From positions 1 through 37,311 of the forward strand of contig PHET01000029.1 in the NCBI GenBank assembly GCA_002841275.1: a stretch of DNA of 37,311 nucleotides, in the 5' to 3' direction. A program made the position numbers and the translations under genes. Positions 1-37,311 of the stretch are shown here, one piece after another; the first letter of the stretch is position 1, and the number at the start of each line of letters is the position of its first letter. The notes beneath the pieces are model-generated. The model made no database searches, was not told the origin of the DNA, and saw only the letters and a list, made by a program, of their open reading frames with translations. Source of the stretch: Actinobacteria bacterium HGW-Actinobacteria-7. GTDB lineage: Bacteria; Actinomycetota; Coriobacteriia; Anaerosomatales; PHET01.

Positions 1-62
1 GTCTTCAGGAAATCACGCCTGCTGATTCCCGAGGACGGCTGCCCGGTGTCCCTAGTTGCCAT
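1..62 (-). CDS. Start of a Tat-exported protein (partial, runs off left edge)
   Basis: An ATG at base 62 on the minus strand opens a frame that leaves the window after 20 codons. Residues 14-20 read SRRDFLK, a textbook twin-arginine (Tat) motif, so the product is probably exported already folded with a cofactor. An AAGGGA ribosome-binding site lies about 8 bases upstream. Tat signals of this form are common on molybdopterin oxidoreductases and their iron-sulfur subunits. The neighbouring Mo/W cofactor operon and the aptamer-like leader make such an enzyme (for example a formate dehydrogenase) the leading guess, but the catalytic part is not visible. Other Tat substrates remain possible. Confidence 0.72.
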   Translation of the reverse strand, partial: MATRDTGQPSSGISRRDFLK

Positions 63-105
63 TCCTGTTTCCCTTCTGGTCCTTATTCAACAGACCAATG
101 CTGGA

Positions 106-188
106 GCTCCTGCCCCTCACCGGGGCGCTGCACTCTGGCGGCTGGATCGTGCCACCCTCTCTGTCGTCGAAGCCATCCGTGCAGGAGC
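106..188 (-). promoter_or_regulatory. Folded leader domain just before the Tat gene
   Basis: On the minus strand this 83-base segment is closed by a perfect 8-bp stem, GCTCCTGC (bases 188-181) with GCAGGAGC (113-106). Inside are two further hairpins: GGTGGC with GCCGCC, and GCCCC with GGGGC. It lies between the terminator at 190-241 and the start codon at 62. It could be an expression platform, a second ligand-binding domain or an RNA-stability element. I do not recognise it as a known class. The segment AGGGTGGCAC resembles part of the T-box core, but the rest of a T-box is not evident. Confidence 0.45.
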
Positions 189-189
189 A

Positions 190-241
190 AACAAAAAGAC
201 CAGCACGAGACAGGCCCCTGGGGGTCAGCTCAATACTGGTC
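190..241 (-). terminator. Rho-independent terminator or attenuator in the Tat-gene leader
   Basis: On the minus strand GACCAG (241-236) pairs with CTGGTC (203-198), with additional GC-rich pairing inside the loop. The stem is followed directly by TTTTTGTTT. It sits downstream of the aptamer-like RNA at 356-440 and upstream of the start at 62. It is therefore well placed to act as a ligand-controlled attenuator, or simply to end read-through from the cytochrome operon. Confidence 0.65.
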
Positions 242-355
242 GTGGTACACATATAGACATCTCCCTTACCCGCGTGCGCGGCAAACAGCGAAACCGGCCC
301 CCATATATCCGCCGGGGGGACCGTCTCGTCTCATCGCGATCGCCTTTTCAAGCGC

Positions 356-440
356 GGGAGGCGTCCCGGTTTCCCGGTGACACCCTATCGGCCCAACGAC
401 CATGACGCCGGGTGGCGCGGTAGGTTCAGAAGGCTCGGAG
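356..440 (-). promoter_or_regulatory. Candidate Mo/W-cofactor-type riboswitch, copy A
   Basis: Read on the minus strand, five blocks occur in order: TCCGAG, CCTACCGC, GTCATGG, CCGATAGGG and GCCTCCC, separated by 9, 10, 8 and 20 bases. The same blocks, with gaps of 9, 11, 8 and 21, occur in the tupA leader (18349-18434). Between blocks 2 and 3 is a hairpin (GCGCC/GGCGT). Between blocks 4 and 5 is a long hairpin (GGTGTC/GACGCC, then CCGG/CCGG) capped by a GAAA tetraloop. CCTA...ATGG could serve as a tetraloop receptor. Position and conservation suggest a Moco/Tuco riboswitch, a class known upstream of Mo/W transport and enzyme genes. I compared it only with its partner copy, not with the family model. 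Confidence 0.6.
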
Positions 441-503
441 ATCGTCTTATTCGTGATGCCGTGTCAAGTGCAGTGAGGCTCAGTCTCGCCGGAGACTGTT
501 CGC

Positions 504-525
504 GATTGTAACTGCAGTTACAATC
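504..525. promoter_or_regulatory. 22-bp perfect palindrome, probable repressor operator
   Basis: The half-site GATTGTAACTG is followed directly by its exact reverse complement, giving a 22-bp palindrome with no spacer. On the minus strand it begins about 12 bases after the -10 box at 537-542, so a dimer bound here would overlap the initial transcribed region. A 7-bp hairpin (CAGTCTC/GAGACTG, 481-498) follows. Alternatively the two hairpins might help end the upstream cytochrome operon, but neither has a T tract. Confidence 0.55.
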
Positions 526-536
526 TCTGCTCGCTC

Positions 537-565
537 AGATTACGCCGCCGTAATGTCGTCGTCAA
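537..565 (-). promoter_or_regulatory. Sigma-70-type promoter for the Tat-signal gene
   Basis: The minus strand reads TTGACG (565-560), a 17-base spacer, then TAATCT (542-537). Transcription would start near base 530 and produce a leader of about 470 bases before the start codon at 62. That leader would contain the palindrome, the aptamer-like RNA, the terminator and the folded domain. Confidence 0.5.
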
Positions 566-588
566 TGGTTCGAATCTAAGCTGAGCAA

Positions 589-2103
589 TCATGAACGCTC
601 AGCCCCGAGGTAGTCCTGCAGGAAGTCCTCGATGCTGAGAACGCGGACCTCGGCGAGCACTGCGCTGCGCCTCAAGTCGCGATCCTCGGAGGCCAGGGCG
701 CGAGCTCTCATCGCCATCGACAGGTAGATCGCATCCTTCTCGGAAACCTCGACTCTTTCGGCGACGGTGCGCGCGTCAGATTCAGAGTGTGCCTCGAAGG
801 CGATGAGATCGGTCAGGACGATGCCTTCCTCGGTCCGCCCCTCGTACAGTTCGCGATCTTCCTCCGGCGCCACAAGACGGATCCGACGTCGGCCCGAAGC
901 CCTCTTGACCTGCTCGGCGGCGATGAGGGCGTCAACGAAGCCCGGTGTCACGATGATACGGATCTTGCGGAGCAGGAGGAGCAGTGGCAGAAGCATGAAC
1001 GGCACAAGGCATGCGAGCCATCCGGACAGCGTGGTGGGGGCGGCGATCGACGGCGGTTCCGCGACAGGCCAACCCCATACCTGGACCTGGTCGTTGTCGC
1101 GGTCGGTCACATAGATGCGATTGCGCTGGTCGGTCGTGATGTCGTTGGGATAGTTGAACTGGCCGGGGCCGAAACCTTGGCTCCCAAACTGCGTCAAACG
1201 CTCCCCATCGAGGGTGTAGACGTCAATCGTGTGGGCGAGCGCATCCACAGCGTAGAGCCGCTGCGCCTGGTCGATCGCGATACCCCGGGGGACTCCCGAC
1301 GTGTCCACAAACTGCTTGAACTTGCCTGCCGAGGTGAACACCTGGATGCGCCGGTTGTCGCCGTCGGATACATAGATGCGGCCGTCCGCTGCGACTGCGA
1401 GCCCGTTGGGGAAGTAGAAGCCCCCAGGCGTGTCGTCGAGCGACAGCGCCTGATAGGTGTGGCCGACCGTGGCCGTACGGCTACCCTCTGCCGAGAAGAG
1501 GAGGAGCCGGTGAGTCTCGGTGTCTCCGACGTCGGTGACCCGCAGCTCGCCGCTCTTGGAGAAAGCGAGCGCGAGCGGTGTCCATTTCAACTTCTCGTTC
1601 TTGGGCACGAACCGACGCTTGAACTTGCCCTCCAGGTCGAAGACGAAGATCGTCTGGAGCCGGCGATCGGTCACCCAGACTTCGCCGTCTTTGATCCACA
1701 GATGCACGGGGTTTCTGAGTACCCCTGAGTCCACGCGCGAGAACGCGAACAGGAATCGACCCGCGTTGGTGAACACGCTCACACGCCTGTGACCGAAGTC
1801 CACGACGTAGACCCGTCCATCCGGGGCAACAGCCACGCCCACAGGACGACTGAGTTCGTTGGTGCCAGTGCCGGAGATCGCATAGAGGAACTGCGGCGGC
1901 TTGACCGCCTCTTTGGGCGGTGCGACCTGGACGATGGGCAACCTGCGGTTCTGGAAGAAGAAGTAGGTCGAGTAGGCGAGTAACGCGAGCAGGATCAGCA
2001 GCACAGTCAGCAGTATGATCCTGCGGCGGCGCTCACGCGGCGTGAGGGAACGAGATGTTCGCGAGCTGCGAGCATCCTGGATCAATTCATCTTCAGGAGC
2101 CAT
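589..2103 (-). CDS. NHL-repeat propeller with membrane segment and PIN-like tail
   Basis: This 504-residue protein has an Arg-rich N-terminus and a membrane helix at about 29-50. NHL-type repeats with recurring GRVYVVD/GRIYVSD/NRIYVTD blocks fill residues 75-345. A second membrane helix lies at about 359-384, followed by a basic stretch and a soluble tail at 385-504. The tail has the spacing of a PIN domain (FVDALI at 389, DAIYLSMA at 457, EDRDL at 473). By the positive-inside rule the propeller faces outwards and the PIN-like tail faces the cytoplasm. It is the last gene of the cytochrome operon and overlaps the TPR gene by 11 bases. NHL propellers often bind proteins or ligands; the PIN assignment is inferred from residue pattern only. 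Confidence 0.75.
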   Translation of the reverse strand: MAPEDELIQDARSSRTSRSLTPRERRRRIILLTVLLILLALLAYSTYFFFQNRRLPIVQVAPPKEAVKPPQFLYAISGTGTNELSRPVGVAVAPDGRVYVVDFGHRRVSVFTNAGRFLFAFSRVDSGVLRNPVHLWIKDGEVWVTDRRLQTIFVFDLEGKFKRRFVPKNEKLKWTPLALAFSKSGELRVTDVGDTETHRLLLFSAEGSRTATVGHTYQALSLDDTPGGFYFPNGLAVAADGRIYVSDGDNRRIQVFTSAGKFKQFVDTSGVPRGIAIDQAQRLYAVDALAHTIDVYTLDGERLTQFGSQGFGPGQFNYPNDITTDQRNRIYVTDRDNDQVQVWGWPVAEPPSIAAPTTLSGWLACLVPFMLLPLLLLLRKIRIIVTPGFVDALIAAEQVKRASGRRRIRLVAPEEDRELYEGRTEEGIVLTDLIAFEAHSESDARTVAERVEVSEKDAIYLSMAMRARALASEDRDLRRSAVLAEVRVLSIEDFLQDYLGAERS

Positions 2104-3097
2104 CGGTCACTCTCTTCAGCGCGTCGGTCGCGGACTTGTTGGTCGGGTCAATCGAAAGCACGCTGCGATATGCCGCGGCGGCCTTCTCCTTATCGCCGGT
2201 CTTCTCGTACAAGGTGCCCATGAGAAGCTTCGCCTCGACGGACTGCGGATCGAGCGCCACAGCGATTCGCGCCTGCACGAGAGCCTTCTTCTCATCCGCC
2301 TGCTGGAGTGACTTGGCGGAGGTGAGACGCTGCGCGAAGGGACCGAGCTTGTTCAAGGCGTCACGCGGCTTGTCTATTGTGGGTGCGGCATCTGCCGACG
2401 TGCGGAAATGTTCGGCCGCGCCGGCAAGATCGCCCTCATCGAGCAGGATGACGCCGTAGTCATAGTTGGCCTCGGGCATCTTGGGGTCGAACAACAGCGC
2501 ATTCTCAAGCGACTCCCGATAGGCCTGCGGAGAGTCCAACTCGAAGTAGGTTCTCGCCAGCGCGTAGTGGGTATCCGCCCCATCCTTGCGAAGACGCAGC
2601 GCTTCTTTGAAGTTGGCGGCCGCCTCCTCGTAGTCGCGCTGTTCGAACAGCGCGGTACCCAGATAGAAGTAGGCTGACTCGAGGGAGGCTTCGCGACCGG
2701 AGTCCACCTTGCCTCCGATGAGATCGACGATCTTCCGGAAGTACCCCTCGGCGGTCTTGTACTCCTTCTCCTTAAGAGAAGAGAATCCAATTCCCGAGAG
2801 GGCGGGCACGTACTCCTTGTCGACCTTCAGAACCTCTCGGTACTGCTGGATCGCTTCTCGCTCCCGCCCTGCGACCGAGTACGCCTGAGCCAGCTGCATG
2901 CGCGCGTTGATGTCGTTGGGGTTCTTGCGCACCTTGGCGACGAAAGAGCCGATCGCCCGTTCTGCGGGAGACGTGGCCTTCTCGGCGCGATTGCTCGCCC
3001 ACACCGCATAGCCCAGATACGCGCCCATGAGCACGACCACGACAGCAACCGCTGCGATGATGGCGTCAAGCGGGCGAACTCGTTTCAGATCGAACAC
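2093..3097 (-). CDS. Membrane-anchored TPR protein of the cytochrome operon
   Basis: The 334-residue product has one membrane helix at about 12-31 and then a chain of tetratricopeptide repeats to the C-terminus. Examples are the units beginning at NPNDINARMQLAQAY, EYVPALSGIG, ESAYFYLGTALFEQ, ADTHYALARTYFEL, PEANYDYGVILLDEG and VEAKLLMGTLYEKTG. TPR proteins of this layout commonly scaffold complexes, including cytochrome c maturation and respiratory assemblies. Its place between the 20-haem cytochrome and the NHL protein suggests it helps assemble or hold the electron-transfer complex outside the membrane. No catalytic motif is visible. Confidence 0.82.
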   Translation of the reverse strand: MFDLKRVRPLDAIIAAVAVVVVLMGAYLGYAVWASNRAEKATSPAERAIGSFVAKVRKNPNDINARMQLAQAYSVAGREREAIQQYREVLKVDKEYVPALSGIGFSSLKEKEYKTAEGYFRKIVDLIGGKVDSGREASLESAYFYLGTALFEQRDYEEAAANFKEALRLRKDGADTHYALARTYFELDSPQAYRESLENALLFDPKMPEANYDYGVILLDEGDLAGAAEHFRTSADAAPTIDKPRDALNKLGPFAQRLTSAKSLQQADEKKALVQARIAVALDPQSVEAKLLMGTLYEKTGDKEKAAAAYRSVLSIDPTNKSATDALKRVTDGS

Positions 3098-3139
3098 AGT
3101 CGACTCCGTTGCTTCCAGAGTGGATGGTGGCTACATCCG

Positions 3140-4753
3140 CTAGATGTTGAGATCAGTATGGCACCGACGGCAGAGCTGCGCGCCGGGATAGGGTGCGATC
3201 AATCTGTTCTGGTAGTCCAGTGACCCGTGGCACCCGTAGCAGAGCCTCAGGTCGTGTCCCGCGTTGGCCAGCGCATCTCCGGCGTTAGCGTCGGTGTGTG
3301 AGCTGGAACTCGAGGTTGTGGTGAACCCGACGTGGCAGTCGTCGCAGGTGTAGGGCTTGCCCTTCTTCTTGGCGACGTTGAAGTGGACCGCGTGCTCGGC
3401 GAAACCCTTGTTCTTGATGGACGTAGCTGGCTTCTTCTTCATTCCAGAGTGACAGGGCACACAGTTCTTCAACGTAAGCTCGGCCCGTGCCACCGTGGCG
3501 TGATGACACGTCTGGCACTTGCTGCGGTCGGTGTGGCACACGTTGCAGTCGTCGGTCGTGATACCCGCCGCCGGCTTGTGGTTCTCGATCCACCCCACGG
3601 GGTGCGGCATCGAGGTCTGATGGCAGCGCTTGCAGGACTGCTGCGTATGACACGAGGCGCACGCGCCCTGCCCTTGCAGGAAGAACCCACCGTGCTTGCT
3701 CTTCCAGTCAACCTTCCGGTGATCCGCGGGGATGACGGGTTTGCCTGGCGCATTGGGGCTGACCTTGTCTCCCCGATGGCAACCCACACAGAACGTGGAG
3801 GCATGACACATCGAACAGTAGGACGGGTCCTTGTTGGCCTTCTTCTTGTGCGTCCCCAAGATGAACTTGCGAGTGTGATTCGCAGGAGTCAACTTGAATG
3901 ATTTGGGGTGACACTTACTGCACTTGTCTGTTGCTACCTGGCCCTGCGCGGCATGGTCCAGTCCGTGGCACCGGTAACACGACATCATGTCCGGAATCAC
4001 CGGCCCGTTCTCGTTGTGGGAGAACGCGGGGTGGCACGCTTCGCAGGGGTAGTTGCGCTGAAGATGCTGTGCGTGCGCGAAGATCAATCGTCCCGGCGTG
4101 ATGGCGTCGAGATCCGGATGACAGTAGACGCACTGGGACATCGACACGCGTCCCTTGGGATAGACCTTGATCGAGGGTCCCTTGGGGCGGTCCTGAATGA
4201 CCGTCTGGTATCCGTCGGGCATCTTGCCGACAGTGGGAGCTTCCTTCGCATGGCACTCGTCGCAGTCCTTTGGAGCGCGGTGGCACATCATGCAGCCGTT
4301 GACCCCTTGCTTGGCGCTAGCGAGCGCGTGCGGCTTGCTCGCCCAGGCCTTCGAGTGATCCTTGGGCCGAAGTACGAATGAGGGCGTGTGACAGTCCTTG
4401 CACTTGCTGGTGGCGAGTTCCCCCAGGTCGCCGTGGGACACTCCGTGGCACGCGAAACACACCTCCATGGGAACGTGTTCGGTATACCCGTCGCGATGCG
4501 GTTGTCGAGAATGGCAGCCATCACAACTCACCATCAGGTGGTTTCCGTGGCTGAACACCAGGCCTGGAACGGAGATCTTGCCCAGGTCGATGTGACACGG
4601 AAGACACTGCGATTGATCGATTGCGGCGGCCGTATCCAACACGGGCTCCTCTGCGGCGTCGCCCAAACGGGTGGACGCAAGCAGGAAGGCGGCTGCGAGC
4701 ATAGTCGCAGCCACCCCCCAGATGAGTAGCTTTATGTTGAAGCGGCGTAGCAC
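3140..4753 (-). CDS. Exported 20-haem c-type cytochrome
   Basis: The 537-residue product has an N-terminal signal or anchor (hydrophobic 8-27) and 20 CXXCH motifs, about one per 27 residues. Residues 47-140 and 205-300 are clear repeats of one tetrahaem module, with matching spacing and an HG-x-HL or similar His block. Each is followed by a CxxCHxxxxCxxCH doublet (154-168, 313-327); another doublet lies at 365-378. The same tetrahaem-plus-doublet unit opens the next cytochrome gene (4784-6112). There is no catalytic signature, so an electron wire or store is the likely role. It lies in the operon with cytochrome b, 30 bases after the 13-haem gene. Confidence 0.92.
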   Translation of the reverse strand: MLRRFNIKLLIWGVAATMLAAAFLLASTRLGDAAEEPVLDTAAAIDQSQCLPCHIDLGKISVPGLVFSHGNHLMVSCDGCHSRQPHRDGYTEHVPMEVCFACHGVSHGDLGELATSKCKDCHTPSFVLRPKDHSKAWASKPHALASAKQGVNGCMMCHRAPKDCDECHAKEAPTVGKMPDGYQTVIQDRPKGPSIKVYPKGRVSMSQCVYCHPDLDAITPGRLIFAHAQHLQRNYPCEACHPAFSHNENGPVIPDMMSCYRCHGLDHAAQGQVATDKCSKCHPKSFKLTPANHTRKFILGTHKKKANKDPSYCSMCHASTFCVGCHRGDKVSPNAPGKPVIPADHRKVDWKSKHGGFFLQGQGACASCHTQQSCKRCHQTSMPHPVGWIENHKPAAGITTDDCNVCHTDRSKCQTCHHATVARAELTLKNCVPCHSGMKKKPATSIKNKGFAEHAVHFNVAKKKGKPYTCDDCHVGFTTTSSSSSHTDANAGDALANAGHDLRLCYGCHGSLDYQNRLIAPYPGAQLCRRCHTDLNI

Positions 4754-4783
4754 GAAGGCCGCCTTGCCCTTTCTTTCGGTCGT

Positions 4784-6112
4784 CTACTTCCCCGTCAGCT
4801 TCGCGATCAGCTTCCTGAGAGGGTTAGCTTCCTGCTCCGCGACCTTGGTGTGGATCAGGTCTGCGGCAGCTGCACCGAACTTCTCACTGCTGCCCGAGTG
4901 ACAGCCAGGACGACCACACGTCGCACCCACGTTGGCCGCGTTAACGCTCGATTCCTTGCTCGCGGCGGGCAGGATCTTGTGCGAACCATGGCAGTCCCAA
5001 CAGGCAGGCGCATCGGCGGCGCCAGCCTTGTACGCCTTCCCATGATAGTAGTCGTCATACGTGTCGTAGTTCGTACCGTGCTGCTTGCAGCGCGCACAAA
5101 CCCGGTATGAGGACATATGCAGCCGCTGCTTGGCGGCGTCGTTGTCCGTTCGGGCAATGAAGTGGCCTCCATGGCACGAGCCGCAGGTGGCAGCGTCGTA
5201 GTTGCCTTGGCTGATGGCCTCCGCGTGCTTGGACTGGTTGTAGGCCGCGACCGGTGCACTCAGGCGAGTGCGGTCCGCCTCGGACAGGTTCTTGTTGTCC
5301 TTCTGCGCTGAATGGCAGCTGGCACACGCCTGGCCGGCGTTCACGGTCCACAGCTGGCTGGGCATCGTCTTGTCATCGTAACGGTAGTCCTGGTGACAGT
5401 CCTGGCACGAGAGATCGGTGTGGGCGGAGTCGGTCAGCCCCGTCACCTGGAAGGACTTCATGCCTGCGGCAGACTGCTTGGTCAACCCGGCCTCTCCATG
5501 GCATGCCAGGCACCCGTCGCCCGCGTCGTAATCCCAGCTTGCAGGCGCCCACTTGATGCCTTCGCGATCATGACACTCGTTGCACGACGCCGGCTGATGG
5601 CACATGGCGCACTTGGTGTTGAACTCCTTGTTCGCCGGCGCCACGTGCTCGACTCCCGCCCAGCCAAACGTGTGAAACGCAGGGCGCAGCCGCTCCCGCG
5701 GAGTGACATGGCAGTCGACACACTCACCCGATGCGATGACACCCATCGGGCCGTGGCGGACACCATGACAGTCGAAGCATCCCTTCATTGAGGGCCGCTC
5801 GATCGTCGTGTCCGCGCGGTGCGGGAATCGCGGATGACAGCTATCGCACGCCACCAGCTGATGATAGCCATGCTGGAACTTGATGGCCGAGGCGTAGTTC
5901 TCGGTCTTCGCGATGCTGCCGTGACACGTCTTGGTGCACGCGTCCTTGTACACCGGCGAGTTCTGCAGCTGCTGAAAGAGCTGCTCGAAACTGGGCTGCT
6001 CGGGTACATCAGCGGCGAACGCCGCCGCCGCACCCAAGGTCACGCAGAATGCGACCCCCGCGAGCCCGATGGCGAGCAGCCTGCCGGGGCGTGCTCGGTG
6101 CCGTGGTGCCAT
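4784..6112 (-). CDS. Exported cytochrome with up to 13 haem sites, including CXXCK
   Basis: This 442-residue protein begins with a Sec signal (cleavage probably near AAAFA at 33). It has ten CXXCH motifs (Cys 89, 112, 131, 168, 177, 201, 236, 263, 310, 371), one CX3CH (59-64), one CX4CH (399-405) and one CARCK (339-343) where a haem site is expected. Residues 56-155 match the tetrahaem module of the 20-haem cytochrome. Residues 201-405 match the whole haem region of the 7-haem protein encoded next to it. CXXCK gives a Lys-ligated haem in NrfA-type nitrite reductases; here the Lys is followed by QH. Whether this site is catalytic or merely a divergent ligand cannot be told from sequence. Confidence 0.9.
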   Translation of the reverse strand: MAPRHRARPGRLLAIGLAGVAFCVTLGAAAAFAADVPEQPSFEQLFQQLQNSPVYKDACTKTCHGSIAKTENYASAIKFQHGYHQLVACDSCHPRFPHRADTTIERPSMKGCFDCHGVRHGPMGVIASGECVDCHVTPRERLRPAFHTFGWAGVEHVAPANKEFNTKCAMCHQPASCNECHDREGIKWAPASWDYDAGDGCLACHGEAGLTKQSAAGMKSFQVTGLTDSAHTDLSCQDCHQDYRYDDKTMPSQLWTVNAGQACASCHSAQKDNKNLSEADRTRLSAPVAAYNQSKHAEAISQGNYDAATCGSCHGGHFIARTDNDAAKQRLHMSSYRVCARCKQHGTNYDTYDDYYHGKAYKAGAADAPACWDCHGSHKILPAASKESSVNAANVGATCGRPGCHSGSSEKFGAAAADLIHTKVAEQEANPLRKLIAKLTGK

Positions 6113-6158
6113 GTTCTCCTACCCCTTCTCCCTGCGAGACTTGAGGTCCCGCACTTTG

Positions 6159-7091
6159 CTAGCCTCTTCCGAACCACGAACCTATTGTCTTGAACACTCC
6201 CTCAATACCGATCCGTGCCGAATCGTAGAACTTGCGGATCGGGTTCGACGCGACCATCTGGGTCCGTCCGTGAATGAACTTCGCGTACACGAGGAAGTCC
6301 TCGTCAACATTCACGTGACACCCGTCTTGTCCGCACGTGTCCACGAGGTTGCGCTCGTTGACCATCGACCGACGATCGGATGTCGGCAATACCAGGTGCG
6401 TACCGTGGCAGTCCCAACAGGTCGGTGCATCTGCGGCCCCCTGTTGATACGCGGCGCCGTGGTAGTAGTCGTTGTAGTTGTTGGCCTGAACCGTATGACA
6501 GCCGCCGCAGATCTGCACTCCGCGTGAGCGGTACACCGCCCTGGCTGCGGTGTCCTCCTTCGAGGGAATCGAGTGCGAACTGTGGCAGTCACCGCATAGC
6601 GGTACCTGCAGGGGTTTGCCTGTCGCGCGACGTGCAGCGAGCGTCACCGCCGCCGCCTCCCCCGGTTTGCCTGCCGGAGAATGTGCTCCGGCGGTGTACT
6701 CGGTGAACTGTGGCTTGTGATCCTTGCAGTTCTTGCAGGAGAGCTTCGCGACCGATTTCCAATCGGTGGTGCCCTTCACGTTGTCATGGGGTGCCGTGTA
6801 GGCGAAATCGAGATGACACCCCGTGCACAGATCGGCTTTATGGGCGGAACTATCAAGTTGCTGAACACTCACGAAGATGGTCGACGTGACCTCTCCGGCG
6901 ACCTTGACCAGATTCGGGTCGCCATGGCAGACCATGCAGCCCGACTTGCCCGCCGTGGGCAACGTGAAGTCGAGTGCGTAGGTGCTGGTCGTATCTTTTG
7001 TGGCCTTTGCGGCATACGCAACCCCTGGCAGCGCTAGAACCGCTGCAAGACAGAGGACGAATATGCTCGACCGGATACGCACGCTACGCAT
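6159..7091 (-). CDS. Exported cytochrome with 7 haem sites, including CXXCK
   Basis: I place the start at the ATG at 7091, because GTGGAGGAGA lies directly before it and a good signal peptide (RIRSSIFVLCLAAVLALPGVAYA) follows. The frame is open further upstream but would overlap the cytochrome b gene. The 310-residue product has five CXXCH motifs (Cys 52, 89, 166, 195, 225), a CX4CH (253-259) and CKNCK at 119-123 followed by DH. It aligns site for site with the C-terminal half of the 13-haem protein. Its CXXCK falls at a different site from the one in that paralogue. As the first cytochrome after the membrane cytochrome b it probably takes electrons from it. Confidence 0.9.
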   Translation of the reverse strand: MRSVRIRSSIFVLCLAAVLALPGVAYAAKATKDTTSTYALDFTLPTAGKSGCMVCHGDPNLVKVAGEVTSTIFVSVQQLDSSAHKADLCTGCHLDFAYTAPHDNVKGTTDWKSVAKLSCKNCKDHKPQFTEYTAGAHSPAGKPGEAAAVTLAARRATGKPLQVPLCGDCHSSHSIPSKEDTAARAVYRSRGVQICGGCHTVQANNYNDYYHGAAYQQGAADAPTCWDCHGTHLVLPTSDRRSMVNERNLVDTCGQDGCHVNVDEDFLVYAKFIHGRTQMVASNPIRKFYDSARIGIEGVFKTIGSWFGRG

Positions 7092-7101
7092 TCTCCTCCA
7101 C

Positions 7102-7926
7102 TTACGCGTGATCCGCTGTCGCGTACGCGGGAGCGGGCTCATCGTCATGCTCGTGCTCGTCGTGATCGTCACCGTGACGGTTGTTGGGATCGAGCCCGCC
7201 CATCCCGAAGAAGTCGAGGAACGCGGGGAAGTCCTCGGTAACCGAGAGGTATACGTGAATCGTCGTCAGGATGATGAACAACCAGTTGATGATGTAGTGC
7301 GTGGTGCGGACCCAGAAGATACCTGTTGCGCCGATCACGCCGGCAGAAAGCGCGTACAGACTCGTACCCGCGAACGGAATGCCAACTCGAAAGAGCATCA
7401 GGCCGGTAATCGCCTGGATGATCAGCAGGGGCACGAAGATGGTGTAGGTGCCCTTCTGCATCACGTTGTATTTGCCCAGGTGGGGCTTGGAGGACTTCAC
7501 GAAGATGTAGTACAGGATGACCTTGGGGGCCGTCGTGATGTCCCGCTTGTTGATCGCGAACTCCTTGTAGTCACGCTGGCGCGAGGCAAATGCGTACCAC
7601 AGACGCCACACAAGGTTGATGATCACGATGACCATGAAGACGTAGTGCACCACCCGCATAGGCGACCGATCGAACTGCGGGAACCGGATCAACAACCCGG
7701 ATGCACCCAGCGCGATCATGCTGAAGACATGCTGGAAGTGGAGGAACTTGGGCAGGAATGGCGGATGGCTGTCGTGATGAGGCCACTCCCACTGCTTACC
7801 GAAGCGCCGCTTCGCTCTGCCGGTCAGGACGTTGCCCATGAAATGCGCCGCAAGAGCGACAAGCATGATCGGGTACAACGTGGTGAATCCTACGTCCAGC
7901 CAGACATTGAGTGTCGTCAGCGTCAT
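7102..7926 (-). CDS. Membrane cytochrome b, quinol-oxidising subunit
   Basis: This 274-residue protein has about five membrane helices and conserved His residues placed as in the FdnI / thiosulfate reductase / Ni-Fe hydrogenase cytochrome b group: HFQHVFSM, VVHYVFMVIV, THYIINWLF and TIHVYLSV. It would bind two b haems and exchange electrons with the quinone pool. The last 30 residues form an Asp/His-rich tail (HGDDHDEHEHDD) that could bind metal. It is the first gene of the cytochrome operon; AGGGGG lies about 10 bases before the ATG. Similar cytochrome b plus multihaem c pairs (Cbc-type) serve extracellular respiration in Geobacter. Function here is inferred from that arrangement. Confidence 0.85.
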   Translation of the reverse strand: MTLTTLNVWLDVGFTTLYPIMLVALAAHFMGNVLTGRAKRRFGKQWEWPHHDSHPPFLPKFLHFQHVFSMIALGASGLLIRFPQFDRSPMRVVHYVFMVIVIINLVWRLWYAFASRQRDYKEFAINKRDITTAPKVILYYIFVKSSKPHLGKYNVMQKGTYTIFVPLLIIQAITGLMLFRVGIPFAGTSLYALSAGVIGATGIFWVRTTHYIINWLFIILTTIHVYLSVTEDFPAFLDFFGMGGLDPNNRHGDDHDEHEHDDEPAPAYATADHA

Positions 7927-8062
7927 CGACTGACACCCCCTACTCCCTAGTAATGCCCGATCAAGGGCGCTCTTCCCCGATGAACCGCATCATGCGAGAC
8001 CTCAGACGCTGTCCGGACGTCAAGGTGCGGCCAAAGGGCTTGTAACAACAGTTGCGAGCAGC

Positions 8063-8086
8063 ATAAAGACGCCCCGACGGGGTGTC
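8063..8086 (-). terminator. Terminator of the Tup/molybdopterin operon
   Basis: On the minus strand GACACCCC pairs with GGGGCGTC across a 3-base loop (8086-8068) and is followed by TTTATG. It lies 16 bases after the DUF3343 stop and before the cytochrome operon, marking the boundary between the two. The interval 7927-8062 should hold the cytochrome operon promoter, but I see no convincing -35/-10 pair in it. Confidence 0.7.
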
Positions 8087-8101
8087 AACGCGAAAGGGCA
8101 C

Positions 8102-8347
8102 TCACACATCCTCAATTTCGCTGGTAGCGGCTATGGAAATGCCTTCAGCGGCCAAGCAATCGCGCGCGGAATGGAGCTGTTCCGGAGGCAGTCGCAGCGC
8201 GATGCCGCACAAGGCGCCGATGCTCTTGGGGGCTGGGATGGGCAGCACCTCAAGACCTGCCCCTTGCAGCGCGGATTCAGCATCCAGCGCATCATGAGTC
8301 GACCCAAACCCAAGCACTGCGAACAACCTAGCCTGTCGGACGCTCAC
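8102..8347 (-). CDS. DUF3343 putative Se/S carrier protein
   Basis: This 81-residue protein matches the DUF3343 (Se/S carrier-like) pattern: an N-terminal strand with LFAVLGFGSTHDAL, then LPIPAPKSIGALCGIALRL with the conserved Cys in an LCG setting. The family is often found beside cysteine-desulfurase-like and selenium-metabolism genes and is proposed to carry activated selenium or sulfur. It starts at a GTG overlapping the stop of the desulfurase-like gene by four bases, so the two are translationally coupled. It is the last gene of the Tup/Moco operon. Confidence 0.85.
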   Translation of the reverse strand: MSVRQARLFAVLGFGSTHDALDAESALQGAGLEVLPIPAPKSIGALCGIALRLPPEQLHSARDCLAAEGISIAATSEIEDV

Positions 8348-9522
8348 GTGAGCTCACCCACCAGCTCGCGCAGTGCGTTCAGCACGGTGCCCACATCGTC
8401 CGGAGTGTTGCCGTAGCCCAGCCCGAAGCGCAGCGCCCCGGCGTCGACCGTGCCGAGCGTACGGTGCGCCCACGGTGCACAGTGCAGCCCCGCCCTCGCG
8501 GCGACGCCGTACCGCCGGTCCAACGCGAAAGCCAATCGGTCTGCGCTGATTCGGTCATGCACCACCGAGACGATCGGCACCCGTGGCGCGCCGAGCGATG
8601 GTCCGAGCACAGAGAAGCCATCCAGATCGAGAATGCCCTCATGCAACTGGCGCACGAGCACTGCCTCGTGCGAGCGTAACTCCTCGGCATGTTCCGAGAG
8701 GAATCTCACCGATGCGCCCAGTCCAAGGATCCCGGGAGTGTTGGGCGTCCCGGCTTCATAGCGTTCGGGTCGCGCCAGGGGCTGAAGCGGATCCTCGCTG
8801 CTACCCCCGCCGGTCCCACCGGAAACGAGCTCGGCCGGCTCGCACGTCGGCGCGAGATACAGGACGCCGACCCCCTGCGGCCCCAGAAGCCCCTTGTGCC
8901 CCGAACAGGCCCACGCATCGGCGCCCAATCGGCCCAGATCGACTGGTAGGTGTCCTCCGGCCTGCGCCCCGTCAACCAGCAGCAAGGCTCCGTTCGCATG
9001 CGCGATGTCGCCCAGATCGGGTATCGGCTGGATCGCGCCGGTCACGTTGCCCGCGTGCTGACACACGACCGCGCGAGTCCGACCTGCGGCCACGACCGCC
9101 TCGACCTCATCGGCATCGACCACGCCCGCCTCGTCGGCATCGACCACGACGACCTCGACGCCGCGGGCCGCCAACGCGTTGAGTGGCCGGGCAACGGCGT
9201 TGTGCTCCATCGAGCAGGCGACAACTCGGTCTCCGGGGACCAACAGGCCGAGGAGCACCAGGTTCATCGCCTGCGTGCAACCCGGCTGGAAGCTCAGATC
9301 ATGCGTGTCTGCGACGCCCAGGAACGTGGCCACATCGCGCCGTGCGGAGTGAATCGCACGCGAGGTGTCCAGCGCGAACCGGTAGGCGCCTCGGCCAGGG
9401 TTGGCGGCAAGCACGGTGAGACCATTGGCGACGGCCTCGATCACCCCAGGGGGCTTTGGCCACGACGTCGCTCCGTGGTCGAGGTAGATGCGGGTTTCGG
9501 GGGAATCGACGGTGGCAGCCAT
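8344..9522 (-). CDS. Cysteine-desulfurase family protein (class V aminotransferase)
   Basis: The 392-residue protein has the fold-type I PLP features of the NifS/SufS group: YLDHGATS at the N-terminus, VDGAQAGG with the PLP Asp (184), CSGHKG with the Schiff-base Lys (210), and a late catalytic Cys in AGLHCAPWAHRT (348). It fits the subgroup typified by EF2568, which occurs with DUF3343 and selenium-dependent molybdenum hydroxylase genes. A likely role is to release S or Se from cysteine or selenocysteine for cofactor sulfuration or selenium delivery, with the next gene as acceptor. It follows mogA by three bases. Confidence 0.88.
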   Translation of the reverse strand: MAATVDSPETRIYLDHGATSWPKPPGVIEAVANGLTVLAANPGRGAYRFALDTSRAIHSARRDVATFLGVADTHDLSFQPGCTQAMNLVLLGLLVPGDRVVACSMEHNAVARPLNALAARGVEVVVVDADEAGVVDADEVEAVVAAGRTRAVVCQHAGNVTGAIQPIPDLGDIAHANGALLLVDGAQAGGHLPVDLGRLGADAWACSGHKGLLGPQGVGVLYLAPTCEPAELVSGGTGGGSSEDPLQPLARPERYEAGTPNTPGILGLGASVRFLSEHAEELRSHEAVLVRQLHEGILDLDGFSVLGPSLGAPRVPIVSVVHDRISADRLAFALDRRYGVAARAGLHCAPWAHRTLGTVDAGALRFGLGYGNTPDDVGTVLNALRELVGELT

Positions 9523-9525
9523 CGG

Positions 9526-10005
9526 TTAGCCATGCCCCCCGCCGGCTGCCATGTCTCGCGCATGCTCCAGCTGGTCGGCCACGAAGGAGAAGGTCTCAGT
9601 TGCGGCCTTGAGGGAGCCGGGCATGTTGATGATGAGGGTCTTTCCGCGTTGAGCCGCCACGGCGCGGGAGAGCATCGCCCGCTTGGTGACTCGGAGGGAC
9701 TCGGCGCGGATGTGCTCGGCGATGCCCGGCACCGCGCGTCCGGCCACCGACAGCGTTGCCTCAGGGGTGACATCGCGCGGCCCCAACCCGGTGCCGCCGC
9801 AGGTGAAGACCACGTCGGCGCAGAAGACATCTGCCATCTCGACGAGCGCACTCGCGATGACGTCGTGTTCGTCGGGGCAGACGCGATACTCCACGACGGA
9901 CCACCCGCGAGCCGTGGACAGCTCCTTTAGGGCCTGACCGGCGGTGTCCTCGGCAGGAGAACGGGTGTCCGAGCAGGTCAGGATCGCGATACGCAGCTCA
10001 GACAC
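9526..10005 (-). CDS. mogA: Molybdopterin adenylyltransferase (MogA/MoaB family)
   Basis: I take the GTG at 10005 as start: GAGG lies 5 bases upstream and it falls just after the MOSC stop, giving 159 residues, normal for the family. Diagnostic motifs are ILTCSDTRS near the N-terminus, VVFTCGGTGLGPRDVTPEA (nucleotide and MPT site), AVPGIAEHIR and LIINMPGS. The enzyme adenylates molybdopterin before MoeA inserts Mo or W. The MogA and MoaB names overlap in this family, so the symbol is approximate. Confidence 0.87.
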   Translation of the reverse strand: MSELRIAILTCSDTRSPAEDTAGQALKELSTARGWSVVEYRVCPDEHDVIASALVEMADVFCADVVFTCGGTGLGPRDVTPEATLSVAGRAVPGIAEHIRAESLRVTKRAMLSRAVAAQRGKTLIINMPGSLKAATETFSFVADQLEHARDMAAGGGHG

Positions 10006-10012
10006 GTCGGCC

Positions 10013-10576
10013 TCACTTCTCGGTTGATCGGGCGATCTTCTTGCACTCGTTGGCTGCGTGGACCTCGGCGGAGGCCACCAGCGACTCCTCGGGAGAGCGG
10101 TCACAGGTCCCGTCCCCGATGCTGATCACCTCTATGATATCGCCAACCGCAACCGGTCCGGCCACACGCACGACCGCGAAGACGCCTTCGCGAGGCATGA
10201 CGCAGTCTCCGGCCTGGTAGTAGATCGCGCACTTGTTGTGACAGGTCTTGCCGACCTGGCTGACCTCGAGCACGACGCCGTCGCCGATATGAATGATGCT
10301 TCCAACCGGCAGCGTCATGACGTCGACGTCTTGCGTGGTGATGTTCTCGGCGAAGTCGCCCGGGCCAACGTCGAGGCCCTTGGCGGTCATCTCATCGATG
10401 CTCTCCTGCGCCAGTAGCGAGACTTGGCGATGCCAGTCACCGGCATGCGCGTCGTCGGCGAAGCCGCTGTCCAGGATGAGAACGCCCGAGTCATAGCGTT
10501 GCTTGCGCATCGTCTTGCGAGGCGACAGGTTCACAGAGGTGACGCGGCCGGTACGGCCGAGTTCAGGAGCGGTCAT
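10013..10576 (-). CDS. MOSC-domain protein
   Basis: The start at 10576 (ATGA overlap with moaC) gives 187 residues. The sequence resembles stand-alone MOSC proteins of anaerobe molybdopterin operons: an N-terminal beta segment (GRVTSVNLS), [33 protein letters not shown] and a late [13 protein letters not shown] domains belong to Moco sulfurases and YiiM-like proteins and are thought to handle sulfur or the cofactor. The Cys pair in KTCHNKCAI is a candidate active site. The exact substrate is unknown. Confidence 0.82.
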
Positions 10577-11076
10577 TGCAGGTCCTCCTCGCGGGTCCAG
10601 GTGCCGGAGTTGCCGCCGGCCTTCGAGAGCAGTTTGACGTCCGAGACGACCATGCCGCGATCGACCGCCTTGCACATGTCATAGATCGTAAGCGCCGAGA
10701 CGGCTGCTGCCGTGAGCGCCTCCATCTCGATGCCGGTCTTGCCGTCGGTCTCGGCGGTCACCGTGATGCGGATGCCGGCACGTTCGTCCTGAACAGGCTT
10801 CAGATGGACCGCAACGTGCGTGAGCGAAAGCGGGTGGCACAGCGGAATCAGCTCGCTGGTGCGTTTCGCGGCCATGATGCCCGCGATGCGCGCGGTGGCC
10901 AGGACGTCGCCTTTGGCCGCCGCGCCGCTGGTGATGAGCGCGAGCGTCTCGGGCTGCATCAGGACAAAGGCTGTCGTCACCGCCGTGCGGTGCGTGACGG
11001 CCTTGTCGGCGATGTCGACCATGTGGGCCTGGCCGGCGCTATCCAGGTGAGTCAGGCCGGAGTTCTTGGGCTCCAT
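10573..11076 (-). CDS. moaC: Cyclic pyranopterin monophosphate synthase MoaC
   Basis: The ATG at 11076 follows the moaA stop by one base, with GGAGG inside the end of moaA, and gives 167 residues, a standard MoaC length. Family motifs are clear: [40 protein letters not shown], and [29 protein letters not shown]. With MoaA it converts GTP to cyclic pyranopterin monophosphate, the first committed step of molybdopterin synthesis. Confidence 0.96.
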
Positions 11077-11077
11077 C

Positions 11078-12103
11078 CTAGCCTCCGATCTGGGACATAC
11101 CGCGGGTGGTTCCCACGCGGTCGTGATGACTTTCGGGCTTCGCGCCCAAGGCCGTGAGAATGACTGCACGCACATCATCGTCCGTACCCGTACGAAGCGG
11201 ACTGCGAACGTCGAATTCGATATCGGAGAACAGGCACGGGCGCAGCATCCCGTCGGCGGTGAGCCGCAACCGGTTGCACTCCCCGCAGAAGTGGTGCGAC
11301 AGCGGCGAGATCACGCCGATGGTGCCGGGCGCTCCCTCGAATCGGTAGTAGCGTGCCGGGCCCCAGCCACCGGGTGCGCCATCGCGCTCGACTGCAACCA
11401 GAGGTCCCAGGCCGGCAGCTTCGCCCTGCTGTGTGATGGTGGCGAGCGTCTCCTCGCTGGGCACGTGGTCCTCCCGGCTCCATCCGCCGGATTCTGCGGC
11501 ACAGCCCGAGCCCTCGTGGGCCGACTCGCCCACCGGCATGTACTCGATGAAGCGCACGTGGAGCGGGCGCTCGGTGGTGAGCTTCGCGAAACCGAGAAGG
11601 TCCTGGTGCAGCGAGCGCACAACGACGACGTTGAGCTTCACCGGCGAGAACCCAGCCTCGAACGCCGCATCGATCCCGGCGAGCACATCGGAGAGGTGGC
11701 CGCCGCGCGTCACGGACTCGAAGACGTCCGGGTCGAGCGAATCGAGACTGATGTTGACCCGCTCGAGACCGGCCTCGCGCAGCTCGGCGGCGAACTTGGG
11801 CAGCAGCGTCCCATTGGTGGTCAGTGCCACCGCTTCGACACCCACGTGCTCGCGCAGGTGGCGGATGAACTCAGGCACTCCATGGCGTACCAGCGGCTCT
11901 CCGCCGGTAAGCCGGATCTTGCCGATACCGAACTCGACGGCGATGGCCGTGAAGCGCTCAATCTCCTCGAGCGTGAGGATCTGATCGTGCGGCTTCCACG
12001 GCACACCCTGCTCGGGCATGCAGTAGACACAGCGCAGGTTGCAGCGATCCGTGAGCGCGATGCGCAGATAATCGATACGCCGTCCGTGCGCGTCTGTAGC
12101 CAT
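11078..12103 (-). CDS. moaA: GTP 3',8-cyclase MoaA (radical SAM)
   Basis: The 341-residue protein has the radical SAM cluster motif CNLRCVYC (residues 21-28), TGGEPLVR, and the C-terminal cluster motif [18 protein letters not shown]. It ends in GG, as catalytically competent MoaA proteins do. It makes the MoaC substrate from GTP. Its start shares one base with the mobB stop (TGATG). Confidence 0.96.
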
Positions 12104-12627
12104 CAGCCCTCACGACCAAAGAAGCGCTCGCCGATGAGATCGGCGACTCCCGCTGCATCATCGAGTTCGAAGCGCGGCACGCCGTCGCAGGAAAGCGCGG
12201 AGTTGTTGGTCACGAGCGCGAGCAGCTCGCCCGGCTCGCACACAAGCGAGTCCGAACGCTCGACGCGCGAGACCTCTATGCGGTTGCGCCCCTCGCGCTT
12301 GAAGCCCTCAGTGATGAGGATATGGCTCCCGATATCGGCCGCTATGCGTGCGATCTCGTCGATTGAAAGCTCCTGTTCCACCTCGTGGATCAGTGCGAAC
12401 TTCTCGGGCGAGGAGACCATGGTGGCGACGGCCCCGGCCCGCGCGTGGCGGTACGAGTCCTTGCCGGGAACGTCGATGTCGTAGTCGTGGATGTGGTGCT
12501 TGACGGTTGCGACGCGCACGCCGCGACCCGTCAGCTCCGCGATGAGCTTCTCGAGGAAGGTCGTCTTGCCGGAGTCGCCCTTCCCCACCACCGAGACCAC
12601 GGGGACCGTGTTCGGCGTATCTGTCAT
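12103..12627 (-). CDS. mobB: Molybdopterin-guanine dinucleotide GTP-binding protein MobB
   Basis: The 174-residue protein begins with a P-loop (VVGKGDSGKTTFLEKLIAEL), followed by VATVKHHIHDYDIDVPGKDSYRHARAGA, the typical MobB region, and ILITEGFKREGRNRIEV. MobB binds GTP and assists MobA in forming the guanine dinucleotide cofactor used by DMSO-reductase-family enzymes such as formate dehydrogenase. A 31-base gap separates it from the small Cys protein, the widest gap in this part of the operon. Confidence 0.92.
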   Translation of the reverse strand: MTDTPNTVPVVSVVGKGDSGKTTFLEKLIAELTGRGVRVATVKHHIHDYDIDVPGKDSYRHARAGAVATMVSSPEKFALIHEVEQELSIDEIARIAADIGSHILITEGFKREGRNRIEVSRVERSDSLVCEPGELLALVTNNSALSCDGVPRFELDDAAGVADLIGERFFGREG

Positions 12628-12658
12628 GTCCTACCCCAGTCTGTCGGTGAATTGCGCT

Positions 12659-12877
12659 TTAGAAGCAGCCCAGGTCGCAGTTGTGAACGCGCACGCCCGC
12701 TATGTCGGCGGCAGCACCGGCGACCTTGTACGGCACGCCGGTATCCTCGGCGAACTTGCGCAGCACGGGGCAGGTGACCTTCCCGTCGACCGCCTTGGCG
12801 AGAATCGCGTCCTTCATCTCATCGGTGACCTGCGCCGTCCAGCGCGGATCGAGTTCCTTGGGTCCGTTGTCGCTCAT
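12659..12877 (-). CDS. Small conserved Cys protein of the Mo/W cofactor operon
   Basis: The ATG at 12877 overlaps the moeA stop (ATGA), giving 72 residues. Visible features are KVTCPVLRKFAEDTGVPYK in the middle and a conserved-looking C-terminal end VRVHNCDLGCF, so three Cys in all. Short proteins with a similar ending occur beside moeA/mob genes in other anaerobes as far as I recall, but I know no assigned function. A metal-binding or redox accessory role for Mo/W insertion is conceivable. Confidence 0.78.
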   Translation of the reverse strand: MSDNGPKELDPRWTAQVTDEMKDAILAKAVDGKVTCPVLRKFAEDTGVPYKVAGAAADIAGVRVHNCDLGCF

Positions 12878-14127
12878 TGCACTCCCTCTTCCATGTCGAG
12901 CCGCACGCACTGAACCAGCGTGCCGGCGGCGAATACTCCTTCACCTTCGGGTAGTACGACGAAGCAGTTGCCTCGATGGGCCGCTGTGAGCAGCGCCGAG
13001 GACTGGCTGTTCGGAAGCGAGGCCGAATACTCCCCGTCCACGAGTTCGACGCGGCCGCGAAGATAGTAGCGACGGTCCTGCTTCTTCTTAACGTCGTGCG
13101 AAAGCCGCGCCATAGTGACAGGGCGGTCAATCGCCGAGAAGCCCTGCATCATCAGAAGTGACGGCCGCACGAAGATCTCGAAGCCCACATACGTGCTGGT
13201 GGGGTTGCCCGGAAGTCCGAAGAACGGCACGCCCCTGATCGAACCCAGCGTCTGGGGATTGCCGGGCCGCATCTTCACCTTGCAGAAGTCGAGTTCGCCA
13301 AGCTCCTCGAGCACCGGCTTGACGAAGTCGAAGTCTCCCACGCTCACGCCGCCGCTGGTGGCGATGAAGTCGCACTCGGCGGCGGCTTTCTCAAACGCCG
13401 CACGCGTGGTTTCCATATCATCGGCGACGATGGGATAGCGCACCGGGATGCCGCCGGCAGCGATGACCTGCGCCGCGATCGAATAGCTGTTGGAGTTGCG
13501 GATCTTACCCGGGCCGGGCTTCTCGGCGACCTCTACGAGTTCGCTTCCGGTCGAGAGCACCGCTACGCGAGGCCGACGGTACACCGGGACAGTGGCATGG
13601 CCGGTCGAGGCAAGCAGCCCGATGGCCGCGGGGCCCAGCTTCTCCCCCGCCGAGATGACCACATCGCCTGCGCGCACCTCTTCGCCGCGACGGCGGATGT
13701 GCTCGCCGAGCCGTGGCTCGATCTCGAAGGCCACGCGCGCGCCCATGCCCCCATCACCGGAGACCACGGAGGTGCGCTCGACCATGACAACGCTGTCAGC
13801 GCCCTGAGGCACGGCCGCACCGGTCATGATGCGTGCCGCCTGGCCTGGACCCACTGCGATGCCCTCGACGTCGTCACCTGCAGCGATATGCGCGATCACG
13901 TCGAGCTCGCCAGGGGAATCGGCGGTCGCGCCGGCAAGATCCGCGGCACGAACCGCGAACCCGTCCATCGCCGAGTTGTCGAACGGCGCGACGTCGATAT
14001 CGCTGGTCGCGTCGACGGCGAGTACGCGACCCAGAGCCTCGAGGAGCGAGACCTCCTCGGCAGGAAGGACCTTGATGCGGTCGAAGACGAGCTGGCGCGC
14101 TTCCTCGACGGTCATTGTCTGTGTCAC
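12874..14127 (-). CDS. moeA: Molybdopterin molybdenumtransferase MoeA
   Basis: The 417-residue protein has the full MoeA domain order: N-terminal domain with DVAPFDNSAMDGFAVRAAD (near 45-63), MTGAAVPQGADSVVMVE, the MoCF-fold stretch VAVLSTGSELVE, ATSGGVSVGDFDFV, VKMRPGNPQTLGSIRGVPFFGLPGNPTS, and a C-terminal barrel domain. It inserts molybdate, or tungstate in W-using organisms, into adenylated molybdopterin. The GTG at 14127 overlaps the previous stop by four bases; an ATG 12 bases later (14115) is the alternative start. Confidence 0.95.
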   Translation of the reverse strand: MTQTMTVEEARQLVFDRIKVLPAEEVSLLEALGRVLAVDATSDIDVAPFDNSAMDGFAVRAADLAGATADSPGELDVIAHIAAGDDVEGIAVGPGQAARIMTGAAVPQGADSVVMVERTSVVSGDGGMGARVAFEIEPRLGEHIRRRGEEVRAGDVVISAGEKLGPAAIGLLASTGHATVPVYRRPRVAVLSTGSELVEVAEKPGPGKIRNSNSYSIAAQVIAAGGIPVRYPIVADDMETTRAAFEKAAAECDFIATSGGVSVGDFDFVKPVLEELGELDFCKVKMRPGNPQTLGSIRGVPFFGLPGNPTSTYVGFEIFVRPSLLMMQGFSAIDRPVTMARLSHDVKKKQDRRYYLRGRVELVDGEYSASLPNSQSSALLTAAHRGNCFVVLPEGEGVFAAGTLVQCVRLDMEEGVQ

Positions 14128-15602
14128 GAGCCCTCCTCGGTGGTGAGCACCCGTTCGGGGTGCGTGTAGACGGTGAGCTTGCCGCCGCGAACGTAGCCTA
14201 CGAGCGTGATGCCCAGCCCGTCGGCGAGGTCGGCGGCCAGATCGGTCACGGCGCTACGCGACGCGGCGATGGCGACCCGTGCCTTGGCAGCCTTGACCGC
14301 CATCTCGTAACTGATGCGTCCTGTCGCCACGAGTACGGCTCCGGCTGTGGGAATGTGATCGAGCCACGCACGGCCCAACACCTTGTCGATGGCGTTGTGC
14401 CGGCCGACGTCCTCGCGAGCAACGAGCAGCTCGCCATCACGGCCCAGCCCGGCGGCGTGCATGCCGCCCGAGTCGCGGTACATGACCGCGGCATCACCGA
14501 GCTCGCGAACGAGCAGGTATATCTCCTTGGCGCTCACCGTGAGTTCGGACTCGACAGGTGCCAGGCCCCGTGCGTGCCCCACCGAGGCGAAGGTGACGCC
14601 CTTGCCACAACCACTGGTCATGTAGCGGGTGCGTTCTGCGAGGTCAACCGGGACCTTCTCGGCCGAGGAAACCCAGACCATCCCTCGCTTGAAGTCTGTG
14701 TCGACGCCGGTGAAGGCCGACCGATCGGACAGGAACCCCTCGGAGAGGAGGAACCCTACCGCGAGTTCCTCGAGGTCGCGCGGCGTGGCCTGCACGGTTG
14801 CAACCTCGACGTCGTTGAGGTGGATGGTCACGGGACTTTCGCTGGGCAGGGTACGCGGCCTGCGAGTGGCAACCTCGACGATCTCGAGGCGGCGCTGCTT
14901 GGCCGTGTGTTCGGGGACCGTCTCGCGCGCCTCCACGAGGTCTGAGGGCGTGTTGACGTTGAAGAGCGAGCGCAGATCGGGATCCGCGGCGCGCAACTGC
15001 TCGACGGGAATCTCGACAACCTTGACCTGCGAGAACAGTGCGACCAAGCGGCGGCGTCCCGTTGCGAGCACGTCACGCGCCGGGCCAAGACACGCCGGTA
15101 CCCGGTACAGGGCAAGCAGGGGCTCGAGGCCTTTGTCGGTCACGGGAACGACTACGTCCCCTTGGCCGCGGGCGGCCCACAAGGCGCGGATCAGCTCGGG
15201 CTCAAGGTGCGGCATGTCAGCCGCGACGGCGAGCACCCACTCAGTTGATGCCGAGGCCAGCGCAGTTGCCAGACCGCCGAGAGGCCCCTGATACGCGACT
15301 TCGTCTCGAACGATCTCGACGCCCTCAGGAAGACCTGCATCGTCGAGGGCCTCGGGACGGTTGGTGACGACAATCGTGCTCTCGCATACGGTGCCGACGG
15401 CATCGCACACCAGTGCCACGAGCGAGCGACCGTCCAACGCCAGTAGCGTCTTGTCCACTCCCATGCGCAATGAGCGACCGCCCGCCAGAACAGCGGCGGT
15501 GATCGGGAGGCGCATATCGTCGGTGGATCGAGTCACGTACGTCCCTGCCTGTCGTCGTCGGTCATACGGCGTCCGCCGAAGCCGGACGCACTTGGAAGTC
15601 AC
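14124..15602 (-). CDS. Fused MobA-FdhD protein
   Basis: This 492-residue protein joins two Mo-enzyme maturation functions. Residues about 30-225 are MobA-like: AAVLAGGRSLRMGVDK with the nucleotide-binding loop, then LAVAADMPHL. Residues about 230-490 are FdhD: SESPVTIHLND, DLEELAVGFLLSEG, YMTSGCGKGVTF, ARGLAPVESE, DSGGMHAAGL, AREDVGRHNAIDK, GRISYEMAVKAAKARV. MobA adds GMP to the cofactor; FdhD passes sulfur to it for formate dehydrogenase. The FdhD active loop here has a single Cys (SGCGKG) instead of the CXXC of E. coli. A GTG at 15602 overlaps the tupC stop; a later ATG at 15515 is the alternative start. Confidence 0.92.
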   Translation of the reverse strand: MTSKCVRLRRTPYDRRRQAGTYVTRSTDDMRLPITAAVLAGGRSLRMGVDKTLLALDGRSLVALVCDAVGTVCESTIVVTNRPEALDDAGLPEGVEIVRDEVAYQGPLGGLATALASASTEWVLAVAADMPHLEPELIRALWAARGQGDVVVPVTDKGLEPLLALYRVPACLGPARDVLATGRRRLVALFSQVKVVEIPVEQLRAADPDLRSLFNVNTPSDLVEARETVPEHTAKQRRLEIVEVATRRPRTLPSESPVTIHLNDVEVATVQATPRDLEELAVGFLLSEGFLSDRSAFTGVDTDFKRGMVWVSSAEKVPVDLAERTRYMTSGCGKGVTFASVGHARGLAPVESELTVSAKEIYLLVRELGDAAVMYRDSGGMHAAGLGRDGELLVAREDVGRHNAIDKVLGRAWLDHIPTAGAVLVATGRISYEMAVKAAKARVAIAASRSAVTDLAADLADGLGITLVGYVRGGKLTVYTHPERVLTTEEGS

Positions 15603-16720
15603 ATTGTAGCCGCGCCCGTCGTTTCGTTCACGAGCCGCCAGCGGACCGCCGTCGCTTTGAAGACGGCCAGCAGTCGGGCACCGGGCGATACGCCCAGCTC
15701 TGCTGCAGCCGCCCGAGAGACGCTGGCGGCCAGCTTCACACCGCCTGCGTCAAGCGCGGCGTAGAATGTGGCGCCCCGCGGCTCCACGGACGTGACCGTC
15801 ACCGGGACGCGGTTTCGAGCGGTGGTGAGTGGAAGCTCGACACCCGGCTCGAAGAGCAGGACATCCTCAGGGTGCACTGCGAACAACACGTCCGCACCAA
15901 CGGGTGGATTCCCCGAGGCAAAGACCTCAAGCCCGCCAGTCGCGACCGTCACCAGACCTTGCTCCACTCCGGTCACTCGACCCTGCGAAGCCGGCTCGAC
16001 ACCCAAGAACTGAGCGGACCATTCGTCGACGGCGAGGCCCATGACTTCCTCCGCGGCTCCGCACGCCACGATTCTCCCACGGTTCATGATCGCGATTCGC
16101 TGAGCGACGACCAACGCCTCGTCCTGATCGTGTGTCACGTAGACCACGGTCACACCAGCGTCAGCGAGAATCGTCGCGAAGTCGCGCGTGAGCTGCCGTT
16201 TGAGCAGGCGATCGAGCGACGCCAGCGGTTCATCGAGGAGCAGCACGCGCGGCTCGAGCACCAGCGCGCGGGCGAGCGACACGCGCTGCGCCTCACCGCC
16301 CGACAACACGAGCGCGCTCCTACCCTCGTAGCCGGCGAGACCGACACGCTCAAGGGCTTCCGCGACTCGTTCCACGCGCTGCCGTTTGGGAACTCGACGT
16401 GCGACAAGACCGTACTCGACATTCGCGGCGACCGAGCCCTTGAACAGATGTGGCCGCTGGAACACGGCCGCCATCTGGAGCCGTGCCGCGCGGTCTCGCA
16501 TCCCGACGGCGCGCCCGTCCAGCAGAACCTGGCCCGCGTCCGAGCGCTGCAGCAGGCCCAGAATCTCGAGCAAGGTGGTCTTACCTGACCCCGATGGGCC
16601 GAGCAAGGCAAGAGTCTCTCCCGCCGGCACGTCGATGCTGTCCACGGACAGCTCGAAACCGCCGCGAGCATATCTGCGTTTCAGCCCCACTCCCGCCAGG
16701 GCCACGGCCGGGGCGCTCAC
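15599..16720 (-). CDS. tupC: Tungstate/molybdate ABC transporter ATPase TupC
   Basis: The GTG at 16720 overlaps the permease stop (GTGA) and gives 373 residues. The ATPase domain has Walker A GPSGSGKTT, the Q-loop in VFQRPHLF, signature LSGGEAQRVSLARAL and Walker B VLLLDEP. A C-terminal TOBE/Mop-type domain (about 290-370, ending FKATAVRW) could bind oxyanion and regulate transport. With the typical TupA two genes upstream, tungstate is the likelier substrate. The open frame extends further upstream, but that part overlaps tupB and is not protein-like. Confidence 0.9.
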   Translation of the reverse strand: MSAPAVALAGVGLKRRYARGGFELSVDSIDVPAGETLALLGPSGSGKTTLLEILGLLQRSDAGQVLLDGRAVGMRDRAARLQMAAVFQRPHLFKGSVAANVEYGLVARRVPKRQRVERVAEALERVGLAGYEGRSALVLSGGEAQRVSLARALVLEPRVLLLDEPLASLDRLLKRQLTRDFATILADAGVTVVYVTHDQDEALVVAQRIAIMNRGRIVACGAAEEVMGLAVDEWSAQFLGVEPASQGRVTGVEQGLVTVATGGLEVFASGNPPVGADVLFAVHPEDVLLFEPGVELPLTTARNRVPVTVTSVEPRGATFYAALDAGGVKLAASVSRAAAAELGVSPGARLLAVFKATAVRWRLVNETTGAATM

Positions 16721-17424
16721 TGTCGCTCCCACTGTTGCGCCGATGTCTGCATCCTCGTGAGCGCCACGTTGACGAAGACGACCATGGCCATCAGCACGAG
16801 GGCGAGCGAGAGCGCGTAGCCGTACCGGCCCATTCGCGTGTACTGCACGATCGCTGTGGTCATGACCCGCGTTTCGCCCTGGAGATTGCCGCCCACCATC
16901 TGGACCGCACCCACCTCGGAGATAACCGACCCGAATCCACCGGCAACGGCCGCGATGAGTCCCATCCGGGCCTCGCGCAGAGTCAGGAGTGCAACACGCC
17001 AACCCTGCGCACCCAGCGAGCGCGCCTGAAGGCGGAGTTCCCGCGGGACCGCCGAGACGGCTGCGGCGGTGATGGCCATGACGATGGGTGTGGCGATGAT
17101 GACCTGCGCAATCACCATCGCCGTCTGGCTATAGAGAAGCGACAGGTCCCCGAACGGACCTCGCCTCGAGAGCGCCATCGCGACGATGAGCCCCACAAAC
17201 ACCGGCGGCATGCCCATGCCCGAGTTGAACACCAGCAACGCCACGCCTCGGCCGACGAAGCGCTTTAGTCCGACGAACAAGCCCACCGGGATACCGATGA
17301 GCAGGGCGATCATCGTCGCCGCGCCCGATACACGCAGCGAAGTGACGATGATCGCCCACACGTCGAGCGTCCCCGAGGAGAGAAGTATCCAGCCCTCACG
17401 AAGTGCGTCGACGTATATGCCCAC
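16717..17424 (-). CDS. tupB: Tungstate/molybdate ABC transporter permease TupB
   Basis: The 235-residue membrane protein has about five helices and the permease EAA-like segment ELRLQARSLGAQGWRVALLTLREARMG. PVFVGLIVAMALSRRGPFG and GAVQMVGGNLQGETRVMTTAI are typical of the TupB/WtpB group. It forms the channel with TupC. It starts 15 bases after tupA. Confidence 0.92.
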   Translation of the reverse strand: MGIYVDALREGWILLSSGTLDVWAIIVTSLRVSGAATMIALLIGIPVGLFVGLKRFVGRGVALLVFNSGMGMPPVFVGLIVAMALSRRGPFGDLSLLYSQTAMVIAQVIIATPIVMAITAAAVSAVPRELRLQARSLGAQGWRVALLTLREARMGLIAAVAGGFGSVISEVGAVQMVGGNLQGETRVMTTAIVQYTRMGRYGYALSLALVLMAMVVFVNVALTRMQTSAQQWERQ

Positions 17425-17439
17425 AGGCTCGGTCCGTTC

Positions 17440-18327
17440 CTATTGTGCGTTGGGAATGAAGAGCTGCTGCCCGTACTTCTCAACGCCATAGTCGCCAATG
17501 ACCTTCTGACCTTCCGCCGAGAGAACCCAGTCAAAGAACGCTTGACCACCCACCTGGTTCTTCGCATCGGTCACAACGATCACACCGTACTGGTTGAGCA
17601 GGCCCTTGTCGCCCTCACGGTCGACCGCGAGCTCGATAGTGTCCTTCATCGAGAGGTACGTCGCCCGGTCGGCAAGTGTGTAGGCGCCCTTCTCGGAAGC
17701 GATCTTGAGGGTCTCGCCCATGCCTTGCCCCGTCGACTCGTACCATTTGTCGGTGCCAGGCGTCGGGGTCGCGATACCGGAGGCCGCCCACAGCTTGAGC
17801 TCCTTCTTGTGCGTACCGGAGTCGTCGCCGCGTGAGATGAAGACGGCCTTGCCCGCCTCACCCGCCGCCTTGAGCGCCTTCATCGCCGCGGTCGTGTCGG
17901 CGGAGGCCTTGATACCGGCCGGATCGCTGGCAGGACCCACGATGACGAAATCGTTGTACATGACGTCCCTGCGCTCGATGCCGAATCCTGCCGCGACGAG
18001 CTTCTCCTCGTCGGCCTTGGCGTGCACGAGCAACACGTCGGCATCCTTGGTCTCGCCGAGCTTGAGCGCCTCGCCCGTTCCCACCGCGACCACTTTGATC
18101 TTGTACAGCGGGTTGGCCTTCTCGAAGGCCGGGATCAGCACGTCGAACAGCCCTGAGTCCTGGGTCGACGTCGTCGAAGCCAAGATGACCTCTGTGGGCT
18201 TTTCCGCAGCAGGGCTTGCCGGCTTCTGCGCGGGTTGCGAACACCCTATGAGGGCGAACGCCATGAGTGCGGTGAGTCCAAGACCCACCAAGCGCCGACT
18301 GCGCGGCGCGCTAGAGAAGTGGTGCAT
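17440..18327 (-). CDS. tupA: Tungstate-binding lipoprotein TupA
   Basis: I take the ATG at 18327 as start because AAAGGAG lies 8-9 bases upstream; the 295-residue product then begins MHHFSSAPRSRR and reaches a lipobox at FALIGC. The mature part has STTSTQDSGLFDVLIPAF, the TTS-TQDSG signature of the TupA family, plus GDDSGTHKKE and GMGETLKIA binding-pocket segments. TupA proteins bind tungstate very tightly and prefer it to molybdate. It is the first structural gene after the aptamer-like leader (18349-18434). Confidence 0.94.
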   Translation of the reverse strand: MHHFSSAPRSRRLVGLGLTALMAFALIGCSQPAQKPASPAAEKPTEVILASTTSTQDSGLFDVLIPAFEKANPLYKIKVVAVGTGEALKLGETKDADVLLVHAKADEEKLVAAGFGIERRDVMYNDFVIVGPASDPAGIKASADTTAAMKALKAAGEAGKAVFISRGDDSGTHKKELKLWAASGIATPTPGTDKWYESTGQGMGETLKIASEKGAYTLADRATYLSMKDTIELAVDREGDKGLLNQYGVIVVTDAKNQVGGQAFFDWVLSAEGQKVIGDYGVEKYGQQLFIPNAQ

Positions 18328-18348
18328 ATCCAGCTCCTTTCCAATCAC

Positions 18349-18434
18349 GGGAGGCGAGGCCGTTTCCGAAACCTCGCCCTATCGGTCCGGACGCCATGAC
18401 CGAGAAACTCGGCGGTAGGCTCTCCGGACTCGGA
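18349..18434 (-). promoter_or_regulatory. Candidate Mo/W-cofactor-type riboswitch, copy B (tupA leader)
   Basis: The minus strand shows the same ordered blocks as 356-440: TCCGAG, CCTACCGC, GTCATGG, CCGATAGGG and GCCTCCC. An outer stem GTCCGGA/TCCGGAC and an inner hairpin GCCGAG/CTCGGT differ in sequence from copy A but keep its layout. The last hairpin (GGCGAGG/CCTCGCC) is again capped by GAAA. CTCC in the final block can pair with GGAG of the tupA ribosome-binding site just downstream, which would suit control of translation. A possible -10 box, TATGAT, lies at 18478-18473. Confidence 0.6.
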
Positions 18435-18480
18435 TGCTGTGCGTCGTGGGCACCACACACACGACGCCTTGAATCATAGA

Positions 18481-18509
18481 GCAGGGCGCGGCCGATTGCC
18501 ACGCCCTGC
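18481..18509 (-). terminator. GC-rich hairpin after the Mop gene
   Basis: On the minus strand GCAGGGCG (18509-18502) pairs with CGCCCTGC (18488-18481), starting 12 bases after the Mop stop codon. The following bases (TCTATG) are only weakly T-rich, so termination may be partial, letting some transcripts continue into the tup operon. A second hairpin, GCGTCGTG/CACGACGC (18441-18467), lies between it and the aptamer-like RNA. Confidence 0.45.
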
Positions 18510-18521
18510 GTATCAGATCGA

Positions 18522-18725
18522 CTACTTGCCGATCATCACATGATCGGCCTTCACGATGGCAACGACCTCGTCACCGACGGCTAGCCCCATGTCGGCGACG
18601 GCATCCATTGTTATGACCGATGAGACCGTCATCGAGCCGATGTCGATCCTGACAAGCGCCTCGACGGCACCCTCTTTGATCTCGACGACGCGGCCCGGCA
18701 GCTGATTGCGCGCACTGAGTTTCAC
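18522..18725 (-). CDS. Stand-alone Mop-domain molybdate/tungstate-binding protein
   Basis: The product has the hallmark start KLSARNQLPGRVVEI, then VEALVRIDIGSMTVSSVIT and a final VGDEVVAIVKADHVMIGK, a single Mop/TOBE domain. I take the GTG at 18725 as start because GGAAGGTGA lies about 5 bases upstream and the resulting 67 residues match the usual length of these molbindins; a GTG at 18734 is the alternative. Such proteins assemble into rings that bind and buffer molybdate or tungstate. Confidence 0.88.
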   Translation of the reverse strand: MKLSARNQLPGRVVEIKEGAVEALVRIDIGSMTVSSVITMDAVADMGLAVGDEVVAIVKADHVMIGK

Positions 18726-18794
18726 AGCATTCACCTTCCTAGCGGATGGGTAACCTCTCATGGAGGATTCCCCCGCCCACAGGCCAGTAACCGC

Positions 18795-19691
18795 TCAGCT
18801 CCGGGCCGGCGTGTCGGTCAGGTACTGGTGGAAGGCCACAGCCGCGCGTGTGGGTGTCCCCTTGGGCATCACAAGATAGAACGGGCGCGCAGCAGGTAGC
18901 CCGACTGCGTCCACTTGGATGACGGTGCCAAGCTCGATCGCCTTGCCGGCAACCATGCGACTCAGGATGGAGACTCCCAAGCCGCCCTCGACCGCGCTCA
19001 CGATGGCCTCGCCGGTTCCCAGTTCGACGGCCACGCGCAGCTCTTCAGTGTCGAGCCCGTGTTCCGTGAGGATCCGCTCGGCCACCTGACGCGTACCCGA
19101 ACCGGACTCACGCATGATCCACGTCTCATCGGCGAGGTCAGTGAGAGCGACCTTCTCTCGGGTGGCCAGGGGGTGCTGAGGCGGACAGATCAGCACGAGA
19201 TCGTCTGCGCCACTCTCTTGGTAGGTAACGCGGGCGCCTCGAACGGTCGCCCCGGTCAGGCCGATATGCGCCTCACCTGACTCGACCATAGCGACGACTT
19301 CCGACGTGTCATGGACGAGGATTCTGATGCCCACCTCCGGAAACGACGAAAGAAACGCGCCCATCAGGCGTGGTATCACATAGACGCCCGGGGTGGTGCT
19401 TGCTGCGATGGTGAGCCTCCCGGTGACCGCGCCCGACAAGGCGACGATCTCCTCTTTGGCGGAATCGATCTGAGCGAGAACGCGGCGGGCGTGCGGAAGG
19501 AGTGTGCGACCCGCCTCGGTAAGGTCGACCCGGCGGTAGCGCCGGTCGAGCAGGGTCGCGCCCACGTCTGACTCGAGCGACTGCACCTGCATGGTCACAG
19601 CCGGCTGGGAGATGCCCAATGCGCGCGCAGCCTCGGAGAATGAACCCGCTTCGACAACCGTCACGAAGGTTCTGAGCTGCGAAACATTCAT
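18795..19691 (-). CDS. LysR-family transcriptional regulator
   Basis: The 298-residue protein has a LysR HTH at the N-terminus (QLRTFVTVVEAGSFSEAARALGISQ in two overlapping halves, then PAVTMQVQSLE) and a periplasmic-binding-protein-like effector domain from about residue 90. It lies 33 bases or so upstream of the Mop gene on the same strand, ahead of the tup operon. I infer it may control tungstate or molybdate uptake, with the Mop protein supplying the oxyanion-binding part that ModE carries in one chain. CysB/CysL-type regulators of sulfur metabolism look similar, so the effector is uncertain. Confidence 0.88.
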   Translation of the reverse strand: MNVSQLRTFVTVVEAGSFSEAARALGISQPAVTMQVQSLESDVGATLLDRRYRRVDLTEAGRTLLPHARRVLAQIDSAKEEIVALSGAVTGRLTIAASTTPGVYVIPRLMGAFLSSFPEVGIRILVHDTSEVVAMVESGEAHIGLTGATVRGARVTYQESGADDLVLICPPQHPLATREKVALTDLADETWIMRESGSGTRQVAERILTEHGLDTEELRVAVELGTGEAIVSAVEGGLGVSILSRMVAGKAIELGTVIQVDAVGLPAARPFYLVMPKGTPTRAAVAFHQYLTDTPARS

Positions 19692-19720
19692 AAGGGAAGC
19701 CTTCCAAAGGTGGAATCAGC

Positions 19721-19739
19721 GATAAGCACCTCCTATATC
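19721..19739. promoter_or_regulatory. Possible LysR-type operator
   Basis: GATA, an 11-base spacer, then TATC forms an interrupted palindrome of the T-N11-A type used by LysR regulators. It lies 30 bases upstream of the LysR gene start, in the gap facing the divergent Fur-family gene. Autoregulation is the simplest reading. The motif is short, so chance is possible. Confidence 0.35.
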
Positions 19740-19795
19740 AACACATAAGTTCGAGACACTCAACTCAGAGTGCGCGGGCCAGTGGCGCAAACGGG

Positions 19796-19826
19796 TATAC
19801 TCGCCTCTGGTGAGAATCATTCTCAC
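19796..19826 (+). promoter_or_regulatory. -10 box and Fur-type operator of the metal-uptake operon
   Basis: TATACT at 19796-19801 is a good -10 box; no clear -35 is seen. At 19810-19826 lies GTGAGAAT-C-ATTCTCAC, an inverted repeat around a single base with the 7-1-7 shape of Fur/Zur/Nur boxes. It covers the expected transcription start, so bound regulator would block the promoter of the Fur-family gene and the transporter behind it. Confidence 0.7.
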
Positions 19827-19853
19827 TATGGACACGTGAGACAGGTGGCGTCG

Positions 19854-20282
19854 GTGAAGGCGGAGTCAGGAACTGCTCGGCCATACGGAGAAGCGCGTGT
19901 GTCCTCAGCGCGCAGGACAATCGCGGCATGCGCTGACTCATTTCGGGGCGCGTTCACCGTCGAGGAACTGACGTACAGCGTGCACGAGTCCGCAGAGGGC
20001 GGGGCCCCTGCGACCGTCTATCGCGCGGTTGCCGCGATGGAGGAAGCGGGCTATCTGGAGCGCGTGGGCGAGCGCCAGGGCAGCGCGCTGTACACCCGGT
20101 GCGGCCACGCGGACCATCATCACCATATCGTGTGCGACAGGTGCGGCACGACAGCACCTGCGCGCTGTCCCGTTGGACCGGAACTGCTCGAGCCGGCAGA
20201 CATCGCCGGGTTCACCCTCACGCGCCACGAAGTCACACTGTACGGTCTGTGTCCCGACTGTGCCGCGAAGGATGGGGCCTGA
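19854..20282 (+). CDS. Fur-family metal-sensing repressor
   Basis: With a GTG start at 19854 (AGGTGG about 6 bases upstream) the protein has 142 residues, normal for Fur/Zur/Nur. GTGs at 19836 and 19899 are alternatives. A winged-helix part (GAFTVEELTYSVHES, ATVYRAVAAMEEAGYLERV) is followed by a dimerisation part rich in metal ligands: CGHADHHHHIVCDRCG and, at the end, LCPDC, the two Cys pairs of a structural zinc site. The gene sits directly ahead of an ECF metal transporter and behind a Fur-type box, so it probably represses uptake when the metal is plentiful. Zn, Ni and Co sensing cannot be told apart from sequence alone. Confidence 0.9.
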   Translation: MKAESGTARPYGEARVSSARRTIAACADSFRGAFTVEELTYSVHESAEGGAPATVYRAVAAMEEAGYLERVGERQGSALYTRCGHADHHHHIVCDRCGTTAPARCPVGPELLEPADIAGFTLTRHEVTLYGLCPDCAAKDGA

Positions 20283-20283
20283 G

Positions 20284-21078
20284 ATGTCCCACATCCATAT
20301 CCCTGACGGCATCCTGCCGTTGTGGCTCGTCGCGCTTGGCTGGGTGATCATCGTGGGCTGGATCGCGCTCGCGACGAAGATGGCGTCTGCCGAGGAACTC
20401 CGCCGTCGCGTGCCGCTGGTGGGCGCCATGGCCGCGCTCATGCTGGTGGGCATGACCACCGAGATCATTCCGATCGCCTATCACGTGAACCTCACGGTGC
20501 TTGCCGGTATCCTGCTGGGCCCGTGGCTCTCGGTCATCACCGCACTTGTGGTGAACGTGATGCTCGCTCTCGTAGGGCACGGTGGCACCACTGTCATCGG
20601 ACTGAACTCAGTGGTGATCGCCCTCGAGATGGTGGTCGGGTGGGCGCTGTTCGGACAGCTGGTGCGGCTGCTGGGACGCCGTCGTGCCGGGATGTCGGCG
20701 GCGATCGCCACAGTGCTGGCCCTCGCGCTGTCCACCACCCTGCTGGTCGCGATCGTTGCTGCTGGCGGAGCGCCTGCGACCGGCAGAGAGTCGGGCGCCT
20801 TCGATCCCACGACGCTGAGCTTCCACAATCCCTTCGGCGGCGGCGTGGTTGCCAATGTGATCGCCACCAAGGAGCAGCCTGCGGCGGTCCCGGTGCTCTC
20901 GGTCACGCGTTTCGCGACGATGGTCTACGCGCTGGGCTCCATCGGCTGGCTGCTTGAGGCGTTGATCATCGCGCAGATCGTGGGCTTCATCGCCCGAGTA
21001 AGACCGGGACTCGTCTTCGAAGGTGCCCCGGCACAACCGGTGCGAGCGCCCCTGGGCGATGAAGGGGTGCACCACTAG
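20284..21078 (+). CDS. cbiM: CbiM/NikM-type substrate component of an ECF metal transporter
   Basis: The 264-residue membrane protein opens with MSHIHIPDGILP, matching the metal-binding N-terminus of CbiM/NikM (usually MHIPDG), and has about six to seven helices. TEIIPIAYHVNLTVLAGILLG and NVMLALVGHGGTTVIG carry further conserved His residues. It would bind a transition metal ion, Co or Ni in characterised relatives. The family start is displaced by two residues here, which might alter the metal site. It begins one base after the Fur-family stop, so regulator and transporter form one operon. Confidence 0.87.
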   Translation: MSHIHIPDGILPLWLVALGWVIIVGWIALATKMASAEELRRRVPLVGAMAALMLVGMTTEIIPIAYHVNLTVLAGILLGPWLSVITALVVNVMLALVGHGGTTVIGLNSVVIALEMVVGWALFGQLVRLLGRRRAGMSAAIATVLALALSTTLLVAIVAAGGAPATGRESGAFDPTTLSFHNPFGGGVVANVIATKEQPAAVPVLSVTRFATMVYALGSIGWLLEALIIAQIVGFIARVRPGLVFEGAPAQPVRAPLGDEGVHH

Positions 21079-21887
21079 TGGACATCTCACTGGTCGATCG
21101 CGCCGCGACAACAGGCGTCTCGGCACTACACCGCACCGCACCGGCCGCGAAGCTCGCTGCCACCGCGCTGGTGCTTGGCGCGGTCATCGTGAGCACCAAC
21201 GTGCTCGTGGTCGCCACCATCGCGATGGGACTGTTCTCGGTGGTACTTGGGCAGCGACTCAAGTGGCTACCACTGCTGGTGCTGTCGCTGTATCCCGGGA
21301 TCTTCGCCGCGCTCTATGCGTTCGCTGCGTGGACTGGAGGCCTGTGGGCATCACTGATCGTGTTCAAGGCGGTGACCTCTGCGCTCGCAGTGCTGTTGCT
21401 GATGTTCACGACCCCCTACCCTCAAGTGTTCGCGCCCATTCAGCGGCTTATGCCCGCAGTGATCGGCGACTCGCTGCTGATGACGTACCGGTCGCTGTTC
21501 CTGCTGCTTGAGAAGTTCTCGCACACACTCACTGCCGCCCGGCTGCGTGCGGGAGTGGTTGGGGTCAACCCCATCAAATCGGCCGCCACGGTTACAAGAT
21601 CACTGGGCGGCGTGCTTCTCTACTCGATCGACCTCTCGCAGCGCACTCACGACATCATGCACCTGAGAGGCTATGACGGACGTCTCGTGGTCTCACCCAT
21701 GCCCTCGGCATCAGTAGGCGTCGACCGCTTCGTAGTGGTGCTCGCTGCCGCTGTGGCGGCGTTCGCGCTTGCCTGGCGGATCTGGTTCCCCGTACTCAAC
21801 CCCTACGCATGGCTGCCGCTAGCAGCAAGCGCAGCGGTTCTCGTGATCGTAGCCGCAGCAAGACTCCTGAAAGGTGACTCCGCGTGA
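21078..21887 (+). CDS. cbiQ: ECF transporter transmembrane coupling protein (CbiQ/EcfT)
   Basis: The 269-residue protein has several membrane helices and the EcfT signature in its cytoplasmic part: LTAARLRAGVVG and later THDIMHLRGYDG, containing the two A-R-x-type coupling motifs that touch the ATPase. GTG at 21078 shares a base with the cbiM stop. It links the metal-binding CbiM to the CbiO ATPase. Confidence 0.88.
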   Translation: MDISLVDRAATTGVSALHRTAPAAKLAATALVLGAVIVSTNVLVVATIAMGLFSVVLGQRLKWLPLLVLSLYPGIFAALYAFAAWTGGLWASLIVFKAVTSALAVLLLMFTTPYPQVFAPIQRLMPAVIGDSLLMTYRSLFLLLEKFSHTLTAARLRAGVVGVNPIKSAATVTRSLGGVLLYSIDLSQRTHDIMHLRGYDGRLVVSPMPSASVGVDRFVVVLAAAVAAFALAWRIWFPVLNPYAWLPLAASAAVLVIVAAARLLKGDSA

Positions 21888-22762
21888 GCCAGGTGCACCC
21901 ACATATCCACCGCGAGCCTAGCGCCGACGAGGTCGTCCGCGTGAGCTGCGTGCGTCATCGCTACGAGGACGGTACCGAGGTCGCGCTGTGCGGTCTCGAC
22001 GTCGTCGCGCTCAAGGGTCAGCGCATTGCCGTCCTGGGCCCCAACGGCTCCGGAAAGACCACCCTGCTCTACCACCTGCTGGGCCTACTGCGCAGCGAGG
22101 AGGGCGAGGTGCGCGTGTTCGGGGCAGACCCGGCGCGCGAGTGGAAGTCCGTCCGCAAGCGCATCGGAGTGGTCCTGCAAAACGTCGATGAGCAGATCCT
22201 GGCTCCCAGCGTGCTGGATGATGTGGCCTTCTCGCCGCGCCAATACGGGGTTCCTGAGCCGGAGGTCCGCACCATGGTCTCCGCCGCGCTGCAGCGGCTG
22301 GGCATCGAGCATCTCGCGCTGCGCGTGCCACACAACCTCTCAGGCGGTGAAAAGCGCAAAGTCGCGCTGGCCGGGGCTCTGGTGATGGACCCCGAGCTGC
22401 TCGTGCTCGACGAGCCGTTCGAAGGGCTCGACCCTGCCAGCCGAGACGAACTCATCGAGCTTATCGGCGAACATGCGCACAAGGGCGGCACGGTGATCAT
22501 GTCTACCCACGACATCGACACCGTGCCCGAGTTCGCGGACTACTGCTACGTCCTGTCCGGCGGTGGCGCGATCGTGCTTGAGGGCACACCACATGAGGTC
22601 TTCGCACAGGTGGGGACATTGGCGGCTGGCAACATCCGTCCTCCGCTGCTCGCCGAGATGTTCACCCGACTCAAAGGACTCGACGCAAGCGCGCCAGAGC
22701 CTGCACTCACGGTGGACGCCGCCGCCGAGGCGCTCGCCCGCTGGAAGCGCGAGGGCTGCTAG
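21884..22762 (+). CDS. cbiO: ECF transporter ATPase (CbiO)
   Basis: The 292-residue ATPase has Walker A GPNGSGKTT, Q-loop LQNVDEQI (typical of ECF ATPases), signature LSGGEKRKVALAGAL, Walker B LLVLDEP and switch His in STHD. One ATPase gene is visible, so a homodimer is expected. The N-terminus carries extra His residues (HPHIH). The GTG start overlaps the cbiQ stop. Its TAG stop is part of a CTAG that also encodes the stop of the convergent flavodiiron gene. Confidence 0.93.
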   Translation: MSQVHPHIHREPSADEVVRVSCVRHRYEDGTEVALCGLDVVALKGQRIAVLGPNGSGKTTLLYHLLGLLRSEEGEVRVFGADPAREWKSVRKRIGVVLQNVDEQILAPSVLDDVAFSPRQYGVPEPEVRTMVSAALQRLGIEHLALRVPHNLSGGEKRKVALAGALVMDPELLVLDEPFEGLDPASRDELIELIGEHAHKGGTVIMSTHDIDTVPEFADYCYVLSGGGAIVLEGTPHEVFAQVGTLAAGNIRPPLLAEMFTRLKGLDASAPEPALTVDAAAEALARWKREGC

Positions 22763-23878
22763 CCCTCCGGGGACGCCTCTCCCATCTTGAGCACGAGCCG
22801 GCCGTACTCGGCGCCCCACTCACGGGCTGCCTCGATGTCTGATGCGGTGGGCTTGTACTTGCAGGTCAGATCGGGCTGAGACATCTCGAAACCGATCTCG
22901 GTCATCCGAGCTGTGATCTGCTTGGTGGCCCCGCTCGACCAGCCGAACGAGCCGAACGCCCCACCGATCTTGCCCGCAGGCTTCAGGCCGGCGAGATACT
23001 GCAGGTAGCCCGCTGCCCGAAACAGCATTCCGTGGTGGAGTGTGGGCGAGCCCATGAGCAAGGCCCGGCTGTCGAACAGGTGCCTGGTGATGTTGGCGAA
23101 GGAGGACACGGCCAGGTCGAACAGCTCCACCTTCACGCCGGTGGAGATGGCACCATCCGCAATCTCTCGAGCGAGCACGTCGGTCGAGCCCCACATCGTG
23201 CTGTAGGCCACGACCAACTTGTCTTCGGTCTCGCCGCTTGTGCAACGCTCGTAGGTGTCGATCAGCGTGGGGATATCGCGCTCGCGCCAGATCACGCCGT
23301 GGCTGGGAGCGATGGTCTTGCAGACCCAACCGGACTCGAGGACCTTGGCCACCGCCTTAGAGACCTGCGGGCCCAGCGGCATCAGGATGTTGGCGTAGTA
23401 GGTGACAAGCTCTTCGACGGCCAGATCGAGCCCGACTTCATCGGCGAACCGTGCCGAGGAGGCGAGATGCTGGCCGAACGCATCGTTGGGCATCAGACAG
23501 AAGCGCTCGGGGCAGTAGGTGAACATCGAGTCCGGCCAGTGGACCATGGGCATGGGCATGAACTTCAGCGTGAGACCGCCCAGGTCCAACGTGTCATCGG
23601 GACCTACGGCGGTCACATCGTCAGACGAGCCGTGATAGCCGGCGATACCGCGCACGGTAGTCGATCTTGTCGAGCGGAACGACGCTGGCGACGCGCTCGA
23701 GCAGCTCGGGGACGAACGGCACCTTGACCGTGTCCACCAGCGCGATCTTATCGGCCCCGATCACGAGGTAGGCGTTGTAGGTCGATCCGCGTGGCGTCTC
23801 GAAACCGTGGAAGTCGCGCAGGTTCCAGTCGACGGCACCCACCCAATGGATGGAATCGGTAACGGGGACAGCGTGCAT
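22759..23878 (-). pseudogene. Flavodiiron protein gene with a frameshifting deletion
   Basis: The first 77 or so codons from ATG 23878 (RBS GAGGAGG) match the start of A-type flavoproteins ([33 protein letters not shown], up to LDKIDY). After LDKIDY the frame runs into a stop at about 23621. A second frame, usable from GTG 23655, continues the family sequence from [11 protein letters not shown] through MVHWPDSMFTY, NDAFGQH and a complete flavodoxin domain (YSTMWGSTDVLA, MGSPTLHHGM, FGSFGWSSGAT). Missing is the family segment with the H-x-E-x-D-H diiron motif, roughly 30-40 codons. The intact enzyme would reduce O2 or NO. Without these ligands the diiron site cannot form, so this is a probable pseudogene unless the assembly is wrong. 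Confidence 0.82.
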
Positions 23879-23954
23879 GTGTGGTCCTCCTCGGAATCAG
23901 AAACGAAAGCCTGCGTAGAGGTTCTACCCGATGACGCCCCCCGGCAGCGGCAGA

Positions 23955-24962
23955 CTACGACGCTCGTTTGATGAAGAAGTCCGCCATCGACAGCAGCAGG
24001 TCGCGTGCGCGGCCGCGTTCAAGCTCGGTTTCAAGCTCGCTCTTCGCCGAGATGACCAGGTCGCATGCGTAGCGGTTCGCGAACTCAATCGAACCCGCTT
24101 CCGTCATGATGCCAACCGCCTCGGCCAGCACGGCTATGTCGGTCTCATGTGCCGAGAGGATCGCGAGCAGCCGGTCACGCTCGGTCGCATGGTGCAGCGC
24201 ATGCACCGCGACGAGCGTCCGCTTGCCCTCGGTGATGTCGCTGCGGAAGTCCTTTTTGGTGGCTTCACGCGTGCCCACGAGATTGAGCACATCGTCTTGG
24301 ATCTGGAACGCCAGCCCGGCCGCCATACCGAAGGCACGCAACGCGGCGATCTGCTGGTCTCTTCCCCCGCCGATGATCGCGCCTATAGCCAGGGGAACAG
24401 CACCCGAATAGAACGCAGTCTTGTGGTTGGCCATGGTCAGGTAGTCCTCGACGGTGAGGTCGAAGCGGCCGTCTCTGGCCCAACCGATGTCGAGTGCCTG
24501 GCCTTCGATGGTGCGGGTGGTCATCTCGACAAGCTCGTGGAGCACCTTGAGCTTGGTCGAGTCGTCCAGACCGGGATCGTCGACCACGGCGCCGGTGACC
24601 AGAGACAGAGCGAGATCGCCCGCATTGATCGCGAGCCCTTCCCCCTCGGCGATGTGCATGCACGGCTCTCCTCGGCGAGTGAGCGAGGAATCCTCGATGT
24701 CGTCGTGGATGAGGGCTGCGGTGTGGAAGTGCTCGACACTGGCGGCGGCGTTGCGCGCGATGTCAGGGTCGCCCCCCACCGCCTCGCACGCCAGCAGACA
24801 GATGAGCGGACGGTGGCGCTTACCTGCGTTGTTGCTGTATGCGGCCAGCGGTCCGTACAGATAGCGTTGCATGTCCGGGTGGGCGCCGTCGATGAAGAAC
24901 GTCGCGAGAAACGCGTCGAACTTCTTGGAATTGCGCTTGAGGTAGAGCTCGAAACCGGTCAA
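23955..24962 (-). CDS. Polyprenyl diphosphate synthase
   Basis: I place the start at the TTG at 24962: GGGAGG lies 4 bases upstream, and the frame before it lacks family similarity. The 335-residue protein has GKRHRPLICLLACE, the first Asp-rich motif in ALIHDDIEDSSLTRRG, GDLALSL and the second motif in LAFQIQDDVLNLVG. The second motif is DDVLN, with Asn replacing the usual last Asp. It condenses isopentenyl diphosphate into geranylgeranyl or longer chains, for quinone side chains or cell-envelope lipids. The ribosome-binding site lies in a 12-bp palindrome (24967-24978). Confidence 0.9.
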   Translation of the reverse strand: MTGFELYLKRNSKKFDAFLATFFIDGAHPDMQRYLYGPLAAYSNNAGKRHRPLICLLACEAVGGDPDIARNAAASVEHFHTAALIHDDIEDSSLTRRGEPCMHIAEGEGLAINAGDLALSLVTGAVVDDPGLDDSTKLKVLHELVEMTTRTIEGQALDIGWARDGRFDLTVEDYLTMANHKTAFYSGAVPLAIGAIIGGGRDQQIAALRAFGMAAGLAFQIQDDVLNLVGTREATKKDFRSDITEGKRTLVAVHALHHATERDRLLAILSAHETDIAVLAEAVGIMTEAGSIEFANRYACDLVISAKSELETELERGRARDLLLSMADFFIKRAS

Positions 24963-25055
24963 CAGGCCTCCCGGGAGGTGAGGTACGCGCGTAATGGTAG
25001 CAGAGCGCGACGCTGGAATGTGCGACAAAGCGCCATCCACACCGGCTCGCACACG

Positions 25056-25868
25056 CTATGAGCGAGAGTCGGGCCGATAGCCCCTCTCGAGGTAGATATC
25101 GTCAGCACCGAATCTCCGACGGTACGTGAGCATGACCGCAAGCGTGCTGCCGGTGATATCCGCCGTGGCGACCATCACCATGACCACGATCTGGTAGGGC
25201 GCGGCAGCCATAGGGTCGGCTCCTGCAAGGAGCTGCCCTGCCATCATCCCGGGGATGAACACGATGCCCGCAGCGGAGAGCGTGTTGATGCCGGGAATCA
25301 TCGCCGCACGCATCGCGCGGCGGATGCTGGGTGCCGCCGCCTCCCAGGGCGTCGCGCCCAACGCTGTCAGAGCGAGTATCTCGCCCGAGCGGGCGTCCAT
25401 GTCCGAGAAGGTCCGCTCGAGCGCGAGCGCGATCCCGTTCATCGAGTTGCCCAGCACCATGCCCGCGATGGGGATCACGTAGCGCGGCAGATACCAGGGC
25501 TCGACCCGAACGATCAGCCCGGTCACCACGAAGGTGATGAACGTTCCCACCAACAACATGGCGAGAAACGAGATCCCCGTGGTACCGGCGGGCGCGTCAG
25601 GAGCACGCCGGGCGATGGTGAGCGCCGCCACCCCGGTCATGATGACCAGGACGCCGAGAACCGCCCATGGGCTGTCCAGACCGAAGATCCAGCCCAGCAC
25701 GAGGCCGAGCAACAACAGCTGAGCGTAGGTGCGGGCGGTGGCGATGGCCAGTTGCTTGGCGACGCCCAGCTTGAGGGCGACAGACAGAGCGCCGGTGAGC
25801 ACCATGAGCCCGGTGGCCAGAGCGAGTTGCCACCACCCGATGACTATGACGCCGCCAGCGCCGCTCAC
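25056..25868 (-). CDS. fetB: FetB-like ABC exporter permease
   Basis: The GTG at 25868 overlaps the ATPase gene stop (GTGA) and gives about 270 residues with seven or so membrane helices. The sequence fits the FetB/YbbM family: QLLLLGLVLGWIF, YVIPIAGMVLGNSMNGIALALER, LGATPWEAAAPSIRRAMRAAMIPGINTL, IVFIPGMMAGQLLAGADP. In E. coli FetAB helps iron homeostasis and oxidative-stress resistance; the substrate here is inferred from that. Confidence 0.88.
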   Translation of the reverse strand: MSGAGGVIVIGWWQLALATGLMVLTGALSVALKLGVAKQLAIATARTYAQLLLLGLVLGWIFGLDSPWAVLGVLVIMTGVAALTIARRAPDAPAGTTGISFLAMLLVGTFITFVVTGLIVRVEPWYLPRYVIPIAGMVLGNSMNGIALALERTFSDMDARSGEILALTALGATPWEAAAPSIRRAMRAAMIPGINTLSAAGIVFIPGMMAGQLLAGADPMAAAPYQIVVMVMVATADITGSTLAVMLTYRRRFGADDIYLERGYRPDSRS

Positions 25869-26551
25869 GACGTGGTCTCCGTGAGTTGCCCGCCGCACAT
25901 CGAGAACCGGCGTGAGGCAAGCGCGTCTGTCCTCTGATGGCGTACCCGGATCACCGCACCGCCCGCTGATGCGAACTGCGAGGTGGCCTGGGTGACTTGA
26001 GCGGCACTCGCGTCATCGAGGTTGGCATCCGGCTCGTCGAGCATAAGCACGGACGGATTGGTCATCAGTATGCGAAGCAGCGCGATTCTCGCCTGCTGCC
26101 CCACCGAAAGCCTGTCCGTGTCGCGCTCCAGCGAGACATCCGAGAGGTGGAGCCCGTCGAGCGCCGCCCTCAATACGGCGTCCTCCGGCGCGCTCTGCTG
26201 TGCGCGCACCTTCAGTGTCCACGGGAGCAGCAGGTTCTCGCGCACGGTGCCCGCGACCATCGTGGGCTTCTGGGGCAGGAGCGCCACGGCAGCGCGCCAC
26301 GCCTGCGGGGTGAGGTCGTGCGCAGAGACGCCGCGAAGCGACAGCGTGCCCACAGCCCCCGGAAGCAGCCGCGCGAGCGCACGCAGCAGCGTCGTCTTGC
26401 CGCAGCCGCTCGATCCGGTGATGTCGACGATCTCGCCGGCATCTACCTCGAGCGAGACGCCATCGAGTACGCGAAAGTCACCGGCGTCACCCGCGACTAT
26501 CGCGGAGACGCCCGTCGCACAGAGCACGGGTACGTTGGGGTTCTCAGTCAC
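25865..26551 (-). CDS. fetA: FetA-like ABC exporter ATPase
   Basis: The 228-residue ATPase has Walker A GSSGCGKTT, a LLPQKP Q-loop, signature LSVGQQARIALLR (SVGQ replacing the usual SGGQ, as is common in FetA) and Walker B VLMLDEPDANLD. The switch region reads RHQRTD, with the His retained. It pairs with the FetB-like permease by a 4-base overlap. Confidence 0.87.
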   Translation of the reverse strand: MTENPNVPVLCATGVSAIVAGDAGDFRVLDGVSLEVDAGEIVDITGSSGCGKTTLLRALARLLPGAVGTLSLRGVSAHDLTPQAWRAAVALLPQKPTMVAGTVRENLLLPWTLKVRAQQSAPEDAVLRAALDGLHLSDVSLERDTDRLSVGQQARIALLRILMTNPSVLMLDEPDANLDDASAAQVTQATSQFASAGGAVIRVRHQRTDALASRRFSMCGGQLTETTS

Positions 26552-26594
26552 ACGTCCATGCTACCTGAGCCAGGGCGAGCGCGCCGAAGAGCGA

Positions 26595-28661
26595 CTACCT
26601 GACCGTCATGTACTGCCAGCCAGAGTAGGTGGCAGCGTGGCCCGCATCATCGTGGAACGCACGAACGCGCCATCTGCCCTTGTACGGAATCTTGTACTTG
26701 GCATGGACCCGAGAGTAGTACGAGTAGTTGTAGGCATACGCATAGACGGTCTTGTACGCCCGCCACTTGCCCTTGTAGTAGCGCTGATAGTACATCTTCA
26801 CCGCACGCGAACCTGCAGTATGTCGCGGGTTCAGGGAGCTGTACCAGTAGTAGTACCTGCCGTGATAGATGGTGGATCTCGACGCCCACGGCCTAGAGCT
26901 CAAGTAGACGCGGGGAACGAAGTTGATCGCAGTCGTGGGCGTGGCCGCCTTGAATCCGAGGGCGCCCGGGAAACTCGCCCGGTAGTACGTCTTGATGTTC
27001 GGCTTCACCGAGAAGGAGAAGTAGCCGCTCGAAGAAGTCAGCGAGGTGACGCCGGTATCCTTGAACGTCACACCATTGCTGGACGACTCAAGGACGACCT
27101 TCTGGTTCTGCAGCCCACCACCGTCTGCGTTCAGGTAGCCGGACAACGTCCCGGTGCCACGGAACGCAAGATAGGCCGACCTCGACGATGAGGACAGTGT
27201 CGTGCTCTGGCGAGAGTCCCCAGAGACAACCGAGACGGTCTTGGTGAGCCCCAGGCCATCAGTCGCCCGCACGGTCACCGTCACGACGCCGCCGCTGTCG
27301 GCCTCCACGTCCGAAGAGAGACCCAACGACCAGTTCGCGAGGTTGTTGATGGACTCGACCGGGAGCCACGTCTCAGAGCTGGTCCAGGCGCTGCCGGTCC
27401 AGTAGTAGCCGTCAGGGCGCACGACTTTGACGTCGACGCTGGAGAGTCCGACACCCACGTCGGCAGCCACGCCAGCGATCGTCACCCCGGAATCGAGCGC
27501 GAACCCTGCGTCGGGCGATGCGAGGGAGACGGTGGGAGCTGTCAGGCCCGCGCAGACCGCGGTCCAGCTCGCACCGGCGTTGGTCGTGCGATAGATCGTT
27601 TCATCGTCGCCTACAACGATCCACGTCGTGGGCGTGAGGATGTCTATGCCGCGAAGAGGCGCGCCGCCTGGCAAAACGGTGTAAGCCCAGCTGCTGGCAT
27701 TGCCTGCGGTCGTACTCTTGGCGATAACGCCGGCGTCACCAACGGCCACGACGGTCTTGTCGTCCACGGCGGCGATGGCGTTCGCGTACATGGTGGGCAC
27801 ACCCGTCGCACGCTGGAAGGCGATCTGGCTCCACGTGGTGCCACCGTTGGTGGTACGCACGAAGGCTCGGTTGCCGCCCGCCGCAAACGCGGTGGTCGGA
27901 CTCGCAGCCGCGACACAGGTCAAGGGGAATCCGATGTCTGCAGGGGCCGTCTGCGCGGTCCAGTTCGTCGCTCCGCCATCGGTGGTCTTGAGAATCAGCC
28001 ATCTATCGATCGTGGTCGTTGAGCCGTCGCCACCGGTGGACGTGTACTCACTGCCGACGGCCCACGCCAACGCCCCGGAGGCAGTCGTGTCGACCGACTC
28101 TATGATCGCGCTCGTGGACCCGTAGGGATCGTCCTCGGTCGCGCCCGGATAGAGCGGGCCCTCGTACTGGGTGGTCCAGGAGTCACCATCGTCGACCGAT
28201 GATGCGATGCGGCCCGGATATCCCCCCTTGGGAATGTCGTCCGCGCGGCCGACGACCACCACGCGTCCTCCCGAGAGCTCATCGACATCGTTCCACATGA
28301 CACTGCTGGAAGCGGGCAGCACGGTGTTGCTGGAGCCCCAGATTCCGCTCACGTCGACGGTCGAGTAGGCACGATTGCTGAAGTCACTGACAGCCCATGC
28401 TCCGGTCGACGTGGCATGGATGCCTTGGAACCACGCGTTGGGAAGAGCTGAGGCCTTCCAAGTCAGTCCGCCGTCCTGGGAAAAGGACAGAAGGCCAGCG
28501 TGGGTCCCCCCACTCAAGGAGTACCCGCCGGTCAGATAGCCCATCGTTGGACTCGTGAACGAGACGGCCTCGATACGCTTGTTGGACAGCGCGCTCGCTG
28601 ACACGGCCGGAATCAAGAGAAGAGCTGCAATCGTCGCCACAGCGAGATGCTTTAGCCTCAT
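26595..28661 (-). CDS. Secreted BNR/Asp-box propeller protein with Tyr-rich tail
   Basis: With ATG 28661 (AGGTGG 5-6 bases upstream) the protein has 688 residues and a Sec signal ending near SASA. Residues about 25-390 repeat BNR/Asp-box blocks such as SQDGGLTWKA, SVDDGDSWTT, TTNGGTTWSQ and TTNAGASWTA, as in Ycf48-like propellers. Residues about 395-500 look Ig-like, about 505-580 form a beta domain, and the last 110 are Tyr/Arg/Lys-rich (YYYWYSS, KMYYQRYYKGKWRAYK, YAYAYNYSYY). There is no sialidase active-site evidence. A cell-surface or matrix role is likely. Confidence 0.82.
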   Translation of the reverse strand: MRLKHLAVATIAALLLIPAVSASALSNKRIEAVSFTSPTMGYLTGGYSLSGGTHAGLLSFSQDGGLTWKASALPNAWFQGIHATSTGAWAVSDFSNRAYSTVDVSGIWGSSNTVLPASSSVMWNDVDELSGGRVVVVGRADDIPKGGYPGRIASSVDDGDSWTTQYEGPLYPGATEDDPYGSTSAIIESVDTTASGALAWAVGSEYTSTGGDGSTTTIDRWLILKTTDGGATNWTAQTAPADIGFPLTCVAAASPTTAFAAGGNRAFVRTTNGGTTWSQIAFQRATGVPTMYANAIAAVDDKTVVAVGDAGVIAKSTTAGNASSWAYTVLPGGAPLRGIDILTPTTWIVVGDDETIYRTTNAGASWTAVCAGLTAPTVSLASPDAGFALDSGVTIAGVAADVGVGLSSVDVKVVRPDGYYWTGSAWTSSETWLPVESINNLANWSLGLSSDVEADSGGVVTVTVRATDGLGLTKTVSVVSGDSRQSTTLSSSSRSAYLAFRGTGTLSGYLNADGGGLQNQKVVLESSSNGVTFKDTGVTSLTSSSGYFSFSVKPNIKTYYRASFPGALGFKAATPTTAINFVPRVYLSSRPWASRSTIYHGRYYYWYSSLNPRHTAGSRAVKMYYQRYYKGKWRAYKTVYAYAYNYSYYSRVHAKYKIPYKGRWRVRAFHDDAGHAATYSGWQYMTVR

Positions 28662-28822
28662 GCTGGCCACCTAACCCCTAGTGATCTGAAGGCCCGTCGG
28701 GCCCTGGGCCACGACCAGTTCCGGAGTCGCGACACCTTCGATACTAACACCGCGTCATCATGCGCCGCGGATACGTTACTCTCTCGGTATGCCTGCAACC
28801 TTCGTGCCGTCGCCTCGGGCCC

Positions 28823-29338
28823 TCAGCCCTGCCAGCGGTCGCGATGGACGTACTGGGGCTCGTAGCGCTCCGAGGGAGGCTTGGTCTCGAGCGGGTGGCC
28901 CAGGGCGATCATGGACATCGGCTCGATGCCCTCCGGTATCCCGCAAGCGGCGCGCACGTTATCCGCGCGTTCCACGACGGGATGGACGCCGATCCACACC
29001 GCACCCAGCCCGATTGCATGTGCCGCGACCAGCAGGTTCTCGATGGCCGCCGAGCAGTCCTGCACCCAGTAGCCGGGGTGCTTCTCGGCGCGCGTGTCTC
29101 CGCAGATCACTAGGGCGACCGGTGCCCGCGAGATCATGCCCGAGTAGGGCGTGGCCTGCGACAGCGTCTCCCGCTGTGCTTCATCGGTCACCACAATGAA
29201 GCGCCACGACTGCTGATTGCCGGCACTGGGGGCGGCCATGGCCGCACGTAGGACGGTCTCAAGCTGGTCTTCGGTTACCGGCTGATCGGAGTAGTTACGG
29301 ATCGAACGACGGGACATGAGGGCTTCGAGGGCATCCAT
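28823..29338 (-). CDS. Nitroreductase-family flavoprotein
   Basis: The 171-residue protein has the family N-terminal FMN motif SRRSIRNYSDQPV, then AAMAAPSAGNQQSWRFIVV and LGAVWIGVHP near the end. It should be a homodimeric FMN oxidoreductase using NAD(P)H; the natural substrate is unknown. It lies 11 bases after the DUF523-DUF1722 gene on the same strand and probably shares its transcript. The 161-base gap downstream (28662-28822) holds a weak GGCCC/GGGCC hairpin near 28692 and nothing else clear. Confidence 0.88.
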   Translation of the reverse strand: MDALEALMSRRSIRNYSDQPVTEDQLETVLRAAMAAPSAGNQQSWRFIVVTDEAQRETLSQATPYSGMISRAPVALVICGDTRAEKHPGYWVQDCSAAIENLLVAAHAIGLGAVWIGVHPVVERADNVRAACGIPEGIEPMSMIALGHPLETKPPSERYEPQYVHRDRWQG

Positions 29339-29349
29339 GGGTGTTCCTT

Positions 29350-30333
29350 TCAGGTTCGCGGCACATCGGAGGTCTTCTGCCCGAGCGCCTTCACTCGCTT
29401 GCCGTCGCGACGGATGACCGGCGACGTTCCAAAGAGCAGGTCGTTCTCGAACGATATGCGCTCGAGCATGTCAAGCTCATGCACCAATTGGTCGACATTC
29501 TCGCGCACCTGAGGAGAGTCCATTGTCAGGTCGTGCAAGTCTATACCGTCAAGCTGCCCCTTGGTGCGGGCGTGGGAGTACGCCTTCCACAACGCACCAC
29601 GGATCCGAGCTCGCGTCGACGGGGCCTGCAGAGCATCGAGCATCTCTTGGCGCAGCACTTCGAGCTCTTCAGTCGCAGCGCCCCTGGGAAGTGCGGCAAG
29701 CCGTCTTCCCATCCCATCGGCGAACGGACGATTCGTCTCCTGCACCACGAACTTCACCGGGTGCCACGCATCGTAGAGATCGCGGCTGCGCTGGAGCGGC
29801 TGGCGCTTGAGCCACAGCCAAGCATGGAGCCTGCGACGCCAGTCCCACCACAGCAGCGCGTTGGCAAGTCCCTCATCCGGGATGAGGAACCACCCGCGAT
29901 CGAGCAGCATCGCGCCGAACACGCCAGATCCGGCAGCGGACTCGGTGCGCTTCTTGCCCACGCGCGCCTTGTACAGTCCGCAGCTGGGCGATGACTCCTT
30001 GGCGACGAACGCCTGGACCCCGGCCCGCTCGAGCGATTCGATCGCCGCTCGACAGCCCGCGATGACCGGCTCGGTCAGATCGTTTCCGCGCCGGTCGAGC
30101 ACCTTCGCACGTCCGGCGAGGACCTCTTGGCCGGTTCCCGTCAGGTGCACGGGCACCCGAGGCACGCCCAGACCCGCGAGGCACTCGGGGCACACCGGTG
30201 TCCAGACGAAGTCCGCCTTCTCGCGGCCCAGGAGTCCCAATGCGTCCGATCCGCGTCCGTTGTAGCGCACAGGGCAGTCGTACACGCACGCACTGATGCC
30301 GATGGCGACCTTCTCGGTGATGATCTTGGCCAC
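29350..30333 (-). CDS. DUF523-DUF1722 fusion protein
   Basis: A GTG at 30333 with AAGGAG 5 bases upstream gives 327 residues; the open frame further upstream is not family-like and crosses the photolyase gene. Residues about 1-150 are DUF523 (ISACVYDCPVRYNGR, TPVCPECLAGLGVPR, SSPSCG), the TudS-like group whose Cys bind an iron-sulfur cluster for desulfuration of thiouracil. Residues about 190-315 are DUF1722 (YbgA), for example WHPVKFVVQ and LWKAYSHARTKGQ. In E. coli ybgA is next to the photolyase gene; here the photolyase is divergent, supporting a link to DNA or nucleobase repair. Confidence 0.87.
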   Translation of the reverse strand: MAKIITEKVAIGISACVYDCPVRYNGRGSDALGLLGREKADFVWTPVCPECLAGLGVPRVPVHLTGTGQEVLAGRAKVLDRRGNDLTEPVIAGCRAAIESLERAGVQAFVAKESSPSCGLYKARVGKKRTESAAGSGVFGAMLLDRGWFLIPDEGLANALLWWDWRRRLHAWLWLKRQPLQRSRDLYDAWHPVKFVVQETNRPFADGMGRRLAALPRGAATEELEVLRQEMLDALQAPSTRARIRGALWKAYSHARTKGQLDGIDLHDLTMDSPQVRENVDQLVHELDMLERISFENDLLFGTSPVIRRDGKRVKALGQKTSDVPRT

Positions 30334-30437
30334 GGTTCTCCTTGTCATTGGTGTCCGGAGGGTACTTACCCTTACGAGGATGCGCGAGGCTTCGCAGTCA
30401 GCGAGAATAGGGATGCACTCAGGGTTCGGAGGAGCCG

Positions 30438-31835
30438 ATGACCGTATCGATCTGCTGGTTTCGCCGTAACCTGCGACTTGCCGACAACGCCGCGCTTTCC
30501 GCTGCGCTCTCGGGTTCAACGGTGGTCGTCCCCGTGTTCATCCACAGAGACGCCGAGAGGCCCCACGACCCAGGCGCCACCTCACTGGCATGGCTGTACC
30601 ATTCGCTTGCCTCGCTCGACGCGAGTCTGCGTGAGCGCGGCTCGGGCCTGACGACTCGAGCCGGAACGCCCGCAGCCGAGCTGGCGCGGATTGCGCAGGA
30701 GTGTGGCGCGTCACGCGTACACTGCCAGCGCGATTGGACACCCTCCGGGATCGCCGAGGAAACCGCCGTACGCGATGTGCTCGCCTCGGTGGGGGTCAGA
30801 CTCGTGGTCTCCGAAGGACAACTCCTGGTCACACCCGATGCGGTTGCGACGCGCGCTGGCGGACCGTTCAGAGTCTTCACCCCCTACTTCAAGGCATTCA
30901 ACAGCATCTGGGAGCCACCTGCCCTGCTTCCCGCACCTGTGTCGCTTCCCCGTCCGACCAGGATGCCCGTCAGCAGCGGTCCGGTCTCACCGCGCCCGGG
31001 TACTCCGGACATCGCGCGCTGGTGGACGGTCGGAGAAGATGCAGCCGCATCGAGGGTGGGGCGGTTCGTGTCCGGAGCACTGCACGCGTATGCCAGCGAC
31101 CGGGACCGGATGGACCTTCACGGCACAAGCGAGCTGTCGGCCTCACTCGCGTGGGGGGAGATCTCCCCGTCACAGGTCATGGCAGCCTCCCTTGGCGCGG
31201 GAGACGTCGCTCAGCCGTTCGTACGCCAACTGGCGTGGCGTGAGTTCTCGCATCACGTGCTGCATTACTTCCCCCACACTCTGGATGCGCCGCTGAGAGA
31301 GCGGTTCTCGGCATTCCCGTGGTGCCACGATGATGCCGGAGTGAGCGCATGGCAGTCGGGGATGACGGGATACCCGCTGGTCGACGCGGGAATGCGGCAG
31401 CTGCTTACGACCGGGTGGATGCACAACCGGGTGAGGCTGGTGTGCGGCTCGTTTCTCACAAAACATCTGCTGCAGCCCTGGCAGACCGGCGCGGCCTTCT
31501 TCGAGGCGCGCCTGGCCGACTACGATCCAGCGGCCAACACGTTCAACTGGCAGTGGGTCGCGGGGTGTGGTGCGGACGCCGCGCCCTACTTTCGAGTGTT
31601 CAACCCGGTTGTGCAGGGTGCGCGATTCGACCCGGATGGCGCCTATGTGCGCAGCTGGGTCCCGGAACTTGCTGGCCTCGACGCGCGGTGGATTCACCGG
31701 CCGTGGCAGGCTCCGGCACGTGAGCTGGCCTCCGCCGGCGTTGAACTGGGCAAGACCTATCCTTCGCCGATCATCGACCATGCAGAAGCCCGTGAACGGG
31801 CGCTCGCGGCCTTCGCGTCAATCAAGCAGCGGTGA
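30438..31835 (+). CDS. phr: Deoxyribodipyrimidine photolyase (class I)
   Basis: The 465-residue protein has the photolyase/cryptochrome N-terminal domain (ICWFRRNLRLADNAAL) and FAD-binding domain: QLAWREFSHHVL, MTGYPLVDAGMRQLLTTGWMHNRVRL, and FNWQWVAGCGADAAPYFRVFNP. It repairs UV-induced cyclobutane dimers using light. GGAGGAG lies about 4 bases before the ATG. In the 104-base divergent gap, GGGTA-CT-TACCC (30360-30371) is a small inverted repeat that could bind a shared regulator. Confidence 0.94.
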   Translation: MTVSICWFRRNLRLADNAALSAALSGSTVVVPVFIHRDAERPHDPGATSLAWLYHSLASLDASLRERGSGLTTRAGTPAAELARIAQECGASRVHCQRDWTPSGIAEETAVRDVLASVGVRLVVSEGQLLVTPDAVATRAGGPFRVFTPYFKAFNSIWEPPALLPAPVSLPRPTRMPVSSGPVSPRPGTPDIARWWTVGEDAAASRVGRFVSGALHAYASDRDRMDLHGTSELSASLAWGEISPSQVMAASLGAGDVAQPFVRQLAWREFSHHVLHYFPHTLDAPLRERFSAFPWCHDDAGVSAWQSGMTGYPLVDAGMRQLLTTGWMHNRVRLVCGSFLTKHLLQPWQTGAAFFEARLADYDPAANTFNWQWVAGCGADAAPYFRVFNPVVQGARFDPDGAYVRSWVPELAGLDARWIHRPWQAPARELASAGVELGKTYPSPIIDHAEARERALAAFASIKQR

Positions 31836-31856
31836 GCGGGTTCGCTGGCGGAGTAC

Positions 31857-32318
31857 CTACTTGCCGGAGGCTGCAATCACGTAGTCGATCTGCGTAAGGC
31901 CGCCCTCGGCCTCGGTCAGTGTGATGATGCCCTCTTCCGAGTCACGGGCGATCGAGAGGACCGCCGTGCGGGCGCCTTCGGTACCGGACTCCTCGCGAGC
32001 CACGCTCCATCCAGCGTCCTCAAAGCCCACCACGATGCCGTTCAAGACATCGGTGTAGGTGTCGGTGGTCTGCAACGAGAGGCTGTAGGCATCTTCGGTC
32101 TGATCGGACTCGAGCACCGTGGCGCCGGGCCACAGCGGCAACCCCTCCGGCGTCGATTTATCGAGCTTCCCGTCCACAGCCGCGCCGGCAGCCGCGCGGG
32201 TCGCCTCCTGCGTGACTATGGTTGGAGGCGGCGTGAAACGTGCCTCGAGACGCTTGCACCCTGTCGCGGAGAGCAGCGCCAGGGCGACAACGGTGAGTGC
32301 GAGCAGGCGGCGGTTCAT
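31857..32318 (-). CDS. Small lipoprotein of unknown function
   Basis: The 153-residue product starts with a lipoprotein signal (MNRRLLALTVVALALLSATGC; lipobox SATGC). The mature part has LPLWPGATVLESDQTEDAYSL, a WP-G-A segment seen in several actinobacterial and clostridial lipoproteins, then a small alpha/beta-like domain. I cannot assign a role. GGAG lies 7 bases before the ATG. It is just downstream of selC on the same strand, and the hairpin at 32341-32368 separates the two. Confidence 0.8.
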   Translation of the reverse strand: MNRRLLALTVVALALLSATGCKRLEARFTPPPTIVTQEATRAAAGAAVDGKLDKSTPEGLPLWPGATVLESDQTEDAYSLSLQTTDTYTDVLNGIVVGFEDAGWSVAREESGTEGARTAVLSIARDSEEGIITLTEAEGGLTQIDYVIAASGK

Positions 32319-32340
32319 CTACGGTCTCCTCGGTGAACTC

Positions 32341-32368
32341 CAAACGCCCCGACGATGCGAGGCGTTTG
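32341..32368 (-). terminator. Terminator of selC
   Basis: CAAACGCC (32341-32348) pairs perfectly with GGCGTTTG (32361-32368) around a 12-base loop. It lies 10 bases past the 3' end of the tRNA and before the lipoprotein gene. The T tract after it is short (GTTTGGAGTT), so termination may be incomplete. Confidence 0.55.
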
Positions 32369-32378
32369 AGAATACATG

Positions 32379-32475
32379 TGGCGGAAGCGTGTGCGAATCG
32401 AACACACCCAGGAGGCTCTTCACCCCCCACGACGGTTTTGAAGACCGCGGAGCCCACCAGGACCCATCCGCCTCC
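32379..32475 (-). tRNA. selC: tRNA-Sec (selenocysteine, anticodon TCA)
   Basis: The 97-base minus-strand gene begins GGAGGCGG and ends with encoded CCA after GCTTCCG. The anticodon stem GCGGT/ACCGT encloses CTTCAAA, giving anticodon TCA, which reads UGA. A long variable arm (GGGGGG-type strand pairing with CCTCC) and the T arm GTGTG-TTCGATT-CGCAC complete a typical bacterial tRNA-Sec; its size is diagnostic. One G-A mismatch lies at the eighth acceptor pair. SelB, which delivers this tRNA, is encoded 4 kb away at the right edge. Confidence 0.95.
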
Positions 32476-32483
32476 AAGGGGAG

Positions 32484-32512
32484 ATTGTGGTGAGAGGTGT
32501 GGACCGTGTCAA
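32484..32512 (-). promoter_or_regulatory. selC promoter
   Basis: The minus strand has a consensus -35 TTGACA (32512-32507), a 17-base spacer and a -10 CACAAT (32489-32484). The expected start lies at or just before the first base of tRNA-Sec at 32475. Confidence 0.72.
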
Positions 32513-32570
32513 CCGCTCCCAGCAGCCAAGACGTCTGTAACCGCTGCAGGAACGTCACATTATGAGAAAT

Positions 32571-32615
32571 GTCTCATGGTGGTCTCATCAACGGCTCATC
32601 GGAGGGTCCTACCAT
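32571..32615 (+). promoter_or_regulatory. Three PhoB-type direct repeats plus -10 before the NapC-like cytochrome gene
   Basis: GTCTCAT (32571-32577), GTCTCAT (32582-32588) and GGCTCAT (32593-32599) are separated by 4 bases each, an exact 11-base period. That is the layout OmpR/PhoB-family regulators bind. A -10-like TACCAT follows at 32610-32615, with no good -35, as for an activator-dependent promoter. An ATGAGA at 32562-32567 forms an inverted repeat with the first unit. Confidence 0.6.
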
Positions 32616-32650
32616 TCAGGGCATGTATTCGCCGTAATCCGGAGGCAAGC

Positions 32651-34042
32651 ATGGCCCGACTAGTCACATGGTCCCGTTCTCACCAGATCGCAGCGGTGGG
32701 CGTCGCACTGGCCGTACTCGTGGTCATCGCGTTCGCTGCCGTGGGAACAGCGCTGGCTACCGACCAGCCGACCTTCTGTAATGCCGCATGCCATGAGATG
32801 CAACCGTTCCATGAAGCGTGGAGCAAAGGCCCGCACGCCGAGATCGGTTGTATCAACTGTCACGTCGAGGCGGGTATCCCCTCAAGGATGGCCCACAAGG
32901 TCGTCGCACTGGGAGAGCTCTGGACGCACGTCTCGGGCGATCCCAAGTTCCCTCTGACAACCGTCACCCCGGTTCCTGACGAACGTTGCATCAGCTGCCA
33001 CGAGAACGTGAAGAGCAAGAGCCCCGGATTCGATCACGCTGCTCACGCGAAGCGTGGAGCATGTCAAAGCTGCCACGCAACTGCTGGTCACGACGTCCCC
33101 CGCTCGGCGCTCGAGAGTGCGGGCATCCTGAACGCCACCCAGAGGCAGTCCTTGGTGAGTACCGCCGTTGCCGCAGTCGACCAGGGCAAGGCCAACGTAC
33201 CCGGCCACATCACCATCAGCTGCACCCGTTGTCACGATCTCGCCAAGACGGGCTGTCCGGCGTGCCACACGCCACGCCACGAGCAGTCCGGTCCCGCGAC
33301 AAAGACCGCTGATTGTCAGACCTGTCACGCAGCAGGCGAGAAGTTCGTCTTCGCACACCCGGCAGATCGTACCGACTGTGCGTCATGCCACCAGGCGCCC
33401 CTCACGAAACACGACTACAAGAACGAGTGCACAACGTGTCACACGAAGCCGGGTGTCGCCTGGACCTTCGCACACCCCAAGCGCACGGCCACCTGCACGA
33501 CATGCCATACGCCCCCTGCCAAGCACCGCACGGGAGTATGTACCACCTGCCACAAGAAGACCGGCGTCTCGTGGGCGTTCTCGCACCCGACCAGCAGGTC
33601 ATGTTCGAGCTGTCACAATCGTCCCTCGAGCCACCGTTCCGGCTCGTGCACTTCGTGTCACCGCCGGGCTGGCGTGTCCTGGGCGTTCTCTCACCCCAGC
33701 TCGTCCTCTTCGTGCAGCAACTGCCATACACGCCCCAGCGGTCACCGGTCCGGCTCGTGCGCGTCGTGTCACCGCACCGGCGTATCTTGGGCATTTCGCC
33801 ACACCAGCTCGACGTCGTGCTACTCGTGTCACAAGCCGCCGTCCGGGCACTACGGAACGAGGTGCGTCTCGTGCCACTCGCCGAGCCGCAAGTGGTCCAA
33901 CGCCCATTTCACTCACGCGCGCATTCCGGGTGGCGAGCACACCAATCGTAGCTTCGCTTGCACGAACTGCCACCCCAGGGGATACAGTACTCACACATGT
34001 GCGAAGTGCCATGGAAACGCCAGCGGACCATCGGGCGACTGA
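32651..34042 (+). CDS. NapC-like quinol dehydrogenase fused to a repetitive multihaem tail (19 haem motifs)
   Basis: ATG 32651 has GGAGG 5 bases upstream, giving 463 residues. A membrane anchor at about 12-36 is followed by a NapC/NrfH-like head: FCNAACHEM (a CX3CH first haem with the Met two after His), CINCHVEAG, CISCH and CQSCH. From about residue 190 on there are 14 to 15 more CXXCH sites. Residues 268-411 are four copies of a roughly 36-residue diheme unit built on SWAFSHP, SCSSCH and SHRSGSC. NapC-type heads oxidise menaquinol; the tail would conduct electrons outwards through the wall. The fusion would do in one chain what CymA plus separate cytochromes do elsewhere. Confidence 0.88.
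   Translation: MARLVTWSRSHQIAAVGVALAVLVVIAFAAVGTALATDQPTFCNAACHEMQPFHEAWSKGPHAEIGCINCHVEAGIPSRMAHKVVALGELWTHVSGDPKFPLTTVTPVPDERCISCHENVKSKSPGFDHAAHAKRGACQSCHATAGHDVPRSALESAGILNATQRQSLVSTAVAAVDQGKANVPGHITISCTRCHDLAKTGCPACHTPRHEQSGPATKTADCQTCHAAGEKFVFAHPADRTDCASCHQAPLTKHDYKNECTTCHTKPGVAWTFAHPKRTATCTTCHTPPAKHRTGVCTTCHKKTGVSWAFSHPTSRSCSSCHNRPSSHRSGSCTSCHRRAGVSWAFSHPSSSSSCSNCHTRPSGHRSGSCASCHRTGVSWAFRHTSSTSCYSCHKPPSGHYGTRCVSCHSPSRKWSNAHFTHARIPGGEHTNRSFACTNCHPRGYSTHTCAKCHGNASGPSGD
33452..33883 (+). repeat. Tandem ~108-base coding repeat inside the 19-haem cytochrome gene
   Basis: Four imperfect copies, each coding about 36 residues with two CXXCH motifs, follow each other in frame. The two middle copies are the most alike, with repeated GTGTCACCG and TGGGCGTTCTC words, suggesting recent duplication. 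Copy number could vary between strains and would alter the length of the haem chain. Confidence 0.75.
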
Positions 34043-34055
34043 GTAGGAACCTGGA

Positions 34056-34475
34056 ATGCAGCGATTCGACAGTCAACGAGCGCTTGTGGCGGTGATAACC
34101 GTCGTGCTCCTCATGACCGGCACCGCGCTCGCAGTGGCCTCCGGGGCCGCCAACGAGCCGGTGCTGTCCTCTGCCGCCGCGATCACGACCGACCGCAGCG
34201 TGCGGGCCGCATCGACGGTGGCTACGGCGACTCGCTCCGTCCACGCATCAACGACCGCACCGCGACCGTTGACTGAGCCCGCGAGTAAGACCGAGAGACC
34301 TGTCGTCGTTGCAGGCCGCAAGTCCTCGACACCTCGCAAGACCGTCGCCCCGTCAGCTCCCAAGACGACCAAGACGACCACGAGCGGCGACGGCGATCAC
34401 GAGACCGTGACTCCCGATGTCCGCGACGAGGACGACTACGAGGTGAAGCGCGAGGGCGCGAGCGAGTCCCCCTAG
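34056..34475 (+). CDS. Exported Thr/Lys-rich protein of unknown function
   Basis: The 139-residue product has an N-terminal hydrophobic signal or anchor (about 9-31). The rest is low-complexity, rich in Thr, Ala, Ser and charged residues (TTKTTTSGDGDHE, KREGASESP), probably disordered. It lies 13 bases after the 19-haem gene with AGGA upstream and is likely co-transcribed. I do not recognise a family. A wall-spanning or scaffold role beside the cytochrome is a guess. Confidence 0.7.
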   Translation: MQRFDSQRALVAVITVVLLMTGTALAVASGAANEPVLSSAAAITTDRSVRAASTVATATRSVHASTTAPRPLTEPASKTERPVVVAGRKSSTPRKTVAPSAPKTTKTTTSGDGDHETVTPDVRDEDDYEVKREGASESP

Positions 34476-34576
34476 GACACCGTCCACGTGCAAGTCTGTG
34501 CCTGTTTGGGGGAACATACACGGTACACCGGAGCTGGATCCGGTCCACTGATTTCGAATCCGGTGAAAGAGGACGT

Positions 34577-35245
34577 GTGAACATCCTTCTTGTTGAAGAC
34601 GAAGACAAGATCGCTTCGTTCATGACCAAGGGCCTGGCAGCCGAGGGACATCAAGTGGAGCGTGTCTCAACGGTTGCAGACGCACTGGCCACATCTGCGA
34701 GTTTCGATTTCGACGTCATCCTGCTGGACCTGATGTTGCCCGACGCCCACGGCCGAGACGCGCTCAAGGCGATTCGGACGACCAAGCCTGAGGTCCCCGT
34801 GATCGTGGTCTCTGCATTGGGTCAAATCGAAGACAAGGTGGAACTCCTCGATCTGGGGGCGACAGACTACTTGGTCAAGCCGTTCGCCTTCGCGGAACTG
34901 GCCGCCCGCGTGCGCGCGGCCGGACGCCAGATTCAAGCGTCGAGTCGTGTCCTGTGCTCCGCCGGCATCTCGCTGGACACCAAGACACGCGTGGTTCGCC
35001 GGGGCGATGGACCTGGAATCGATCTGCCCAGCCGCGAGTATCAGCTGCTTGAGTACTTGATGCGCCACGCCGGACAGGTCCTCTCGCGTCAGCAACTCCT
35101 CGATGCGGTGTGGGGAATCGGTTTCGACACCGACAGCAACGTGGTCGATGTGTACGTCAGCTATCTTCGGCGGAAGCTCGACGACCCCCGCGAGTCCCCG
35201 GTGATCGAGACCGTTCGCGGAGCGGGCTACCGTGTCCGCGCCTGA
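34577..35245 (+). CDS. OmpR/PhoB-family response regulator
   Basis: The 222-residue protein has a receiver domain with acidic pair (EDED near 7-10), phosphorylated Asp 51 in VILLDLMLPD, and Lys 101 in LVKPFAF. A winged-helix DNA-binding domain follows at about 125-222 (LPSREYQLLEYLMRHAGQVLSRQQLL, read as two blocks, and VDVYVSYLRRKL). GTG start with GAGGAC upstream. It overlaps the kinase gene by 14 bases. An inverted repeat ACCGGA-N6-TCCGGT (34527-34544) precedes it. The PhoB-type repeats ahead of the cytochrome gene are a candidate target. Confidence 0.94.
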   Translation: MNILLVEDEDKIASFMTKGLAAEGHQVERVSTVADALATSASFDFDVILLDLMLPDAHGRDALKAIRTTKPEVPVIVVSALGQIEDKVELLDLGATDYLVKPFAFAELAARVRAAGRQIQASSRVLCSAGISLDTKTRVVRRGDGPGIDLPSREYQLLEYLMRHAGQVLSRQQLLDAVWGIGFDTDSNVVDVYVSYLRRKLDDPRESPVIETVRGAGYRVRA

Positions 35246-36635
35246 TCTGAGGCTCTCCGCCAGCTCCAGAGTGCTGCTCGCGATGACCCTCGTTCTGGCA
35301 GTTGCCATGGCCTTGCTTGTCACCGTCGCATACACCGTGACCGACCAGACTCTGGCGAGCTCGATCGACCGCACGCTGCTGCGGGAGACTGAGGCGTATT
35401 CGGCAGCGATGACCAGCGCACCTAGCGGAGAGCCTCTCGATACGGCGACTCGGACCTACCTGAAGGGGCGCACCGGAGGCTCCACCGGGGTGGTGCCCCT
35501 GCTCGTGGTGCGCTCGAACGGACGGATCCTTTCCAACAGCAACCTTCGTATCGAAAACGCCGTCAGCGCGACGATGTGGGGCGCATCCACCCCGCGATTC
35601 GCCACTGTCCAGTTCGCCGGCAAGATGTACCGCGTGCTCACGGTCCCCGTGATCGCGCGGGGAATCCGATCGGGCACCTTCTTGGCCGCGCTTGCGCTGC
35701 AGCCGACAGAGCAAACCGCCACGCGCATCGCGCTCATACTCACTGCGGCCGGTTTCATCGCTCTGGCGGTGGGACTTATGCTTTCGTACCTGGCGACCAA
35801 GCGCGCGCTGGCCCCCCTTCGGGAGATGGCTTCCTCAGCAGCCCAGATCACTGACGCCCACCTCGACCAGCGGCTCGCGTACGGCGGCCCTGCCGACGAG
35901 CTCGGCTCGCTCGCCGAGTCGATCAACCAGATGCTGGACCGTCTGGAGGCAGCGTTCAGCGAGCAGCGGCGCTTCATCGCCGACGCGAGTCACGAATTAC
36001 GCACACCCGTTGCGGTGATTCGCGGCAACGTCGAACTCCTGCTCGCCGGGACAACCACCGGCGACGACGCCGACGAGAGCCTTGGGATGATCGAGTCGGA
36101 GTCGATTCGCATGTCTCGGCTCCTTGACGAGCTGTTGGCGCTCGCGCGGCTCGAGGCCGGAGGGCAGGTCCGCATGCAGCCACTGCGCGTGGATGTCCTG
36201 CTGGAGGAGGTCACGGCCCGCACCAAGATGCTCGGAGACCGTCTGGTACATCTCGAGAGCGGCTGCGAGCTGTGGATCCACGCAGACCCCGATCTTCTCG
36301 ACGGTGCGCTCATGAACTTGGCACGAAACGCCGTCGCGCACACCCAAGACGGCGGGCGGATCAATTTCGAATGCCTCCGTTCCGGCGACGTCGTCGAACT
36401 GGCGATCACCGATGACGGACCCGGGATTCCGTCCGACGATGTCGAGAGGGTGTTCGACCGCTTCTACCGCGCCCACGGCCGGCCGCGCAGCGACGGCACC
36501 ACCGGCGCCGGGCTGGGTCTGGCGATCACCAAGCAGCTGATCGAGCTGCACGAGGGGACGATCCGCGTGGAGAACGCACAACCGCATGGAGCGCGATTCG
36601 TCGTCCGGCTGCCCGCCATGGAAGAGCCCGCCTAG
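35232..36635 (+). CDS. Sensor histidine kinase
   Basis: The 467-residue kinase has two membrane helices (about 13-36 and 165-187) around an extracytoplasmic domain of about 130 residues. A HAMP linker follows, then the H-box FIADASHELRTPV (His 254), N-box LMNLARNAVAH, DDGPGIPSDD and GAGLGLAI. It phosphorylates the preceding regulator. The outer domain would sense a signal near the membrane surface; the signal is not evident. Its stop shares CTAG with the convergent selB stop. Confidence 0.94.
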   Translation: MSAPDLRLSASSRVLLAMTLVLAVAMALLVTVAYTVTDQTLASSIDRTLLRETEAYSAAMTSAPSGEPLDTATRTYLKGRTGGSTGVVPLLVVRSNGRILSNSNLRIENAVSATMWGASTPRFATVQFAGKMYRVLTVPVIARGIRSGTFLAALALQPTEQTATRIALILTAAGFIALAVGLMLSYLATKRALAPLREMASSAAQITDAHLDQRLAYGGPADELGSLAESINQMLDRLEAAFSEQRRFIADASHELRTPVAVIRGNVELLLAGTTTGDDADESLGMIESESIRMSRLLDELLALARLEAGGQVRMQPLRVDVLLEEVTARTKMLGDRLVHLESGCELWIHADPDLLDGALMNLARNAVAHTQDGGRINFECLRSGDVVELAITDDGPGIPSDDVERVFDRFYRAHGRPRSDGTTGAGLGLAITKQLIELHEGTIRVENAQPHGARFVVRLPAMEEPA

Positions 36636-37311
36636 CGCCTCAGAGTGCGCAGGTTCTCTTCGCGCTTGGTCACGCCATGTGTGTCGAAGTATTCGAGCAC
36701 CGGAATGGCGTACTTGCGGCTCACATCGAGCACTGCGCGCAGCTCTGACGCCGGAGCGCCTTCAGGGTGTGCTTCCAGATAGGCGACCAGCCGGGCCTTC
36801 GCGCCCGCCATCGCCTCCGCCGAGAAGTGCAGCTCACTCGAGACCCGGACGATCGCGCCTGCCGTGGCAAGCCGCCCCAGTATCTTCCGAGCAAGGCCCG
36901 CATCGACTCCCGCGGCGGCGGCTAGCTCCGATACCGTGCCCGGCGCCAGACCCTGCTGCACGAGCAGCGGCAGCAGCTTCTCCTCTGCCTCTGACTCCGC
37001 AGCCAACGCCGAGACCGCCGCCTTGGGATGACGCACCTGTCCCTTTTCGACCACCGCGACCTGGCGCCCTACCGCTGCCTCAAGAATCGCGTCGAATGCC
37101 TTGGGCGACAACCGCCGGTCGATCCGATCGCGAAGCGCGCTTGTGGCGATACCGGTCGCGGTGGGATCGGCCGCATGGAACGCCAGCAACGCTCTGTCAA
37201 TCTCGAGAAGCAGCCCATCAAGCGCCTCGGCCGTGATGAACGCCGTCTCGGTGCCTATCTTCAACCGTTCGAGCTTCGCCTTGTTGAGTTCGTCGGCGAC
37301 CTGCGCACGCG
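36632..37311 (-). CDS. selB: C-terminal part of selenocysteine elongation factor SelB (runs off right edge)
   Basis: About 226 codons of the C-terminal end are present; the frame stays open to base 37311, so the GTPase domains lie outside. The visible part shows winged-helix repeats and ends with SRKYAIPVLEYFDTHGVTKREENLRTLRR (given here in two parts: the block SRKYAIPVLEYFD, then HGVTKREENLR), the highly conserved end of SelB. These winged helices bind the SECIS hairpin in mRNA. With selC in the same window the organism almost certainly makes selenoproteins; no clear in-frame UGA selenoprotein is visible here. Confidence 0.92.
   Translation of the reverse strand, partial: RAQVADELNKAKLERLKIGTETAFITAEALDGLLLEIDRALLAFHAADPTATGIATSALRDRIDRRLSPKAFDAILEAAVGRQVAVVEKGQVRHPKAAVSALAAESEAEEKLLPLLVQQGLAPGTVSELAAAAGVDAGLARKILGRLATAGAIVRVSSELHFSAEAMAGAKARLVAYLEAHPEGAPASELRAVLDVSRKYAIPVLEYFDTHGVTKREENLRTLRR

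Follow-up and report, generated by a model that had tools for sequence, protein, structure and literature searches.

Two P3-less Moco/Tuco riboswitch copies with different expression platforms, before a tup operon and a formate dehydrogenase gene, in a genome of the order Anaerosomatales

The Moco RNA motif (Rfam RF01055, the Moco/Tuco riboswitch) occurs in two forms distinguished by helix P3. In the portions of Regulski et al. 2008 (PMC2408646) available to us, RNAs with P3 are assigned to the molybdenum cofactor, the variant lacking P3 is proposed as a sensor of the tungsten cofactor (Tuco), and the same division between P3 and metal is seen across phyla in the survey; direct ligand binding is given as undemonstrated even for the E. 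coli RNA. The aptamer, the P3-less subtype and both types of expression platform within one organism are already contained in that account. Since aptamer and subtype are published, whereas no description of a second P1 strand, presented below, was found in Rfam or the open-access literature searched, we file the RNAs reported here under the known class and keep the platform of one of them apart.

The window, by which we mean the whole stretch of 37,311 nucleotides analysed (contig PHET01000029.1 of Actinobacteria bacterium HGW-Actinobacteria-7), carries two such RNAs. Several predicted multihaem c-type cytochrome proteins are also encoded in it, at 3140-4753 (-), 4784-6112 (-) and 32297-34042 (+). 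A first-pass annotation had noticed five sequence blocks in the same order on the minus strand at 356-440 and 18349-18434, had read them as a structured regulatory RNA and had proposed a search with the Rfam MOCO_RNA_motif model. All five blocks were found at both places, and cmscan placed both segments in the predicted family rather than an unrelated one:

325-452, minus strand: copy 1, P3-less RF01055 aptamer before fdhA (cmscan, 51.7 bits, E 1e-9, model positions 1-135)
18319-18447, minus strand: copy 2, P3-less RF01055 aptamer before the tup operon (cmscan, 57.0 bits, E 2.9e-11, model positions 1-135)

Both matches score above the family gathering score of 36 bits with a covariance model, which excludes a chance origin of the recurrent blocks. 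The earlier coordinates lie inside these matches but are too narrow, because P1 and the flanks fall outside them. Another RNA family was rejected for either segment, as cmscan returned RF01055 alone there, and a search of the host genome gave exactly two RF01055 copies, those in the window. In both alignments the model positions of P3 are deleted and the junction consists of a few bases. The GAAA tetraloop and CCTA/ATGG receptor proposed earlier agree in position with the GNRA tetraloop and receptor sites of RF01055 (P4 loop GGAAAC and P2 bulge CCTA...ATGG in both copies), the contact itself being predicted. Covariance in homologues, which the annotation had named as a check, is seen: 19 of 33 consensus pairs have compensatory double changes among 31 fdhA-linked relatives, in a test that covers P1, P2 and P4, and the P1 covariation score in the fdhA-linked leader alignment is 0.254 versus 0.157 for shuffled alignments. 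Both copies are located in 5′ leaders of Mo/W genes, namely the tup/moa operon and fdhA. These RNAs are further members of an already known riboswitch class, and this membership supports the earlier guess of Moco or tungsten-cofactor sensing, with the ligand predicted.

The distribution of the class was followed through the order Anaerosomatales (class Coriobacteriia), where RF01055 was detected in 56 of 61 genomes (host and relatives) and 114 of 115 copies were read individually. P3 is absent in 110 of these; the four copies that have it all belong to one genome, G017, in which one of them stands directly before a gene scoring above the modA cut-off. Other P3-containing copies of this genome (L054, L055) lie near an FmdE-family gene and ORFs without assigned family. 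When downstream genes were classified by blastp against reference proteins, 53 copies fell into a tup class (one being the G017 modA copy), 40 plus the window copy into an FDH class, seven preceded AOR genes, three a GEGP diheme protein gene and one a ModA-like gene, with a few left without class. The genes for GEGP motif-containing diheme proteins, downstream of L060 (G053) and L036 (G002), are not obviously connected with Mo or W; in G053 two RF01055 copies are arranged in tandem before such a gene.

The host genome encodes tupABC homologues and three genes of the AOR (aldehyde-ferredoxin-oxidoreductase) family, and a search of this genome revealed no ModA. The absence of P3 together with the tup, AOR and FDH context therefore favours the tungsten cofactor over its Mo counterpart, and both copies most likely sense the tungsten form of the molybdopterin cofactor. 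Alternatively, P3-less RNAs might sense Moco, or Moco and Tuco alike, loss of P3 being a lineage trait of the order. Since nearly all copies there are without P3, this feature hardly varies inside the order, as such a trait would have it, and one P3-less copy (G045) is found before a ModA-family gene. We nevertheless consider this distinctly improbable: copies with P3 are found again in one genome, with one such copy immediately before modA, the gene sets are tungsten-associated, and the 2008 survey (PMC2408646), as far as it was available, shows the same split across phyla. In the accessible parts of the open-access literature no direct proof of a selective Tuco response was found for any P3-less member. 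An order with P3-less RNAs and tungsten genes, including one genome with P3 copies, offers natural material for testing the unproven idea that P3 determines whether Mo or W is sensed.

Features of the copy 2 region are as follows:

18429-18439, minus strand: P1 5′ strand of copy 2, CAGCAUCCGAG
18331-18340, minus strand: P1 3′ strand of copy 2, AAAGGAGCUG, including the tupA Shine-Dalgarno sequence (18334-18340); ATG at 18327
17440-18327, minus strand: tupA-like lipoprotein, tungstate-binding by similarity (best NCBIfam match TupA, 200 bits, cut-off 400)
16717-17424, minus strand: tupB-like permease (above the cut-off for the ABC_perm1 subfamily; TupB equivalog below cut-off)
15599-17002, minus strand: tupC/wtpC-like ATPase with a TOBE domain (TupC equivalog below cut-off)
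14124-15602, minus strand: MobA-FdhD fusion, 492 aa
12874-14127, minus strand: moeA
12103-12627, minus strand: mobB
11078-12103, minus strand: moaA
10573-11178, minus strand: moaC
10013-10675, minus strand: ORF like the C-terminal part of a MoaC/MOSC fusion
18522-18725, minus strand: 67-aa TOBE (molbindin-like) protein upstream of copy 2 (Pfam TOBE, 65.5 bits)

In P1 of copy 2, CAGC-A-UCC pairs with GGA-GCUG. Throughout the tup class the Shine-Dalgarno sequence is contained in the P1 3′ strand and the ATG mostly follows 5-8 nt further on, an arrangement to which copy 2 conforms. Because the Shine-Dalgarno sequence of tupA is the P1 3′ strand, we propose with good confidence that copy 2 acts as a ligand OFF switch: P1 stabilised by the ligand would keep tupA, which opens an operon for tungstate uptake and cofactor synthesis, from being translated. 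The tungstate label rests on similarity, since the TupA score lies below the model cut-off, and the real tupC start must be further down, as the listed ORF start falls inside tupB. Judging from strand and spacing, the cofactor-synthesis genes (10013-15602, minus strand) probably form one operon with tup. Relatives of the MobA-FdhD fusion are mostly found in Coriobacteriia MAGs. Ahead of the molbindin-like gene there is a LysR regulator gene matching a selenium-metabolism model above its cut-off, and between the molbindin-like gene and copy 2 lies a G+C-rich inverted repeat, GCAGGGCG...CGCGCCCTGC (18481-18509, minus strand), with no clear T tract; it is possibly a terminator or a processing site.

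The first-pass annotation held that the same RNA precedes an enzyme gene and a transporter operon. The aptamer class is indeed the same, but the expression platforms differ and no single control mode applies to both. The leader of copy 1 contains the following elements:

506-523, minus strand: palindrome TTGTAAC-TGCA-GTTACAA, lying upstream of copy 1 (no second exact match in the genome)
437-446, minus strand: P1 5′ strand of copy 1, GACGAUCUCC, which can pair with either of two 3′ strands (P1 and P1′ covariation)
337-344, minus strand: proximal P1 3′ strand, GGCGAUCG, with one U-C mismatch (sequence and model alignment)
296-322, minus strand: hairpin between aptamer and distal strand, containing CCCCCGGC (leader alignment; loop CCGGCAA in relatives)
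256-274, minus strand: distal strand, CGCGGGUAAGGGAGAUGUC, alternative P1 3′ partner (P1′); SD-like AAGGGAG at 261-267
198-242, minus strand: intrinsic-terminator-like hairpin GACCAG...CUGGUC (T tract after a strong hairpin; basal stem covaries in relatives)
189-197, minus strand: T tract TTTTTGTTT after the terminator hairpin
52-252, minus strand: candidate 66-codon leader ORF that begins 8 nt past the SD-like strand and overlaps the start of fdhA
1-62, minus strand: start of fdhA (selenocysteine formate dehydrogenase alpha), with Tat signal MATRDTGQPSSGISRRDFLK; the rest of the gene is on contig C28, 41263-44772

The Tat-exported enzyme gene of the earlier annotation can thus be named. Only MATRDTGQPSSGISRRDFLK of FdhA is visible in the window because the window begins at the contig end; contig C28 of the same genome shares an overlap of 79 identical bases with that end and holds the remainder of the gene. 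The joined fdhA has 1169 codons and only one in-frame TGA, which falls at EHQARI-U-HSSTVAGL. Among protein families it matches formate dehydrogenase-N alpha best (404 bits, short of the cut-off of 814), and the molybdopterin domains score above their cut-offs. A tRNA-Sec gene is present in the window, of 40 related fdhA copies 35 were seen in a motif search to have TGA at the Sec position, and SECIS_3-like matches, below the family cut-off, occur in the fdhA region of six out of eight such loci. Orthologues in two genomes of the same family (G001 and G002) share a near-identical protein start and the same riboswitch.

In fdhA leaders no second Rfam family was detected between aptamer and gene. 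Gene starts of the FDH class lie roughly 200-265 nt past the aptamer (ORF starts being mechanical, some are too early), and most members have a T tract 95-133 nt past it. A simple terminator scan missed the terminator of copy 1 because its loop is too long. The 66-codon leader ORF may be untranslated; a conserved leader peptide was rejected, for although the ORF has 66 codons in all three genomes (with G001 and G002), differences are spread evenly over codon positions. Palindromes of the TTGTAAC-N4-GTTACAA type are found upstream of many fdhA-class copies and are missing upstream of the tup-class copies displayed. The genome has three further sites with one mismatch, one of them on C28 within about 5 kb of the fdhA remainder, and the palindrome at 506-523 looks like a candidate operator of a regulator. 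The aptamer of copy 1 is flanked by hairpins with CCGGC loops, at 482-497 (AGUCU-CCGGCG-AGACU) and 296-322 (CCCCCGGC..., both minus strand). CCGGCA loops are frequent at those two places in relatives, and CCGG is self-complementary; a test for pairing between the intermediate hairpin and the 5′ CCGGCA hairpin gave no support (z -0.5).

What sets the fdhA leader apart is a distal strand, GGGUAAGGGAG, that sits before the terminator and can replace the P1 3′ strand. Complementary to the P1 5′ strand, it is similar to the 3′ strand that belongs to the aptamer itself (UUGGAAAGGAGAC). The sequence GGGUAAGGGAGGC, or one similar to it, occurs in 34 of 40 related fdhA leaders as well as in the window copy, and is absent at the corresponding position of tup-class leaders. 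The patterns and windows by which distal strands, T tracts and ATGs were counted had been set after viewing the leaders, and these counts are descriptive rather than independent tests. Native P1′ partners pair better than swapped ones (-12.8 versus -10.7 kcal/mol, z -5.1, 0 of 5000), with a z of -5.4 for P1 itself. The P1′ covariation score is 0.233 versus 0.163 in shuffled alignments (0 of 500) and 0.056 to 0.157 in slid controls, values uncorrected for kinship; the number of double-change pairs is not above shuffles (319 of 500), and some alignment rows are off by one column. Covariation support for P1′ is therefore moderate. Predicted energies put P1′ below P1 in 25 of 28 leaders, by 6.6 kcal/mol on average.

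Such pairing could also be a by-product of the distal strand being a mere ribosome-binding (or protein-binding) site. The GGGAG core is SD-like, so that pairing with CUCC comes automatically; an ATG follows in 19 of 31 leaders; and the conserved CCGGCAA loop frequent in the adjoining hairpin is not explained by P1′. We regard this explanation as unlikely, since positions beyond the SD core track the P1 5′ strand (eight double changes in column pair 21-228 and five in 22-227), swapped partners pair less well, and several leaders retain the distal strand without any ATG. The distal strand as a second P1 partner is possibly a new expression platform: we found no description of it in Rfam or in the accessible parts of the open-access literature, which was the scope of the search, closed literature lying outside it. 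The fdhA-type platform was absent from the class members outside the order that were inspected, which precede tup or other genes. A pattern search for it across 396 genomes of the phylum returned two fdhA leaders of the same order and three stray matches, which is weak evidence of absence because a pattern so strict fails to match even the window copy.

The direction in which copy 1 switches was approached by equilibrium folding of the fdhA leaders. The terminator is predicted with a probability of 0.87 when P1 is formed and 0.93 with P1′; exceptions are the window copy (0.01 versus 0.95), which ceases to be one in a slightly longer fold, and, in part, two other leaders. The SD-like strand is unpaired with a probability of 0.49 in the P1 state versus 0.39, a small predicted release. 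An ATG lies 3-13 nt past this strand in 19 of 31 leaders compared with 12% of background windows, the other 12 leaders having none; several leader ORFs are minimal (AUG-UGA, AUG-UAG, AUG-AGA-UGA), and the 5′ arm of the terminator usually starts within about 12 nt of the leader ATG. This geometry suggests that a ribosome on the distal strand could block the terminator. A classical antiterminator, formed by the stretch before the distal strand with the terminator, was rejected, as the native pairing is worse than swapped pairings (z +2.6).

Our leading guess, to which we give slightly less than an even chance, is that copy 1 is an ON switch. The ligand would favour P1 and its absence P1′; with P1 formed, the SD-like distal strand would be open to a ribosome, which would mask the terminator's 5′ arm as it starts there, and fdhA would be turned on when the cofactor is available. 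An ordinary OFF switch, in which the ligand promotes termination before fdhA by a route outside equilibrium folding, is a serious contender, though we lean against it. Nearly all leaders are predicted to form the terminator when P1 is present (the ligand-bound state), OFF control applies to the E. coli member and is usual for terminator-linked riboswitches, and the available text of the 2008 paper (PMC2408646) reports terminator-linked members. Yet the terminator is predicted equally with P1′, so P1 alone does not explain switching, and no antiterminator pairing is supported. It would also be physiologically less sensible to repress the enzyme while the cofactor is at hand, though this is an argument rather than a test.

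Family membership, the absence of P3, the gene context and the presence of two different expression platforms are established. We hold with high confidence the joint reading of both copies as P3-less RF01055 RNAs with Tuco as the most likely ligand, an OFF switch with the Shine-Dalgarno sequence in P1 at copy 2, and a platform of P1, P1′ and a terminator at copy 1. A bolder proposal extends this to the order: one Tuco aptamer would serve opposite switches, OFF for uptake and synthesis and ON for fdhA, through an SD-bearing second P1 strand that antagonises the terminator. We think it possible, though well under an even chance. If true, the opposite-switch fdhA leader would add to the Moco/Tuco class an expression platform not described so far, and if copy 1 is ON, one cofactor RNA would both close down uptake of the metal and allow the metal-dependent enzyme to be made.

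The fdhA copy differs from the descriptions in the accessible parts of PMC2408646, and from the Rfam model, in having a second P1 3′ strand, an SD-like element and a pre-terminator hairpin. In full-model sequence and structure, the GAAA tetraloop with its receptor, the lack of P3 and the tungsten gene context, both copies resemble the P3-less Tuco subtype as presented in that paper, where the Moco RNA class likewise includes a ribosome-binding site in P1, as in copy 2, and a terminator-linked platform, as in copy 1. As described in the sources available to us, Moco RNAs before aorA genes in Pelobacter carbinolicus and before a hydrogenase/FDH-related cluster in Eubacterium limosum represent the same class before W/Mo-enzyme genes; these leaders were compared by description only, and the descriptions available mention no second P1 strand. 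The E. coli moaA riboswitch, in the accounts available, is of the same class as copy 2: P1 holds its ribosome-binding site and, where tested, control is OFF. The E. coli RNA has P3 and does not respond to the tungsten cofactor, whereas copy 2 is without P3.
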